Assembly (NCBI RefSeq): GCF_000963885.1
Contig: NZ_BALE01000017.1
Location: 124,001 to 188,000, forward strand
Length of the DNA: 64,000 nt
Direction of reading: 5' to 3'
Source: Tanticharoenia sakaeratensis NBRC 103193
Lineage (GTDB): Bacteria > Pseudomonadota > Alphaproteobacteria > Acetobacterales > Acetobacteraceae
The notes under the pieces were generated by a model. It was not told the DNA's origin and did not search any database. It saw only the letters and a program-made list of their open reading frames with translations. Positions within the stretch are counted from its first letter, which is position 1, and the number at the start of each line of letters is the position of its first letter. Position numbers and translations under genes: made by a program. Positions 1 through 64,000 of the stretch are shown here, piece by piece.

Positions 1-94
1 CGGTACCGACTGTGCGTTTTCAGTTCCGGATGTGGGCGTGCGCGCGTTCTGCGGCGGAGCGCATGACGATGAGGAGATCGCGAACAGCTACCCC

Positions 95-1033
95 TTACCG
101 GATTTCGCTCGTCACTTCATGGGTGATTTCCGCCTGCTCGTCATGCGCTGCCAGATCAGCATCCGCGCCGTAGAGGGCTTGCAATGTCGCAAGGTCGAAC
201 GACGTCAGCTGCCTGGGAGCCCCCTGCTGAAACCGATCCTGATTGTACAGGCTCATGATCGATCCTTTGTAGAAAACATCACCGAGTTTCGGAGACGTCA
301 GACTCGCGAAGGCAATGTAGTCGGCAAGTTGTCCCCAGGTCGGCCCGGCGGATCGGGGAAGGTCGACGATCATGATGAGGTAGGTTGCGCGCAGCTGTGT
401 CCGCTTGTGACCAAACACGCCTCTAATGCTGTCCGACAGGACCTTGGCCGGTCCAGAAGCCTGGGATCCGCGCGACAGTATTGCAATCACGCCGTCCGCC
501 GGATCGGTGCTGATTGCGCGATACCATCGGACCGGTCGGTCCTCGCGTAACTGCCTGATGTCGGATTCGTCCGGTAGTGCATAGTCATCGCGCGTCAGGC
601 CGCTGGAATCAGTGCCTCTTCCGAGGAAGGGATCGTCGTGGAGCACGGTATTGAAGGTCTGCGTGCCGTTCTGAGTAAAGAAGATGAGCAGGTTCTGTTT
701 CGAGCAGTCTGCTTCCTGTCCCTTGAACGCCAATCTGGACAAGCGATTAGTGTGACTGGCCACGATGCTGTAAAACGGTTCGCGCAGTCCTGACACAACA
801 GGACAGGGAGGAGCACCTCAACGAGAAACCTGCTCGTACCAAGGAGCCGTCGTCACCTGTTCCACGGCGTGACGAACTGAATCCGGGCTGACGCCATGAA
901 CAGTGATCGTTTCACCCGACGGGTTCGAGGGCCCGGCTGGCGTCATATGAGCGTTGCTGGCGGCACGGGCGGTCGAAGACGTCAGGATCGCGAGAAGCAA
1001 CGCCCTGAACAGGTTGATCTCATTACGGAGCAT
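95..1033 (-). pseudogene. Exported protein of unknown function, interrupted by an in-frame TGA
   Basis: A single frame of 313 codons begins at ATG 1033, with GGAGG at 1043-1047 nine bases upstream. It starts with a signal peptide (about residues 1-31, ending in an Ala-rich cleavage region). A TGA at 818-820 (codon 72) interrupts it, and the same frame then stays open for 240 codons to TAA at 95. The residues around the stop (VSR*GAPPCPVV) resemble a conserved RW-x-x-P-x-CP segment that I recall from a family of exported alphaproteobacterial proteins, so TGG (Trp) to TGA is the likely lesion. The C-terminal part (LADYIAFASLT and a late LYNQDR region) also fits that family. Function is unknown. 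A sequencing error or programmed readthrough cannot be excluded. Confidence 0.7.
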
Positions 1034-1947
1034 GGCCCTATACCTCCGACACACCGTTTATTATCATAGTGTGTCAGGATTCACCTTGGTGTGCCAGAGA
1101 ATTTCATACAATTTCCAGTGGGCGCACCGTTCAGACAGGAATGGTGGACGTGAACCGTCGGTCCTCTGACCCGGCGCGCGACGGGTGGCCACTGGGAGCG
1201 TATGTGACATCGGCGAAAAAATGGATGCCTATGCCATAAGTGCACTGCGTTATCTGCTCGATAGGCCGCCAGATATTGGGCGTCAGAGGACCGCTGGCCG
1301 GCTCGCTGTTTTTGTTGAACGCCCACCGACGGACGACGTGCGGGATAGCTCGAAGCTCTGATTCACGCTCAGCGGGCCGTGTGATGGCTTGCCACCGCCT
1401 ATCCGATAGGCTCATGGCTGCCTTCATTATCGGCCGTACGCTTTGCTCGACACCCAAGAACGGAACGCGGGCGACCTGCAACGGTGCAGACACAAGCGCG
1501 GATCGACGCTGCACGCGTCTGTTGATGCGCCCGCTTCATCGACGAGCATTGCGCATCATGTCGGCCAATCTTGATGATTGCACGGAGATTGACCGCCTCG
1601 GCGCCGTTATCCGCAATGTAGCCGGCCAGAACGCCGGACCAGCATGCGCCGGGCAGGGCTATATCGAGATCAGGCCGGCCACTTCAGCGGACAGGCCAAG
1701 GATTGCGAGCACTACGCGTCGATGTCCGCCGGGACATACGCCATCATCTCGGGTTGTCCCTTGCTCGACCTTACAATTCCGCAATTACCTCCAGGCGGTA
1801 CAGGCGTGCCTGCTTCGCGATGACTGCGGCGGAATTCCAGAAATTGGGTTGTCGGGCACCCCGGCTCAGCATTTGAAATGTGACGCTTGCAGCACTGCGT
1901 CAAACCGATAGGGTGTCGGGACCGTTCCGATGGAGGATCGATCTGTG
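1034..1947. other. Gene-poor stretch, possibly decayed sequence
   Basis: About 0.9 kb between the interrupted exported-protein gene and the binding-protein gene. The longest open frames (plus 1240-1911; minus 1131-1514) have composition rich in Arg, Cys and Ser and show no motif I recognise, so I do not call them genes. I see no inverted terminal repeats or transposase motifs. The stretch probably carries the promoters of the flanking divergent genes and may be the remains of lost genes. Confidence 0.5.
1771..1872 (-). CDS. Possible small protein (33 residues)
   Basis: A short minus-strand frame runs from ATG 1872 to TAA 1771-1773. Its product begins MLSRGARQPNFW and continues with an Ala/Leu-rich, helix-like tail ending in EVIAEL, which reads more like protein than the other frames in this gap. 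No Shine-Dalgarno sequence is evident. It could equally be the surviving tail of a degraded gene. Unrecognised and weakly supported. Confidence 0.2.
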   Translation of the reverse strand: MLSRGARQPNFWNSAAVIAKQARLYRLEVIAEL

Positions 1948-2979
1948 ATGCCGGACATGTCTTGTCATCCTGCCTCGCCCCGGTTGCTCCGTGCGTCCCG
2001 GGCGATCGGACGTCGCAGCGTGCTTGCTGGTGCAGCGGGGGCGCTGACGATGGCGCATGCGCGCGCAGACACCGCGCCGATCCGCTTTCTGACCAACTGG
2101 TATGCGCAGGCCGAACACGCAGGATTCTATCAGGCACAGGCGCGCGGTTACTACACGGCCGAAGGGCTGGATGTGGTGATCGAGGCCGGCGGGCCGCAGG
2201 TCAATGGAACGCAGCTTCTGCTTGCCGGTCATTACGACGTCATTATCGGCGGTGCGGATGAGGCGATGCGCGCGTCCTCTCGCGGCATTCCGACAGTGGC
2301 GGTCGCAACGACGTTCCAGAAAGCGCTCGGTGGCCTCATGACGCATCCGGACGTGACCCGTATCGAGGATCTGCGCGGCCATAGGATCCTGCTGAGCACG
2401 GAAGTGCGGGCAGCGCTCTGGCCCTATCTCCGCCAGCGCTATGGCTTCGACGATGCGCAGGTCCGGCCCTATGCGTTTGATGTGCGCCCGTTCGTGATCG
2501 GTCCGGATGTCGCCATCCAGTCCTTTGCGACGTCCGAGCCGTACGCGGTGCAGCAGAAAGGCCTGCCGTATCGCTTCTTCATGTTCTCCGATTGCGCGTT
2601 CGAGAATTACGGGAACGTTCTGGTCACGACGGCGCCGGTGATCGATGAGCGGCGCGACGCCCTGACGCGTTTCCTGCGCGCCAGCATGCGCGGATGGGCG
2701 GACTGGCTGGCGCATGATCCGGCGCCTGCAAACGCGGCCATCATGCGAGCCAATCCGATGATGACGGAGGCCCAGATCCTCTGGTCCCGCCGCACGTTCC
2801 AGGCGCTGGGCGTATTCGGCGCGCCGGGCACGCCGATCGGTCCGATGTCGACGCAGAGGATTTCGGCGATCCGCGATTTCATGGTGCAGGCCGGCCTTCT
2901 GCCCGGTGATGCCGATTGGCGCAAAGCGGTCGACCTCTCGTTCAACAACGCGATGGACGCGCGGACAGCGCCGGCCTGA
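1948..2979 (+). CDS. ABC transporter substrate-binding protein, NMT1/THI5-like
   Basis: Predicted periplasmic solute-binding protein of the family that binds thiamine-pyrimidine precursors, taurine or nitrate-like ligands. A twin-arginine-like export signal (GRRSVLAGAAGA, about residues 21-32) ends in AHARA. The mature N-terminus has the family-typical FLTNWYAQAEHAGFYQA block followed by G-YY-AEGLDV. Start ATG 1948 is preferred over ATG 1930 because GGAGG lies at 1932-1936, 11 bases upstream; the longer form would be 349 residues. No permease or ATPase gene is adjacent, so its transporter partners must lie elsewhere. A pyrimidine (HMP) ligand is an inference from the ThiY/THI5 resemblance. 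Confidence 0.85.
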   Translation: MPDMSCHPASPRLLRASRAIGRRSVLAGAAGALTMAHARADTAPIRFLTNWYAQAEHAGFYQAQARGYYTAEGLDVVIEAGGPQVNGTQLLLAGHYDVIIGGADEAMRASSRGIPTVAVATTFQKALGGLMTHPDVTRIEDLRGHRILLSTEVRAALWPYLRQRYGFDDAQVRPYAFDVRPFVIGPDVAIQSFATSEPYAVQQKGLPYRFFMFSDCAFENYGNVLVTTAPVIDERRDALTRFLRASMRGWADWLAHDPAPANAAIMRANPMMTEAQILWSRRTFQALGVFGAPGTPIGPMSTQRISAIRDFMVQAGLLPGDADWRKAVDLSFNNAMDARTAPA

Positions 2980-2993
2980 GAGGCGCCTTCAAT

Positions 2994-4208
2994 CTATGTC
3001 GACGCGTCGACGCGGTGCCAGAAATCGGCATCTGTCTTGATCGTTCCGGCCTCGAGCATCAGCGCGCGCCCGACGCGCAACGCCCGTGTCATGGCCGCGA
3101 TCCGTGCCTCCGTCGTCGGGCAGAGGTCATAATCCGAGACATGGGCAAAACCGATCGTACGGCGAATGATTTCGGCACCCATGAAACCCGCCGTGTCGCG
3201 ACGAACGCCTGCGAGGTATCGATCCATGACATCGGGGAGGGTGCCGGGCGTCAGCAGGGAGTGCATGTCGCCCTGTCCGACATGATCCTGCCAGAGGCGG
3301 CGAAATTCCGTCTCGAACGTCTTCAGGAACAGGGCGGCTTCGGCCTGCATCATGGCCGATGCCGCCGGATTGGCGATGGCGTGCAATGCCAGATTGCCGA
3401 GATAGAGGCCGCAATCGAAACCGATCGGACCGCAATGGGCGAACTCGCCGTCGATCACGCGGACATCCGGCCTGTCGGCGCCAGCGCGAAGCATGATCGA
3501 ACCCGTATGCAGATCGCCATGCAGCAAGCCCTGCGGTGCGCACAGAAACCGCTCCTGCAACGCGCCCGCCGCCGCACGCAGGCGCGGATCCGATTGCAGG
3601 GTCCCGACGAGCGGCTCCAGTTCGGGATGATCGATGCGGTTCCGGCTGGAGCCTCCGAATGGATCGGTCAGCACGAGATCGACCGTGATCCGGGTCAGCG
3701 CCGTATTGCCGGAGAACTTCTCCAGTCGCCGGGCCATGTTTTCGAAAGGTGCTGCAAGTGTCGAGCCGAGGAAGCACGACCGCGCCACGAAACGACCGAT
3801 CGTCCCGGAAAAACCCGGGGCCGCGTCGCCTGTTGCGAGCGCGGTGCGCAGGACCGCGTGCCCGGCCAGGCTTTCGACCACGAGCAGATAGAGCGCCGGG
3901 TCATCGTGGAGCAGCGCCGGCATCATGTCGCCCACGAACGGCGCCGTCTCGCGCATGTAGCGCGCTTCGTAAAGCGCCCGATCCAGCGGCATTTTCCAGC
4001 TCGGATCGACACGGACATGCGGCAGGGACTGCTTGACGCACACGCCGCCCACGGAACCGGACACCAGATGGACCGAATTGAGGTTGCCGTCGCTGACCTC
4101 GGCAATCTGCCATGAGGCGGGATCCGGGCCGATCCGCCCGGCGAGCGTTGGATGCTCGGCCAGATACGCGCGAAGGGCAGGGATAGCGAGTGTGCGATAG
4201 GCCGTCAT
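2994..4208 (-). CDS. mtnK: S-methyl-5-thioribose kinase
   Basis: Phosphorylates 5-methylthioribose in the methionine salvage pathway. The 404-residue length fits the family. Visible kinase-fold motifs are SDGNLN at about 39-44 (nucleotide-binding loop), the catalytic HGDLHTGS at about 230-237, and the metal-binding D-x-E in VIDGEFA followed by GPIGFD at about 251-265. The usual DPEF reads DGEF here, a mild change that keeps D and E. It is the last gene of a minus-strand unit, 11 bases downstream of the Nudix gene. No mtnA or mtnB is visible nearby. Confidence 0.9.
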   Translation of the reverse strand: MTAYRTLAIPALRAYLAEHPTLAGRIGPDPASWQIAEVSDGNLNSVHLVSGSVGGVCVKQSLPHVRVDPSWKMPLDRALYEARYMRETAPFVGDMMPALLHDDPALYLLVVESLAGHAVLRTALATGDAAPGFSGTIGRFVARSCFLGSTLAAPFENMARRLEKFSGNTALTRITVDLVLTDPFGGSSRNRIDHPELEPLVGTLQSDPRLRAAAGALQERFLCAPQGLLHGDLHTGSIMLRAGADRPDVRVIDGEFAHCGPIGFDCGLYLGNLALHAIANPAASAMMQAEAALFLKTFETEFRRLWQDHVGQGDMHSLLTPGTLPDVMDRYLAGVRRDTAGFMGAEIIRRTIGFAHVSDYDLCPTTEARIAAMTRALRVGRALMLEAGTIKTDADFWHRVDAST

Positions 4209-4219
4209 GATGGCGTTCT

Positions 4220-4921
4220 CTATGACCGCAACGCGTGCAACATCGCAACCGTCGTCGGCAGGACCGTCTCATCTTGCGCGACCTCGGTAAACGCGCCGGG
4301 CGGCACGAGACGGAGCGCTTCGTATTCCTCGTTCCCGCGCTGGCGCCACAAGGCCTCGAGGTCTGAAAAAGACAGCGTTGTATGGGCTTCGAATGCGATG
4401 TCGATGATATGCGTGTCCGGATGCTCACACGCGACGCGTGCCCGTCCGATTGTCAGCGCACGGGCATCGAGGCCCAGCTCTTCCAGAAACTCGGCGCGGA
4501 GCTGCTCGGGCAGGTCGACGTTGCTCTCGCCGGACCGGCTTTCCACACTTCCGGCCGGAACGCCCTGCCACAGCCCCGGCTGGTAGATCGCACGGTTGCT
4601 GCGGCGCCCGAGCACGGCGCCCTCGGGACAGAGCAGGAGTGCCGTGACGGCAAGCGGGCGGAGCGCGAGTTCCGCATACAGGGTCGGCTCGCGCATCTGG
4701 GTCATTGCGCGGCTGTAGGGGCACCAGAAGCCGGTGATCGTCTCGGGTGTGATGTCCGTCGCCGTGAAGATGCGTCCGTCATAAAGCTCCGGACGCTCGG
4801 CCGTTGCGGAGAGCCATTGCGAACGGACCCGGGCTGCGATTGCATCCGAAAGCGGCGGCGGTTCGCCGGTCAGCACGACGCGCGGGGCAGGGGCGAGATG
4901 GATCGTGGGCCAGTCGCTCAT
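4220..4921 (-). CDS. Nudix hydrolase family protein
   Basis: A 233-residue protein with a recognisable Nudix signature: VPAGSVES, an acidic insertion, then the core E-F-L-E-E-L-G-L. The spacing between the glycine and the helix is longer than in the canonical box and the usual Arg before the first Glu is Ala, so substrate and activity are uncertain. The start ATG 4921 overlaps the stop of the aldo/keto reductase gene as ATGA, implying translational coupling; the frame stays open further upstream but only as the shadow of that gene. Its place between an oxidoreductase and methylthioribose kinase hints at a nucleoside or sugar-phosphate substrate, which is inference only. Confidence 0.75.
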   Translation of the reverse strand: MSDWPTIHLAPAPRVVLTGEPPPLSDAIAARVRSQWLSATAERPELYDGRIFTATDITPETITGFWCPYSRAMTQMREPTLYAELALRPLAVTALLLCPEGAVLGRRSNRAIYQPGLWQGVPAGSVESRSGESNVDLPEQLRAEFLEELGLDARALTIGRARVACEHPDTHIIDIAFEAHTTLSFSDLEALWRQRGNEEYEALRLVPPGAFTEVAQDETVLPTTVAMLHALRS

Positions 4922-5892
4922 GGCGCGGCGGTCCCGACAGCCTGATTCACGGCCGCAAGCTCTGCCTCCGTCAGCGGCCGGGCGCAGGCGTGCGCATTGG
5001 CCCGAACCTGCTCGACGCTCGTGGCGCCGGCGATGACGGAGCTCACGACGGGCTGCGCCAGCAGCCATCCAAGGGCCAGTTCGGTCAATGTCCGGTCGTA
5101 CCGATCGGCTACCAGCCGCAGACGATCGATCAGGCTCCAGTTGCCATCCGTCTGATAGGCGGGTGCCAGATAGGTCCAGGCCGACATGCGGCTGTTGTCC
5201 GGAGGCGCCGCACCTTCGCGATATTTTCCGGTCAGCATGCCGCTCGCCAGCGGGAAATAGGGCAAAAGGCCCAGACGGAAATGCGAGAGCGCCGGGACGA
5301 GTTCGCGCAGCGCATCGCGTGACAGGAGTGACAGCTCGTCCTGGCAGCTTACGAAACCGGACAGCTTGTTTTCCTTCGCCACATGCCACGCATCCGCGAC
5401 CTGCCAGGCGGGAAAATTCGAAAGCCCGGCGAAGCGGATCTTGCCCGCTCGTGTCAGATCGTCGAGTGCACGCAGCGTTTCCTCGATCGGCGTGCGCGGA
5501 TCGGGAACATGCAACTGGTAGAGATCGATCCTGTCCGTGCGCAGGCGCCGCAGGCTCGCTTCCACAGCCTGCACGATATACTGGCGGGACGCACCGGAGT
5601 GTCGGCCTTCGGGATCATCGTCCGATACCATCTTCATGCCGAACTTGGTCGCGAGCACGATTTTATCGCGGTGGCCGACCAGTGCCGCGCCCAGCGCCTC
5701 TTCCGACGCACCGGCATGCGCATCGCGACGGCCATAGACATCGGCCACGTCGAACAGCGTGATTCCCAGATCCAGCGCTCCGTGCACGACACTGCGCGAG
5801 CGCGCGGCGTCGATCCGGCCACCGAGATTGTTGCATCCGAGGCCGAGTTCGGAGACATGAAGGCCGGACTGGCCGAGCGTGCGATACCGCAT
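4918..5892 (-). CDS. Aldo/keto reductase
   Basis: A 324-residue NAD(P)H-dependent oxidoreductase of the TIM-barrel AKR superfamily. The catalytic tetrad is visible as D48, Y53, K83 and H128 (LFDVADVYG, ATKFG, YQLHVP). The N-terminus (MRYRTLGQSG) is typical of the class that includes Gas1-like and YajO-like enzymes. It is the first gene of a three-gene minus-strand unit with the Nudix gene (ATGA overlap) and mtnK. The physiological substrate is not evident. Confidence 0.9.
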   Translation of the reverse strand: MRYRTLGQSGLHVSELGLGCNNLGGRIDAARSRSVVHGALDLGITLFDVADVYGRRDAHAGASEEALGAALVGHRDKIVLATKFGMKMVSDDDPEGRHSGASRQYIVQAVEASLRRLRTDRIDLYQLHVPDPRTPIEETLRALDDLTRAGKIRFAGLSNFPAWQVADAWHVAKENKLSGFVSCQDELSLLSRDALRELVPALSHFRLGLLPYFPLASGMLTGKYREGAAPPDNSRMSAWTYLAPAYQTDGNWSLIDRLRLVADRYDRTLTELALGWLLAQPVVSSVIAGATSVEQVRANAHACARPLTEAELAAVNQAVGTAAP

Positions 5893-6052
5893 GCGGGGGT
5901 TCCATTCGTCGTTCTGGGCCGCTGGGCGGCAATCGCCCCTTCATAACAGACGCGATCAGGCGTGGGCGCACAGATTGAGCACGCGCGGCTGCGAACAAAC
6001 TGCCTCGGTCGGTCGTTGACTGAAGATAGACCCCACGCTGGAGGGCAAGCAG

Positions 6053-6079
6053 ATGAAGTGGCAGGCCTCGATCCGATGA
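6053..6079 (+). CDS. Possible 8-codon leader ORF coupled to the metallopeptidase gene
   Basis: ATG 6053 has a strong Shine-Dalgarno sequence (GGAGGG at 6040-6045, spacing 7) and reads MKWQASIR before TGA 6077-6079, which overlaps the next gene's ATG 6076 as ATGA. This would couple leader translation to the peptidase. The same Shine-Dalgarno could instead serve an in-frame GTG at 6058, which would add six residues to the peptidase. Confidence 0.3.
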   Translation: MKWQASIR

Positions 6080-7161
6080 AGCTGTTTTTCTGCTCGGCAT
6101 GTCATCAGACGGCATTTTTCGAAAATGACAGCTGCGCACGCTGTGGGCATCGGCTTGGCTATGACCCGGCGCGCCGCGCGATCATCGCGCTCGATCCCAT
6201 GGAAGACGGGGTGACTTGGCGTTCGGTCGGCGCCGCAGATGCGCCCGATGCGGCTCGCTTCTGCGAGAATGCCGAACTGGATGCCTGCAACTGGCTCATT
6301 CCTGCGGCGGATCGCCATCGGTTCTGCCTCGCCTGTCGCCATAACCAGACGGTTCCGGACCTGACGGATTCAGGCAATCTTTCGCGTTGGCGTGCGCTCG
6401 AGCGGGCGAAGCACCGTCTGTTTCATACCCTGCTGCAGCTCAATCTTCCGATCACCGACCGGCACGAAGACCCTGAACATGGGCTGGCATTCGACTTCCT
6501 CGCTGATGTGCCGGGACGCCAGAAGGTGATGACCGGGCACGACCGGGGGCTGATCACGATTGCACTGCGGGAGGCGGATGACGTCGAGCGCGAACGGATG
6601 CGCATCAACATGGGCGAGCATTATCGCACCGTGCTGGGCCACTTCCGTCACGAAATCGGGCACTACCTGTGGGACCTGCTGGTCCAGCGCGGCGGTCCGC
6701 TGGACGAATGCCGCGCGCTGTTCGGTGATGACCGGAAGGATTACGGCGCAGCCCTGAAGCGTCATTATGACGAAGGACCGCCAGCCGACTGGCGCGAGAA
6801 CTTCATCAGCGCCTATGCGACCATGCATCCATGGGAGGATTTCGCCGAAACCTGGGCGCATTACCTGCACATGATCGATGCGCTCGAGACCGCGCAGAGT
6901 TATGGCCTGAGGACCGACCCGCACGTGCCCGAGCCCGATCTGCTCCGGGCGCATGCGGACGTCGATCCCTTCAGGAGCGCGGATTTCCACGCGCTTGCTG
7001 GCGTCTGGCTGCCCATGATCTACCTGCTGAACAGCCTCAACAGATCGATGGGCTTCCGCGACGCCTATCCGTTCGTGCTGACGCAGCCCGTGCTGGACAA
7101 GATGGCCTTCATGCATCGCCTCGTGCACGCGTGGTCCCGCACGACGCCCTCAGACCGGTAG
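6076..7161 (+). CDS. Zinc-ribbon putative metallopeptidase
   Basis: A 361-residue cytosolic protein of a conserved but poorly characterised family of putative zinc-dependent peptidases. An N-terminal four-Cys zinc ribbon (C6, C9, C20, C23) is followed by more Cys pairs (C84, C87) and a gluzincin-like HEIGH at 192-196. The start at MKLFFCSAC matches the usual beginning of the family; GTG 6058 is an alternative with a better-spaced ribosome-binding site. No signal peptide. Its 3' end overlaps the convergent endonuclease-family gene by 12 bases. Confidence 0.8.
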   Translation: MKLFFCSACHQTAFFENDSCARCGHRLGYDPARRAIIALDPMEDGVTWRSVGAADAPDAARFCENAELDACNWLIPAADRHRFCLACRHNQTVPDLTDSGNLSRWRALERAKHRLFHTLLQLNLPITDRHEDPEHGLAFDFLADVPGRQKVMTGHDRGLITIALREADDVERERMRINMGEHYRTVLGHFRHEIGHYLWDLLVQRGGPLDECRALFGDDRKDYGAALKRHYDEGPPADWRENFISAYATMHPWEDFAETWAHYLHMIDALETAQSYGLRTDPHVPEPDLLRAHADVDPFRSADFHALAGVWLPMIYLLNSLNRSMGFRDAYPFVLTQPVLDKMAFMHRLVHAWSRTTPSDR

Positions 7162-8007
7162 GTCGAGCCTGACCGACACCGGGCAATGGTCCGAAAGGGC
7201 AGAACGGATGTCCGGGCTTTCCCGATAGATCATGACGCGCAGGCTGGATGGCTCGAGCCATGTCCGCGCCGCGTTCCCCAGCAGGATATGGTCGATAAAA
7301 TATTCGCCGCCCCAGCAGGGACTGGCATAGCCTGCGGTCGTCAGCATCATCGGCGCATCGGCATCCAGCATGGCCATCATCGGGTCATGCTCCGTCAGCC
7401 GACGATTGAAATCGCCCAGGATCGCGAAAGCCTCCCCTTCGTCCTGCCGTTCGAGCGCCCAGTCGTCGATGATGCGGAATTGCTGCAGCAGCGTGGGGCA
7501 GGAATGGGCGCGTTGTGACAGCGGCTGGTCCCAGCATCCTGTCTTGAGATGCACGACCAGAACCCGCAGTCGGGCGCGCCCTTCGGTCAGGGTCACGTCA
7601 AGGCCGCCGCGCAGGGGATGCGGCGCGTCATTGCCATATGTGTTGAGCGCGCTGAGCTCCGCATTGACCGTCACACCGATCCCGCGTCGCACGGCGATGC
7701 CCGTACGCTGCACGATAGCGTCGGGGGTCAGAATGAGCTGATACCGTTCGGGGGGAAAAACACGGGCCGCAACCTGTGGTCCGTCGATTTCCTCAAGCGC
7801 GACCACATCGGCATTCAGATGCCGCGCATAGGATGCGAGGCGGGCGAAATCCGTGTCAGTGCGGCGACCGACATCGGACGGCAACGCCGGATCGCCCGGC
7901 GGTCTTTGCGTCAGCCAGTCAAGGTTCCACGTAGCGAGCTTGATCGTCTTCGCGTGTGCACTGGCGCAAACCGCCAGTGCACACGCGAAGAGGAATTGGC
8001 GGGTCAG
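7150..8007 (-). CDS. Exported endonuclease/exonuclease/phosphatase family protein (probable CTG start)
   Basis: A 285-residue protein of the DNase I-like phosphoesterase superfamily. Motifs run in order: LATWNLDW (about 23-30), a Glu in the ALEEIDGP segment, the GDFNRR active-site block, and the terminal SDHCPVSV with the catalytic His. The reading frame contains a clear signal peptide (FLFACALAVCASAHA), but upstream of it there is no ATG, GTG or TTG. The only sensible start is CTG 8007, which overlaps the carbonic anhydrase stop as CTGA. A shorter start at TTG 7884 would delete the conserved WN motif. Probable substrates are nucleic acids or phosphodiesters in the periplasm. Confidence 0.8.
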   Translation of the reverse strand: MTRQFLFACALAVCASAHAKTIKLATWNLDWLTQRPPGDPALPSDVGRRTDTDFARLASYARHLNADVVALEEIDGPQVAARVFPPERYQLILTPDAIVQRTGIAVRRGIGVTVNAELSALNTYGNDAPHPLRGGLDVTLTEGRARLRVLVVHLKTGCWDQPLSQRAHSCPTLLQQFRIIDDWALERQDEGEAFAILGDFNRRLTEHDPMMAMLDADAPMMLTTAGYASPCWGGEYFIDHILLGNAARTWLEPSSLRVMIYRESPDIRSALSDHCPVSVRLDLPV

Positions 8008-8684
8008 GACGCCTTGGATCCGGACAGGGCCGAGATGGCGGCATCCACCGAAATCGGATGACGCAAGGTTTCGTCGAGCACGGTGATCTCGCCGCTGGCG
8101 ATGTCGTAGAACCAGCCCTGAATGGTCAGTTCGCGACGTGCGATGGCTGCGGCAACCAGCGGATGCGTGCGAAGATGGGTGAGTTGCAGCAGGACATTCT
8201 GCTCGGCCAGATCACGGACACTCGCAGGGCCGGCATCGTCGGCGCGAAGAGCCATCGCGACCGCGCGCGCGGCCGTTGATGTCCGCAGCCAGCGGCGGAC
8301 GGTCGGCAGCGCATCGAGCTTGGGCGAATCCGGATCCATCAGCGCGCCCATGGCGCCGCAGTTGGAATGCCCGCAGACCACGATGTTCTTCACATGCAGC
8401 GCACCCACCGCATATTCGATCGCGGAGGATACGCCGCCCAGCATCTCGCCATAGGGCGGCACGATGTTGCCGACGTTGCGGACGATAAAGAGTTCGCCCG
8501 GCTCGGTCTGGGTAATCATGCTCGGGTTGATGCGGCTGTCCGAGCAGGTGATGAACAGTGTCGCCGGAGACTGGCTCTCGGCGAGTTCCGCAAAGAGCTC
8601 GCGGTTCTCGGGATAGACGTCTTCACGAAACGTGCGGACGCCTTCCAGAAGTTCGATCAGGCTGTTTCGGCCATGCTGCGCCAT
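8004..8684 (-). CDS. Beta-class carbonic anhydrase
   Basis: Catalyses reversible hydration of CO2 to bicarbonate, supplying carboxylases in the cytoplasm. The 226-residue protein shows the beta-class zinc ligands: C47 and D49 in CSDSR, H106 and C109 in GHSNCGAMGA. Start ATG 8684 is chosen because AAGGA stands about 8 bases upstream; in-frame ATG 8708 is a longer option. The downstream gene begins inside its stop codon (CTGA). It lies 97 bases after alaS on the same strand. Confidence 0.93.
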   Translation of the reverse strand: MAQHGRNSLIELLEGVRTFREDVYPENRELFAELAESQSPATLFITCSDSRINPSMITQTEPGELFIVRNVGNIVPPYGEMLGGVSSAIEYAVGALHVKNIVVCGHSNCGAMGALMDPDSPKLDALPTVRRWLRTSTAARAVAMALRADDAGPASVRDLAEQNVLLQLTHLRTHPLVAAAIARRELTIQGWFYDIASGEITVLDETLRHPISVDAAISALSGSKAS

Positions 8685-8780
8685 TGTCGGGTCCTTCTTT
8701 TCGGTCATGTCCCCATCTACGCGTGGAGACGTCGCCGCGACCACCGCCGAGCGTATCAAAGATTGGCGCGAAACACGACG

Positions 8781-11441
8781 TCACGCTGCGGGAAGTGCTG
8801 CCAGCTCCTCCCGCACCATGCCGAAGACTGCCTCGGCCGCAGGTTCCGGCCCGCCTGCCTGCGCCATTTCCGGGCGACCGCCGCCGCCTTTCCCGCCCAT
8901 CAGCGCGCTGGCCTTGCGCACCAGATCGACTGCGCTGAGGCGCCTGGCAAGGGCAGGGGTCAGGGCGATGACGACGCTGCCCTTGCCACCCGCTCCCGAG
9001 ACCAGAACCGCGATTCCGTCAGGATGCGTATCGCCATATGCGCGGATCACGTCATCGGCGATGGTCTTGAGCTGGTTCGGCGGCGTGTCGTCCAGATCGC
9101 CGACCGTCAGCGCCACGCCGTTGATGACATCCTGGTTGGCCGCGGCATCGTGGCTTGCGAGCTTGCGCTGAAGATCCGCGACCTGGGTCGCCAATGTCCG
9201 ACGTTCGTCCAGAAGGCTTGCGATTCGCGCGGGTGCATCCGCGACGGAGACCTTCAGGAGCCGGGCGATCTCTTCGAGGCGTTCTTCCGTCTCGAGCGCG
9301 CGGCGTTCGGCAGCCGGACCTGCGACGGCCTCGATCCGGCGCACGCCTGCAGACACGCCGCTCTCGGACACGATACGGAACAATCCGATTTCGCCTGTGC
9401 GCCCCACATGAGTGCCGCCGCACAGCTCGATCGAGAAGGCCTTGCGATCGTCCGAATCCGAACGGCCCATGGAGACCACACGAACCTCGTCGCCGTATTT
9501 CTCTCCGAAAAGCGCCATCGCGCCTTCCTCGACCGCGCGCTCGGGAGACATCGAGCGGGTCATGACTTCGGAGTTTTCGCGAATCCGCGCATTCACCTCG
9601 GCTTCGATCGCCTGCAGCTCTTCGAGCGTCACGGGCCGCGGCTGGCTGACGTCGAAGCGCAGACGCTCCGGCGCGTTGAGGCTGCCTTTCTGCATGACGT
9701 GCGTGCCGAGCGTGCGGCGCATGGCCTCGTGCAGCAGATGCGTCGCCGAATGATGTCCGCGAATGGACTGGCGCCGGTCATGATCGACGATTGCCGTCAC
9801 CGGCAGGCCGGGCCGCAGCGTGCCTTCGACCACGCGGCCGTAATGGACCAGCAGGTCTCCGTTGCGCTTCTGCGTATCGTCGATCTCGACCCGCAGGCCG
9901 GGCGCTACGATGACGCCCGTATCGCCGACCTGGCCACCGCTTTCACCATAGAACGGCGTCTGGTTGAGCAGCACCGCGACCTTGGTGCCGGGACCCGCGC
10001 TGTCAAGCGTCTCGTTGCCCGATGCCACCAGACGCGTCTCGGCGTCGCTCTTCTCCATGGTGTAACCGAGAAACTCGGTCGGTCCGAAGCGATCGCGCGC
10101 ATCGAACCAGATCGTCTCCTGTGCAGTGTCGCCGGAACCGACCCAGGCGGCACGTGCGCGTGCCCGCTGCTCGGCCATCGCCGTCTCGAAGCCTGCGACG
10201 TCGACGGTGCGATGTTGCTCGCGCAGGGCGTCCTGCGTCAGATCGAGCGGAAAGCCGAATGTGTCATACAGGCGGAACGCGACATCGCCAGGCAGCGCCT
10301 GTCCCTCGCCGAGCCTTGCAGTCTCGTCGGTCAACAGCGCCATGCCGCGCTCCAGCATGGACGCAAACCGCTCCTCTTCGTCCCGAATCGTCTCGGCGAT
10401 CAGTGCCTGATGGCTCACGAGCTCAGGATAGGCGCCGCCCATCTGCTGCACCAGCGCCGGAAGCAGCTTGTAGAAGACCGGATCGGCTGCACCCATCATG
10501 TGCAGATGCCGCATCGCGCGCCGCATGATCCGACGCAGGACGTAGCCGCGGCCATCCTTGGCCGGCAGTACCCCGTCCGCGATGAGGAAGGCAGTCGAAC
10601 GCAGATGGTCGGCGACGACGCGATGGCTGGCCCGGAAGCGGCCATCGGGGTCCTGATGAACGGCTTCTGCGGATGCCTCGATCAGTGCACGGAGCGTATC
10701 TGTGTCGTAGTTGTCGCGCTTGCCCTGCATGATGGCCGCAAAGCGCTCCAGGCCCATGCCGGTATCGATCGACGGACGGGGCAGGGGCGTGCGAGTGCCC
10801 GGAGGATCCTCGAAGAACTGCATGAACACGAGGTTCCAGATCTCGACGAAGCGATCTCCATCTTCGTCCGGAGAGCCGGGCGGGCCGCCAGGCACGCTGT
10901 CACCATGATCATAGAAAATCTCGGAACACGGACCGCACGGCCCGGTGTCGCCCATGCGCCAGAAATTGTCCGACGTCGGGATGCGGATGATCCGCTCATC
11001 CGGCAGACCTGCGATCTTGCGCCACAGCGCTGCCGCATCTTCATCCTCGGCATAGATCGTCGCGAGAAGCTTTTCCTGCTTCAGGCCGAAACCCTTGGTC
11101 AGAAGCGTCCAGGCATACTCGATCGCCTGTTCCTTGAAATAATCGCCGAACGAGAAGTTGCCCATCATCTCGAAGAACGTGTGGTGCCGCGCGGTGTAGC
11201 CCACATTGTCGAGATCGTTGTGCTTTCCCCCGGCCCGCACGACCTTCTGCGCCGTGGTCGCGCGCGAATACGGCCGTGTCTCCTGGCCGGTGAAGACATT
11301 CTTGAACGGAACCATCCCGGCGTTCGTGAACAGCAGGGTGGGATCGTTCTGCGGCACCAGCGAAGCGGAGGGCAGGATGCGGTGGTCGCGCTCGCCGAAG
11401 AATTCGAGGAATGCCGAACGGATATCGTTTGTACTGGTCAT
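8781..11441 (-). CDS. alaS: Alanyl-tRNA synthetase
   Basis: Charges tRNA-Ala. The 886-residue length is typical. The class II catalytic core carries [19 protein letters not shown] near the N-terminus. The editing domain shows HHSATHLLH, and the C-terminal zinc site is in [15 protein letters not shown]-Ala domain follows, ending in the [15 protein letters not shown] segment. A large antisense frame over this gene is a codon-bias shadow. Confidence 0.98.
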
Positions 11442-11532
11442 GTCGGCGGCGGCCGGTCCTGTGTCGGTGAAGGGATACGCGTGAACGCTTCACTAGCGCG
11501 AAAGCGCGCCGGCTGGAACTGATAGCCTTGAT

Positions 11533-12036
11533 CTAGCGATCACTCCCGGACGAGGGTCTGCCTTCGTCCGGATGATCGGTCGTGGCGGCGGTGATGGGGT
11601 CGCCGGGAAGTTCGACCGCCATGCGGGCCAGTTCGAGCGGCGTTTCGGGGGCCTTCGCGCGGAACACGAGCTTTCGCGACAGATTGAAGTTCGCAAACAT
11701 CCCGGCGAGTGCTCCTGCGGCGAGAGCAAGCTCAGGTCGGGCGCTGCAAAGCGGCACCGTCAGGTAAAGCGTATAAACTGTCCCGCGATTGAGCAAAAAT
11801 CCAAGGCTGTTGGCCAGCAGGAACCGAAGCCATTGCAGTACGAGATGGCCACGCTGCGTCACATTGCGGAACGTCCAGAGACGGTTCAACACCCAGTTCG
11901 CGGTCGCGGCCACGAAGTAGGCAAGGAGCGTGGCCGCCGTGAGCCCGACCAGGGGACGAAGCGTCTGCACGGTGCCCCAATCCCATAGGAAACCTGCAGC
12001 CCCGACAACGCCGAAGCGCAGGAACTGGCCGATCAT
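11533..12036 (-). CDS. GtrA-like membrane protein
   Basis: A 167-residue protein with about four transmembrane segments. It begins MIGQFLRFGVVGAAGF, the hallmark of the GtrA family, and carries the internal FNRLWTF-type motif as LNRLWTFRNV. GtrA-like proteins are thought to help move polyprenyl-linked sugars across the inner membrane for cell-surface glycan decoration. The start is ATG 12036; a longer in-frame GTG is possible but departs from the family N-terminus. The ompA-type terminator lies just upstream, so it probably has its own promoter. The hydrophilic C-terminal tail is unremarkable. Confidence 0.8.
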   Translation of the reverse strand: MIGQFLRFGVVGAAGFLWDWGTVQTLRPLVGLTAATLLAYFVAATANWVLNRLWTFRNVTQRGHLVLQWLRFLLANSLGFLLNRGTVYTLYLTVPLCSARPELALAAGALAGMFANFNLSRKLVFRAKAPETPLELARMAVELPGDPITAATTDHPDEGRPSSGSDR

Positions 12037-12131
12037 CTGATCGCGTCCGCGTGGATAGAAGAGTTTACGGCTTTGCACCTTGGTTCGTCCGGGCCCGCTG
12101 AAGCGCGCGTCATACAATAGCGCTGCACATG

Positions 12132-12159
12132 AAAAAAGGGCGCCCCGAAGGACGCCCTT
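12132..12159 (-). terminator. Rho-independent terminator of the OmpA-family gene
   Basis: A 7-bp perfect stem (12136-12142 with 12153-12159, sequence AAGGGCG/CGCCCTT) is followed on the minus strand by a T-run (complement of 12132-12137). It lies about 50 bases after the stop of the OmpA-family gene. Confidence 0.85.
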
Positions 12160-12211
12160 GTCTCCGCAGGCTCCGGCCATATGAGATATGGCCGAAGATC
12201 CCTCGTCGTGA

Positions 12212-13351
12212 TTATCGCAGGATGATCTCGACGCGACGGTTCTGCGGCTCGCGGGTGTTCGGACCCGTCGGCACGAGCGGGTGAGCCTCGCCGTAGCCGT
12301 GGATGTCGATCGCGCTGGCCGGCACGCCGTCACGGATCAGCTCAGCCTTCACGCTGTCAGCGCGACGGATCGAGAGGCCCATGTTGTACTTCTGGCCACG
12401 GGGACCCGGGTGGATTGCCGAGTTGTCCGTGTAGCCGTTGACTTCAATCCGCGTCGTCTGGACGTGGGTCGATGCCTGGGCAGCCTGTGCCACGATCTCA
12501 CGCGCACGGCCCGTCAGCAGGGACTTGTCCCAGTCGAAGAACACGAGATACGTGCGAGCCGGGGCAACCGGCGGCGGCACCACAACCGGCGCCGGCGGCG
12601 GCGGCGGCGGAGCCGTATCGAACGCATAGCGCATCGACACGATGAACTGGTGGTTGAAGCGCTGGTCGAAGTTCACGTTGCCCTTGTGGACGCCCGACGA
12701 GTTGTAGGCCGTCGAAGCGAAGGAGCCGTCCGAGAACGTCTGGCCGATCATGCGGTATTCACCGGTGACGGCGAGGCCCGGAACGCCCGGGATGTCATAG
12801 GCCGCACCGACGATGCCCTGATACGCGAAGCCACCATTCGTGCCGCCGACGCGGTTGATGTTGCCGTTCGTGTAGGCCGTCGTGGTCGGGTTGTAGTGCT
12901 GCCACAGGTAGCCTGCACCGACACCGACGAACGGCGTGATGGGAACGTTCAGGCCGAACTGGGCGAGGTCGATGTCATACAGGACATTGACGAAGCCGCC
13001 GTAGGACTGGTCGGAACCGCTGGTCGAACCGTTGGCATAGGTCGGACGACGATGGTTGAGCTGCGAGTAGTTGTACACGCCCTCGACCTCAGCGCGCAGA
13101 CCGTTGCCGAAGCCCCAGCCGAACGAACCGAAGCCCGTGAAACCGTCCTTGTGACGGAAGCGCGACTTGGTGCCTTCGTTGCCCATCGAGCCATCCGCCT
13201 GGGTGGTCGGCGAGAAGTGGGCGTGCTGCGTCTGAACGAGGTTGTAACCGCCGCCCAGATCGACATACGGGCCAGTGATGGTGCTTGCCATCGAAGCGGC
13301 CGGGGCGGCCACCATCGACGTCATAGCAAGAAGTGCCGTGCGGAGACGCAT
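12212..13351 (-). CDS. OmpA-family outer membrane protein
   Basis: A 379-residue protein with a signal peptide (about 1-22, ending SMAS), an N-terminal eight-stranded porin-like barrel rich in Gly and Tyr, a poly-proline linker (PPPPPPAPVVVPPP), and a C-terminal OmpA/MotB-type peptidoglycan-binding domain. The domain shows FFDWDKSLLT, the NGYTDNS segment, the LSIRRADSVKAELI helix and the final NRRVEIILR. It tethers the outer membrane to the wall. AAGGA precedes ATG 13351, and a strong terminator follows at 12132-12159, consistent with an abundant monocistronic message. Confidence 0.93.
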   Translation of the reverse strand: MRLRTALLAMTSMVAAPAASMASTITGPYVDLGGGYNLVQTQHAHFSPTTQADGSMGNEGTKSRFRHKDGFTGFGSFGWGFGNGLRAEVEGVYNYSQLNHRRPTYANGSTSGSDQSYGGFVNVLYDIDLAQFGLNVPITPFVGVGAGYLWQHYNPTTTAYTNGNINRVGGTNGGFAYQGIVGAAYDIPGVPGLAVTGEYRMIGQTFSDGSFASTAYNSSGVHKGNVNFDQRFNHQFIVSMRYAFDTAPPPPPPAPVVVPPPVAPARTYLVFFDWDKSLLTGRAREIVAQAAQASTHVQTTRIEVNGYTDNSAIHPGPRGQKYNMGLSIRRADSVKAELIRDGVPASAIDIHGYGEAHPLVPTGPNTREPQNRRVEIILR

Positions 13352-13580
13352 GTTCTCTCGTCCTTAATTATTCACCCAATCGAGCCGCCGTATCATTTTT
13401 GCTGCGGCAGGCCCAGCGCGATGCATAAGAGCGTATAGATCGGGCAGTTCCACGCAGGTAAGTCGCTTCGCACGGTGTGGACGATTACGATCCGACGTAG
13501 TGGCGCAATTGCAACAGTTTGTTCTGGCGCCAATATGACGTGGTATTCGCCCGTCCGTCAGACAGCGGTTTCAGGCGTCT

Positions 13581-15281
13581 TCAGGCGTCGCAACCCTGTT
13601 CGAGGAGAAGTGCCAGGACGTCGTCGGACCCGACGGCGCGGCTGGTGAATGCCCGCCCGATTCCATGTAGCAGAACGAAGCTCAGACGCCCGTCACGCAT
13701 CTTCTTGTCGCCCTTCATATGCTCGATCAGGCGCGCGGCACTCAGGCGGTGGGGAAGGTCGTCGAGGCCTGCCATCAGTCCGAGCGACCGCAGATGTGCG
13801 GACACGCGTTCGGACACGAGCGGGGGACAATATCCGAGTCGCTCGGACAGGGCGGCCGCCAGAACCAGACCGATCCCGACTGCTTCCCCATGAAGAAGCC
13901 GCCCGTCGTAATGGAACTCCGCTTCCAGAGCGTGTGCAAAGCTGTGGCCGAGGTTCAGAAGCGCGCGCCCGCCATCGGCGGCCTGCTCGTGTTCGTCAGC
14001 CGCAACGACCTGGGCCTTGAACGCACAGGCCCGCCGCACAGCCTCGATCAGTGTCGCGGACTCGCCGTCCAGAAGGCGTCCTGCGTGGTTTTCGCACCAG
14101 CCGAACAGGGCTGGATCGGAGATCAGCCCGGCTTTCAGGATCTCGGCATAACCAGCGCCCAGCTCGCGACGCGTCAGGGTTCCCAGAACGTCGCTGTCGG
14201 CCAGAACGGCGAGTGGCTGGTGGAACGCGCCGATCAGGTTCTTGCCGGACGCGCTGTTGATGCCGGTCTTGCCGCCCACCGAGCTGTCGACCTGCGACAG
14301 CAGGGTCGTCGGGATCTGGACGAAGGGAAGTCCGCGCAGCGCACTGGCTGCCAGGAAGCCTGCCAGATCCCCAACGACGCCACCGCCGAAGCCGATGACG
14401 GCGGTGCGACGCTCGACCCGCAGCGCCAGCAGCGCTTCGATCGTCTCGCTGAACTGGGCCAGCGATTTGGACGACTCGCCGCCGGGAATGCGCAGCACGT
14501 CCGTGCGGATCCCCGCGTCACCAAGGGAACGAAGGAGCGCGGGCAGGTGCAGCGCGGCTACGCGTTCGTCGGTGACGATGACGCAGCGCTTCTGCGGCAG
14601 GATCGGGCCAAGCAGGGCGCCGGCGCGCTCAAGCAGGTCGGGTCCGATCACGACGTCATATCGGTGTGGGCGCTCTCCCGGGAGGTCTACGGGAACCCGT
14701 GCGGGTTCGGCGATCTGGATGGCGCGCAGCACCCTTTGCGCACCGGTTTCGATGCTGTCGTCTCCACAATCCACGATAAGATCCGCCTCTGCATAAATGG
14801 GATGGCGCAGGGCCATCAGGGAAGTCATGACCTCGTGCGGGTCGCGGCCGGCAAGAAGGGGGCGCCCCTGACGTCCTGTGACACGTTTCAGCAGGACCGG
14901 GAGGGAGACGCGCAGCCAGACGGAGAGCGCGCGCTCCTTGATCAGGGCTCGCGTTCCCGCGTCCATGAAGGCACCGCCGCCCGTGGACAGGACGCATCGC
15001 GGCCCCAGCAGAAGTCGGCGCAGGACCCGGCGCTCGCCGTCCCGGAACGCAGCCTCGCCGTGGCGGGCAAACAATTCGGGAATGGTGCAGCCGGCCGCGC
15101 GCTCGATTTCCGCGTCCGCGTCGACGAACGGCAGGTTGAGACGAGCGGCGAGCCTGCGGCCGATCGTCGTCTTCCCGGCACCCATTAGGCCGACGAGCAC
15201 GATAGTGCGTGTCCCGGCCTCCGGGATGGCATCGTCCGGCATCGGGCCGACCGGCTCTTCTATGGTGGATGGTGCAGACAT
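13581..15281 (-). CDS. aroKB: Bifunctional shikimate kinase / 3-dehydroquinate synthase
   Basis: One 566-residue polypeptide joins two steps of aromatic amino acid synthesis. Residues about 25-190 are shikimate kinase (P-loop GLMGAGKTT at 31-39, DADAEIE, STGGGA, RPLL). From about 195 to the end is dehydroquinate synthase ([57 protein letters not shown]). Both active sites look complete. Start ATG 15281 has AAGG close upstream; in-frame ATG 15311 is an alternative. aroK and aroB are usually separate adjacent genes; here the stop between them is gone. The name aroKB is descriptive. Confidence 0.95.
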
Positions 15282-15365
15282 TTGCCTTTCGCTAGCATAG
15301 GCAGGGTTCAATCGTCATGCGCGCCGGGCGCCTGGCAAACCGTTTCCAGGGAGCGTCTCACGATC

Positions 15366-15647
15366 ATGCGGCTCATCAAAATTCTTGCAGTCGCGGTTCC
15401 GGTCCTCCTGATCGGAGGCCTGGGGGCCGGTTTTCTCTCGCTGGGCGCCAATGCGGTTCCCCCCGAGCAGACGACCGTCCACAAGGACTTTCCCGCCGGG
15501 CGTTTCGCCGTGACGCCGCAGGCCCCGTCGCTCGCCTCGGTGATGCCGCAGCCGTCATCGCCTGCGAACGGTCCCGCACCTTCGGTCCAGGCCCCTCCGG
15601 CTGCGACGCCGCCGGCTGGGCAACGCGCAACATCGGCAGCGCACTGA
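15366..15647 (+). CDS. Small membrane-anchored or exported proline-rich protein
   Basis: A 93-residue protein. A hydrophobic N-terminus (MRLIKILAVAVPVLLIGGLGAGF) acts as signal or anchor, followed by a low-complexity Pro/Ala/Ser-rich tail. GGGAG at 15350-15354 supports ATG 15366. It lies divergent from aroKB and 43 bases upstream of xerD. No family recognised. Confidence 0.65.
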   Translation: MRLIKILAVAVPVLLIGGLGAGFLSLGANAVPPEQTTVHKDFPAGRFAVTPQAPSLASVMPQPSSPANGPAPSVQAPPAATPPAGQRATSAAH

Positions 15648-15690
15648 AATCCGGTAGCCGGCGACAGACCGTCGTTCGCAAGAAACAGTC

Positions 15691-16623
15691 ATGACGAGTG
15701 CTCACGGTGCGGATCCGCTCAGTCGCGGGCAGGTGGAAGCGTTTCTGGAAATGCTGGCCGCCGAGCGCGGTGCAGCGGCGCGCACGCTCAGCGCGTATCA
15801 GAGCGATCTCGACGATTTCAGCGCACATGCCGCGTCCCGGAGCGAGACGCTGGCGGAAGGTTCCGCGGAAACCGTCCAGACCTACCTGCGTGCGATGACG
15901 GCAGGCGGACTCGCACCGCGGACAGCGGCACGCAGACTGTCCTGTCTGCGACAATTCTACCGCTTCGCCGCCCGCGAAGGGTGGCGCAAGGACGATCCCA
16001 CTGCACGGGCCGCGCGCCCGAAACTGCCGGTTACCTTGCCGCGTGTCCTCTCGGAAGATGAGGTGATGCGTCTTCTGGATGCCAGGGCCGTGGGCGATGC
16101 CGAGGCGGGGCGGCGGGCGCTTGTTGCCCGGGCGGCGCTGGAACTGTTGTATACGGCGGGGCTTCGAATATCCGAGCTGCTCGGCCTGCCGCGTGATGCG
16201 GCCTATGCCCGTGGGCCGATGCTGCTGGTCCGCGGCAAGGGCGGGCGCGAGCGTCTCGTCCCGCTTTCGGAAGGCGCGCGCGAGGCGATGCGGGCACTTC
16301 GCGCGAGCGACGCCGATATCGCAAGCCCGTTCCTGTTTCCCGGGCGTGATCCGAAACGTCCACTGACACGCCAGGCCTTCGACCGGATCCTGCATGACTG
16401 CGCCGTTCGCGCCGGCCTCGATCCGGCGCGCGTATCCCCCCATGTGCTGCGTCACTCCTTTGCGAGCCATCTTCTCGGCCGGGGCGCGGACCTGCGCGCG
16501 CTTCAGATGCTGCTCGGTCACGCCGATATCGCGACGACGCAGGTCTACACCCACGTCATGACCGAACGGCTGCGCCAGCTCATGGAAGCGCATCATCCCC
16601 TTGCGGGCGGGACGCCGCACTAA
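15691..16623 (+). CDS. xerD: Site-specific tyrosine recombinase XerD
   Basis: Resolves chromosome dimers at dif together with XerC at the division septum. The 310-residue protein has an N-terminal SAM-like core-binding domain (about 10-100) and a C-terminal catalytic domain. All active-site residues are visible: R159 (GLRISELL), K183 (RGKGGRERLVPL), H251 and R254 (HVLRHSFASHLL), H277 (LLGHADIATTQ) and nucleophile Y286 (VYTHV). Assignment as XerD rather than XerC rests on overall sequence; no dif site was found in the window. accA follows 73 bases later. Confidence 0.9.
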   Translation: MTSAHGADPLSRGQVEAFLEMLAAERGAAARTLSAYQSDLDDFSAHAASRSETLAEGSAETVQTYLRAMTAGGLAPRTAARRLSCLRQFYRFAAREGWRKDDPTARAARPKLPVTLPRVLSEDEVMRLLDARAVGDAEAGRRALVARAALELLYTAGLRISELLGLPRDAAYARGPMLLVRGKGGRERLVPLSEGAREAMRALRASDADIASPFLFPGRDPKRPLTRQAFDRILHDCAVRAGLDPARVSPHVLRHSFASHLLGRGADLRALQMLLGHADIATTQVYTHVMTERLRQLMEAHHPLAGGTPH

Positions 16624-16696
16624 GGGCCAGGCACGATCGCGCACGAACGGAGCGCGGGCGCTATCGCGGTCGGCAACCTTGTGATATGGCGCGCCG

Positions 16697-17653
16697 ATGC
16701 GTCAGTTCCTGGATTTCGAAAAGCCGGTCGCCGAGCTGGAAAACAAGATCGCCGAGCTCCGTCAGATGGCGGACGGCGACGGCATCAACATCGACGAAGA
16801 GGTCCAGCGCCTCTCGGAGAAGGCCGACAAGCAGCTTCGGGCTGCCTACGGCAAGCTCACACCCTGGCAGAAAGTGCAGGTCGCGCGCCATGCGCAGCGC
16901 CCCCACGCACTCGCCTATTTCGAGCGGTTGCTCACCGATTTCACGCCGCTCGCCGGCGATCGGCTTGGTGCCGAGGATCAGGCCATCATCGGCGGTCTCG
17001 GCCGGTTTCGCGGGCGCGCCGTTGTCGCGATCGGGACCGAGCGGGGCCACGACCTCGAATCCAGGCTCGTACACAATTTCGGTTCGCCCCGTCCGGAAGG
17101 CTACCGCAAGGCCCAGCGTCTCGTGCAGCTCGCCGGCCGCTTCGGCCTGCCGATCCTGACGTTCATCGACACATCAGGCGCATGGCCTGGAATCGATGCC
17201 GAGCAGCGCGGGCAGGCGGAGGCGATCGCGCGTTCGATCGACCTGTGTCTTTCCGCGCCAGTGCCGATCGTGGCGAGCGTGATCGGCGAAGGTGGCTCGG
17301 GTGGCGCGATTGCGCTCGGCGCGGGCGACCGCGTGCTGATGCTCGAACATGCGATCTATTCCGTGATTTCGCCGGAAGCGGCTGCATCGATTCTCTGGCG
17401 TGATGCCAAGCAGGCCAACCTTGCGGCGGAAAGCCTGAAGTTCACGGCACAGGATCTGCTGAGCCTCAAACTGATCGACCGCATCGTGCCGGAGCCGATC
17501 GGTGGCGCGCAGCGCCTGCCGTTCGACGCAGTCGATGCGCTGGGCGAGGCGATTGCCGAAGAACTGGAGCCGCTCTGCGCGCTCGACTCGGCAACGCTGC
17601 GGACCCTGCGTCGCGAGAAGTTCCTCAGCATGGGCCGCGACTCCCTGAACTGA
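16697..17653 (+). CDS. accA: Acetyl-CoA carboxylase carboxyltransferase subunit alpha
   Basis: Forms the carboxyltransferase with AccD, transferring CO2 from biotin-BCCP to acetyl-CoA to give malonyl-CoA. The 318-residue length and N-terminus (FLDFEKPVAELENKI) are standard. The crotonase-fold core shows FIDTSGAWPGIDAEQRGQ and GEGGSGGAIALG, followed by YSVISPEAAASILW. It ends five bases before the convergent MoaB-domain gene. Confidence 0.97.
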   Translation: MRQFLDFEKPVAELENKIAELRQMADGDGINIDEEVQRLSEKADKQLRAAYGKLTPWQKVQVARHAQRPHALAYFERLLTDFTPLAGDRLGAEDQAIIGGLGRFRGRAVVAIGTERGHDLESRLVHNFGSPRPEGYRKAQRLVQLAGRFGLPILTFIDTSGAWPGIDAEQRGQAEAIARSIDLCLSAPVPIVASVIGEGGSGGAIALGAGDRVLMLEHAIYSVISPEAAASILWRDAKQANLAAESLKFTAQDLLSLKLIDRIVPEPIGGAQRLPFDAVDALGEAIAEELEPLCALDSATLRTLRREKFLSMGRDSLN

Positions 17654-17658
17654 GAGCG

Positions 17659-18441
17659 TCAGGCAGGCGGCTCCCCTTCGATGGGGACCGCCCCGAGGCC
17701 TTCGATAACCGTCCGAAGCCGTGCGCCGGCCCGCCTGACCTGTTCGCTGTCGAACCCTTTGGCAACGAGCGCGACGCCGCGTCGTCCGTCCGGCCGTTCG
17801 TAGGGATACGAGCCCAGATCAAGAGCGGGAAACTCGTCCTGAACCGCCGAGAGAGCATCGGCGAGATCGCCTTCCCGTAACGTGTCGCTATGCCAGCTCG
17901 CCATGGCGAGCGGCGCGCCGCCGGGCAGGGTCGGCACGAGCGATCGGAGCATCGCGCGCATGATGCGCGGGACGCCGGCCATGACGTGCACATTGCCGAT
18001 CGAAAATCCGGGTGCCGCCGAGACATCATTCGGGATCGGGATCGACCCTTTCGGCAGCATCGCCATTCGCTGCCGGGCTGTATTGAACGTGCCGGGCGCG
18101 AATGTCGCTTCCAGCAGCCTGAATGTCTCATCGTGTCGTTCGAGCGGCACACCGAATGCCCTGGCGACGCAGGGCGCCGTGATGTCGTCATGTGTGGGCC
18201 CGATGCCGCCCGTCGTCAGCACCATGTCGAAATGCGCGCGGCACGTGTTCAGCGTCGAGATGATCGTCTCCGCGACATCCGGGATGACGCGTACTTCGTC
18301 GAGCCGGATCCCGGCCGCGCCCAAGGCGACGGCGACCGCGCGGATGTTGGCATCCTGCGTGCGGCCCGAGAGGATTTCATTGCCGATGACGAGCAGGCAG
18401 GCGGTTTTTGTCCCGACTTTTGGTGTGGCCGTCTCGCTCAT
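17659..18441 (-). CDS. MoaB/Mog-domain protein (CinA N-terminal type)
   Basis: A 260-residue protein with the molybdopterin-binding fold found at the N-terminus of CinA. Visible motifs are LVIGNEILSGRTQD (about 17-30) and LTTGGIGPTHDDIT. The C-terminal deamidase domain of full-length CinA is absent, as in many alphaproteobacterial paralogues annotated competence/damage-inducible protein A. AGGAGAG precedes ATG 18441. The biochemical role is not settled; COF/NAD-linked pyrophosphatase activity is known for related proteins and is only a possibility here. Confidence 0.85.
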   Translation of the reverse strand: MSETATPKVGTKTACLLVIGNEILSGRTQDANIRAVAVALGAAGIRLDEVRVIPDVAETIISTLNTCRAHFDMVLTTGGIGPTHDDITAPCVARAFGVPLERHDETFRLLEATFAPGTFNTARQRMAMLPKGSIPIPNDVSAAPGFSIGNVHVMAGVPRIMRAMLRSLVPTLPGGAPLAMASWHSDTLREGDLADALSAVQDEFPALDLGSYPYERPDGRRGVALVAKGFDSEQVRRAGARLRTVIEGLGAVPIEGEPPA

Positions 18442-18533
18442 GATGCAACTCTCCTGGGTTCTGCGGGCGTTAGGTTCCGACAATACGTGTCGTGTAAGTT
18501 CATGCATCATCTGAAGTTTCCGGGAGAAACGCC

Positions 18534-19430
18534 ATGCCCCTGACCCTCGACTCCACGCCGCGCTGCGTGCTCGACCTGCATGCGACCCTGGGCGAGGGGC
18601 CGGTCTGGTCCGAGCGCGAACAGGCGCTGTATTTCGTCGACATCCGTGAACACAAGATCCATCGCTTCGATCCCGAATCGGGCGCGCATCACAGCTGGCC
18701 GACACCGTCGGAGGCCTGTTTCCTGTTGCCGGTCGATGACGGCACGTTCCTGTGTGGCCTGCGTGACGGTCTGCATCGCTTCGACCCTGAGACGGGGGCT
18801 CTGTCCCAGCACAAGGCGATCGAGCCGGAGCGTCCGGACAACCGATTGAACGACGGATGTGTGGATCTGGAAGGCCGGCTGTGGTTCGGGACGATGGACG
18901 ACAACGAAGCTGCGCCCAATGGCTCGATCTACTGCGTGCGGCACAAGGACTATGCGCTGGACGTCACGCATCATGGCGAAGGCTACACCGTCAGCAACGG
19001 CCCCGCGATCTCGCCTGACGGACGTACGCTCTATGTCTGCGACTCGCCCGAGCAGGAGATCTACGCATTCGATCTGAGCGAGGACGGTACACTTTCGAAT
19101 CGTCGGGTCTTTGCCAAACTCGATCACGGTTATCCGGACGGTGTCGTGACTGACAGCGAAGGAACCGTCTGGTGCGGTACGTGGGGCGGCGGTCGGATTT
19201 CGCGCTTCCGCGCTGACGGGAGCGAACTCCCTTCCATCCCGATGCCCTGCACCAACGTGACAAAGGTCGCGTTCGGCGGCGCGGATCACCGGACCGTCTT
19301 CGTCACGACGGCGCGCAAGGGACTGGAGCCCGACGTGCTGGCCCGTGAGCCGCATGCCGGGAGCCTTTTCGCGCTCAGGACCGACGTGCCGGGCAACCGC
19401 CAGGCAACGTTCCGCCTGTCGCCGGGCTAA
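18534..19430 (+). CDS. SMP-30/gluconolactonase family protein
   Basis: A 298-residue six-bladed beta-propeller, predicted to be a divalent-metal-dependent sugar lactonase. Candidate metal ligands lie where the family has them: the Glu of TLGEGPVWSE near residue 18, the Asn in RLNDGCVD, the Asn in VSNGPAISPDG and the Asp in YPDGVVTD. There is no signal peptide, so it is probably cytoplasmic and acts on a gluconolactone-type product of sugar dehydrogenases. GGGAGAAACGCC precedes the ATG. It converges with the GNAT-MutT gene, overlapping by four bases. Confidence 0.85.
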   Translation: MPLTLDSTPRCVLDLHATLGEGPVWSEREQALYFVDIREHKIHRFDPESGAHHSWPTPSEACFLLPVDDGTFLCGLRDGLHRFDPETGALSQHKAIEPERPDNRLNDGCVDLEGRLWFGTMDDNEAAPNGSIYCVRHKDYALDVTHHGEGYTVSNGPAISPDGRTLYVCDSPEQEIYAFDLSEDGTLSNRRVFAKLDHGYPDGVVTDSEGTVWCGTWGGGRISRFRADGSELPSIPMPCTNVTKVAFGGADHRTVFVTTARKGLEPDVLAREPHAGSLFALRTDVPGNRQATFRLSPG

Positions 19431-20434
19431 GGCGTTTCGGCCGGAAGGCCGGCTGGGCCTAACAGGTCGAGAAGGAGAGGTGGCAACGGGCGATCGGGTT
19501 CGGGCATGTCATAATCCCTGAGCCCTTCCGGGGGCGCCCAGAGCAGCGCCTGCCCCTCGTGCCCGACTGGAGCCTGCCGGCCGATCCTGCCGACATAGAG
19601 CATCAGGAGCAGGTCGTTCCGACCGACCGGTGTGGAGACGAAGGTGAGAGGGGCAAGGCATGTCCGTGCCATGTCGAGCCCGAGTTCCTCAGCAAGTTCC
19701 CGGCGGAGTGCTGCAACGGGTTCCTCGCCGGGTTCAACCTTTCCACCTGGGAATTCCCACAGGCCTGCAAGCGGTTTGCCTTCCGGGCGACGCGCCAGCA
19801 GCACGCGGCCGCGCGCATCCACCAGGGCTGCCGCAACGACCATGATCAAGCGCTTTGGCACCGGCGCGCGGTCCTCGTCCGATCCCGCGATGCTTTCGGT
19901 GTTTGGAGCAAGATCGGCACGTTTCGCCTCAAAGACGCCCACCTGATGCTCGCCGCCGCGCGAGGCGAAGCGCTGCATGTCCTTGCCCGTTTCGTGAAAC
20001 CCGATCTTGCGCAGCACGGCGGCCGAGGCAGGGTTGTCGATGGCCGCCCATGCGCGAAGCGTGTCGATCGGCAACGTCGCCAAGGCCCAGCTCGCGATCC
20101 TGCGCGCGCAGGTCGTCGCAATGCCCTGGCCCCAATGCGAACGCCCGATCCAGTATCCCACGGAAGCCGCCCGGCCGGGCAGAATCCGCAGACCTACACA
20201 TCCGAGCAACCGGTCGTCAGGGTCCGTGATCGCGAAATGGAACGCGCTACCGGCGGTGCTGGCGCGGACCGTCTCCGCGATCCATTCGTCGGTCAGGTCG
20301 CGCGGATAGGGAAACGGGGGGCGGCTGAGCATCCGCACCACGCTCCAGTCGTTGATCAGCGCATGCAGCCGGTCCGCATCGGATGGCGCCAGCGCACGAA
20401 GCCGGTATGGACCGGCCTGAAGATCAGGCGTCAT
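19427..20434 (-). CDS. GNAT acetyltransferase fused to MutT-type Nudix hydrolase
   Basis: Two domains in one 335-residue protein. Residues about 1-170 are a RimJ-like GNAT domain (YRLRALAPSDADRLHALIND, GYWIGRSHWGQGIA acetyl-CoA loop, NPASAAVLRKIGF). Residues about 195-320 are a MutT-like Nudix domain with a complete signature, GGKVEPGEEPVAALRRELAEELG, preceded by LLARRPEGKPLAGLWEFP, as in 8-oxo-dGTP diphosphatases. It lies 10 bases downstream of the Rieske gene on the same strand. The fusion should clear oxidised nucleotides while also acetylating an unknown amine. Confidence 0.88.
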   Translation of the reverse strand: MTPDLQAGPYRLRALAPSDADRLHALINDWSVVRMLSRPPFPYPRDLTDEWIAETVRASTAGSAFHFAITDPDDRLLGCVGLRILPGRAASVGYWIGRSHWGQGIATTCARRIASWALATLPIDTLRAWAAIDNPASAAVLRKIGFHETGKDMQRFASRGGEHQVGVFEAKRADLAPNTESIAGSDEDRAPVPKRLIMVVAAALVDARGRVLLARRPEGKPLAGLWEFPGGKVEPGEEPVAALRRELAEELGLDMARTCLAPLTFVSTPVGRNDLLLMLYVGRIGRQAPVGHEGQALLWAPPEGLRDYDMPEPDRPLPPLLLDLLGPAGLPAETP

Positions 20435-20444
20435 CTATCGGCTC

Positions 20445-21572
20445 TCAGGCCGCCGGCTTGGCGTCCGCCGCCGTTTCCGGGGCGATGCCGCACTCGGCAA
20501 GCGCCGCGCGCAGGGCATTGATGACCGGAAAGACTTCCTGATTGTGGTCGCCGCCCAGCTCGCGCCAGGCCTGCTGTTCCAGTTCGACGATCTCACGGTC
20601 TTCGCGGAAAATGCGCTCGGTAAACCCGATCAGAAGCGGCCATGCGAGATCCAGAACGCCTGGAACCTTCGGGCGCTTGACGGACAGGAGCCCGAAGACA
20701 CGGCATGTCAGCTGGTCGGCGTCCTGCGGCGTATAGACGATCCACAGATCCATGACCGGATCGCCACCCGACACAGGCGCGATCCGGAGCGTCTGGTAGG
20801 GGTATTCAGTGCGGATCGTCATGACGTCGCGGTTGGCGTATTTCTCGCTGGCGTCGCGCCGTTGCCCGAAGATCAGGGTTTCGCCCCAGGGCTGCTTGCC
20901 ATCCACGCGGGCGAAGCTGTAGCGCGCCTCGACGAGGCCGGGTTCCGTCTCGCCGCCAAGGAAGCGCGGCTTCATCTTGCCCATCTGCTTCATGTGCATG
21001 AACTGATGGTTCATATCCATCAGGTTCTCATGCATGAAGCTGTAGTGGCAGCCGACCGGGCGGCCGAACCGACGCGTCTTGTAGGCCGGATCCACGCTGC
21101 GGGAGAGATCGGGCAGGGGCGTTGTCCCGGCCTTGGCGGGATCACCCGGGAAAATGAACACGAGCCCGGCCTGCTCGCGACACGGATAGGTGCGCACGCC
21201 GTTCGGAAGCTTGCCCTTGCCGAGATACGGCACGTCGATGCAGCGGCCCGACCGGCCGTATGCCCAGCCATGATAGCAGCACTGGACCGCCTCGCCCTGA
21301 ACCTTGCCGCGGCTCAACGGCACCTGACGATGGGCGCAACGGTCTTCCAGCGCGAAGAGACTGCCGTCTTCCGGACGAACGAGAGCGATCGGCTGACCGG
21401 CATAGCGCGTGCCGATGGTCTTGCCTCGTCCGATTTCCCTTGACCAGGCAACAGGATACCAGAAATCCGGGTTGGAATGGACGCGGCGCAGATCCACGGA
21501 TGGCGTGCTCCCGGCGGCCGGCTTGAGGCGCCTGCGCCTGACGGGGGAAGGTGTTGCGAGGCGCTGGGTCAT
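20445..21572 (-). CDS. Rieske [2Fe-2S] oxygenase, large-subunit type
   Basis: A 375-residue protein. The N-terminal Rieske domain has ligands CAH and CCYHGW (C-x-H ... C-x-x-H) at roughly residues 73-95. The C-terminal catalytic domain shows HENLMDMNHQFMH, matching the mononuclear iron site (D-x-x-H-x-x-x-H) of ring-hydroxylating and demethylating oxygenases. ATG 21572 is chosen over upstream frame extension because the earlier sequence lacks sense. No ferredoxin or reductase gene is adjacent, so electron donors are elsewhere. The substrate is unknown. Confidence 0.85.
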   Translation of the reverse strand: MTQRLATPSPVRRRRLKPAAGSTPSVDLRRVHSNPDFWYPVAWSREIGRGKTIGTRYAGQPIALVRPEDGSLFALEDRCAHRQVPLSRGKVQGEAVQCCYHGWAYGRSGRCIDVPYLGKGKLPNGVRTYPCREQAGLVFIFPGDPAKAGTTPLPDLSRSVDPAYKTRRFGRPVGCHYSFMHENLMDMNHQFMHMKQMGKMKPRFLGGETEPGLVEARYSFARVDGKQPWGETLIFGQRRDASEKYANRDVMTIRTEYPYQTLRIAPVSGGDPVMDLWIVYTPQDADQLTCRVFGLLSVKRPKVPGVLDLAWPLLIGFTERIFREDREIVELEQQAWRELGGDHNQEVFPVINALRAALAECGIAPETAADAKPAA

Positions 21573-21627
21573 CTTGGTCCTGAAACAACAAAGCGGAACA
21601 TGGGGGGAGGGATACGCCGATCGGCCG

Positions 21628-22170
21628 TTACATACGGGGCGGGCGCGCCGCCGTGACCTCGATCTCCACAAGCCATCCCGGATTGACGAGGGCCGCAACC
21701 TGCATGGCCGACCGCGCGGGCAGGTTAGGCTGGGCCTTCGTTCCGAAGAACTGCCCATAGGCACGCATCATGCCGGCATAATCGCTGTGGCCAAGCTTCG
21801 GATCGGCGGCGAGATAAACGTGCATCGACACGATATCGCTCATCGAGAGCTGAAGCTTGCCGAGCTCGTCCTGGATGCGCTCCAGCGCACTGCGAGTCTG
21901 CGTCTCGGTATCGCCATAGGCCACAGGCGTTGCAGGATCGGCACTCTTGTTCACGACCTGGGCCCCGGTGCCGCTGATGACGATCGTGCTGTAGCCCGCC
22001 GGGATCTCGACGGCGGTTGCAATCGGGAAGCGATGGGTCGGATCAACGCTGCGGGTGACAGGATCGGCGGCAGAAGCCGCGCCCGGCACGAATGCCGCGA
22101 TGCCCGCAAGGATGATGCCTGCGCGGCCCGCGTCAAATGTCATGCGCGACGATCCATGACGGCTTCTCAT
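21628..22170 (-). CDS. Exported RidA-family protein
   Basis: A 180-residue protein combining a signal peptide (FDAGRAGIILAGIAAFVPGAASA) with a RidA/YjgF-like domain (about 40-175: ALERIQDELGKLQLSMSDIVSMHVYL, then ALVNPGWLVEIEVTA). The arginine at the canonical catalytic position near the end is not apparent (NPGWLVEIE in place of the usual A..LVEIE with R), so enamine deaminase activity is uncertain. Starts at ATG 22170 or ATG 22143 both give a plausible signal peptide. It is 55 bases upstream of the Rieske gene. Confidence 0.8.
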   Translation of the reverse strand: MRSRHGSSRMTFDAGRAGIILAGIAAFVPGAASAADPVTRSVDPTHRFPIATAVEIPAGYSTIVISGTGAQVVNKSADPATPVAYGDTETQTRSALERIQDELGKLQLSMSDIVSMHVYLAADPKLGHSDYAGMMRAYGQFFGTKAQPNLPARSAMQVAALVNPGWLVEIEVTAARPPRM

Positions 22171-22229
22171 GATCCGTAGAACACTCTCAAAACCATGCCA
22201 GATCAAGCCGTAAACACGTCGGCCGGGAT

Positions 22230-23096
22230 CTAGCCATGTTGCTGGGCAAGTTCGGCTGCCAGATCCGTAATGAACTGGACCGCGACACGGCCCGAACGGC
22301 CTCCGCGCCCCATGGACCAGACATTGGCCCGTGCGTGAAGCTCGTCGCGCGGCAGGGCAATGCCGCGTGCCTGCGCATAGGCGTCGACCATGTCGAGAAA
22401 CACGTCCTGGGACGCTCGATGGACCCCGATCCACAGACCGAACCGGTCAGAGAGGGAGACCTTTTCCTCGATAGCCTCATCGGGATTGATCGCGGAGCCG
22501 CGTTCGTTCTCCATCATGTCGCGCGGCATGAGATGACGGCGGTTGGAGGTCGCATAGAACACGACGTTTTCCGGCCGCCCCATGATCCCGCCGTCGAGCA
22601 CGGATTTGAGCGACTTGTAATCCGCATCCTGATGCTCGAACGACAGATCGTCGCAAAAGACAATGAACCGGCGCGGGCTCTCGCGCAGCAGGGCCAGAAG
22701 GGCGGGCAGCGTTGCCAGCTCGTCACGCTGGATTTCGATCAGGGCGAGGCCTTGCCCGCGTGATGCCCCGGTCTGGGCATTTGCCCATGCGTGGGCCGCC
22801 TTGACGAGCGATGACTTGCCCATGCCGCGCGCGCCCCACAACATGACGTTGTTGGCTTCGTGCCCGCGGGCGAACTGCACGGTGTTATCAAGAACCAGCT
22901 TCTTCTGGTGGTCCACGCCGCGCAGCAGGCCGATATCGACATGGGCTACGCGGGGAACCGGCATCAGGCGGCCCAGCGAGGCCTGCCACTGGTAGGCGTC
23001 CGCGCCCGCGAGCGCCTCCTTGTCCGGCGGCGGGGGGGAAAGGCGTTCAAGAGCCTGTGCGATCCGTTCGGCGACAGCAAGCAGTTCGGCGGTCAT
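22230..23096 (-). CDS. AAA-type ATPase, DUF815 family
   Basis: A 288-residue cytosolic P-loop ATPase. Walker A is GARGMGKSS at about residues 88-96, and the Walker B-like strand reads FIVFCDDLSFE. Late motifs include VFYATSNRRHLMP and LSDRFGLW, characteristic of the DUF815 family. The molecular role of the family is not established. It is the first of four closely spaced minus-strand genes (DUF815, RidA, Rieske, GNAT-MutT). Confidence 0.88.
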   Translation of the reverse strand: MTAELLAVAERIAQALERLSPPPPDKEALAGADAYQWQASLGRLMPVPRVAHVDIGLLRGVDHQKKLVLDNTVQFARGHEANNVMLWGARGMGKSSLVKAAHAWANAQTGASRGQGLALIEIQRDELATLPALLALLRESPRRFIVFCDDLSFEHQDADYKSLKSVLDGGIMGRPENVVFYATSNRRHLMPRDMMENERGSAINPDEAIEEKVSLSDRFGLWIGVHRASQDVFLDMVDAYAQARGIALPRDELHARANVWSMGRGGRSGRVAVQFITDLAAELAQQHG

Positions 23097-23189
23097 CGGT
23101 TCTCATCGGCTCCCATGCTTGACGACGCAGCCGCAGAACTTATAGGTCCGCGGACCCCGCTCGCAAGCGCCGTCGCCCGCGCGCACTCC

Positions 23190-23567
23190 ATGGATGCAGA
23201 GATGACCCTTTCCCTGATCTCACCAGCCTATGCCGCAGCCCCGGGGCTCGGATCCCCCATGGTCGCGCAGCTGATCCAGTTCATGCCGATCGTTCTGGTC
23301 GGCGTGATCTTCTATTTCCTGCTTTTCCGCCCGCAGCAGCAGAGACAGCGGCAGCTCAAGGCCGACCTGGCGGCGCTCCGCCGCGGCGACCGGATCGTAA
23401 CGGCCGGCGGCATCATCGGCGTGGTTCAGAAGTCACGCGACGATGCATCGGAGATCGAGGTCGAGATCGCCTCGGGCGTGCGCGTCATGGTGCTGCGCAG
23501 CACGATCACGACGATCCTGAGCAGCGCTTCGAAGCCTGCGAACGACGCGGCTCCGGTCAAGAAGTAG
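23190..23567 (+). CDS. yajC: Preprotein translocase subunit YajC
   Basis: A 125-residue single-pass inner-membrane protein of the SecDF-YajC accessory complex. A hydrophobic segment (LIQFMPIVLVGVIFYFLLF) is followed by RPQQQRQRQLKADLAALRRG and RIVTAGGIIGVV, the usual family pattern. In-frame ATG 23202 (MTLSLISPAYA) is an alternative start; neither has a strong Shine-Dalgarno. secD and secF do not follow here as they often do. It converges with sodB. Confidence 0.95.
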   Translation: MDAEMTLSLISPAYAAAPGLGSPMVAQLIQFMPIVLVGVIFYFLLFRPQQQRQRQLKADLAALRRGDRIVTAGGIIGVVQKSRDDASEIEVEIASGVRVMVLRSTITTILSSASKPANDAAPVKK

Positions 23568-23582
23568 GAAGCGAAACGCAAG

Positions 23583-23613
23583 AAAAAGGCCCGGTCCCTC
23601 GCGGGGCCGGGCC
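23583..23613 (-). terminator. Rho-independent terminator of sodB
   Basis: A 7-bp G+C stem (23588-23594 with 23607-23613, GGCCCGG/CCGGGCC) is followed on the minus strand by a T-run (complement of 23583-23587). It sits between the convergent yajC and sodB genes, just after the sodB stop. Confidence 0.85.
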
Positions 23614-23623
23614 TCGATCCGGA

Positions 23624-24229
23624 TCAGGCCGAAAGTTCGGCTTCCGCGAACTCGTAGTTCGCAAGCTTGTCCAGATAGTTCGTCACGTAATCCGGACGAC
23701 GGTTCCGGAAGTCGAGGTAGTAGGCGTGCTCCCACACGTCGAGGCCGAGCAGCGCACGACCCTGACCCTCGGACAACGGATTGGCGCCATTGGCCGTCTT
23801 GGTGACGGCGAGCTTTCCGGCGTCCGTCAGGACCAGCCAGGCCCAGCCCGACCCGAACTGCGTCGTGGCTGCCTGCTTGAAGGCGGTCTTGAAAGCATCC
23901 AGACCACCGAAATCCTCGTCGATCTTGGCTGCCAGCTTGCCGGGAACCTTGCCGCCGTTGGGCGAGAGGTTCTTCCAGAACAGGATGTGGTTCCAATGCT
24001 GGCCCGCGTTGTTGAAGACCGGCGCCTGTGCCGCGTCACCCTTCACGGCAAGGATGATCTCATCGAGCGACTTGCCCTGAAGTTCAGGCTTGCTCTCGAC
24101 GAAACCGTTCAGCGCCGTGACATAGGCCTGATGGTGCTTGTCATGGTGCAGTTCCAGCGTCTCCTGGCACATGCCAGCGTTCGCAAGCGCGTTGAACCCG
24201 TAGGGCAGGGGGGGCAGTTCGAAAGCCAT
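23624..24229 (-). CDS. sodB: Superoxide dismutase, Fe type
   Basis: Dismutates superoxide in the cytoplasm. The 201-residue protein shows the four metal ligands H28 (LELHHDKHH), H81 (WNHILFW), D164 and H168 (LDVWEHAYY). Gln77 in NNAGQHWNH occupies the position that favours iron over manganese, though a cambialistic enzyme cannot be excluded. GGGAGA precedes ATG 24229 and a terminator follows the gene. Confidence 0.95.
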   Translation of the reverse strand: MAFELPPLPYGFNALANAGMCQETLELHHDKHHQAYVTALNGFVESKPELQGKSLDEIILAVKGDAAQAPVFNNAGQHWNHILFWKNLSPNGGKVPGKLAAKIDEDFGGLDAFKTAFKQAATTQFGSGWAWLVLTDAGKLAVTKTANGANPLSEGQGRALLGLDVWEHAYYLDFRNRRPDYVTNYLDKLANYEFAEAELSA

Positions 24230-24370
24230 GTCGGTCTCCCTCGTTCTTGGCCGGGCATTCACTCATGCCGCATCAGGTGCGACGCAGCAGCCCGGTCCCG
24301 TGTGTGAGCTATGGTTGTGCTGCGCACCCGTCAAGCACGGCACGATTTGCCGGAAAAACGGGACCGTCTC

Positions 24371-25243
24371 TCAGGGTGTGTTGACAACGCTGCGCTCCAT
24401 CGCGCCGATCAGTGCGGAATAGTCCTCATCCGCATGTCGCTTCGTCGCAAGACACAGCGATTGTGCAGCCACGGCAAGCGCCGGTGCGAAGCTCTTCACC
24501 GCGCGGGCATCATCGATCAGGAGCCCCATGTCCTTGGCCATCAGCCGGGTCGGGAACTGGGACGGGAATTCGCGGGCCTTCGCCATTTTCAGCTTGCGCT
24601 GATGATGCGGCGAGATGACCGCCACCTGTGCCAGCGCATCGAACAGCACGTCCCGGTCGACGCCGGAGGACAGGCCATACGCCACGGCCTCGGCGATGAT
24701 CGCAAGCGTTCCACCCATGATGCCGTTGACGACGAGCTTCACGCGAGCGGCCGACGCTGCGCCGCCCGTATGAATGACTGCCTTGCCGACCGCCTTGAGA
24801 ATGGGACGCGCCCGCTCCACCTGTTCGTCCGGGCCGCCGACCAGCATCACGAGCGTCCCGGCCTCGGCTTCAGGCGTGCTGCCGGACATGGGCGTGTCGA
24901 GAACCGCAAGGCCACGGTCGTCCCCGGCTTTCGCCACTTCCTCGGCACAGTCGGGCGATACGGTGCTCGTGTTCAGGACAAGCGCGCCGCGCGCCAGGCC
25001 GGCAAAAGCGCCGTCATCGCCGTAGAGCGACTTCCGAAGTGCCGCGTCGTTCGGAACGCACGGGACGAGAACGTCACACCATTCCGCCAGAGCGCGGGCG
25101 CTGGGGAACATCTCCGTCTGGTCGTCGCCCTTGCCCGACGGGGTGTAGGCCGCCACTTCATAGCCTGCCTTGCGAAGATTGGCGGCCATCGGACGCGCCA
25201 TGGCTCCGAAACCGATGAATCCGATCTTGCGTTCTGCGCTCAT
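24371..25243 (-). CDS. NAD(P)-dependent beta-hydroxyacid dehydrogenase
   Basis: A 290-residue protein of the 3-hydroxyisobutyrate/tartronate-semialdehyde reductase family. An N-terminal Rossmann fold has [16 protein letters not shown] (about 7-22). The substrate loop [16 protein letters not shown] and the catalytic Lys in [13 protein letters not shown] (near residue 170) are present. ATG 25243 follows GAGGG; an upstream ATG 25282 would add 13 residues. Substrate cannot be assigned from sequence; glyoxylate or succinic-semialdehyde reductases are also in this family. Confidence 0.88.
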
Positions 25244-25360
25244 GCCAAGGGGCCCTCTCGATCTATGGCGGATGTCAGTCATCCAACACGCGAAGTGTCC
25301 ACCAGAGTTGCCTCAAAGTCGAACCTGCCCGGCCGGGCCAATCCAGGAATCAGCTCCGAT

Positions 25361-26296
25361 ATGACGGTTTTCCGGTATCCGACGCCGAAAGGCTCCGACA
25401 TCACGCCCCGGGAGACGTATCTTTCGCGTCGGTCGATCATGGCGGGCCTGGCGGCGGCGCCATTCGGCCAGTCCGCGCACGCAGCGCCGCTTCCGACGAA
25501 GACCGGCCCGTTCTCCGGCGCACTCACGCCGACCGACAAGCAGGACGTCACGCATTTCAACAACTTCTATGAGTTCGGCATGGACAAGAGCGATCCCGCC
25601 GAGAACAGCGGGGCGTTCAAGCCGATGCCCTGGACGCTGCGGATCGAAGGCGAAGTAGCCGAGCCTCAGACGATCGACATCGCCGCCCTGATTGCCCAGG
25701 GCGGAATCGAACAGCGGATCTACCGCATGCGCTGCGTCGAGGCATGGTCGATGGTCATCCCGTGGGATGGCATCCCGCTTGCCGCGATCCTGAAACGCGC
25801 GAATCCGTTGGGAAGCGCGCGATACGTCGCCTTCGAATCCGTCCACCGTCCATCGGAAATGCCGGGGCAGAACGGCGGGTTCGGCTCGCTGGACTGGCCG
25901 TATGTCGAGGGACTGCGGCTCGACGAGGCGATGAACCCGCTGACGTTCCTCGCCCTCGGGATCTATGGCGAGACGCTGCCGAACCAGAACGGTGCTCCGG
26001 TTCGTCTCGTGGTTCCATGGAAATACGGGTTCAAGGGAATCAAATCCATCGTTCGCATCCGGCTGACGAAAGATCAGCCGCCGACGACATGGCAGCGCAT
26101 GGCCCCCGATGAGTATGGGTTCTATGCCAACGTCAATCCTGATGTGGATCATCCACGGTGGAGCCAGGCCAGCGAGCGCGTGATCGGTTCCAGCTCCTTG
26201 TTCGGGGAGAAGCGACAGCCGACCTTGATGTTCAACGGCTATGCCGATCAGGTTGCCTCACTCTACACCGGCATGGATCTTCGTCATTTCTACTGA
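25361..26296 (+). CDS. msrP: Methionine sulfoxide reductase molybdoenzyme MsrP
   Basis: Periplasmic Mo-molybdopterin enzyme that repairs oxidised methionines in envelope proteins, partnered by the heme membrane protein MsrQ. The 311-residue precursor has a twin-arginine signal ([13 protein letters not shown]23-R24). The Mo-ligating Cys is C125 in [17 protein letters not shown]. The family C-terminal segments [14 protein letters not shown] and [11 protein letters not shown] follow. ATG 25361 is chosen; the frame is open far upstream only as an antisense shadow of the dehydrogenase gene. Confidence 0.95.
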
Positions 26297-26924
26297 ACGC
26301 CCGAAACTCGCGCGATGCACGTGGACGTGGCGCGCGATCCCGTCATGGCCGCTTTATCCCCTGGGCCTGATCCCTGCGGTCTGGCTGTTCTGGCGCGGCG
26401 TCGAAGGTCATCTCGGAGCCGACCCGGTCGGCACGTTCGAGAAAATGCTTGGTCTGTGGGCCATCCGGTTTCTGGCGGCGTCCCTGGTGATTTCCCCGAT
26501 CCGTTGGGTGACGGGGATCAGCCTGCTGAAATACAGACGCGCCTTAGGATTGCTCGCTTTCATCTATGTCGTGCTTCACGTCACGGCCTATGTCTGGCTG
26601 GACATCGGCTTCAACGACGCAATCCTGATCCGGGACATCACGCGGCGACCGTTCATCATCCTCGGTGCGCTTGCGCTTCTGGCGCTGATCCCGCTGGCGC
26701 TGACGTCGAATCGGCTCTCGATCCGGAAACTGGGGCGTCGCTGGTCCCGCCTGCACAGGCTTGTCTATCTCGTCGCGATATTGGCAGGCATCCACCTGTT
26801 TCTGGCCTTCAAGCGGCCGACACCGACGTCCGAACTCTACGACGGGTTGCTTGCCGCGCTGCTCCTGGCGCGCGTGGTGCACGGAGCATTCTCAGGCCGT
26901 CGACGTGTAGTCCGCTCAGGATAA
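26241..26924 (+). CDS. msrQ: MsrPQ heme-binding membrane subunit MsrQ
   Basis: Inner-membrane cytochrome that passes electrons from the respiratory chain or flavin donors to MsrP. The 227-residue protein has about six transmembrane helices of the ferric-reductase-like fold and candidate heme-ligand histidines in [22 protein letters not shown] and [12 protein letters not shown] 26241 overlaps msrP by 56 bases; a start closer to the msrP stop (a TTG at 26253) cannot be excluded. Confidence 0.93.
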
Positions 26925-26929
26925 GCGCG

Positions 26930-27496
26930 TCAGGCTGCGTCGGCGATATCGTGATCGATCGCATGGGCAAGGGTGGTCATCAGTCGCCTTGCACCATGTG
27001 CGCTCCCGTCGACCTCCGCGGGCGCGACATGCAGCCCATCCGGGAGCTGCGTTACCGTGCCCGGACGATACGGTACGCGCGTCATGGGAATGCCGCAGGC
27101 TGACAGCAATGCCAGGTGAGCGCTTGCGCCTACGGTGATGACCGCCTGAAGATTCTGAAGACGGCGCAATGTCTCACGCAGATGTGGAACGCAGAGCGCT
27201 GGTGCGTCGCCAGCCATCCCGGAAAGTGGCGTTGGGATGCGCACTGTCCGGCTGGTGTCGGACGGCGCGAAGATGGACTGGCGATCGGGCGCGAGCTCGG
27301 ACACGATGATGACGAGCGCGGTGGTGTCGCAGGAAGGAGGCGGCACCGGAGCGGACTGAGCATCTTCGACGAGCCCGGTCCAGCTTAGGGACGACGAGCT
27401 GCCGTTGGTCGGCTGAACACACACGGCGCATACAGTTGCCGCATCGTCATGCCTCCGGCCTGACAGTAAGGATGGGTCTTGAAGAGTATCGGTCAC
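26930..27496 (-). CDS. Divergent uracil-DNA-glycosylase-fold protein
   Basis: A 188-residue protein. The C-terminal half (LRRLQNLQAVITVGASAHLALL and the following DGLHVAPAE) resembles the C-terminal part of family 4/5 uracil-DNA glycosylases (LxxVVALGxxAHxAL ... SYHPSR). The middle SAPVPPP and VIIVSELAPD recall the NAPVP ... LLIVGLAPG block. The catalytic GLAPG and H-[PC]-S-R motifs are not conserved and the iron-sulfur Cys set is incomplete, so glycosylase activity is doubtful. Its start overlaps the NYN gene stop as ATGA. Family assignment is my inference from pattern. Confidence 0.55.
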   Translation of the reverse strand: MTDTLQDPSLLSGRRHDDAATVCAVCVQPTNGSSSSLSWTGLVEDAQSAPVPPPSCDTTALVIIVSELAPDRQSIFAPSDTSRTVRIPTPLSGMAGDAPALCVPHLRETLRRLQNLQAVITVGASAHLALLSACGIPMTRVPYRPGTVTQLPDGLHVAPAEVDGSAHGARRLMTTLAHAIDHDIADAA

Positions 27497-28095
27497 AGTT
27501 CGGTATCCTCGTCGACATCCAGGTCGGCGGGATGCCGCACCGGGGTCGGACGGGGACGACTGTCGATTGTGCGACGGGTAAAGGCGCTCGCGATATCAGC
27601 GAGTTCGACGAAGCTGTCCACCTGGCGCCGCAGATCGTCTCCGATCAACGGAGGCGATGCGCGCAACGACGAGACAGCCGTCACGCGTGTCCCGCGGCGC
27701 TGGACGGCATCGACCGCACGCCGCAGGTCTGAGTCTCCGCTGAATATCACGGCATGATCGAGCTGGTCAGCCTGTTCCAGAAGATCGACAGTCATCTCCA
27801 CATCCATGCTGCCCTTGATACGCCGTCTTCCTGAATGATCCGTAAACTCGCGCGCGTTTTTTGTGACCAGCATATAGCCGTTGTAGGAGAGCCAATCGGT
27901 CAGAGGTTTGAGCGGAGAATAATCATCGGTTTCGGGCATGGCGGCATAGTAATATGCTCTCAGAAGATCCGACTTTGAACGGAAGAACTCCAGAAGGCCT
28001 CGATAATCCACGTCGAAACCGAGGCTTTTCGACGTATAGTATAAACTGGACCCGTCGATGAACACGGCGGTTCGTTCGGTCTGTCGAAGTATCAC
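27493..28095 (-). CDS. NYN-domain (LabA/DUF88-like) putative ribonuclease
   Basis: A 200-residue PIN-like fold protein. The acidic active-site residues are visible: D14 in VFIDGSSLYY, D98 and D104 in GSMDVEMTVDLL, D121 and D123 in FSGDSDLRRAV. The usual Asn after the first Asp is Ser (DGSSLY). NYN/LabA proteins are predicted metal-dependent RNases; the family member LabA acts in cyanobacterial circadian output. The last 40 residues are a charged tail. It is coupled to the UDG-fold gene by an ATGA overlap and is divergent from rpoZ across the A+T-rich region. Confidence 0.88.
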   Translation of the reverse strand: MILRQTERTAVFIDGSSLYYTSKSLGFDVDYRGLLEFFRSKSDLLRAYYYAAMPETDDYSPLKPLTDWLSYNGYMLVTKNAREFTDHSGRRRIKGSMDVEMTVDLLEQADQLDHAVIFSGDSDLRRAVDAVQRRGTRVTAVSSLRASPPLIGDDLRRQVDSFVELADIASAFTRRTIDSRPRPTPVRHPADLDVDEDTEL

Positions 28096-28585
28096 GTTTT
28101 ATCTCCATGAAGACGTCATGCGATCTCGGAAAACTTATTATATTGGTGCGGAATAAAGTGGGGTGCCTGCGACAATCGGGAACTCGGGCTCGAGCGGGCA
28201 GGCTGGTTTGAGATATCGGTGTGATATAGCCAATATTTTGTGGTTCAGAACAGACCTCCGAGGTCAACAGATTCTCACAAAATGTCTTAAATACGGTAAA
28301 AATCAGGCCGCCATCTGATTACTGCCAGAGAAAATCAGACATATGATACATTATGTCGTCTATTCGATGCGATTTTTTATGATTCGTGAGGTTTTCGTTA
28401 AATTCTGTATTAACCGTTACGGTCTGCCCATGGGGCGCGCATCGGCATCATCCCTGACGACCAGCCTGTCAATCGCGGATGGTGGCATTCTGATTGCTCC
28501 GGGGCATGTGCCGTGGTAGGAGTGCACGCTTATCACGCGCAAAAGCGCACCGCTCCGCATCGTATTTTCAAGAGGTTGCCCCTTC
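28096..28585. promoter_or_regulatory. A+T-rich divergent regulatory region between the NYN gene and rpoZ
   Basis: About 490 bases without a convincing gene. The part from about 28130 to 28415 is visibly richer in A and T than anything else in the window. It contains AATCAG at 28301-28306 and 28333-28338 and its complement CTGATT at 28315-28320, and an interrupted palindrome GTTAA-N8-TTAAC at 28397-28414. Promoters for both flanking genes must lie here; I cannot fix a -35/-10 pair with confidence. Confidence 0.6.
28397..28414. promoter_or_regulatory. Interrupted palindrome GTTAA-N8-TTAAC
   Basis: Perfect 5-bp half-sites separated by eight bases, upstream of rpoZ. It resembles the alphaproteobacterial CtrA motif TTAA-N7-TTAA but the spacer is one base too long, so it may serve another dimeric regulator or be chance in A+T-rich DNA. 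Confidence 0.3.
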
Positions 28586-28984
28586 ATGGCGCGCGTTACC
28601 GTCGAAGACTGCATCGAGAAGATCCCCAACCGCTTTGAGCTCGTGTTGCTGGCTGCCCAGCGTGCGCGTGGGCTGTCGCGTGGCGAGGAAATGACGATCG
28701 ATCGCGACAACGACAAGAATCCCGTCGTTGCCCTGCGTGAAATCGCCGATGACAAAGTGTCTCTCAACGGCCTTCGTGACGATCTGGTCCGGTCGCTGGC
28801 ACGGGCTCCCGAGCCCGAGCCGGTCGATGAGGAAGTTCTGGACCTGATCCCGACGGACCAGAACATCTTCGGTCTGCAGGATGTATCCGCGGAAGAAGAG
28901 CAGGCGCATGCTTCGGAAACGATGTCGATGGATGACGTCGATGCATCTGTCGAGGCCGAGCTTGGCGGCCGGGCACGGCGCTGA
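28586..28984 (+). CDS. rpoZ: RNA polymerase omega subunit
   Basis: A 132-residue omega subunit, which aids RNA polymerase assembly and forms part of the ppGpp site in bacteria that use it. The conserved N-terminal helix region reads [33 protein letters not shown], followed by [12 protein letters not shown]. The C-terminal acidic tail is longer than in E. coli, as in other alphaproteobacteria. Its stop codon overlaps the presumed CTG start of rsh. Confidence 0.96.
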
Positions 28985-31275
28985 TCGTCCGCGTTCGACA
29001 CCAGACTGACGCGACGCTCGCGTCTCATCCCGGTGGAGACACCGGGCATCAGGTTTCTGCGGTTCCGGCGCCTGACGCGGCGATTGCCGGGCTGCGGAAC
29101 CGGATCGCCAGCTATGATCCGGATGCTGATCTCGACCTGATCGACCGCGCCTATGCCGCCGCGGAGCGCGCGCATCGCGGGCAGGCGCGAGATAATGGCG
29201 ATCCCTACATCAGTCATCCCATAGCGGTTGCGAATATCCTCGCAGGCTTCCGGATGGACGTGACATCGATTGCCGTCGGGCTTCTGCACGACACGGTCGA
29301 GGACACGGCTCTTTCGCAGCAAGGGCTGCGCGACCAGTTCGGCGAGGATATCGCGACCCTGGTCGACGGGGTAACCAAGCTTACACGTCTCGAGCTGCAG
29401 TCGGACCGCACGAAACAGGCCGAAAACTTCCGCAAGCTCGTCCTTGCGATGTCACGCGATATCCGCGTGCTGATCGTCAAGCTCGCCGATCGTCTCCATA
29501 ACATGCGCACGCTGCATTACGTGCAGCGCCTCGATCGACGGCAGCGCATCGCACGGGAAACGATGGATATCTACGCGCCACTTGCCGAGCGCATAGGTAT
29601 GGATCGGGTCAAGACCGAGCTGCAGAACCTGTCGTTCGCACAGATGGAGCCCGAGGCGCATGAAACGATCAGCGCCCGGTTGAACTACCTGCGGGGCCAA
29701 GGTGCGGATGTGATCGAGCAGGTCCGGCGCGAGCTCTCCGCGCTGTGCAGCGAAGCTGGCCTGTCCGAGATCGAAGTCACAGGGCGGGAGAAAACCCCGT
29801 ACTCCATCTGGGAGAAGATGCAGCGACGCAACGTTGCCTTCGAACAGCTCTCGGACATCATGGCATTTCGCGTGCTCGTCCCATCCAGGGACGCCTGTTA
29901 TGTCGCGCTTGGTGCCGTTCACGGCGCATACCCGGTGATCGCGGGACGCTTCAAGGACTATATCTCCACGCCCAAGGCCAACGGCTATCAAAGCCTCCAT
30001 ACAGGCGTGACGTTGCGCGAGCCGCGCAATCAGAAGATCGAAGTCCAGATCCGCACGCCCGAGATGCACGACCTCGCGGAAAACGGCGTCGCGTCGCATT
30101 GGTCCTACAAGGAGCGCGGGAGCACTGGCGCATCCGTCAACGAGACCGCAGCCTTTGGTCTGCACAAGTTGCGCTGGGTGCAGGATCTGCTCGAGATCCT
30201 CGAAGACAGTCAGGCGCCCGACGAGTTTCTCGAGAACACGAAGCTCGAGCTCTATCAGGATCAGGTGTTCTGCTTCACCCCGAAGGGCCAGCTCATTTCG
30301 CTGCCCCGGGGCGCGACACCCGTCGATTTTGCCTATGCCGTGCACAGTCAGGTGGGCGATGCCTGCGTCGGGGCCAAGGTCAACGGTCGCCTGCTTCCAT
30401 TGCGCCACGAACTTCAGAACGGCGATCAGGTAGAGATCATGACCGCGCGCGGCGGTACGCCGTCGCCGTCGTGGGAGCGTTTTGTCGTCACTGGCAAGGC
30501 GCGTGCGCGCATCCGCCGCTTCGTGGCCGCCCAGCAGCGTCAGACCTATATCGACAACGGCCGCGCCGCACTTGCGAAGGCGTTCCGCCAGGAAGGCGTG
30601 GACGGCAGCGAGAAGACACTTGAGGGCGCGTTGCGCGACCTCAAACAGGCAACCGTCGACGATCTCTTTGCATCGGTGGGCAACGGTCAGATCGGCCCCC
30701 GTGATGTCGTCAACACCATCTATCCCGAACTCCGTCAGACACCCCGTGCACCGCGCATGGTGCCGGGTCTTGTCGCCCGTTCGACCACCCATGCGCGGCA
30801 CAAGCCCGGCACGGGATCGGTTCTGACAGGCATCGGGTCTGGCATCGCAGTGAGCTTTGCGAATTGCTGTCATCCACTGCCGGGCGATCCGATCGTAGGG
30901 ATCATTGCCCAGGGGAAGGGCATTTCGGTCCACACGGCGTCCTGCCAGAACCTCACGGCGTTCTCGGCCACGCCCGAACGGTTTCTGGAGATCGGCTGGA
31001 ATTACGAGACGCTCTCGCACGGAAACGCCGGCGCGCCCCATACGGGACGGATCAGTGTCATCGCAGCAAACGAGCCCGGTGTGCTCGCGACGTTGACCAA
31101 TGCCGTCAGCAAGCACCACGGCAGCGTCGTCAATCTTAAGATCGTCAATCGCCAGCTCGATTTCATGGAAATCCTCGTCGATCTGGAAGTGCGCGATCTG
31201 CAACACCTGTCGAACATGATTGCCGGCCTGCGGGCTGCGCAGGGTGTCATGCAGGTCGAGCGCGCCCGGTCGTGA
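28981..31275 (+). CDS. rsh: Bifunctional (p)ppGpp synthetase/hydrolase RelA/SpoT (probable CTG start)
   Basis: Makes and degrades (p)ppGpp in the stringent response. Domains in order: HD hydrolase ([22 protein letters not shown]), synthetase ([32 protein letters not shown]), TGS ([25 protein letters not shown]) and a C-terminal ACT domain. The first ATG (29254) lies inside the HD domain and would delete the conserved YDPDAD and SHP segments. Upstream in the frame there is no ATG, GTG or TTG, so the likely start is CTG 28981, overlapping the rpoZ stop as CTGA and giving 764 residues. CTG 29092 is a weaker option. Confidence 0.93.
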
Positions 31276-31706
31276 GCCGCATCATCAGCCTCGGCACGGA
31301 TCTATGCGATATGCGCCGGATCGAGGCCGCGATCGACCGCTTTGGTATGCGCTTCCTGGATCGCGTCTTCACGACTGAAGAGCGGGCCCATGCTGAGCGA
31401 CGTAACGGAGCGGCCCGCATCGGCACCTATGCGAAGCGCTGGGCGGCCAAGGAAGCGTGCGCAAAGGCGCTCGGCACAGGCTTTTCCGGCGGTGTCTTCC
31501 ATAGCGACATCGGCGTCAGGAACCGGCCCGGCGGCGCGCCAATGCTGGTTCTGACCGGCGGGGCCGCTGCACATCTGGACCGGATGACACCCGCCGGCAT
31601 GACGATCGACATGCAGCTCAGCCTGACGGACGAGCATCCCTACGCGCTGGCACAAGTGCTCTTCCAGGCGCTTTCGCAGGACGAGCGGCGCGCATCCGCG
31701 CCTTGA
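31272..31706 (+). CDS. acpS: Holo-[acyl-carrier-protein] synthase
   Basis: Transfers 4'-phosphopantetheine from CoA to apo-ACP. The 144-residue protein shows both family motifs: GTDLCDMRRIEAAIDRFG with the metal-binding Asp near residue 8, and KRWAAKEACAKALGTG with the Glu. It starts at GTG 31272, overlapping the rsh stop as GTGA, so the two are translationally coupled. Confidence 0.96.
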   Translation: MSRIISLGTDLCDMRRIEAAIDRFGMRFLDRVFTTEERAHAERRNGAARIGTYAKRWAAKEACAKALGTGFSGGVFHSDIGVRNRPGGAPMLVLTGGAAAHLDRMTPAGMTIDMQLSLTDEHPYALAQVLFQALSQDERRASAP

Positions 31707-31838
31707 CAGGGCAGGGCCCGCGCGCTTGATCCTTCGCGCCGGTGCTCCGTCCCGTTCGGGTGCCCATACTATGACGATCGATCGGTGACCCTCGGCAGCA
31801 GGTGCGAGGGACCGAAACGGATCGGGATCACGGATCTG

Positions 31839-32654
31839 ATGACGCAGCCTTCGAACATGCACTCTCCTCCGGCCGAACCGACGGCGAATCCTCCCGCGCG
31901 ACGTGGCGCGCTCGGCGAGTTCGTCTACGGATTCCTGCCGTGGATCGTCATCGTCGTCGTCGTGCGGTCCTTTTTCTTCGAACCGTTCAATATTCCGTCC
32001 GGCTCGATGATCCCGACCCTGCAGGTCGGGGACTACATCGTCGTCAGCAAATATTCCTACGGCTATTCCCGTTATTCGCTGCCGTTCTCGCCCGATCTCT
32101 TCCATGGACGGATTTTCGGCAGCCTGCCGCATCGTGGCGATGTCGCCGTGTTCCGGTTCACCAAGGACACGTCCGTCGATTATATCAAGCGAATCGTGGG
32201 GTTGCCCGGCGACCACATTCAGGTTCGCGAGGGTCTCCTGTACGTCAACGGGACGCTGGTGCCGCGGACGTCGCTCGGACGTTATGCCGCGCGCGACGAG
32301 CGTGGCATAACCCTTGCGGGAAACCTGTATCGCGAGGCGCTTCCCGGGAGTGCGGGGCGTGGACCTGTCCTGCATGACATCCTGAAGCTGACCGATGAAG
32401 GCATGCAGAACGATACACCGGACTATGTCGTGCCGCAGGGTAGTTTTTTCGCAATGGGCGACGATCGCGACGACAGCGCCGACAGCCGTTTTCAAGGAGA
32501 CGATCCGGACGATCTCGGTTTCGTGCCGATCGACAATCTGGTTGGTCAGGCGCAGTTCGTCTTCTTCTCCGTCGATTCGACACACCCCTGGTGGCAGGTC
32601 TGGTACTGGCCGGTCGAGATCCGTTGGTCACGCCTCCTGCATGGTGTTCGCTGA
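31839..32654 (+). CDS. lepB: Signal peptidase I
   Basis: Inner-membrane serine protease that removes Sec and Tat signal peptides. The 271-residue protein has one transmembrane segment (about 29-43), catalytic Ser56 in NIPSGSMIPTL and the general-base Lys117 in YIKRIVGLPGD. The C-terminal GDDRDDSADSR box is present. ATG 31839 is preferred over the in-frame GTG 31785. A single N-terminal membrane segment is normal for alphaproteobacterial LepB. Confidence 0.96.
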   Translation: MTQPSNMHSPPAEPTANPPARRGALGEFVYGFLPWIVIVVVVRSFFFEPFNIPSGSMIPTLQVGDYIVVSKYSYGYSRYSLPFSPDLFHGRIFGSLPHRGDVAVFRFTKDTSVDYIKRIVGLPGDHIQVREGLLYVNGTLVPRTSLGRYAARDERGITLAGNLYREALPGSAGRGPVLHDILKLTDEGMQNDTPDYVVPQGSFFAMGDDRDDSADSRFQGDDPDDLGFVPIDNLVGQAQFVFFSVDSTHPWWQVWYWPVEIRWSRLLHGVR

Positions 32655-32669
32655 CATGAAGTCGGTGTG

Positions 32670-33395
32670 ATGTCAGGTACTGTTCCCGTTATCGATACGC
32701 TGGCCAGCCGGCTCGGGCACGATTTCGCCAATGCCGACCTTTTGCGCGAGGCCCTGACGCATCGCTCTGCGGTGGGCGCGCGCATGGATACACGCAGGCG
32801 CGGCGGACGTGCCCAGACGACGCCGCGCGGAGCCGGATCGAACGAGCGGCTGGAGTTCGTGGGTGATCGCGTCCTTGGACTGCTGATGGCGGAATGGCTG
32901 TTCGAGCGCTTCCCGGCGGAACAGGAAGGCACGCTCGGGCCACGTCACGCGCATCTGGTCTCGCGCACCGTGCTGTGCGGGATCGCCGAGGACATGGATC
33001 TGCCGCGCGCTCTGGTGATAGCCCCGCAGGAAGAGCAGGCTGGAATCCGGCAGCTTGCCAATGTGCTGGCGGACGCTGTCGAGGCCCTTCTGGGCGCGCT
33101 TTATCTTGACGGCGGCCTCGAGCCGGCGCGACGGTTCGTGCGCAGATACTGGCATACGCTGATGGAAGCGCAGATCCGGCCGCCGAAAGATCCGAAGACC
33201 GCCTTGCAGGAGTGGCTGCTGGGGCGTGGTCTTCCGCTGCCGGGATACGAGACCGTGTCGACCGAAGGTCCCTCACACGCGCCGCGTTTCACCGTCCATG
33301 TGACGGGCGGTGGCAAGGTAGGGGTCGGAATTGCGGGTGCCAAGCGCACCGCGGAAACCGCTGCCGCGGCTGATTTACTGAGCAAACTGGGATAA
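32670..33395 (+). CDS. rnc: Ribonuclease III
   Basis: Cleaves double-stranded RNA, including rRNA precursors. The 241-residue protein carries the nuclease signature NERLEFVGDRVLGLLMAEW with the catalytic acidic residues, the second acidic helix DAVEALLGALYLDGG, and a C-terminal dsRNA-binding domain (about 170-240). A basic insertion (RRRGGRAQTTPRG) stands just before the signature motif. GTG 32667 directly precedes ATG 32670. It lies 10 bases upstream of era. Confidence 0.96.
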   Translation: MSGTVPVIDTLASRLGHDFANADLLREALTHRSAVGARMDTRRRGGRAQTTPRGAGSNERLEFVGDRVLGLLMAEWLFERFPAEQEGTLGPRHAHLVSRTVLCGIAEDMDLPRALVIAPQEEQAGIRQLANVLADAVEALLGALYLDGGLEPARRFVRRYWHTLMEAQIRPPKDPKTALQEWLLGRGLPLPGYETVSTEGPSHAPRFTVHVTGGGKVGVGIAGAKRTAETAAAADLLSKLG

Positions 33396-33405
33396 GAGCG
33401 CGACG

Positions 33406-34311
33406 ATGACGACTGATAACGAACCGACGCGCTGCGGCTTCGTCGCCCTGATCGGGGCGCCGAATGCCGGCAAATCCACGCTGCTGAACCGCATCGCCGG
33501 GGTCAAGCTCTCGATCGTCAGTCCCAAGGCGCAGACAACGCGGTTCCGGGTGCTGGGGATCGTCATGCGCGGCGCGGCGCAGATGCTGTTCGTCGACACG
33601 CCCGGTATCTTCAAGCCCCGGCGCAAGCTCGACCGCGCGATGGTCGCGGCCGCCTGGACGGGCGCTCAGGATGCGGACGTGACGCTGTTTCTGGTGGATG
33701 CCAAGAGCGGGTATTCCGAGCAGGTGCAGAGCATCGCCGAATCCCTCAAATCGCAGGGCCGCCGCGTATGGCTCGTGCTGAACAAGACGGACCTTCTCTC
33801 GCGCGAGCAGCTCCTGCCGCTGACGAAGGCGCTGACCGACGCGCTGGATGTCGAACATGTCTTCATGATCTCGGCGCGGACAGGCGAGGGTTGCGATGAT
33901 CTGGTCGACCGTCTGGCGGCGCGGCTGCCGGAAGGGCCGTATCTCTATCCCGAGGACGACCTGACGGACATTCCGGATCGGCTGCTGGCGGCCGAGATCG
34001 TCCGCGAGCAGATCTTCATGCAGACGCATGAGGAAATTCCCTATCAGGCGACGGTCGAGACAGAAACGTTCGCTGAGCGTCCTGATGGCTCGGTACGGAT
34101 CGAGGTCACGATCTATGTCTCCCGCCCCGGCCACAAGGCGATCCTGATCGGCGAAAAGGGACGCAAGATCCGGAGCATCGGCGAACGCGCCCGTCATGAC
34201 CTGGCCGCCCTGCTCGAACGTCCGTGTCATCTGTTTCTCAACGTGAAGGAACGGGCAGGCTGGGATGAGGAGCGTGCCCGCCTGCGCGCCATCGGTCTGG
34301 ACGACGCCTGA
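33406..34311 (+). CDS. era: GTPase Era
   Basis: Essential GTPase that binds 16S rRNA during 30S assembly. The 301-residue protein has G1 GAPNAGKS (17-24), G3 DTPGI, G4 NKTD, and a C-terminal KH domain (IGEKGRKIRSIGERARHDL). The order rnc-era is widely conserved. A GC-rich hairpin with a short T-run follows about 65 bases downstream. Confidence 0.97.
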   Translation: MTTDNEPTRCGFVALIGAPNAGKSTLLNRIAGVKLSIVSPKAQTTRFRVLGIVMRGAAQMLFVDTPGIFKPRRKLDRAMVAAAWTGAQDADVTLFLVDAKSGYSEQVQSIAESLKSQGRRVWLVLNKTDLLSREQLLPLTKALTDALDVEHVFMISARTGEGCDDLVDRLAARLPEGPYLYPEDDLTDIPDRLLAAEIVREQIFMQTHEEIPYQATVETETFAERPDGSVRIEVTIYVSRPGHKAILIGEKGRKIRSIGERARHDLAALLERPCHLFLNVKERAGWDEERARLRAIGLDDA

Positions 34312-34373
34312 CCCGCAATGGTTGGTCGCCTCGCTTGTGGGGGCGCGTCTGCGTCTATATGACAGCCGGGATG

Positions 34374-34397
34374 GCGCGCGTGTCGCGCGTGCTTTTT
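34374..34397 (+). terminator. Candidate terminator after era
   Basis: Stem CGCGCG (34375-34380) with CGCGCG (34384-34389), a 3-base loop, then GCTTTTT (T-run 34393-34397). Its position about 30 bases upstream of pyrH suggests it separates the era operon from the envelope operon. Short stem and imperfect T-tail limit confidence. Confidence 0.45.
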
Positions 34398-34425
34398 CCA
34401 GAGCCTTTCGACACCATAGGACACG

Positions 34426-35160
34426 ATGACCGGACCAAGCTCCACGCCGACTTATCGCCGCGTTCTGCTCAAGCTGTCCGGCGAGGCGCTGATGGGCGAC
34501 AGCCCCACGGGCATTGACCCCGCCACGATCGACATGATGGCAACCGACATTGCCGCCGTGGCGCAGAGCGGAACCCAGGTGTGCCTCGTCGTCGGCGGCG
34601 GTAACATTTTCCGTGGGCTGGCCGCGGCCGCCAAGGGCATGGATCGCGCACAGGGCGACTATGCCGGCATGCTGGCGACCGTCATCAATGCGCTGATGGT
34701 CCAGAACGCGCTCGAGCGGCATGATGTCGAGACGCGCGTCATGTCCGCAATCCACATGTCATCGGTCGCCGAGCCCTATATCCGCAGACGTGCCGTGCGA
34801 CACATGGACAAGGGGCGTGTCGTGATCTTCGCGGCTGGAACGGGCAATCCGTTCTTCACGACCGATACCGCGGCAGCCCTGCGGGCCAACGAGATGGACT
34901 GCGACGCCCTCTTCAAGGGAACGCAGGTCGATGGCGTCTATTCGGCCGATCCAAAGCGCGATCCCTCGGCCGTCCGCTACGATCAGCTGTCTTACATGGA
35001 CGTGCTGTCGAAAGACCTGAACGTCATGGATGCCGCGGCCATCAGCCTCGCCCGCGAGAACAAGCTGCCCATCATCGTGTTCAATATCCACGCCCCCGGT
35101 AGCTTCGGAGCAGCGCTTCGAGGCGAGGGTTTGTTTACCCGGATCGTGGAAAAAGGCTAA
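34426..35160 (+). CDS. pyrH: UMP kinase
   Basis: Phosphorylates UMP to UDP for RNA and cell-envelope nucleotide sugars. The 244-residue amino-acid-kinase fold protein shows [20 protein letters not shown], the [16 protein letters not shown] segment and the DPKRDPSA loop. It begins the cluster pyrH-frr-uppS-cdsA-dxr-rseP-bamA, common in proteobacteria. A perfect 9-bp hairpin follows its stop. Confidence 0.97.
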
Positions 35161-35173
35161 AAGCCTGCGCCTT

Positions 35174-35197
35174 GCGACAGGGAAGTGTCCCTGTCGC
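35174..35197 (+). promoter_or_regulatory. Intercistronic hairpin between pyrH and frr
   Basis: A perfect 9-bp stem (GCGACAGGG at 35174-35182 with CCCTGTCGC at 35189-35197) with a 6-base loop, 13 bases after the pyrH stop. There is no T-run, so it is not a classic terminator. It may be an RNA-processing or stability element, or a weak attenuator between the two genes. Confidence 0.6.
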
Positions 35198-35235
35198 GCC
35201 GACGACCACCAGAATTCCCGATAGGAGAGCCACCG

Positions 35236-35802
35236 ATGGCCGCTGATCTCAAGGCCCTGATGGACGACCTGACCCGGCGCATGGACGGCGCGATGGAAAG
35301 CCTGCGCCGCGACTTCGCCGGCCTGCGCTCCGGCCGGGCCAGTCCGGCCCTGCTGGAGCCCGTGCGCGTCGAGGCCTATGGCACCGAGGTTCCGCTGTCT
35401 CAGGTCGGATCCGTTGCGGTTCCGGAAGCGCGGATGCTGACGGTATCGGTCTGGGACAAGACTGTCGTGGGTGCGGTCGAGCGCGCAATCCGCGATTCCG
35501 GCCTTGGCCTGAACCCGGCGGCGGACGGGCAGACCGTGCGCGTGCCGATCCCGCAGCTGACCGAAGAGCGTCGTAACGAGCTCGCCAAGGCCGCGGGCCG
35601 TTATGCCGAAGGCGCGCGGATCGCCGTTCGCGGCGTGCGGCGTGACGGAATGGAGCAGGCCAAGGGGTTCGAGAAGAAGAGCGAGATCAGCCAGGACGAC
35701 ATGAAGACCTGGACGGATCAGATCCAAAAGCTGACCGATCAATACGTCAAGCGCGTCGACGACGCCTTGGCCGACAAGGAACGTGAGATCCGTCAGGTCT
35801 GA
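35236..35802 (+). CDS. frr: Ribosome recycling factor
   Basis: Splits post-termination ribosomes with EF-G. The 188-residue protein has the standard length and signature ([18 protein letters not shown] near the N-terminus, [16 protein letters not shown] in the middle). AGGAG at 35223-35227 supports ATG 35236. uppS begins 9 bases after its stop. Confidence 0.97.
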
Positions 35803-35811
35803 GCCATCATC

Positions 35812-36624
35812 ATGTCGGCCGGCCCCATGGCGCGTACGCGCTTCGCGCGACGCGAGAAGTCGGAACGCCCGGTTGTTCCGGGCGGCTTCCCGCTTGCTGG
35901 GCCGCGTCCGGCCGTGGACGGCGGAGGCGCCGTGCCGGCCCACGTGGCGCTCATTATGGATGGCAATGGCCGGTGGGCGCGCGCACGCGGATTGCCGCCG
36001 ATTGCCGGGCATCGCGCTGGAGCGGAGGCGGTCCGCCACAGCGTGACCGCCGCCATCGAGCATGGCGTGCAATACCTCACGCTATACGCGTTCTCGTCGG
36101 AGAACTGGCGTCGGCCGCCGCGTGAAGTCGGTGACCTGACGAGTCTGCTGCGTTTCTATCTGCGGCATAAGCTGCAGGAACTGCACGAGCAGGGCGTGCG
36201 CCTGCGCGCAATCGGCGAGCTGGAACGCTTCGAGCCGGCTCTGAGAGAAGAGCTGGAACGTGCCGAAGCGCTGACAGCCCGGAATACGCGCCTGACGCTG
36301 ACACTGGCCCTGTCCTATGGCGGCCGTGCGGAGATCGCGCGGGCCGCGATGCGGCTGGCCGAACTGGTTCGCGACGGGCTCCTTGCGCCGGAACAGATCG
36401 ACGAGGAACGTCTGGCTGGCCAGCTGTCCACGGATGACATCCCCGATCCCGATCTCGTGGTGCGGACGAGTGGCGAGTGTCGCCTGTCCAATTTCCTGCT
36501 GTGGCAGTCAGCCTATGCGGAACTCATGTTCGTCGACACGCTCTGGCCCGATTTCGACGCTGCCGCATTCGGACGCGTCCTTGCCGATTACGCGCGCCGC
36601 GAGCGCCGGTTCGGCGGGCGCTGA
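35812..36624 (+). CDS. uppS: Undecaprenyl diphosphate synthase
   Basis: Makes the C55 isoprenoid lipid carrier used for peptidoglycan and glycan export. The 270-residue protein shows the cis-prenyltransferase motifs HVALIMDGNGRWARARG with D50, YAFSSENWRRP, and the late LVVRTSGECRLSNFLLWQSAYAE. The N-terminal 40 residues are a longer basic extension than in E. coli; an internal ATG 35827 is possible. cdsA starts two bases after its stop. Confidence 0.96.
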   Translation: MSAGPMARTRFARREKSERPVVPGGFPLAGPRPAVDGGGAVPAHVALIMDGNGRWARARGLPPIAGHRAGAEAVRHSVTAAIEHGVQYLTLYAFSSENWRRPPREVGDLTSLLRFYLRHKLQELHEQGVRLRAIGELERFEPALREELERAEALTARNTRLTLTLALSYGGRAEIARAAMRLAELVRDGLLAPEQIDEERLAGQLSTDDIPDPDLVVRTSGECRLSNFLLWQSAYAELMFVDTLWPDFDAAAFGRVLADYARRERRFGGR

Positions 36625-36626
36625 AC

Positions 36627-37433
36627 GTGGCGGGCCGGGGAGGAGGCTGGCGCGACCTGCGTCTGCGGCTGATTTCGGCGGCGGTGCTGGTGCCGCTTGC
36701 CCTGTTCTGCATCTGGGCTGGCGGCGTGGTCTACGATGCGCTCATCGTTCTGGTCATGGCGGGCATGGCGTTCGAGGGTGCAGCCCTGCTCGGTCTGCCG
36801 TGGCGATCGTGGCGTGGCATCCTGTTCGTCGTCTGGCCGGCTGTCGCAGCCGTTGCGGCGTTGCGATCGGAATGGCGGGCGGCGTTCAGTGTTGTCGGTG
36901 CCGGTCTGCTGTTCGGCGGCCCGCTTTGGATCGTGCAGATCGTGGCCGGTATCGGAGGGCTTTCCCTTCTGTGGTTGCGAGGGTTGCCGCATGGTGCGCT
37001 GCAGGTGCTGTTTGTCATCGTCGTGGTGATGGCGAGTGACACATGTGCCTACGTCGCCGGACGCCTGTTCGGCGGCCCGAAGCTTGCCCCCTCGATCTCT
37101 CCGGGCAAGACATGGTCGGGCTCGGGCGGAGGATTTGTCGGGGCCGTTCTGCTCGGTGCACTTGTCGCCTCAGCCTGGGCGGATCCTGTCGGTGGGGCGG
37201 TGACCGGCGGTCTCCTGGGCATATTCGCGCAGTGTGGCGACCTTACTGAAAGTGCTGCCAAACGGCGGCTTGGCGTCAAGGATTCCGGTGCCCTGATTCC
37301 GGGGCATGGCGGTCTGCTCGACCGCTTCGATGGCCTGCTGGCGGCAGCTCCGCTGGCAGCGCTTCTGTCGCTCGCCGCCGGAACGCGGCCGTTCTGGTCG
37401 GTGCCGTTGCGGGCAGTCGGTATCATGCCGTGA
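36627..37433 (+). CDS. cdsA: Phosphatidate cytidylyltransferase
   Basis: Multi-pass membrane enzyme forming CDP-diacylglycerol from phosphatidate and CTP. The 268-residue protein has about seven or eight hydrophobic segments and the complete signature SAAKRRLGVKDSGALIPGHG followed by GLLDR near the C-terminus. The start is GTG 36627, two bases after the uppS stop; the frame stays open upstream only inside uppS. Confidence 0.96.
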   Translation: MAGRGGGWRDLRLRLISAAVLVPLALFCIWAGGVVYDALIVLVMAGMAFEGAALLGLPWRSWRGILFVVWPAVAAVAALRSEWRAAFSVVGAGLLFGGPLWIVQIVAGIGGLSLLWLRGLPHGALQVLFVIVVVMASDTCAYVAGRLFGGPKLAPSISPGKTWSGSGGGFVGAVLLGALVASAWADPVGGAVTGGLLGIFAQCGDLTESAAKRRLGVKDSGALIPGHGGLLDRFDGLLAAAPLAALLSLAAGTRPFWSVPLRAVGIMP

Positions 37434-37527
37434 CCGGGCACTGTTTTGGGATGTTCCGAAGCGACGTGCTAACACCGGTCTCCGCATGGATTTTCATCGC
37501 ATCTGGCAAGGTTGAGGACTGCACGAC

Positions 37528-38757
37528 ATGACCGAACAGCGCGGGCGCACCGTTACCGTCCTGGGCAGTACCGGAAGTATCGGCTGCTCGACAGTCGACC
37601 TGTTGTATAGCGCTCAGGACGCTACGCCCGGACGCTTCCGCGTGCGCGCGCTGGTCGGCGGCCGGAACGTGACGCTCCTGGCCGAGCAGGCGCGTGCGTT
37701 GAACGCCGAATGCGCGGTCATTCATGACGAGAGCCTGGGCGCCGAACTCGAGCGGCTTCTGCAGGGAACGGGCATCGCCTGTGCCGCCGGCCGAGAAGCC
37801 GTCATTGCCGCGGCGGCGATGCCCGCGGACTGGACCATGGCCGCCATCACCGGCGCTGCGGGTCTGGAGCCGGTGCTGGCATCCATCCGTAACGGCGGAA
37901 CGCTGGCGCTCGCCAATAAGGAAGCGCTGGTGTGCGCAGGCGACGTTATGCTGCGTGCCGTGTCCGAGGCCGGCGCGACCCTCCTGCCGGTGGACTCCGA
38001 GCACAATGCGATCTTCCAGTCGCTGGCCGGCTCGCCCATGAGGGCTGTCGAGAAGATCGTGCTCACTGCGTCGGGCGGGCCGTTCCGGAACGCGACGCTG
38101 GATGCGATGCGGGCAGCGACACCCGAGGTTGCACTGCGTCACCCGACCTGGAGCATGGGCGCCAAGATCAGCATCGATTCGGCGACCATGGCGAACAAGG
38201 GCCTCGAGGTAATTGAGGCCGCCCGGCTGTTCGGGGTGACGGACGCCGAGATCGACGTCCTCGTTCATCCGCAATCCGTGGTACACGGGCTCGTCCAGTT
38301 CCGCGACGGGAGCCTGATCGCCCAGTGTGGTGTGGCCGACATGCGCGTGCCGATCGCCAACACGCTGGCATGGCCCGACCGGATGGAGACGAACGCGGCA
38401 CGGCTTGATCTGGCGCAGGTGGCCCGGCTCGATTTCGAAGCTCCGGATCCGATGCGGTTCCCGGCACTTGGTCTCGCGCGACAGGCACTTCGCGCCGGGG
38501 GCGCCGCGCCGACGGTGTTCTCGGCGGCTAACGAGATTGCGGTCGATGCCTTTCTCGGTCGCCGGATCGGCTTTCTGGACATCGCCTCGGTCATCGACGC
38601 GACGCTGGAATCGCTCGGCAATAACCCGCCGATCGGCGATCTGGCCGCGGTCCTTCACTGGGATGCCCGGGCTCGTGCGCTCGCGTGCGAGCACGTGACG
38701 CGCATGAGCGCATCGGTTGGCGCATCCGTCGTGGGAGATACCCTGCTCGATGCATGA
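37528..38757 (+). CDS. dxr: 1-deoxy-D-xylulose 5-phosphate reductoisomerase
   Basis: Second step of the non-mevalonate isoprenoid pathway. The 409-residue protein has the NADPH-binding GSTGSIGCSTVDL (about 12-24), the metal and substrate loop LLPVDSEHNAIFQ, SGGPFR, and HPTWSMGAKISIDSATMANK. A GAGGA ribosome-binding site precedes ATG 37528. It overlaps rseP by 8 bases. Confidence 0.97.
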   Translation: MTEQRGRTVTVLGSTGSIGCSTVDLLYSAQDATPGRFRVRALVGGRNVTLLAEQARALNAECAVIHDESLGAELERLLQGTGIACAAGREAVIAAAAMPADWTMAAITGAAGLEPVLASIRNGGTLALANKEALVCAGDVMLRAVSEAGATLLPVDSEHNAIFQSLAGSPMRAVEKIVLTASGGPFRNATLDAMRAATPEVALRHPTWSMGAKISIDSATMANKGLEVIEAARLFGVTDAEIDVLVHPQSVVHGLVQFRDGSLIAQCGVADMRVPIANTLAWPDRMETNAARLDLAQVARLDFEAPDPMRFPALGLARQALRAGGAAPTVFSAANEIAVDAFLGRRIGFLDIASVIDATLESLGNNPPIGDLAAVLHWDARARALACEHVTRMSASVGASVVGDTLLDA

Positions 38758-39853
38758 CCTTCTGCGGACCATCGTCGCCTATGTCCTGATCCTGGGCGTT
38801 CTCGTCTTCATTCACGAGTTCGGCCACTATCTCGCCGCTCGGTGGCGCGGTGCGGCTGTCGATACGTTCTCGATCGGCTTCGGCCCGGCTCTGTTCCGCT
38901 GGCATGACCGGACCGGCACGGAATGGCGCGTCAGCGCCCTGCCGCTCGGCGGGTATGTGAAGGTTCACGGCTTTGAAGGCCCCGAAGACGCCACACCGGA
39001 GCAGATTGCGGCGTGGATCCCGGGAAAGACGTTCCATGACAAGCCCGTCGGGTCGCGTGCGATCGTGATCGCCGCCGGTCCTGTCTTCAACTTCCTGTTC
39101 GCGATCCTGATTTTCGCAGCGCTCTACAGCTTCGTCGGGCGTCCCGAGGTGCACAACGAGGTCGGCGAGATCGTGGCTGATTCGGCGGCAGCCCGCGCCG
39201 GCCTGCATCCCGGTGACGTCATCACCCGTATCGGCGACCAGTCGGTCAGGGACTACGACACCCTCCGCACTGACGTATCGGCAATGGCGGGTGCGCACAC
39301 GACGATCACCGTCCGCCGTGGCGAACAGACGATCTCCATGCCGCTCGTCGTCGATTCGGTCGCGGGGCCCGGCAGTACGAAGATCGGCCAGCTCGGGGTT
39401 CTGTTCGACGCCAGCATGGGGCCGCGCCTGTCGCCGCCGCGTGCCTTCGTGGCAGGTGCCCAGGAGACATGGCGCCTGTCGGTCCAGACGCTCGTGGGTC
39501 TCAAGCAGATCATATTCGGGCAGCGCAGCGTAAAAGAGATCGGTGGCACGATTCGCATTGCCCAGGTGTCGGGGCAGGTAGCCAAGCTTGGCTGGACCAC
39601 GATCGTCTCGTTCCTGGCCCTGATGTCGATCAATCTGGGCCTGATGAACCTGATCCCGATCCCGATCCTGGATGGCGGCCGTCTCCTGTTCTACGGGATC
39701 GAGGCATTGAGCGGGCGCCCGGTGCCGCGTCGGGTTCAGGAAATCAGTTTCCAGGCCGGCTTCGCGCTGATTGCCTGCCTGTTCGCGCTGACGACGGTCA
39801 ACGATCTGGCAAGCCTGGGCCTGTTTCACTGGCTGGGCCGCGGCATCGGTTAA
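38750..39853 (+). CDS. rseP: RIP metalloprotease RseP
   Basis: Site-2 intramembrane zinc protease that cuts anti-sigma factors and leftover signal peptides. The 367-residue protein carries HEFGH at 22-26 in the first membrane helix, one PDZ domain (about 120-200; VADSAAARAGLHPGDVITRIG) and the third zinc ligand in IPILDGGRLLFYG near the C-terminus. Start ATG 38750 overlaps dxr by 8 bases. The E. coli enzyme has two PDZ domains; one is usual in alphaproteobacteria. Confidence 0.96.
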   Translation: MHDLLRTIVAYVLILGVLVFIHEFGHYLAARWRGAAVDTFSIGFGPALFRWHDRTGTEWRVSALPLGGYVKVHGFEGPEDATPEQIAAWIPGKTFHDKPVGSRAIVIAAGPVFNFLFAILIFAALYSFVGRPEVHNEVGEIVADSAAARAGLHPGDVITRIGDQSVRDYDTLRTDVSAMAGAHTTITVRRGEQTISMPLVVDSVAGPGSTKIGQLGVLFDASMGPRLSPPRAFVAGAQETWRLSVQTLVGLKQIIFGQRSVKEIGGTIRIAQVSGQVAKLGWTTIVSFLALMSINLGLMNLIPIPILDGGRLLFYGIEALSGRPVPRRVQEISFQAGFALIACLFALTTVNDLASLGLFHWLGRGIG

Positions 39854-40056
39854 GTGTCATTTTGTCACGGCCCTGACATCACTGACAGTTCGCGCCCGTA
39901 ACCGCTTGCGTGAGCCCCTTGAAGTCGGATACGTCCGCAATCTGCATCCGCCGGTTCTGGACCGGGTGACTATAGCTTTTTACGATCGACGTAGCGTTGC
40001 CCGGCCCGGATCGGCCGCATGTCGGCGGGGAAAGAACGAGATGAGGAACGTCGCTC

Positions 40057-42531
40057 TTGTCAGGTAAACGTCTCGCGCTGCTCGCGTCGGTCTGCGTCTT
40101 CCCGGTATCCGCCCTGTTGACCGCCATGCCGCAGGCATATGCCCAAGGTGCGGGCGCGCATCATCGTCATACTTCGGGTCAGGCCGCAGCTCATGCGCGG
40201 ACGCCGGGCAGCAACATCATCCAGTCGATCGAGGTCAGCGGCAACCAGCGCATCGATACGGCGACGGTGCTGTCGTACATGGTGTCGCAGCCCGGTGACA
40301 GCTTCAACCAGGATGATCTCGACCGTTCGCTCAAGACGCTCTACGCGACGGGTCTGTTCAGCGATGTGACACTCCATCGCAACGGAAACACGCTGAAGGT
40401 CAATCTGGTCGAGAACCCGATCGTCAACCGGATCGTGTTCGAGGGAAATCACGACATCAAGGATGAGGATCTCCGCAAGGCGATCAGCCTGCGCGCCCGT
40501 GCGGTATTCTCGCCGCAGACGATCGCGGCCGATCGACAGAAGATCCTCGACCAGTACGCCTCGAAATCCCGCTTCGGCGCGACGGTGACGCCGCAGATCA
40601 TCCGGCTGTCGCACAACCGCGTGGACGTGATTTTCAAGATCGACGAGGCGACGCTGACGCTGATCAACAAGATCAGCTTCGTAGGTAACCACGACTTCAG
40701 CGAGGCCCGGCTGGCGCAGGTCGTCTCGTCCAAGGAGACCGCGTGGTACAGGTTCTTCTCGTCATCGGACGAGTACAATCCTGAGCGCATCAAGTATGAT
40801 GCTGAGCTTCTGCGCCGGTTCTACCTTCATAACGGCTACGTCGATTTCCGGATCATCAATGCCACTGGCGAGCTCTCGCCCGACCGTCGCCGCTTTTTCG
40901 TGACGTTCACGTTGTCGGAAGGTCCTCGTTACCGGATCGGCAAGATGGATATCCGTTCAAGCCTGCGTCATGTGACGCCTGACCAGCTGAAGCCTTACAT
41001 CGAGCTGTTCCCGCATCAGTGGTACGATGGCACGGCCATCCAGCACAACGCGAACGACATGCAGGAACGTCTCCAGGCGCAGGGTCATCCCTTTGCCATG
41101 GTCCGATCCGAAATCGCGCGCAATCCCGAGAAGCGTCTCGTGGATCTGCTGTTCGACGTGACCGAAGGGCCTCACGTCTACGTCGATCGTATCGACATCA
41201 ACGGCAACACGATCACGCAGGACAAGGTCATCCGGCGTACGCTGCCGATGGCCGAAGGCGACCCGTACACACCGTTCGACCGGAAGTATTCGAAGCTCGA
41301 ACTGCAGGATCTCGGCTTCTTCAGCACCGTGTCGATCGACCAGACCCAAGGGTCCGCGCCGGACCGCGTCAACGTCGCGGCCAACGTGGTCGAGAAGCCG
41401 ACCGGCGAATTCTCGCTGGGCGGCGGCTACTCGACCGACGTCGGCATTCTCGGAAATGCAGCCCTCAAGCAGCATAACCTTCTGGGATCAGGCGTGGATG
41501 CCGGTATCTCGGGCACGGTCGCGTATTATGAGAAGCAGGTCGATCTCTCGGTATCGGACCCGTATTTCCTGAACCGCAACCTTGTGGCCGGTATCGATAT
41601 CTACGGAATTCAGAACAACTATCAGACGTACCAGAGCTACAAGGAAGGCCGTTACGGCGCGACTTTGCGTATGGGATATGCGTACAACCGCTTCCTGTCG
41701 CAGTCGTGGAGCTATTCGCTGGTCGACCGAGACGTCGGCAATCTCTACAGCCAGGCGGACGTCGCGTATTACGGTCAGGAATACGTGCCCTCGATCTATG
41801 TCCAGCAGGAAGCCGGCTGGACGTTGCTGTCTCAGCTGAGCACGACCCTGACATATGATCGTCGGGACAACCGGATGGCGCCGCATAAAGGCTACATCAT
41901 CACTGTGGGTGGTGACTTTGCTGGCCTCGGCGGCAACGAAAAATACGTCCGCGGCAAGATCGACGGTTCTTATTACGTGCCGCTCGACAGCCTGACGGGC
42001 AACCATGACTGGACGATCCAGCTCAAGGGCGGCGCCGGTATGATGGCGGACTGGAGTTCTTCCGGTAACCGTAACATCATCGATAACTTCTATCTCGGCG
42101 GTCAAAACCTTCGCGGCTTCCTGCAGGGCGGCGCCGGCCCCCGTTCGGGTCATACCTACGTCAACGGTGTTCTGACCCCGGCGCAGGGCCAGGAAGATCT
42201 GATCGGTGGGCGGTTTATCTATACCGGTTCGGCCCAGATAAACTTCCCGCTTCCTGCCGGTCCCGATCTCGGTATCTCTGGTCGTTACTTTGTCGATGCA
42301 GGTAGTCTTGCCGGCGTTCGTGTGAAGAACCTGTACACAAACCCGAGGACCGATGGCGCGAACTACACTCCGATCTCAGGTGATACGCTGACGCCACGTG
42401 TCTCAACCGGTTTCGGTATCTCCTGGAAGAGCCCGTTCGGCCTAGTGAACATCGACGCCGCCGTGCCGATCATCAAGTCCCGCAACGACCGCCTGTATCC
42501 GATCCGCTTCGGCTTCGGGCAGCAGTTCTGA
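40057..42531 (+). CDS. bamA: Outer membrane protein assembly factor BamA
   Basis: Central outer-membrane subunit of the barrel assembly machine. The 824-residue precursor has a signal peptide (ending about AYAQG), a His-rich stretch (GAHHRHTSGQAAAHA), five POTRA repeats (about 50-440) and a 16-strand barrel with the conserved RGF of NLRGFLQGG and a C-terminal Phe (FGFGQQF). The start is TTG 40057 with GAGGAA at 40043-40048; an in-frame TGA at 40042 excludes longer forms. It is separated from rseP by about 200 bases, so a local promoter is likely. Confidence 0.96.
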   Translation: MSGKRLALLASVCVFPVSALLTAMPQAYAQGAGAHHRHTSGQAAAHARTPGSNIIQSIEVSGNQRIDTATVLSYMVSQPGDSFNQDDLDRSLKTLYATGLFSDVTLHRNGNTLKVNLVENPIVNRIVFEGNHDIKDEDLRKAISLRARAVFSPQTIAADRQKILDQYASKSRFGATVTPQIIRLSHNRVDVIFKIDEATLTLINKISFVGNHDFSEARLAQVVSSKETAWYRFFSSSDEYNPERIKYDAELLRRFYLHNGYVDFRIINATGELSPDRRRFFVTFTLSEGPRYRIGKMDIRSSLRHVTPDQLKPYIELFPHQWYDGTAIQHNANDMQERLQAQGHPFAMVRSEIARNPEKRLVDLLFDVTEGPHVYVDRIDINGNTITQDKVIRRTLPMAEGDPYTPFDRKYSKLELQDLGFFSTVSIDQTQGSAPDRVNVAANVVEKPTGEFSLGGGYSTDVGILGNAALKQHNLLGSGVDAGISGTVAYYEKQVDLSVSDPYFLNRNLVAGIDIYGIQNNYQTYQSYKEGRYGATLRMGYAYNRFLSQSWSYSLVDRDVGNLYSQADVAYYGQEYVPSIYVQQEAGWTLLSQLSTTLTYDRRDNRMAPHKGYIITVGGDFAGLGGNEKYVRGKIDGSYYVPLDSLTGNHDWTIQLKGGAGMMADWSSSGNRNIIDNFYLGGQNLRGFLQGGAGPRSGHTYVNGVLTPAQGQEDLIGGRFIYTGSAQINFPLPAGPDLGISGRYFVDAGSLAGVRVKNLYTNPRTDGANYTPISGDTLTPRVSTGFGISWKSPFGLVNIDAAVPIIKSRNDRLYPIRFGFGQQF

Positions 42532-42689
42532 TCCGTCGTCTGACGCTGGGGCGCGGATCGGAAGGTCGATTGCGTCCCGGTAGCACGCAGCCTAAGACCG
42601 GCTTGCACGCGAGGGACTCCGGGCCCGTTCTTCTCGTCTGCGCGGCTCGCCGCGTCATTTCCCAATCCCATGCTGATTTCGAGGTTCTG

Positions 42690-43592
42690 ATGTCCCTGTT
42701 CTCCGGTGCGCGCCTGCTGACCGGCACGTTCCTTCAGAATTGCCGTATGGCGGGCCTGGTGGCGGCGGCGGCCGTCGTTCCTGCGGCGCACGCGCAGTCG
42801 AGCGGTGGTGGATGGTTCGTGCCGAAGGCCGCGCATCCCACAGCCGATGCGCCGGCGCCGTCACATGTGACACGCCGGGTGGCACCGCCCATCAGCGAGC
42901 CTCAGCAATCGGACGAGGACCAGCAGCCGCAGACCCCGCCGGTTCTTCCCCAGCCGCCGATTCCGAATTCGCCTGAGATCCCGAAGGAGGCTCCGCCGCC
43001 GACGGCCATCATCGGCGTGATCTCCGTGCAGGACGTCATGGCCCAGTCCGCGGCCGCGCAGGAAGTCCAGCGCGTGATCGGCGAGCGGCGGGATCAGCTC
43101 GCGCAGCAAGCACAGCGTGCCCAGGAAGGCCTTCGTGCAGAGCGCGACCGTCTCCAGGGTGACGCCAAGTCCATGTCGAGCGACCAGTTCAACGTGCGGG
43201 CGCGGCATCTTCAGGAAGAGGCGATCCGCGAGCAGCGTGATTTCCGGAACCGGGCCCGCATCGTGCAGGAAGCGCTCCAGGTGTCCCTCGACCAGATCGA
43301 GCGCGAGCTCAAGGTCATCATTCCGCAGGTCGCCAAGGCGCATGGAATGAATCTGGTGATGCATCTTGAGCAGATCGCCATGCATCTGGGCGGGCAGGAT
43401 ATTTCGGACGAGGTCGCGCAGCACCTGAATCAGGTGATGCAGCACGTCTATATTCCGGCGGCCAACGTCGATCCCGAGGTTCTGGCGAAATCCGGCAAGA
43501 TGCCGACCACGGCCGATGCGCAGGGTCAGAACGGCGCTCCCCAGCCTGCCTCCGAGCCCGCGCCGCCCGCGTCGGTCCTGCGTCAGCACTGA
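42690..43592 (+). CDS. skp: OmpH/Skp family periplasmic chaperone with long linkers
   Basis: Holdase for unfolded outer-membrane proteins in the periplasm. The 300-residue precursor has a signal peptide (ending AAHAQ), a Pro/Gln/Glu-rich segment (about 50-110), the Skp start VIGVISVQDVMAQSAAAQEV-like region, a long coiled coil rich in Gln, Arg and Glu, and a Pro/Ala tail. It is about 120 residues longer than E. coli Skp. GAGG at 42681 supports ATG 42690. Its place between bamA and lpxD is the conserved one. Confidence 0.88.
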   Translation: MSLFSGARLLTGTFLQNCRMAGLVAAAAVVPAAHAQSSGGGWFVPKAAHPTADAPAPSHVTRRVAPPISEPQQSDEDQQPQTPPVLPQPPIPNSPEIPKEAPPPTAIIGVISVQDVMAQSAAAQEVQRVIGERRDQLAQQAQRAQEGLRAERDRLQGDAKSMSSDQFNVRARHLQEEAIREQRDFRNRARIVQEALQVSLDQIERELKVIIPQVAKAHGMNLVMHLEQIAMHLGGQDISDEVAQHLNQVMQHVYIPAANVDPEVLAKSGKMPTTADAQGQNGAPQPASEPAPPASVLRQH

Positions 43593-43597
43593 TCGAC

Positions 43598-44677
43598 ATG
43601 GAAGCGGCCCCTCCCGCATCGTCGCGCCCGTCGCTGGGTCTGCCCGGCGACCCACGGTTCTTTGCGCGCAAGGGGCCGTTTTCGATTGCTGCGATCGCGG
43701 AGGCTGCAGACTGTACGCTGCAGCCGCCGCGTAACGGACGCGAGCTGTCCGATCTTCGCGGCGTCGGCCCTCTTCAGAGCGCTACGCCCGCGGATGTGAG
43801 CTTTCTCGACAACCGGCGGTATGCGCATCTTCTGGATGAAACCAGGGCAGGCGCGATCATCACGTCCCCGGCTTTCGCCGACCGCATCCCCGAACATTCC
43901 GCAGCCCTCATCACCAAGGCGCCGTATCTGGCATGGGCACGGGCCGCGGCGCTGTTTCACCCGGTGCTGCCTCCGGCCCCGGGAATCCATCCATCGGCGC
44001 TGGTCGATCCGACTGCCCGTGTCGCTGCAACCGCGGCGATTGGTCCGTTCTGCGTGGTGGGCGCGGATGCGCAGATCGGGGAAGGGACGGCCCTGGGTGC
44101 GCATGCCGTGATCGGCGAGGGCGTCAGCATCGGCGAACGGTGCCGGATCGGTGCCCATGTCTCGCTCAGCCATGCGCTGGTCGGCGATCGGGTGACGCTC
44201 TACGCCGGTGCGCGGATCGGTCAGGACGGCTTCGGATTTGCCGTCGGACCGGCCGGGTTCGAGACCGTGCCGCAGCTCGGCCGCGTCGTCATTCATGATG
44301 ACGTCGAGATCGGCGCGAATGCGACGATAGACCGTGGCTCCATGCAGGATACCGTGATCGGTGCCGGCACGCGGATCGACAACCTCGTGCAGATTGGTCA
44401 CAACGCCCGTCTCGGGCGCTGCTGTATTGTCGTGTCGCAGGCGGGCATATCGGGTTCGACCGAACTCGAGGATTACGTGACGATCGCAGCGCAGGCCGGG
44501 TTGATCGGGCATATCCGGATCGGTGCAAAGGCACGCATCGGCGCGCAATGCGGGGTCATGTCCGATGTCGAGGCCGGGGCCGATGTCATCGGCAGTCCCG
44601 CGATGCCATTCCGTGAGTTCTTCCGGAACGTCGCCACGCTTCGGCGGTTGTCCCGAAAGCCGGACAAGGAGAGCTGA
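43598..44677 (+). CDS. lpxD: UDP-3-O-acylglucosamine N-acyltransferase
   Basis: Third step of lipid A synthesis. The 359-residue protein has an N-terminal uridine-binding domain (about 15-110) and a left-handed beta-helix of hexapeptide repeats. Conserved segments include GQDGFGFAVGPAGF, IDRGSMQDTVIGAGTRIDN and the catalytic-His region VQIGHNARLGRCC. It starts 5 bases after skp and precedes fabZ-lpxA-lpxI. Confidence 0.96.
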   Translation: MEAAPPASSRPSLGLPGDPRFFARKGPFSIAAIAEAADCTLQPPRNGRELSDLRGVGPLQSATPADVSFLDNRRYAHLLDETRAGAIITSPAFADRIPEHSAALITKAPYLAWARAAALFHPVLPPAPGIHPSALVDPTARVAATAAIGPFCVVGADAQIGEGTALGAHAVIGEGVSIGERCRIGAHVSLSHALVGDRVTLYAGARIGQDGFGFAVGPAGFETVPQLGRVVIHDDVEIGANATIDRGSMQDTVIGAGTRIDNLVQIGHNARLGRCCIVVSQAGISGSTELEDYVTIAAQAGLIGHIRIGAKARIGAQCGVMSDVEAGADVIGSPAMPFREFFRNVATLRRLSRKPDKES

Positions 44678-44772
44678 GCGGCCTGCCTTGCCCGCCGCGC
44701 AGAATTTGCTAAACGATGGGCCCGCCGCGTACCGCCAGACCCGTGCTCTGGCATAAAGGCCAGATTATCGAC

Positions 44773-45249
44773 ATGGACAGCACATTGGACGCCACGACCG
44801 AGCCACAGCAGATCGACTCCATCGACATCATGCGGATCATGGAGGCGATTCCTCATCGCTATCCGTTCCTCATGATCGACCGCATGGTGGACATTCAGCT
44901 CGGACAGTCCGCGGTGGGTGTCAAGAACGTCTCGGTCAACGAGCCGTTCTTCCAGGGACACTTTCCCTCGCGTCCGGTCATGCCGGGCGTGCTCATCGTC
45001 GAGGCCATGGCGCAGACGGCGGCCACCCTGGTTGTGCTGACCCTGGGAGAGGCGTTCGAAGGCAAGCTCGTCTATTTCATGACGATCGAAGGCGCCAAGT
45101 TCCGCCGCCCGGTCGGACCGGGTGATCAGCTCCGCATTCATGTGGAGAAAGAGCGTTCGCGCGCCAATGTCTGGCGTTTCAAGGGGGTGGCGCGGGTCGA
45201 TGATGTGTCCGTGGCCGAAGCGACGTTCAGCGCCATGATCATGGGGTGA
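44773..45249 (+). CDS. fabZ: 3-hydroxyacyl-[ACP] dehydratase FabZ
   Basis: Dehydrates beta-hydroxyacyl-ACP in fatty acid elongation and balances the pool used by LpxA. The 158-residue hotdog-fold protein has IPHRYPFLMIDR with the catalytic His, and GHFPSRPVMPGVLIVEAMAQ with the catalytic Glu. ATG 44773 is preferred; a longer in-frame start at 44716 would add 19 residues without homologous character. Confidence 0.96.
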   Translation: MDSTLDATTEPQQIDSIDIMRIMEAIPHRYPFLMIDRMVDIQLGQSAVGVKNVSVNEPFFQGHFPSRPVMPGVLIVEAMAQTAATLVVLTLGEAFEGKLVYFMTIEGAKFRRPVGPGDQLRIHVEKERSRANVWRFKGVARVDDVSVAEATFSAMIMG

Positions 45250-45327
45250 TGATCTCGCCGCTTCAGGCCTGATCATTATCCCTGGCGCATGACCCTATGA
45301 CTTTTTCGGCCATTGGAGAGCAGCAAC

Positions 45328-46188
45328 TTGGCAGGTGAACGCCACTGGTCCGAAACGGCCGAAATCCACCCGACAGCCCTCGTGGACGAGCGCGCCCGGA
45401 TCGGCGACCACGTCCGGATCGGACCCTGGTGCTCCGTAGGCCCCGACGTCTCACTTGGCGAGTCGGTTCGGCTGCACGCCAATGTCGTGATCGACGGCCA
45501 CACGACGTTGGGTCCGTCGGTGGAAGTGTTTCCGTTCACCACGATCGGTCTGCAGCCGCAGGATCTCAAATATGGTGGTGAACCGACCCTGTGCGAAATC
45601 GGGGCCCGGACGGTGCTTCGGGAAAACGTCACTGTTCATCGCGGCACGACGCAGGGCCATGGCTTGACGCGTATCGGTGCGGACTGCCTGATCATGGCGA
45701 ACGCGCATGTGGCACATGACTGCTCGTTGGGCGATCAGGTGATCATCGTCAACAACGTCGTCATGGGCGGACACGTCGAAATCGGCTCGCAAGCGCGCAT
45801 CATGGGCTCGTCGGCGCTCCACCAGTTCGTACGTATCGGACGCGGCGCGATGGTCGGTGGGGTCTGCGGGGTTGAGTCGGACGTCATTCCCTACGGCAGC
45901 GTGCTGGGCAACCGTGCCCGGCTGGTCGGGCTGAACTGGGTCGGCCTCCGCCGTTCCGGTCTGGACTCGGCCGAAATTCACGCACTGCGCCGGGCGTTCC
46001 GCCAGCTTTACCCGCGTCACGGCAGCGACGATCGGGTGCTGGGCGCGCGCCTCGATGCCGTAAAGCGAGACTTCGCGGATCATCCGCGGGTCCGTGAAAT
46101 CATTGCGTTCATGGAAGCGCCCAGCCGTCGTGGTCTCGTACGTGCGGCGCGGCGTGTCGCGAGCGAACAGGAAACCGAGGGCGCCTGA
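45328..46188 (+). CDS. lpxA: UDP-N-acetylglucosamine acyltransferase
   Basis: First step of lipid A synthesis. The 286-residue protein is a beta-helix of hexapeptide repeats from IHPTALVDERARIG onward, with the catalytic-His segment MANAHVAHDCSLG and the family's HQFVRIGRGAMVGG, then a helical C-terminal domain. TTG 45328 is chosen because GGAG at 45315-45318 lies nine bases upstream; TTG 45313 is inside that site. Its stop overlaps the lpxI start as TGATG. Confidence 0.96.
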   Translation: MAGERHWSETAEIHPTALVDERARIGDHVRIGPWCSVGPDVSLGESVRLHANVVIDGHTTLGPSVEVFPFTTIGLQPQDLKYGGEPTLCEIGARTVLRENVTVHRGTTQGHGLTRIGADCLIMANAHVAHDCSLGDQVIIVNNVVMGGHVEIGSQARIMGSSALHQFVRIGRGAMVGGVCGVESDVIPYGSVLGNRARLVGLNWVGLRRSGLDSAEIHALRRAFRQLYPRHGSDDRVLGARLDAVKRDFADHPRVREIIAFMEAPSRRGLVRAARRVASEQETEGA

Positions 46189-47027
46189 TGTCGACGCCCG
46201 GCGTGCCTGCTCTGGGCATTCTGGCGGGCGGTGGTCCGCTGCCGGCGCAGGTTGCCGCAGCGGCTGCGGCACTCGGTCAACCGGTCTTCATCATAGGCTT
46301 TCAGGATTTCGTCGACGAGGCCGCGATTGCACCGTGGCCGCATCAGATCGTGAGGCTGGCAGCCGCCGGCGAGATCCTGTCCGCGCTTCGCGCCCATCAG
46401 TGTCGTGACCTCGTCCTGATCGGTCCTGTGCGCCGCCCTGCGCTGCGTGACCTGCGCCCCGACCGGGAAGGGGGGCGCATTCTCGCACGGCTCGGTCGGG
46501 CTCTGTTCTCCGGCGATGACGGGCTGTTGGGCGCATTGGTTCGCGTGCTTGGCGAAGAGGGTTTCACCGTGCGCGGCGCGCATGAGTATCTGCAGCACGC
46601 GGTAGGTCATGCAGGCGCTCTCGGGGCGGCAGTGCCGGATGATCTCGCACGCAGCGATATCGCACGCGGTATCGCCGTCGTGCGCGCCCTCGGGGCACTG
46701 GATGTTGGGCAGGGTTGCATCGTTCAGGACGGGCTGGTGCTGGGCGTGGAAGCAATCGAAGGGACCGACGCCATGCTCGCGCGCTGCAGCACGCTGCGCC
46801 AGGCGGGACCGGGTGGTGTTCTGGTGAAACTCCTGAAGCCCGGGCAGGAGCGCCGTGCCGACATGCCTACGATAGGGCCGGTCACGGTCGAGAACGCTTC
46901 CGCAACCGGGCTGCGCGGTATCGCGTTCGAAGCGGGCGCAACCTTGTTGACCGATCGGGACGCCTGTATCCGGGCGGCCGATCGACTGGGCCTGTTTCTG
47001 TATGGAATCGGCCCGAACGAATTCTGA
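46188..47027 (+). CDS. lpxI: UDP-2,3-diacylglucosamine pyrophosphatase LpxI
   Basis: Hydrolyses UDP-2,3-diacylglucosamine to lipid X, doing the job of LpxH in many alphaproteobacteria. The 279-residue protein begins LGILAGGGPLPAQVAAAA, and later shows DLVLIGPVRRP, the GDDGLLGALVRVLGEEGF segment and EGTDAMLARC, all typical of the DUF1009/LpxI family. It shares one base with lpxA. lpxB, often next, is not here; glyoxalase I follows instead. Confidence 0.94.
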   Translation: MSTPGVPALGILAGGGPLPAQVAAAAAALGQPVFIIGFQDFVDEAAIAPWPHQIVRLAAAGEILSALRAHQCRDLVLIGPVRRPALRDLRPDREGGRILARLGRALFSGDDGLLGALVRVLGEEGFTVRGAHEYLQHAVGHAGALGAAVPDDLARSDIARGIAVVRALGALDVGQGCIVQDGLVLGVEAIEGTDAMLARCSTLRQAGPGGVLVKLLKPGQERRADMPTIGPVTVENASATGLRGIAFEAGATLLTDRDACIRAADRLGLFLYGIGPNEF

Positions 47028-47045
47028 TACTCCAGGAGAACCAGC

Positions 47046-47435
<390 letters not shown>

Positions 47436-47442
47436 GGCGCGT

Positions 47443-47679
47443 TCAGACGCGTGCCTTGAGCCGGCGGACGGCGGCCTCGATGGCCGCAATGCCGCGCTCG
47501 GCTTCGGCGCGCACATTAGGGTCCGCATGAGCACTCAGGCGGTCTAAGGCCATCATGGCGGGCGCAAGCAGGTTGCGCACATCGTGCCGCATCGCCGACG
47601 CAGCCTGATCGGCTGGAGGTGCATTGGCGGAAGAGGGCGGGCGGTCGTTCATGAGTTCGTGTTCGCTTTGCGTTGACAT
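47443..47679 (-). CDS. Small protein resembling a histidine-kinase phosphoacceptor helix
   Basis: A 78-residue soluble protein (69 if it starts at ATG 47652). Its centre, [19 protein letters not shown], looks like the H-box of HisKA dimerisation domains (H-[DE]-x-R-N-xL), and the rest is a helical Ala/Glu/Arg-rich hairpin. There is no ATPase domain. It is divergent from rpmH and convergent with gloA. It may be a real phosphotransfer or dimerisation protein, or a fragment of a kinase gene. Confidence 0.55.
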
Positions 47680-47699
47680 CTTCGGGCGTGCGCAGTAAT
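47673..47699 (+). promoter_or_regulatory. Candidate promoter of the rpmH operon
   Basis: TTGACA at 47673-47678, a 15-base spacer, then AGTAAT at 47694-47699 (TAAT matches the -10 core), about 70 bases upstream of rpmH. The spacer is shorter than the usual 16-18 bases. Confidence 0.35.
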
Positions 47700-47769
47700 G
47701 CCCGCCGAGCATTTCCGGGGACGTCCGTCGTCGCCCGGCCTCTAGGCAGATCGACAAGGGAACGACGCG

Positions 47770-47904
47770 ATGAAGCGCACTTATCAACCCTCCAAGCTGG
47801 TGCGCAAGCGTCGCCACGGTTTCCGTTCGCGTATGGCGACCCCCGGCGGCCGCCGCGTGATCGCCAATCGTCGCAGCAAGGGCCGCAAGAAGCTCGCCGC
47901 CTGA
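47770..47904 (+). CDS. rpmH: 50S ribosomal protein L34
   Basis: A 44-residue very basic ribosomal protein with the family sequence [18 protein letters not shown] and a final KGRKKLAA. It is followed 14 bases later by rnpA, in the conserved rpmH-rnpA-yidD-yidC order. Confidence 0.98.
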
Positions 47905-47918
47905 GCAACGCAGACGTC

Positions 47919-48266
47919 ATGCCTCGGGCTTCCATTGGACGCCTGAAGCAGCGCGCGGAGTTTCTCCGCGCTGCAAAGCACGGGCAGAAGGTGGCGACAC
48001 CGGGTCTCGTGCTTCAGATCCTGCCAAGACCGGAGACCGGAGAAGCCCGCGCGGGGTTCACGGTCACGAAGAAGGTCGGCAATGCCGTGGTGCGCAATCG
48101 CACCCGGCGCAGGCTGCGCGCAGCCCTTCAGGCTGTTGCCAGCGAGCATTCCCTCCAGAACGTCGACGTTGTCCTGATCGGGCGTGACCAGACGCGGGCG
48201 AGAGCCTTTACCGATTTGGTCGACGATCTGCGTCGCAGCCTCCGCAAGGGATCGTTACTGCCGTGA
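47919..48266 (+). CDS. rnpA: Ribonuclease P protein component
   Basis: Protein subunit of RNase P, which matures tRNA 5' ends. The 115-residue basic protein shows [11 protein letters not shown] near the N-terminus and the RNR-like signature [17 protein letters not shown]. The start is ATG 47919; the open frame upstream lies across rpmH. Its stop overlaps the yidD start as GTGA. Confidence 0.95.
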
Positions 48267-48478
48267 TCGTGCGAAGGGTCGCGCAGGCACTGATCGGTGT
48301 CTATCGGTTGACCCTCTCGCCGCTGCTCGGCCCTGTCTGCCGTTTCGAACCGTCATGCAGTGTGTATGCCCAGGAAGCCATCGGGCGGTATGGCGTCGTG
48401 CGTGGCGGATGGCTTGCCTTTCGCCGAATCGTGCGATGTCATCCTTTCGCACAGGGCGGGCGCGACCCGGTTCCGTGA
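48263..48478 (+). CDS. yidD: Membrane protein insertion efficiency factor YidD
   Basis: A 71-residue membrane-associated protein that assists YidC-dependent insertion. It shows the family core [27 protein letters not shown], broken here as [10 protein letters not shown] and [15 protein letters not shown], then [13 protein letters not shown]. The start is GTG 48263 within the rnpA stop region. Confidence 0.95.
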
Positions 48479-48604
48479 ACGATTTCCGCTCGGCGCTATT
48501 GTTTTGCACGTCGTTTTCGGTCAGTTGAGGCGCGACGTTTCAGTGGCGGGCTGACCAGCCTGTCTCCTTCTTTCAAAATGACTTCGGGGGCCGGCGTTCC
48601 GCGC

Positions 48605-50359
48605 ATGGATATCAGGCGACTCATCACCGCGATGGCACTGTCGATGATCGTGCTGATCGGGTTCGACTACTTCATGCCGAAGCCTCAGCACCCGCAACAG
48701 GATCAGGCGACGACTCAGACGTCCGTCTCGGAGCCGGCATCGACCATGAGGTCGGCGGCCGACGCTGATACGGCAACGAACGCTGACGACAAGCGGATCC
48801 CGATTACCGGTCCGAGTGTGTCGGGTTCCCTGAACCTCCGTGGCGCGCGCCTCGATGACCTGCTGCTGACGCGCTATCATACGACGCCGAAGTCCGACAG
48901 CCCGCTGGTTCGGGTTCTGGACAAGGCCACCGACCCCCAGCCGAACTTCGTGCAGATCGGCTGGCGCGCGATTGCCGGGGATGCGACGAAGCTGCCGGAC
49001 GCCGGCACTCTCTGGGAGGCTGACGGCACTGCCCTTTCCCCTGACCATCCGCTGACCCTGCACTGGGACAACGGGCAGGGGCAGGTCTTCTCGATCCGGC
49101 TCGCACTCGATGCCCGTTACATGTTCACCGTCACGCAGTCGGTGGCAAACCACGGGACGTCGAGCATCCGGGTGCTGCCCGCGCTGACCGTCGAACGGAA
49201 TTACGTGCCGGAAGACGTCGGCAGCATGCTGGTGCACGAAGGGCCGGTCGGCGTGATGAACGGCCGTCTGGAGGAGCAGACCTACAAGGCGGTCCACAAC
49301 AACACCAACGTCTCCACCGGCCAGGCCTGGGCGGCGCAGGGCAATGGCGGCTGGGCCGGCATCACTGACAAGTACTGGCTGACCGCGATCGCGCCGGATC
49401 ACACGGCTCCGGTTAGCGCGAGCTTCGGTTTTGCCGCCGACCGTGGCCCGGGATCGTACCGCGTCGGTTTCGTCCCCCAGGCGCCGGTCGAGATTTCCGC
49501 AGGCGCCGAGGCCGGTTCCACCGCTCACGTGTTTGCGGGCGCCAAGGAACTGAACCTGCTTGAACAGTACGGCAACGATCTGCAGATCACCGATTTCTAC
49601 AAGGCTGTCGATTTCGGGTGGTTCGGGTTTGCCACGCGTCCGATGTTCCACCTGCTGCACTGGCTGTTCCTGCAGTTCGGCAATTTCGGCATCGCCCTTC
49701 TGGCCTTCACGCTGATCATCAAACTGGTGATGTTCCCGCTCGCGACCAAGACGGTGAAGTCGAGCACGCGCATGCGCCAGCTCGCACCGCGCGTGCAGGC
49801 GATCCGGGATCGCAACAAGGACAACCCGGTTGCGGCGAACCAGCAGGTCATGGCGCTGTATCGCGAGGAAGGCGTCAACATGTTCGGCGGGTGCCTGCCG
49901 GCGCTCGTTCAGATCCCGGTGTTCTTCTGCCTCTACAAGGTGCTGAACGTCGCGATCGACATGCGTCATGCACCCTTCTTCGGCTGGATCCGGGATCTCT
50001 CGGCACCTGATCCGACGAACCTGTTCAACCTGTTCGGCCTCGTGCCTTTCGATCCGTCGGTTTACTGGGCGCCCCTGCATCTGGGGATCTGGCCCATCCT
50101 TTTCGGCGGCACGACCTTCCTGATGCAGCGGATGAACATGGCCACGATGGATCCGGCCCAGCAGCGCATCATGCAGTTCATGCCGATCATCTACGTGTTC
50201 TTCATGGGGCGCCTGCCGGCAGGCATCGTCATCTACTACACGTGGAACAACCTGCTGACCGCAGGCCAGCAGCTGCTGATCCAGAAGCGTGTCGAGCGGG
50301 CAGGGACGCCGGCCAAGACCGTTGTTGCACCCGTGAAGAAGCCGCAGCGCAAGTCATGA
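48605..50359 (+). CDS. yidC: Membrane protein insertase YidC
   Basis: Inserts and folds inner-membrane proteins, with or without Sec. The 584-residue protein has an N-terminal membrane helix (LITAMALSMIVLIGFDYF), a large periplasmic beta domain (about 60-340) and the conserved five-helix insertase core (GNFGIALLAFTLIIKLVMFPL, NMFGGCLPALVQIPVFFCLY). ATG 48605 is favoured; ATG 48578 adds nine residues. Its stop overlaps the engB ATG. Confidence 0.96.
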   Translation: MDIRRLITAMALSMIVLIGFDYFMPKPQHPQQDQATTQTSVSEPASTMRSAADADTATNADDKRIPITGPSVSGSLNLRGARLDDLLLTRYHTTPKSDSPLVRVLDKATDPQPNFVQIGWRAIAGDATKLPDAGTLWEADGTALSPDHPLTLHWDNGQGQVFSIRLALDARYMFTVTQSVANHGTSSIRVLPALTVERNYVPEDVGSMLVHEGPVGVMNGRLEEQTYKAVHNNTNVSTGQAWAAQGNGGWAGITDKYWLTAIAPDHTAPVSASFGFAADRGPGSYRVGFVPQAPVEISAGAEAGSTAHVFAGAKELNLLEQYGNDLQITDFYKAVDFGWFGFATRPMFHLLHWLFLQFGNFGIALLAFTLIIKLVMFPLATKTVKSSTRMRQLAPRVQAIRDRNKDNPVAANQQVMALYREEGVNMFGGCLPALVQIPVFFCLYKVLNVAIDMRHAPFFGWIRDLSAPDPTNLFNLFGLVPFDPSVYWAPLHLGIWPILFGGTTFLMQRMNMATMDPAQQRIMQFMPIIYVFFMGRLPAGIVIYYTWNNLLTAGQQLLIQKRVERAGTPAKTVVAPVKKPQRKS

Positions 50360-51012
50360 TCGACAGGATTCCCGAGCCCACGGAAACCGAGATCGAGACC
50401 GGCAGGCTGTTGTTCGCGGGTACTTGCGACTTCTTCCACGGCGCACAGACGACGGACCAGTTGCCGGACGCCGGGCGGCCGGAAGTTGCGTTCGCAGGGC
50501 GTTCGAATGTCGGCAAGTCCAGTTTGATCAACGGGCTGACGTCGCGTTCGCGGCTGGCGCGTGCGTCTTCCGAGCCCGGGCGGACCAAGCAGCTGAACTT
50601 CTTCAACCTTGCGGACCGGCTGACGCTCGTGGACATGCCGGGCTATGGCTTCGCCAAGGCCGCCAAGGCGGTGAAGGAAGACTGGCAGCGCACCATGTTC
50701 GCGTATCTGCGCGGACGGACGACCCTGTCCCGCGTGGTTCTGCTGCTTGACGCCCGGATCGAGATCAAGGCTTCGGATACCGAGGTCATGGACCTTTTCG
50801 ACCGGGCGGCCGTCGTATTTCAGGTCGTCCTTACGAAGTGTGATGCGATCGGTCCGACGGCGCTTGCGCGCAAGCAGCGTGAAGTCGAGGATCTGTGCGG
50901 CAAGCACGCCGCGGCCTATCCCGATGTGATCGCCACCAGCAGTGAAACGGGGCTTGGCATGGAGCGACTGCGGGCTGAGCTTGCGCGCCTTGCGCTCCCG
51001 GCTTCCCCCTGA
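50356..51012 (+). CDS. engB: Ribosome biogenesis GTPase EngB (YihA/YsxC)
   Basis: Essential GTPase in 50S assembly. The 218-residue protein has G1 GRSNVGKSS (about 48-56), the G2 region EPGRTKQLNFF, G3 DMPGYGFAKA and G4 TKCD. ATG 50356 overlaps the yidC stop as ATGA. It precedes argB, an arrangement found in several alphaproteobacteria. Confidence 0.96.
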   Translation: MIDRIPEPTETEIETGRLLFAGTCDFFHGAQTTDQLPDAGRPEVAFAGRSNVGKSSLINGLTSRSRLARASSEPGRTKQLNFFNLADRLTLVDMPGYGFAKAAKAVKEDWQRTMFAYLRGRTTLSRVVLLLDARIEIKASDTEVMDLFDRAAVVFQVVLTKCDAIGPTALARKQREVEDLCGKHAAAYPDVIATSSETGLGMERLRAELARLALPASP

Positions 51013-51032
51013 AGACAAGGAACCTTGTGACG

Positions 51033-51959
51033 ATGTCGGCTGACGAAGACACGCTGTCGCCACCGGAAGACCTGCTGGTGAAGGCCCGCAAGCAGGCCGA
51101 GATTCTGGCCGGCGCCCTGCCTTTTCTCCGTCGATACACCGGTGACACGATCGTCGTGAAATACGGCGGTCACGCGATGGGTGACGGCGAACTGTCCGAG
51201 GCCTTTGGCCACGATATCGCGCTGCTCAAACTGGTCGGCGTCAACCCGATCATCGTGCATGGCGGCGGTCCGCAGATCAACGCGATGCTCAAGCGGCTCG
51301 ATATCACGTCCGAGTTTGTCGAAGGGCTTCGGGTAACTGACGCCGCAATGGTCGACGTCATCGAAATGGTCCTGTCGGGCAGCGTGAACAAGCAGGTCGC
51401 GGCCCTGGTCAACGGGGCCGGCGCTCTGGCTGTTGGCATTTCCGGCAAGGACGGCGGACTGATCCGGGCCAAGCGCCTTCTCAAGCAGGTTCGTGACCCT
51501 GCCACCGGCGTCGAGCGCACGGTCGACCTTGGATTTGTCGGCACGCCTGATCGCGTGGATGCGCGCGTGCTATACGCTCTGCTGGGATCGGGGCTGATCC
51601 CCGTAATTGCACCAATCGGCGTTGGTGAAGGTGGCGAGACCTACAACATCAATGCAGATACGGCGGCTGGCGCCATTGCCGGGGCGACACAGGCAAGCCG
51701 GTTGCTGATGTTGACGGATGTTCCAGGCGTTCTGGATGAGAACCGGCGCCTGATTCCGGAACTGACAGCAGAAGAAGCAGTTCGCCGGATCGAGGCCGGA
51801 CAGATCACCGGGGGCATGATCCCGAAGGTTGAGACGTGCCTTGCCGCGGTGCGTGATGGTGCCAAGGCCGCCGTCATACTCGACGGCCGGGTGCCGCATG
51901 CCTGTCTGCTGGAGCTGTTCACGCATGCCGGCCCCGGGACGTTGATCCGGGGCACCTGA
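51033..51959 (+). CDS. argB: Acetylglutamate kinase
   Basis: Second step of arginine synthesis. The 308-residue amino-acid-kinase protein shows VVKYGGHAMGD, NPIIVHGGGPQINAML, SGKDGGLIRAKR, NINADTAAGAIAGA and LTDVPGVLDENRRLI. ATG 51033 is preferred to GTG 51027 because AAGGAA at 51017-51022 is better spaced. A GC-rich hairpin brackets its stop codon. Confidence 0.96.
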   Translation: MSADEDTLSPPEDLLVKARKQAEILAGALPFLRRYTGDTIVVKYGGHAMGDGELSEAFGHDIALLKLVGVNPIIVHGGGPQINAMLKRLDITSEFVEGLRVTDAAMVDVIEMVLSGSVNKQVAALVNGAGALAVGISGKDGGLIRAKRLLKQVRDPATGVERTVDLGFVGTPDRVDARVLYALLGSGLIPVIAPIGVGEGGETYNINADTAAGAIAGATQASRLLMLTDVPGVLDENRRLIPELTAEEAVRRIEAGQITGGMIPKVETCLAAVRDGAKAAVILDGRVPHACLLELFTHAGPGTLIRGT

Positions 51960-51968
51960 ACGCCCCGG
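51947..51968. terminator. GC-rich hairpin at the argB end
   Basis: A perfect 7-bp stem (CCGGGGC at 51947-51953 with GCCCCGG at 51962-51968) whose loop contains the argB stop codon, between convergent genes. There is no T-run, so termination efficiency is uncertain; it could act on either strand. Confidence 0.35.
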
Positions 51969-51989
51969 TCTGCCCGGAACGCCAGCCGG

Positions 51990-53348
51990 CTACGGCGCGT
52001 CATGCGAAAAGAGCCAGCCGCCGCCGTTGTCCCGCGCGGATCTCAAAGCCAGGCTTGCGCGCTCCAGAAAGACTTCGATCGGCTCCGTCGTTTCGGCTTC
52101 ACGCGTGACGAGCCCCATCGAGACAGACAGATGGTGCGGCGGATCGAGGATGATCGGCGCGCCGTGAATACACATGCGTTCCGCCCGCTCGGCTGCGGCA
52201 AACCGGTCGCCGCCGTCCATCCAGAGTGCAAACGTATCGCTGCCGATGCGCGCGACGAGATCCGTCGGACGCACGGCAGCACGAAGCAACTCGATGCATT
52301 GCCGTATGGCATCCTCTCCGTCGGCGAAGCCGAGGGATGAGACGAGCGCGGACAGGCCTTCGATCGCAACCAGCATGAGTGTTGCGGACAGGTGCTCGCG
52401 ATCGAGGCGGGCAGTCCGGCGCCCGACCTCCGAGCGGAAGCCGGCCCAGGTCAGGACGTTGTATCCGGGATCGAAATGCGCCTCGCGCAGAAGGTTGCGG
52501 TGGACGCCGTCGAGTTCGATGAGCGCGCTGAATGTCGATGTCACAGCTGCACACAACGCGCCGTCGCCCGCTGACCACGGCTTGTCCGCAGACCTCCAGA
52601 ACAGCAGGCCGATCTGCCCGAAGAGACGGACGCGCTCGCGTGCGAGCAGGAAATCGAAGCGATCTTCGCGCCGCCGGAGCGCGCCTGTTCGCGTGCTGGG
52701 TTCGAGCTTTGCTGCGAGCCGCTCGCTATGATCATTCCACGTGCCGAAGCGATGGAGGATCTGGAACGCGCCGTCGATCGGACTCGGTTCATGCGGCGAC
52801 AGAGGCCCGGTGCTGACAAGTGCGCCGCCGTCCGCGCCGATCTCCTGCGCCAGCATGTCGAATGCGGCGAGGATGCCGATTCGAGGCACGAGTGCCGCAC
52901 GCAATGCTTCCACCACGCGTCGCAACGTCGGCGCATCCGGCTGGCGGATGGCCTGCGCCCCCGGCGCGACCTCGTCTCCGATGATGATAAGCCCGCCCCG
53001 AACGCCGCTGAACAGGCCATCAGCGTTCTGGTGCGGTGTATAGGTCAGCAGAAGATCGACAGGACGCCCGGCGTGATCGGCACCATGCACGACGCGTCGT
53101 ACGGGGGTTCGTCCCGCCTGCGGACGATCATCGGACGCCGTGTTCCACATGGTACCCAGGGGTTGCCCCAGAAGCGATCGCGTGTCCCGGCCGAGCACAT
53201 GTCGTGGCGCAACACTCGTCAGGCGTCCGTCCGCATCAGTCTCGAACACGGCATCCAGTGCGGCGGTGGCTACGCCGCGCCATGCAGCATGGCCGCCTGA
53301 GCCGGTAGCCGGGGCAGGGGGCAGCGTTGTTTCGGTCTGCGGCATCAT
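51990..53348 (-). CDS. PAS/GAF-like protein with degenerate GGDEF domain
   Basis: A 452-residue cytosolic protein. Residues about 25-130 look PAS-like (LDAVFETDADGRLTSVAPR), about 145-280 GAF-like, and about 295-445 have the diguanylate cyclase fold (FDPGYNVLTWAGFRSEV, LGFADGEDAIRQCIELLRA). The active-site motif reads GSDTF at 369-373 instead of GG[DE]EF, and the first metal-binding Asp is also missing (LVAIEGLS), so cyclase activity is unlikely. It may bind c-di-GMP or another ligand, or serve as a sensor. No EAL domain. Confidence 0.8.
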   Translation of the reverse strand: MMPQTETTLPPAPATGSGGHAAWRGVATAALDAVFETDADGRLTSVAPRHVLGRDTRSLLGQPLGTMWNTASDDRPQAGRTPVRRVVHGADHAGRPVDLLLTYTPHQNADGLFSGVRGGLIIIGDEVAPGAQAIRQPDAPTLRRVVEALRAALVPRIGILAAFDMLAQEIGADGGALVSTGPLSPHEPSPIDGAFQILHRFGTWNDHSERLAAKLEPSTRTGALRRREDRFDFLLARERVRLFGQIGLLFWRSADKPWSAGDGALCAAVTSTFSALIELDGVHRNLLREAHFDPGYNVLTWAGFRSEVGRRTARLDREHLSATLMLVAIEGLSALVSSLGFADGEDAIRQCIELLRAAVRPTDLVARIGSDTFALWMDGGDRFAAAERAERMCIHGAPIILDPPHHLSVSMGLVTREAETTEPIEVFLERASLALRSARDNGGGWLFSHDAP

Positions 53349-53477
53349 CGGCGCAGCATGCAGCCCAAAGCCTTAACGAAGCGTGCATATCGCATGGCGA
53401 TTCGTTGACAGCGGGATACGTCATCCGCATGGTCCCCGCCATATCGACAGACCAGTGCCCGCGAAGGACAGACCACC

Positions 53478-54305
53478 ATGACGACCGCCGCTCTTGAAGC
53501 CACAATCGACGCGCTTTGGGAGGACCGCACATCCCTTTCGTCCGCGACCACCGGCGAGGCGCGCGAGGCGGTGGAAGCCGCGCTCGCCGGGCTCGACGCG
53601 GGGACGTTCCGTGTCGCCGAGCCGGGAGCGAATGGCTGGGTCGTGCATCAATGGCTCAAGAAGGCCGTGCTGCTGTCGTTCCGGCTCGAGGACAGCGTGC
53701 CGCTCGAAGGCGCGGCCGGTGGGGCTCCGGGCTTCGACAAGGTGCCGCTCAAGTTCGCAGGCTGGGACAAGGCGCGCTTTGACGCCGCCGGTTTCCGCGT
53801 CGTGCCGGGTGCCGTCGTGCGGCGCAGCGCCTATGTCGCCCCGGGCGTCGTTCTGATGCCGAGCTTCGTCAATGTCGGCGCGCGCGTCGATTCGGGAACG
53901 ATGATCGATACCTGGGCGACGGTCGGCTCCTGTGCGCAGATCGGGCGCAACTGCCACATCAGCGGCGGCGCCGGGATCGGTGGGGTGCTCGAGCCGCTTC
54001 AGGCGGGTCCGGTCATCATCGAGGACGACTGCTTCATCGGTGCGCGGTCGGAAGTGGCCGAGGGCGTCGTGATCGAACGTGGGGCCGTGCTCTCGATGGG
54101 CGTGTTCATCGGCGCGTCCACGAAGATCGTCGATCGCGCGACGGGCGAGATCCATCGCGGGCGCGTCCCGGCCTATTCGGTCGTCGTTCCGGGAACCCTG
54201 CCGGGCAAGGATGGCGGACCGTCCCTGGCCTGTGCCGTGATCGTCAAGCGTGTGGACGAGCAGACGCGGTTGAAGACCTCGATCAACGACCTGCTGCGGG
54301 ACTGA
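53478..54305 (+). CDS. dapD: Tetrahydrodipicolinate N-succinyltransferase
   Basis: Lysine and diaminopimelate synthesis. The 275-residue protein has a helical N-terminal domain followed by a hexapeptide beta-helix ([16 protein letters not shown] onward; [24 protein letters not shown], broken as [12 protein letters not shown] and [12 protein letters not shown]). A TTGACA at 53405-53410 is a possible -35 element without a good -10. dapE follows 3 bases later. Confidence 0.97.
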
Positions 54306-54308
54306 GCC

Positions 54309-55439
54309 TTGGACCTGTCCGCGCTCGCGCTCGCTCGCGACCTCCTGCGCTGCCCGTCGGTCACGCCGCGCGACGCGGGCGCGCAGGCCGTGCTCGCGGA
54401 CGCACTGGAGCGCCTGGGGTTCACTGTCACGCTTCTTCCGTTCGGGCCGGAGCCGATCCACAATCTTTATGCCCGCCTTGGCACGGGCGGGCCGCATCTG
54501 TGTTTCGCGGGGCACACGGACGTCGTGCCGGAAGGCATGACCGCTTCGTGGTCGAGCGACCCGTTTGCGGGCGACGTGCGCGACGGCCTGCTGTATGGAC
54601 GCGGCGCCTGCGACATGAAGGGCGGCATCGCAGCGTTCGTGGCGGCAGTCGCGCGTCTGCTGGCCCAGCGTCCGCTCCGGGGCAGCGTCAGCCTGCTGAT
54701 CACGGGGGACGAGGAGGGGCCGGCCCGGCACGGCACGCGAGAGGTGCTGGAATGGATGCGCGCGCATGGCGAGGCGCCGGATTTCTGCCTGTTGGGTGAG
54801 CCGACCAATCCCCGGGAACTCGGCGAGGTCATCAAGATCGGCCGGCGCGGCAGCCTGAATGCCCGCATCGCGGTCGAGGGGCGGCAAGGCCACGTCGCCT
54901 ATCCTGATCGGGCCGATAATCCCGTGCATCGTCTCATGGACGTCCTGTCAGAACTGCGCGCGCGCACGCTTGATGCAGGCACCGAATGGTTCGAGCCGTC
55001 GTCCCTGCAGGTCACGAGCATCGATGTCGGCAATGCAGCGCATAACGTCATTCCGCAGGAGGCAGGTGCGCGCCTGAACATCCGCTTCAACGACGCGCAT
55101 CGGGGCGAGGAACTAGCGTCGTGGATCCGCGACGTCTGCGCCCGGCATGGCACAGGGTGCCGCGCCGAGATCGCGATCAGCGGCGAGGCCTTCGTGACCG
55201 AGCCTGGCTCGGCGGTTACCCGGCTCGTCGAATCGGTAGCAGCGATCACGGGGCGGACGCCGCGCCTCGATACCGGCGGTGGAACGTCCGACGCGCGTTT
55301 CATTTCCACCATGTTTCCCGTGGCGGAATTCGGGCTCGTCGGCGCCAGCATGCATCAGGTGGACGAGCACGTCAGTCTCGCAAACCTTGCAGCCCTTGAT
55401 GACATCTATCTGGATTTCATGCAGAGATTCGGATTGTGA
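54309..55439 (+). CDS. dapE: Succinyl-diaminopimelate desuccinylase
   Basis: Dinuclear zinc hydrolase following DapC in the succinylase pathway. The 376-residue protein has CFAGHTDVVPEG, YGRGACDMKGGIAAF and GDEEGPA (metal ligands and catalytic Glu), plus the late LDTGGGTSDARF. It starts at TTG 54309 with GGGA about eight bases upstream. The next gene starts inside its stop. Confidence 0.96.
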   Translation: MDLSALALARDLLRCPSVTPRDAGAQAVLADALERLGFTVTLLPFGPEPIHNLYARLGTGGPHLCFAGHTDVVPEGMTASWSSDPFAGDVRDGLLYGRGACDMKGGIAAFVAAVARLLAQRPLRGSVSLLITGDEEGPARHGTREVLEWMRAHGEAPDFCLLGEPTNPRELGEVIKIGRRGSLNARIAVEGRQGHVAYPDRADNPVHRLMDVLSELRARTLDAGTEWFEPSSLQVTSIDVGNAAHNVIPQEAGARLNIRFNDAHRGEELASWIRDVCARHGTGCRAEIAISGEAFVTEPGSAVTRLVESVAAITGRTPRLDTGGGTSDARFISTMFPVAEFGLVGASMHQVDEHVSLANLAALDDIYLDFMQRFGL

Positions 55440-56059
55440 ACCAGGAACCTCGCCAAACCATCCCCGGGCCCGGCGGCCCGATCGCCAGCGTCTTTCAGGG
55501 CGTTCTGCTGCTGGGGCGCGGACGGGCCGAAGGACTGAACTGTTTCGGCGCGACCATGGACGCGCTGATGTCGGCGCTTGCGCCATATGTCGCGCTGATC
55601 GGCGTCGGGGCGTTTGCCCTGATCGCGCGCCATGGGACCGCGATCGAGGCCGTTCGCCTGCTGTTGCTGCTGTGTGTCCTACTGGTCAGGCCGGTCGTGT
55701 CGCAAATCCTGGCGCAGCGCTGGAACCGGCAGGGACTATGGCTACGCTTCGCCACGGCCTCGCTTTGGGCGTCCTGGCTTGTTCAGGCATTGATCATCAT
55801 CGCCTTTTTCCTGCTGCACGCCATGGCGCCGGATCTTGCGGAAAGCCGCGCCGTCGGAACCGGGATCATGCTCGGCCTGCAGGCCTATGACCTCTGGCTC
55901 GCCTGGTTCATTGCGCGCGTGGGACTCATCGTCGGGCCGGGGCGTGCGGCCATCGTCGTGCTTGCGACCGTGCTGGCCATGGTGGCGCTCTACGCGATCG
56001 CTGCCGTGTTGCCGCCTTACTACAACGCGATGGGCGATCTCTTCTCGCCGCCGGGCTGA
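55436..56059 (+). CDS. Multi-pass membrane protein of unknown function
   Basis: A 207-residue protein with about five hydrophobic segments (around 45-65, 75-90, 105-130, 145-165, 175-195), preceded by a hydrophilic, Pro/Gly-containing N-terminus. The GTG start overlaps the dapE stop as GTGA, so it is translated with the lysine genes. I recognise no family with confidence; a Yip1-like fold is possible. It ends nine bases before the convergent truA. Confidence 0.7.
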   Translation: MNQEPRQTIPGPGGPIASVFQGVLLLGRGRAEGLNCFGATMDALMSALAPYVALIGVGAFALIARHGTAIEAVRLLLLLCVLLVRPVVSQILAQRWNRQGLWLRFATASLWASWLVQALIIIAFFLLHAMAPDLAESRAVGTGIMLGLQAYDLWLAWFIARVGLIVGPGRAAIVVLATVLAMVALYAIAAVLPPYYNAMGDLFSPPG

Positions 56060-56068
56060 TCAACGCAC

Positions 56069-56851
56069 TCAGGTCGCTGCGAACGGGTCGTCCGGATAAT
56101 CCACGCCGATCAGCGCCAGGCCATCCGGCGGGGCCGTGGGGCCTGCCTTGCTGCGGTCGCACGCCTCAAGGGCCGTGCGCGTGTCCGCAGGCGTCCATGC
56201 CCCCCAGCCGACCAGCTGTAGCGATCCGACCATGTTGCGCACCTGATGATGGAGGAAAGACCTCGCGTCGGCCTCGATCGACACGATGTCGCCGTTGCGG
56301 GCGACGTCCAGCCGGTCCAGCGTGCGCATCGGGGAGTTGGCCTGGCAGGATGCGGCGCGGAATGACGAGAAATCGTGACGTCCCAGCAGATGCTGCGCGC
56401 CTTCATGCATCGCCTGTGCGTCCAGCGGCCGCTTGACGTGCCAGACCTGACCCGCGTCGAGCGCCGGGCGGGCGGGGCGGTTGAGGATGCGATAGCGATA
56501 GCGGCGGCGGATGGCCGAGAACCGGGCGTTCCAGCCGGGTGCCGCCAGTGCGGCGTCAAGCACGACGATCGGATGCGGCTTGAGGTGAAAATTGATCCCG
56601 TCGCGCACCTGCCGCGCGTCCCGATCAAAGCCGGACGGAAAATCGAGCTGGATCACCTGTCCACCTGCGTGAACGCCAGCGTCGGTGCGTCCGGCCGTGA
56701 TGCTGGGAACGGGTCGACCGCCTGCGATCCGGCTCGCTGCCTCTTCGAGAAGCCCCTGGATCGAGACGCCATTGGCCTGTTTCTGCCAGCCGACATAGCC
56801 GCCGCCGTCATATTCCAGCCGGACGGCCCAGGTCACGGGCGCATCACTCAC
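56069..56851 (-). CDS. truA: tRNA pseudouridine(38-40) synthase
   Basis: Modifies anticodon-stem uridines 38-40. The 260-residue protein begins WAVRLEYDGGGYVGWQ and has the catalytic Asp in AGRTDAGVHA, with FLHHQVRNMVGSL late. The start is GTG 56851, overlapping fmt by 8 bases; the longer open frame lies within fmt. Confidence 0.95.
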   Translation of the reverse strand: MSDAPVTWAVRLEYDGGGYVGWQKQANGVSIQGLLEEAASRIAGGRPVPSITAGRTDAGVHAGGQVIQLDFPSGFDRDARQVRDGINFHLKPHPIVVLDAALAAPGWNARFSAIRRRYRYRILNRPARPALDAGQVWHVKRPLDAQAMHEGAQHLLGRHDFSSFRAASCQANSPMRTLDRLDVARNGDIVSIEADARSFLHHQVRNMVGSLQLVGWGAWTPADTRTALEACDRSKAGPTAPPDGLALIGVDYPDDPFAAT

Positions 56852-57761
56852 CGAGACGGGCGCCTTTCGGCAGCGTTGCGCCATGCAGGAACGTCGCGCG
56901 GTCCATCATTGCACGACCCGGTCGCTGCAAGCGTTCGAGACGGAGCGCATCCTCTCCGCAGGCGACGAGCAGCGCGTCGTCCAGCACGGTTCCCGGCGAT
57001 GCATCATGGGCGCCGCTCACCAGGGATACACCGCCGATTTTGAGCACGTCGCCCTCCAGCGTAGTGAACGTGCCGGGCCACGGCGTCAGGCCACGGACCT
57101 GTCGTTCAATCGTGTGAGCATCGCGCGTCCAGTCGATATGGCCGGTCTCCCGGGTCAGCTTCGGCGCGTAGGTCGCACCCTCTTCGGGCTGGGGTTTCGC
57201 CTCCGGTAGCGGTCCGGACAGCACCTGCGTGATCAGGGCCGCGCCGAGCGGGCCGAGCCGGTCATGCAGACTCTGCGCCGTCTCATCGGCCGAGAGGTCG
57301 ACGGCCGCTTCGGCCAGCACGTCGCCCGTGTCGAGCCCCTCGTCCATCCGCATGATCGACACGCCGCTTCGGGCATCGCCGGCCAGCACGGCCGCATGGA
57401 TCGGCGAGGCGCCGCGCCAGCGAGGCAGCAGGCTCGCATGGATGTTGAGGCAGCCCAGCTTCGGGGCGTCCAGCATCGCCTTGGGCAGCAGCAATCCGTA
57501 GGCCGCAACGACGGCGGCATCGGCGTTCAGGTTCGCGAACGCCTCGTGTTCGGCCACATCCCGGCGCACGCGCACAGGCGAGCGGACCGGCAGACCGCGT
57601 CGTTCGGCCTCGACCTGGACGGGCGAGGGGCGCAGGGCCTTGCCGCGTCCGGCAGGTCGCGGGGGCTGCGTGTAGACGCAGACGATCTCATGGCCCGCGT
57701 CGTGCAGGCTGACGAGCGCGGGCACGGCGAAATCCGGCGTGCCCATGAACACGAGGCGCAC
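56844..57761 (-). CDS. fmt: Methionyl-tRNA formyltransferase
   Basis: Formylates initiator Met-tRNA using 10-formyl-THF. The 305-residue protein begins MRLVFMGTPDFAVPAL and has the catalytic block LNIHASLLPRWRGASPIHAA with Asn, His and the downstream Asp. It sits between def and truA on the minus strand, the def-fmt pair being conserved. Confidence 0.97.
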   Translation of the reverse strand: MRLVFMGTPDFAVPALVSLHDAGHEIVCVYTQPPRPAGRGKALRPSPVQVEAERRGLPVRSPVRVRRDVAEHEAFANLNADAAVVAAYGLLLPKAMLDAPKLGCLNIHASLLPRWRGASPIHAAVLAGDARSGVSIMRMDEGLDTGDVLAEAAVDLSADETAQSLHDRLGPLGAALITQVLSGPLPEAKPQPEEGATYAPKLTRETGHIDWTRDAHTIERQVRGLTPWPGTFTTLEGDVLKIGGVSLVSGAHDASPGTVLDDALLVACGEDALRLERLQRPGRAMMDRATFLHGATLPKGARLGE

Positions 57762-57764
57762 GGG

Positions 57765-58310
57765 CTATTTCCCGCGCTGCTCTTTCGCCAGGCGCCGCAT
57801 GATCATGTTGCGCTTGAGCGAGGAGAGATGATCGACGAACAGCACGCCATCCAGATGGTCGAGCTCATGCTGGATGCAGGTCGCCAGCAGGTCGGACGCC
57901 TCGCATTCTTCGGTCGTGCCGTCGAGTGTCCGGTAGCGCATGCGGATGGCCTCCGGGCGTATCACTTCGGCATACTGGTTGGGCAGCGAGAGGCATCCTT
58001 CCTCGCGGCTTGCCAGCGTTTCCGATTCCTCGATGATCTCGGGATTGATGAGGATCATCGGGTCCCGCACGTCGCCTTCGGACAGGTCGATCAGGGCGAA
58101 GCGGAGTCCCAGACCCACCTGGGGGGCGGCGAGGCCGATGCCCGGCGCCTTGTACATGGCCGAGAACATGCCCGGGAGGGCGTCGCGGATCTGCGCCATG
58201 TCTTCCGGGCGCACGTCGCGCGTGGCCCGCTTGAGAACAGGGTGCGGCGCGATCAGAATCGGCGTGGGCGTGATATCATCCACGCGCGAGAGGAAATCGA
58301 GGCTGGTCAT
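57765..58310 (-). CDS. def: Peptide deformylase
   Basis: Removes the N-formyl group from nascent proteins. The 181-residue protein has the three motifs GIGLAAPQVG, EEGCLSLP and QHELDHLDG that bind the metal. ATG 58310 fits the family N-terminus; the frame's open extension upstream does not. fmt begins three bases after its stop. Confidence 0.97.
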   Translation of the reverse strand: MTSLDFLSRVDDITPTPILIAPHPVLKRATRDVRPEDMAQIRDALPGMFSAMYKAPGIGLAAPQVGLGLRFALIDLSEGDVRDPMILINPEIIEESETLASREEGCLSLPNQYAEVIRPEAIRMRYRTLDGTTEECEASDLLATCIQHELDHLDGVLFVDHLSSLKRNMIMRRLAKEQRGK

Positions 58311-58468
58311 AGGGTGCGATGTAGCGATTGAGGGCGCCGGGCGCCAGACGTACGGCACCAGCCTTGCTTGCATCGGGCCACGTTAGGCCCATATCCTGTA
58401 GCGAAACGTTCGGGTGCCGCTTGTTCCCCTGGGCTCGAACGTCCGTCTCGCTCCCTGAGGAGGCCTTC

Positions 58469-58990
58469 GTGTCAGGCAGGTTGTTTACGTCCCCCATGTT
58501 TCTCGGCTTCGACCATCTGGAGCAGATGCTCGAGCGTGCCTCGAAAACCGCATCCGACGGCTATCCGCCCTACAACATCGAACAAATCAGCCAGACCGCG
58601 CTTCGAATTACGCTGGCGGTCGCGGGCTTCGTCATGGACGATCTGCAGATCACACAGGAAGATAACCAGCTCGTCATCCGTGGTCGCCAGACCGATGACA
58701 GCCAGGGCCGGATCTTCCTGCATCGCGGGATCGCGGCGAGGCAGTTTCAGAAGGCCTTCGTGCTGGCGGAAGGGATCGAGGTCGGCGGAGCATGGCTCGA
58801 CAACGGGCTTTTGCATATCGACCTGCACCGGCCGGAGCCCGAGGTTCGCGTCAAGCGGATCGAGATCAGCCGGGGCCGCGAGCCGCAGCCCTCGAACCAT
58901 ACCACCCGGGATCTGTCGCAGCCCGGGCCGACCCTCGATGTCCCGCGTCCGCGTCGCGCACGGACCGTGCGCGAGATCGACGAGGAATAA
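58469..58990 (+). CDS. Hsp20-type small heat-shock protein
   Basis: A 173-residue alpha-crystallin-domain chaperone. The domain (about 35-135) runs from YPPYNIEQ, ITLAVAGFVMDDLQI, through LVIRGRQTD and FQKAFVLAEGI to GLLHIDLHRPE. The C-terminal tail is basic. GTG 58469 is chosen because GAGGAGG (58456-58463) lies close upstream; ATG 58496 is the alternative. It is followed by a DUF1150 gene. No clear CIRCE element or sigma-32 promoter seen. Confidence 0.9.
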   Translation: MSGRLFTSPMFLGFDHLEQMLERASKTASDGYPPYNIEQISQTALRITLAVAGFVMDDLQITQEDNQLVIRGRQTDDSQGRIFLHRGIAARQFQKAFVLAEGIEVGGAWLDNGLLHIDLHRPEPEVRVKRIEISRGREPQPSNHTTRDLSQPGPTLDVPRPRRARTVREIDEE

Positions 58991-59065
58991 TCCATCACGG
59001 GAGCCGGCCTACGGGCCGATCGGGCGCATGCCGGCTTGCCGCTATCGAATTCAGGGAGACCCATC

Positions 59066-59323
59066 ATGGGCAATCCGTTTCTGGACCGTCTGAATGGCGC
59101 TGCCGCAGACGAAATGCCGGCCGATCTGCGTCGCATCAGCGATGGTGAGTTGCGCAATCTCGGCCTGTCGAAACTGGCCTACGTCAAATCCGTCCTCGTG
59201 GACGGCGAAATCGCCTTTGCCATCCACGCGGCCGATGGCACGCCGATGGCCGTCGCCGGCGATGAAGAGACCGCGCTCGGCGCGATTGTCGAACATGAAA
59301 TGATTCCGGCGCTCGTCCATTGA
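59066..59323 (+). CDS. DUF1150 family protein
   Basis: An 85-residue protein of unknown function. The core runs from LRRISDGELRNLGLSKLAYVK through IHAADGTPMAVAGDEETAL. DUF1150 genes are common beside hsp20 genes in alphaproteobacteria. AGGGAGA precedes ATG 59066. Its TGA overlaps the next ATG as TGATG. Confidence 0.9.
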   Translation: MGNPFLDRLNGAAADEMPADLRRISDGELRNLGLSKLAYVKSVLVDGEIAFAIHAADGTPMAVAGDEETALGAIVEHEMIPALVH

Positions 59324-59688
59324 TGGCCGATGCACAAGGCACCATCCGCCGGCTGGCACTGGAAGAGCGGCTGGCGGGGGCCGTCGTTCACGGCGGCCTG
59401 ATCCATCTTGCGGGTCAGGTTGCCGACAACGCCGATCTGGACGCGGAAGGGCAGACCGCCGACATTCTGGCGCAGATCGACGCCCTTCTGGCTGAAGCCG
59501 GAACGGACAAGACACGCCTGATCTCGGTGCAGATTTTCCTGCGGGAGATTGGCGATATCGGGGCCATGAACCGTGCCTGGGATGCGTGGCTCAATCCTGC
59601 CCACAAGCCGGCTCGGGCGACGGTCGAGGCGAAGCTGGCCGATCCACGCTGGCGTGTCGAAATGACGGCGGTCGCTGCACTGGCCTGA
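59323..59688 (+). CDS. RidA family protein
   Basis: A 121-residue cytosolic RidA/YjgF-like protein, the second RidA-type gene in the window and without a signal peptide. It shows LIHLAGQVADN, IDALLAEAGTDKTRLISVQIFL and the C-terminal PARATVEAKLADPRWRVEMTA, broken as PARATVEAKLADP and RWRVEMTA. The Arg of PARATVE corresponds to the catalytic position. Likely enamine/imine deaminase; the GDIG-MN segment recalls the YoaB/TdcF-like subgroups. Translation is coupled to the DUF1150 gene. Confidence 0.9.
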   Translation: MADAQGTIRRLALEERLAGAVVHGGLIHLAGQVADNADLDAEGQTADILAQIDALLAEAGTDKTRLISVQIFLREIGDIGAMNRAWDAWLNPAHKPARATVEAKLADPRWRVEMTAVAALA

Positions 59689-59774
59689 GGGCGGAAGGCT
59701 CGCACGGGGCCTGAAACCCGGGGGGAGCCAAGGCCCTGTGTCCATGAGGTGGCAAGCAGCCAGCCATTACGCGC

Positions 59775-60545
59775 ATGGCTGCGCACGCTGAAAGCATACG
59801 CTTCCTGATGTCCGGACTTGTGACACGTGCCCTTCTGACGGTCTGCGTTGCATTCCTTGCCTCGCATTCCGCAATTGCCGTGCCTGAAGATATTGCCGTC
59901 AACGGTGTCCGGCCGGTCAAGGTAGGTGATTACCGGCAGACGGCGCGGCTGTTCCGGCGTTTTGCTGCAATCCCTGAAAAGGATCGACCGGACCTGTCTT
60001 TCGGCCTGACCGGAGTGCTGGAGCCCGGCGACCGTCCGATTCAGAGGGCTATGCCGTATCTTGCCACGAAAAGCGGCAATGTCCCGCTTTTCAGGCAGCA
60101 GGGTGACGAGATGGTTTTTCCGCGAGATGACGCATTATGGATGGAAAACCCGTCCGTCATGGCGCCGCTTGCGAAGGGTGAGCGGATCCGGCTCCGCTTC
60201 GTGTTTCATGTCCACCCACCGGAACAGCCGACCTTCAAAGATGAGACCGCTCGGTACTGGCTGGGCGAATTCGACGCATCCTCAGAAAACGTCATCGGCT
60301 TTATCGGAGCGCTTCTGATTCCCGACGCGCACCGGCTTATTATCACACTCGCGCCCGGTGCGCGTTTCAGCATCCGAGAGAACGGTGCCAGTCGCGACCT
60401 CGCGGTCAGTGGCAGCCATGCGCCGGATCATTACACCTTCCGGCCACAGGATTTCTCCCGCGATGCTGTCTTCTCAAGCAATCGCGCCATTCCGCAGATC
60501 GATCTGGTTGTTCCGTTCGATCTCAAGACAGAATGGCGCCGATGA
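59775..60545 (+). CDS. Exported protein of unknown function
   Basis: A 256-residue protein with a Sec signal (SGLVTRALLTVCVAFLASHSAIA) when started at ATG 59775 or ATG 59808. The mature part has a Pro/Arg-rich start (VNGVRPVKVGDYRQTARLF) and a beta-rich body with no motif I recognise. It is followed eight bases later by the convergent oxidoreductase gene. Base composition is slightly more A+T-rich than neighbouring genes. Confidence 0.65.
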   Translation: MAAHAESIRFLMSGLVTRALLTVCVAFLASHSAIAVPEDIAVNGVRPVKVGDYRQTARLFRRFAAIPEKDRPDLSFGLTGVLEPGDRPIQRAMPYLATKSGNVPLFRQQGDEMVFPRDDALWMENPSVMAPLAKGERIRLRFVFHVHPPEQPTFKDETARYWLGEFDASSENVIGFIGALLIPDAHRLIITLAPGARFSIRENGASRDLAVSGSHAPDHYTFRPQDFSRDAVFSSNRAIPQIDLVVPFDLKTEWRR

Positions 60546-60552
60546 AACGGCT

Positions 60553-61674
60553 TTATTGAGGTGACTGTGGCACGATGCTGATCATCTCGGACGGGTCGGG
60601 TTCCGGCACCGTCGGCAGGCGCCGCACCTGATCCATCTGGGGACGAACCTTTCTCGTATAGGGCGCGAGTGTCTGCGGCTGTCCGGTTTCCAGCGCGCGT
60701 TCGATAGCTTCCAGTACGCGCACGTCCAGCATTCCTTCCTCGCCGTTGGGCTCGGGCTCGTGGTCATGCAGGATGCAGTCGGAGAAATATGCGATCTCGC
60801 CACCGAACTGCTCAACCGGGTCGGCGCGATGCGTCGTCGTATTGCCGTCGATCGTGGCCTCGTACGTAATGCCGATCTTCGGGCCGAACATGAAGCAGGG
60901 ACCCGCTTCGATCTTGCCCTTCGTGCCGACCAGCGTGAACTCCTCGACGGGTGCGCAGGCGTAGCTCGTCAGGAAGTGCGCGAGGCGACCGTCTTCGAAC
61001 TTCAGGCTGACTGACACCGTGTCATCGAAGTTGAAGCCACGTCCCGGTGTCTTCCGTCCGATGGCGCTCACCTCGACCGGCTCCGCCCCGAACAGGTTGC
61101 GCACGGCGTTCAGCGGATAGGTGCCGGAATCCGGGACCGGGCCTGACCAGTAACCGGAATGGCCACGATGGTTGGCTTCGGCGAAATTCTGTCCGAAGGA
61201 TGCATTGAAGAACAGCGGATCGCCGAAATCGCCACGGCGAACGCGCTCGATCATTTCCAGCGTGCCCGGTTCGCAATGCAGCCGATAGGCCACCATCAGT
61301 TTCCCGCCGCCCCGGCGTTGAGCCGCCATGATCGCTTCGCAGTCGGCCACGCTTGCGGCCATGGCCTTTTCCAGAAGCAAATGCCGGCCCGCTTCCAGGA
61401 TCGGGATTGCAAGCTGCGGATGCAGCGCGTTAGGCGTCGCGAGATAGTAAGCGTCGATATCGTCGGAAGCGAGCAGCTTGGGCAGATCTTCATATCCGTG
61501 CCCGGGAATATCGTATTTCGCGGCGAGGTCACGAGCCTTGACGGGGTCGCCAGTGACGAGCGCGGCAAGTTGGGAGTTCGTCGCCTGAGAGATGCCCGGC
61601 ATGAAAGCCTGTTGCGAGATCTGGCCGCCGCCGACCACGGCGTAACGGACGATGGAGCCAGGTGTGTGCGGCAT
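60553..61674 (-). CDS. Gfo/Idh/MocA family oxidoreductase
   Basis: A 373-residue NAD(P)-dependent sugar or polyol oxidoreductase. The N-terminal Rossmann fold has YAVVGGGQISQQAFMP. The catalytic EK pair appears as LLLEKAMAAS, and the C-terminal domain has PDSGTYPLNAVRNLFG, the form seen in glucose-fructose oxidoreductases. No export signal is present, unlike the Zymomonas periplasmic enzyme. The substrate is not determinable here. Confidence 0.88.
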   Translation of the reverse strand: MPHTPGSIVRYAVVGGGQISQQAFMPGISQATNSQLAALVTGDPVKARDLAAKYDIPGHGYEDLPKLLASDDIDAYYLATPNALHPQLAIPILEAGRHLLLEKAMAASVADCEAIMAAQRRGGGKLMVAYRLHCEPGTLEMIERVRRGDFGDPLFFNASFGQNFAEANHRGHSGYWSGPVPDSGTYPLNAVRNLFGAEPVEVSAIGRKTPGRGFNFDDTVSVSLKFEDGRLAHFLTSYACAPVEEFTLVGTKGKIEAGPCFMFGPKIGITYEATIDGNTTTHRADPVEQFGGEIAYFSDCILHDHEPEPNGEEGMLDVRVLEAIERALETGQPQTLAPYTRKVRPQMDQVRRLPTVPEPDPSEMISIVPQSPQ

Positions 61675-61900
61675 GACGACGCTTCCTTCAGAAAACCAGT
61701 TTCAAGGAAACCAACGAGCCCCGTTTACCCGTGGTTGCGCCGAGGGCTTGGATATTGCCGACTCCCAGTCAATCTCCGGACACATTCCCGCGGTCAGACA
61801 GGGGGCCCGATCATCGGTTTCGAAGGACGCCGGAGATCCATCCGCACATCGCCAAAGCGTATCGGCCCCGAAGGCCGACTGGCCGGTGGCCGGACGCTGA
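61675..61900. other. Intergenic region without recognised genes
   Basis: 226 bases between the rpoN stop and the oxidoreductase start. No gene, no strong terminator and no hpf or ptsN, which often follow rpoN. A small GGCC-TTCGG-GGCC hairpin near 61875-61890 could act as a weak terminator for rpoN. Confidence 0.4.
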
Positions 61901-63319
61901 TCAGCGCTTCCGTTTCTCGCGCTTGCGTTGGGCCGAGGTCGGCAGACCCATGGCCTCGCGGTATTTCGCGACCGTCCGGCGCATGATCTCGATCCCGTCC
62001 TTGCGCAGGATGTCGGAGATCGCATCGTCGGACAGGATGCCGTCGGGTGGTTCACGCTCGATCATCGTGCGGATGCGATGACGGATCGCTTCCGCGCTGT
62101 GTCCATCCGCGCCGGCTCCGAGGGACACCGAAAAGAAGAACCGCAGGGCGATCGTGCCGCGTGGCGTTGCAGCATATTTGTTGGCCGTGACGCGTGAGAC
62201 CGTGCTTTCATGCAGCGCCGTGTCCTCGGCAATCTCGCGCAGCGTCATGGGACGCAGGGCGGTGACACCGTCGCGCAGGAAGGCTTCCTGTCGGGCGACG
62301 ATCGCGCGGGTAACGGCGAGCAGGCTGTTCGTGCGGCTCTCGATCGATTTCACGACCCAGGCCGCACTCGCCGCACGTTCCGTCAGATAGCTGCGGGCGG
62401 TCCTGTCGCGCGCGAGGGACGATCGCAACTCTTCGTTCAGGCGCACACGGGGCAGGGTGGCGCTGTTGAGTGCCACGCGGAAGCTGCCTCCATGCGCCTT
62501 CACCCAGACATCGGGCACGATCGCGATCGGAGCCGAATCCGGCTCGAATCCGGGTTTGGGGTCGAGCGCGCGCAACTCCGCGATCATCTCCGCCATGTCC
62601 TCGGTATCGACGTTACAGACGCGACGGAGGGCAGGGAGATCGCGCGCGGCGAGAAGATCCAGATTCGCCAGCAAGGCGGCCATGGCCGGGTCGAAGCGGT
62701 TCACGGCCCGAAGCTGCGCCTCCAGACACTCGGCGAGTGTCGTTGCGAACACGCCGCAGGGTTCGAGCTGCATCAGCGTCGTGCGGACCGCTTCCAGCTC
62801 GTCGCGCGTGATCCCCAAGGATTCCGCCATTTCGTCGGGCGTGTGAGGGAGGCGTCCGGCTTCATCCAGAAGCGCCAGAAGATGGCTTGCAATCAGGCGC
62901 GGGCGCACATCCGAAAACGTGAGCGCGATCTGCTCGGCAAGACGCGTGCGCAGGGAGGGACCGGGCGCTCCGGCTTCGGGCCGGTCGTCGACCTCGACAT
63001 CGGCGCCGCCCGGACCGGCTGCCCTGACGTCATAAGGCGCGTCGTCGATATCGGATTGCGAGAATGTCGCAGCATCGGGCGCCGCGCCATCCGAGAGCGC
63101 CATGTCGACGGTCGCGGCATCGAACTCAGCCGGACTGGAGTCGCCGGTCGCCGCCAGATCGTCATAGGTCAGCTCGAGTAGCGGATTGGCCTCGGCCTGC
63201 TCGGCGAGAAAGGCCGCCGCCTCGAGATTCGTGGACTGCAGGAGAGCGATCGCCTGACGCAGCTGCGGCGTCATGACGAGGGACGTGGACTGGCGAAGAT
63301 CGAGTGACGGCGCGAGCAT
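61901..63319 (-). CDS. rpoN: RNA polymerase sigma-54 factor
   Basis: Directs RNA polymerase to -24/-12 promoters that need enhancer-binding ATPases. The 472-residue protein begins with the Gln-rich activator-interacting region (LDLRQSTSLVMTPQLRQAIALLQ), has a middle core-binding domain, the helix-turn-helix segment (LREIAEDTALHESTVSRV) and the RpoN box as RRTVAKYREAMGLP near residue 450. It follows lptB by about 30 bases on the minus strand. Confidence 0.97.
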   Translation of the reverse strand: MLAPSLDLRQSTSLVMTPQLRQAIALLQSTNLEAAAFLAEQAEANPLLELTYDDLAATGDSSPAEFDAATVDMALSDGAAPDAATFSQSDIDDAPYDVRAAGPGGADVEVDDRPEAGAPGPSLRTRLAEQIALTFSDVRPRLIASHLLALLDEAGRLPHTPDEMAESLGITRDELEAVRTTLMQLEPCGVFATTLAECLEAQLRAVNRFDPAMAALLANLDLLAARDLPALRRVCNVDTEDMAEMIAELRALDPKPGFEPDSAPIAIVPDVWVKAHGGSFRVALNSATLPRVRLNEELRSSLARDRTARSYLTERAASAAWVVKSIESRTNSLLAVTRAIVARQEAFLRDGVTALRPMTLREIAEDTALHESTVSRVTANKYAATPRGTIALRFFFSVSLGAGADGHSAEAIRHRIRTMIEREPPDGILSDDAISDILRKDGIEIMRRTVAKYREAMGLPTSAQRKREKRKR

Positions 63320-63349
63320 CGTCAGCCGGACTTGCCCGGGTGCCCATGA

Positions 63350-64000
63350 TCAGAGCGAGAAGTTTTCTCCGAGATAGACACGGCGGACGTCCTCGTTGGC
63401 GACGATCTCTTCCGGCATGCCTTCCATCAGGACCTGCCCGCCATGCATGATATAGGCTCGGTCGATGACTTCCAGCGTTTCGCGCACGTTATGATCGGTA
63501 ATCAGCACACCGATGCCGCGATCCTTCAGATGCGACACCAGATCGCGGATTTCCCCGACCGCGATCGGATCGATGCCGGCCAGCGGTTCGTCGAGCAGGA
63601 TGTAGTGCGGCTGGCTTGCCAGGGCACGCGCAATCTCCAGACGCCGCCGTTCGCCGCCCGACAGCGAAAGAGAAGGCGAGCGCCGCAGATGCGAGATGCC
63701 GAATTCGGCCAGCAGCCCGTCGAGCATGACTTCGCGCCGTTCGGCATCAGGCTCGATGACCTCGAGCGCCGCGAGAATGTTCTGTTCGACGTTGAGACCG
63801 CGGAAGATGCTGGCCTCCTGAGGGAGGTAGCCGATCCCCAGCCGCGCGCGCCTGTACATCGGAAGCTGGGTGATGTCGGCGCCGTCCAGCGTGATCGAAC
63901 CTGTATCGGGCTGCACGAGCCCCACGATCATATAGAAGCTCGTGGTCTTGCCGGCGCCGTTCGGGCCGAGCAGCCCGACCGCTTCGCCGCGCTGCACCTG
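63350..64000 (-). CDS. lptB: LPS export ABC transporter ATPase LptB (5' end cut by the window)
   Basis: ATPase driving lipopolysaccharide extraction by LptFG. The visible 217 residues have Walker [12 protein letters not shown], the signature [17 protein letters not shown], Walker [14 protein letters not shown] and the H-loop DHNVRET. The gene continues past position 64000, so the true start is not visible. lptB-rpoN is a conserved arrangement. Confidence 0.95.

Follow-up and report, generated by a model that had tools for sequence, protein, structure and literature searches.

A strongly diverged homologue of the family 5 uracil-DNA glycosylases, predicted to be catalytically dead, encoded directly behind a NYN-domain protein beside rpoZ

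The NYN gene, its overlapping partner and their neighbors

The window, by which we mean the whole 64,000-nucleotide stretch of Tanticharoenia sakaeratensis DNA that was analysed, carries two open reading frames on the minus strand where the initial annotation had placed them. The upstream gene (27493..28095, minus strand) encodes a 200-aa protein with a NYN domain (PF01936, E 1.1e-33; 117.3 bits against a gathering score of 24.2), a predicted ribonuclease of the LabA/PIN-like type that also matches 2qip (E 2.6e-6). Its acidic active-site residues, D14, D98, D121 and D123, are all intact, as had been claimed for them, and Ser17 occupies the usual Asn position of D-x-x-N, a motif that we take as the NYN signature. 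The window NYN protein is still predicted to be a metal-dependent endoribonuclease.

Directly behind it lies a gene of 188 codons with a GTG start (26930..27496, minus strand). By profile and fold, its product is a relative of the uracil-DNA glycosylase UDGb, and it is predicted from the loss of motifs to be catalytically dead. The stop codon of the NYN gene and the start codon of the UDG-like gene overlap by 4 nt (27493..27496, minus strand). This overlap had been described as ATGA; its length stands, and its sequence in the window is GTGA, with the GTG start.

The pair faces rpoZ and rsh across an A+T-rich region, just as first described. The divergent NYN and rpoZ genes are separated by 490 bp (28096..28585, no strand assigned) with 52% A+T, compared to 36% in the window. 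This intergenic region is followed by rpoZ (RNA polymerase omega; 28586..28984, plus strand; PF01192, E 3.8e-18) and, 3' of rpoZ, by the RelA/SpoT homologue rsh (29254..31275, plus strand; PF04607, PF13328, PF02824 and PF13291), in which the profile search found RelA_SpoT, TGS and ACT domains. The rsh frame was taken from its first start codon, with PF13328 matching from profile position 36, and the true start may lie upstream of the listed one. There was no Rfam match at the gathering score between 24000 and 32000 of the window, and a promoter and terminator scan gave 2 promoter-like sites, compared to 1.0 in shuffles, and 0 terminators. Convergent with the pair are an oxidoreductase molybdopterin gene (PF00174; 24311-26296, plus strand) and then a gene for a ferric-reductase-like membrane protein (PF01794; 26241-26924, plus strand), a couple that presumably resembles MsrP-MsrQ.

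The diverged glycosylase relative and its retained core

The 188-aa protein had no match in Pfam up to E 1 and nothing usable in NCBIfam, PADLOC or the PDB sequences. PF03167 was touched by only 1 member of the 21-member alignment A5 (E 0.029; L062 was omitted from alignments A5 and A6). When the PDB sequences were searched with profile A2, made from 11 sequences (the window protein and others like it), 2d3y was found at E 0.034; a 20-residue match to 4psj (E 7.1e-5) ranked above it and was taken as chance. In a profile-profile comparison, hhalign of A2 against A3, a set of 12 canonical UDGb sequences, gave E 6.5e-26 over 134 columns. BLASTP of the window protein against one canonical relative, a single comparison, gave E 1e-13 over 84 columns. 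In the canonical relative L007, the gene behind NYN matches PF03167 at E 9e-22, and the closest solved structure to the canonical UDGb encoded behind NYN is the Thermus family 5 UDGb, 2d3y (E 3.7e-44).

Structure prediction points the same way, and the models of the window protein and of a Gluconobacter member (L049) are both UDG-like. For the window protein, AlphaFold2 gave a weak model (mean pLDDT 57.5). Its best Foldseek match is 2d3y at E 4.4e-3, with none at E 0.001 or better, and 2d3y is also its best match in VIA-align (Z 9.8, rmsd 3.6 over 150 aligned residues). The L049 model (pLDDT 78, pTM 0.76) has 2d3y as its top Foldseek match (E 3.3e-6), with VIA Z of 12.6 to 2d3y and 12.8 to the family 4 UDG 4zbx. 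We conclude that the 188-aa protein is related to the family 5 uracil-DNA glycosylases (UDGb), though highly diverged from them, which bears out the UDG fold proposed in the initial annotation.

The window genome (G000) has three other UDG-superfamily genes (L043, L044 and L045): one of the UdgX type (TIGR03914, E 8.4e-83), one family 4-like that scores below the NCBIfam cut-off, and a third that matches no NCBIfam model strongly. When the window genome was searched with a canonical UDGb relative at E 1e-30, no match remained. No UDGb relative was found in viral contigs.

The catalytic motifs had been described as lost, and the window copy indeed has neither motif 1 nor motif 2, nor Asn120. 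We aligned 11 canonical, 19 dead (that is, predicted catalytically dead) and 5 intermediate sequences, including 6 of the 21 Gluconobacter copies; residue numbers are those of L007. The motif 1 columns N65, R66, T67, G68, R69 and F71 are gaps in the window protein and in all 19 dead copies, and the columns of G73 and D74 hold other letters or gaps. Asn120, which has a catalytic role in Thermus UDGb according to PMC5387724, is lost in 18 of 19 dead copies; the window has a gap there, and the sole Asn is in L068. The motif 2 columns S188, Y189, H190, S192, R193 and N195 read A, E, V, G, S and gap in the window, and Ser188 and Tyr189 are kept in 0/19 dead copies. The His190 column holds His in 10 of the 19 (Val in the window), so that complete inactivity in Gluconobacter is a prediction. 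All 6 tabulated Gluconobacter copies (L046, L047, L049, L052, L058 and L066) keep His190 despite the loss of motif 1 and Asn120.

The four Cys columns (17, 20, 115 and 130), which we take to be [4Fe-4S] ligands, are Cys at 3 of 4 positions in the window protein (column 115 is not Cys) and at no more than one position in each of the remaining 18 dead copies. The window copy is alone among the 19 in having the N-terminal CxxC and the fourth cysteine column (27419-27430 and 27191-27193).

The part of the fold that remains is a core of 44 residues (116-159; 27020..27151, minus strand) containing a strand, a helix, ACGIP, RPG and LPDGL. The stretch kept in the dead copies begins at the central strand, continues over A-H, A-C-G-I-P and R-P-G, and ends at L-P-D-G-L. 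Of the 77 columns in which at least 97% of 34 canonical enzymes agree, only 6 show that residue in 85% or more of the 19 dead copies, a comparison that includes 6 of the 21 Gluconobacter copies. LPDGL and H155 are present in all 19 dead copies and A154 in 17. D181 of LPDGL rises from 71% of canonical enzymes (n=34) to 19/19 dead copies, even as mean pairwise identity is 0.31 among dead copies versus 0.64 among canonical ones.

Conservation of the diverged pair in relatives, expected from the initial annotation, was found in Gluconobacter: all 21 loci have NYN, a 4-nt overlap, an open UDG-like frame and a divergent rpoZ. These loci were located via the UDG-like protein and not via NYN. The overlap is ATGA in 20 of 21; in the other it is TTGA, or 1 nt if the next ATG is the start. 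Rates were calculated as summed dN over summed dS from 54 of 210 Gluconobacter species pairs, which overlap one another and have dS of 0.05-1. For the UDG-like protein, dN/dS is 0.117 overall, 0.168 in the N-terminal part, 0.015 in the core and 0.081 in the tail; for NYN in the same 54 pairs it is 0.044. In 9 disjoint pairs, dN/dS is 0.038 in the core and 0.223 in the rest of the UDG-like protein, with 14/115 nonsynonymous/synonymous changes in the core and 272/356 in the rest (Fisher p 1.6e-13, each change being counted as independent). The core shows about as much synonymous divergence (pS 0.334) as other parts do (0.344), and thus the constraint acts on the protein. These rates describe Gluconobacter only, and the genus of the window is represented by one genome. 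Against simple decay stand the pair and its overlap, kept at 21/21 loci, the core dN/dS of 0.015 and the invariance of LPDGL in 19/19 dead copies.

History of the pair and of the NYN aspartates

NYN-UDGb is an old alphaproteobacterial pair, often beside rpoZ. At E 1e-10, 311 of the 397 genomes of the family contain NYN. NYN lies upstream of canonical UDGb, on the same strand and within 1.5 kb, at 26 of 30 loci (the best 30 of 95 class-level matches). At class- and phylum-level loci together, NYN is on the same strand and within 1.5 kb of canonical UDGb at 41 of 58 and absent from that distance at 17. A retrieved stretch includes rpoZ at 73 of 82 loci, of which 21 are from Gluconobacter. Open reading frames in this survey were taken from the naive first start, and some of the gene gaps there are artefacts.

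Of the 93 NYN rows of the survey, 35 have a canonical UDGb, 33 a dead one (21 from Gluconobacter) and 5 an intermediate one; 19 rows were classed as absent and 1 as unknown. These classes were assigned by hand from locus tables (from sequences for L003 and L005). Absent means no HMM match in any open reading frame of at least 50 aa within the retrieved stretch. Absent rows span nine genus codes, and one of them, L101, has an unmatched 107-aa open reading frame overlapping NYN by 4 nt. L099, L100 and L125 were classed as canonical though they miss at least one motif pattern; L099 and L100 keep most motif residues in the motif alignment.

In the NYN tree, one large group (support 95, 41 rows, 1 canonical row inside) takes in most of the dead and absent rows along with Gluconobacter and the window; for this group we assume the clade name acetic acid bacteria. 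Outside it are the absent row L102 and the intermediate L005 (G020), which is next to a canonical enzyme. The L005 gene (L005:1297-1884), seen in one genome, keeps the four cysteines and Asn120, with an in-frame loss of motifs 1 and 2.

NYN residue conservation was scored in 78 NYN rows. The Asn of D-x-x-N is present in 30 of 35 rows with canonical UDGb versus 1 of 18 with dead UDGb. We rejected a strict tracking of UDGb state by the change from Asn17 to Ser, since Ser also occurs in 5 of the 35 canonical rows and Asn in 1 of the 18 dead rows. Catalytic Asp residues are lost in none of these 35 canonical or 18 dead rows.

The aspartates have changed in several genera in which no UDG was found. 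In the UDG-less genera g49 (11 species) and g117 (3 species), NYN carries D14N together with D98N in all 14 species listed (L091, L092, L093, L101 and L198-L207), and no UDG partner was detected. These NYN genes remain constrained (dN/dS 0.0035 from 22 of 91 pairs, dS 0.03-1.2), and the g49/g117 protein is likely a conserved pseudo-nuclease. Elsewhere among the UDG-less or intermediate rows, the changes are D98E (L087 and L003), D121N (L191), D98N with D121E (L192), D14N with a changed C-terminus (L193) or D98S (L194). In L191-L194, NYN is beside rpoZ in UDG-less genomes of 1.7-2.0 Mb. A D13A change abolished the activity of a CRISPR-associated NYN protein, according to PMC11346440, and by analogy the Asp-changed NYN proteins are probably inactive as nucleases.

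Counted by UDGb state, Asp loss is found in 11 of 25 absent rows and 1 of 5 intermediate rows, with none among the 32 canonical or the 18 dead rows, and the NYN tree requires 6 Asp-loss changes. A rule that Asp loss follows UDGb loss was set aside: the tree-corrected test had 4 usable pairs and was not significant, and the two losses are confounded by clade. We therefore claim repeated Asp loss and not a causal tie to UDGb. Three further rows, L195, L196 and L197 (G076, G085 and G151), hold a different NYN/LabA-type gene with 41-45% identity over the C-terminal half, and rpoZ had no match in their retrieved stretches.

Possible roles of the pair and comparison with known systems

The conserved part of the dead glycosylase suggests that it is kept for a non-enzymatic job, for example holding a partner. 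We tentatively propose, as the likeliest reading and with a confidence that stops a little short of even, that the dead UDGb is a pseudoenzyme adaptor of NYN, which it would contact, and that it arose from the UDGb that many Alphaproteobacteria encode directly behind NYN. In the lineage leading to Gluconobacter and the window, motif 1, the catalytic Asn and almost all Fe-S cysteines disappeared from UDGb, and motif 2 was broken, with its His left in about half of the copies. Glycosylase activity would have gone with these changes. The C-terminal half of the UDG fold was kept, under tighter constraint at LPDGL. Translational coupling could ensure that the dead UDGb is made in step with NYN. The core might then serve as a module for binding protein or RNA, with NYN or the NYN substrate as its target, docking on NYN and positioning or restraining it.

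Several observations count against an adaptor. In 19 of 93 rows, no relative of UDG was detected behind NYN, and thus the UDG-like partner is not obligate. Gluconobacter copies keep the motif 2 His. H155 of the core is also conserved in UDGb that is not next to NYN; we had considered this residue as a mark of a NYN-binding face and rejected it, as it is conserved in 38 of 41 NYN-linked and 17 of 17 unlinked UDGb. The 19 rows also weigh against a strict two-part machine, in which the UDG fold recognizes a nucleic acid and NYN cleaves it, a pair that the initial annotation had suggested as a possibility, with an RNA-quality or stress role; some of the UDG-less NYN proteins, moreover, have themselves lost catalytic Asp. 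With NYN Asp residues lost in some UDG-less genera, the pair may not concern RNA cleavage at all.

We can also imagine, more doubtfully, that both members of the old pair turned non-catalytic in acetic acid bacteria and that their shared task is binding, whether to RNA, to the ribosome or to the polymerase beside rpoZ-rsh. The glycosylase would have died first and yet been kept as a strictly conserved module. UDGb would then have been lost in several genera, in which NYN would have lost its metal-binding Asp residues and stayed constrained.

Instead of an adaptor, the dead UDGb might be a nucleic-acid or protein binding factor that acts apart from NYN, the operon being merely inherited. The ancestral UDG fold binds nucleic acid, the core is under strong constraint, and canonical UDGb occurs without NYN within 1.5 kb at 17 of 58 loci. 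However, NYN is adjacent with an overlap at all 21 Gluconobacter loci found via the UDG-like protein, and the parts lost include motif 1, the loop that contacts nucleic acid and base. We consider a separate factor unlikely.

Still less likely, in our view, is a relict in slow decay whose remaining conservation is left over from the enzyme. Canonical, intermediate, dead and absent states do stand side by side on the NYN tree, UDGb was not found at the loci of nine genus codes, and the window genome has three other UDG-superfamily genes. A leftover is hard to reconcile with a core dN/dS of 0.015-0.04 and an open frame in 21/21 Gluconobacter, or with LPDGL being more conserved in dead copies than in enzymes. 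Decay is unlikely for Gluconobacter; it may apply to the short copies of 151-173 aa (L071, L073, L075 and L105) and to the window copy.

A new enzymatic activity might have arisen on the UDG scaffold, or some activity might be left in Gluconobacter; the polar catalytic residues could be the invariant H155 (window H127) and D181 (window D153) and the motif 2 His, which persists in 10 of 19 dead copies. We think either improbable: motif 1 is deleted in 19/19 dead copies, Asn120 is lost, and H155 is also present in 34/34 canonical enzymes and so may be structural. That the frame is kept only for translational coupling or NYN mRNA stability would account for the conserved 4-nt overlap and is hardly credible given a constraint on amino acids that is strongest about 110-150 codons from it.

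The NYN-UDGb pair is widespread in Alphaproteobacteria and often lies beside rpoZ, yet we found no paper mentioning both proteins. Searches joining 'NYN domain' with 'uracil-DNA glycosylase', and 'catalytically inactive' with 'uracil-DNA glycosylase' and 'pseudoenzyme', found none, with most subscription papers lying outside the search. A LabA/DUF88 literature search returned only unrelated uses of the word, and the main text of a G. oxydans RNA-seq paper contains neither 'rpoZ' nor 'uracil'. The active, dead and absent states of UDGb amount to a natural experiment: residues conserved after base excision became impossible may show the role of UDGb beside NYN. For the nuclease, the same question is raised by the NYN proteins of related genera that have Asn in place of Asp. 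A published Gluconobacter knockout collection (PMC8602642) makes the question testable in that genus.

NYN proteins have been noticed in other Alphaproteobacteria. In Rhizobium leguminosarum, the NYN protein RL1504, possibly a novel RNase, is required for root attachment, and RpoZ is RL1505 (both from PMC11406972); from these consecutive tags, the two genes are presumably neighbors. A LabA/NYN protein was also detected in a Bradyrhizobium proteome, according to PMC4287336.

Among known systems, UDGb (TTUDGB, PDB 2d3y) is homologous to the window protein over 134 profile columns and has the same fold, and the canonical UDGb of relatives holds the same operon position. In these relatives, motif 1 is G-A-N-R-T-G-R-P-F-T-G-D and motif 2 is S-Y-H-x-S-R-Y-N, whereas the window protein lacks both. 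The window NYN shares PF01936 and the Asp positions with the NYN/LabA PIN-like ribonucleases (VPA0982, 2qip; MARF1; CRISPR-associated NYN), one of which has Mn-dependent RNase activity according to PMC11346440. It differs from them in having Ser for the Asn of D-x-x-N and in forming an operon with a diverged UDG by rpoZ. UdgX, an example of a specialized UDG-superfamily protein, has the same superfamily fold as the window protein and is reported to excise uracil and cross-link to DNA; the window protein differs in being without the motifs.
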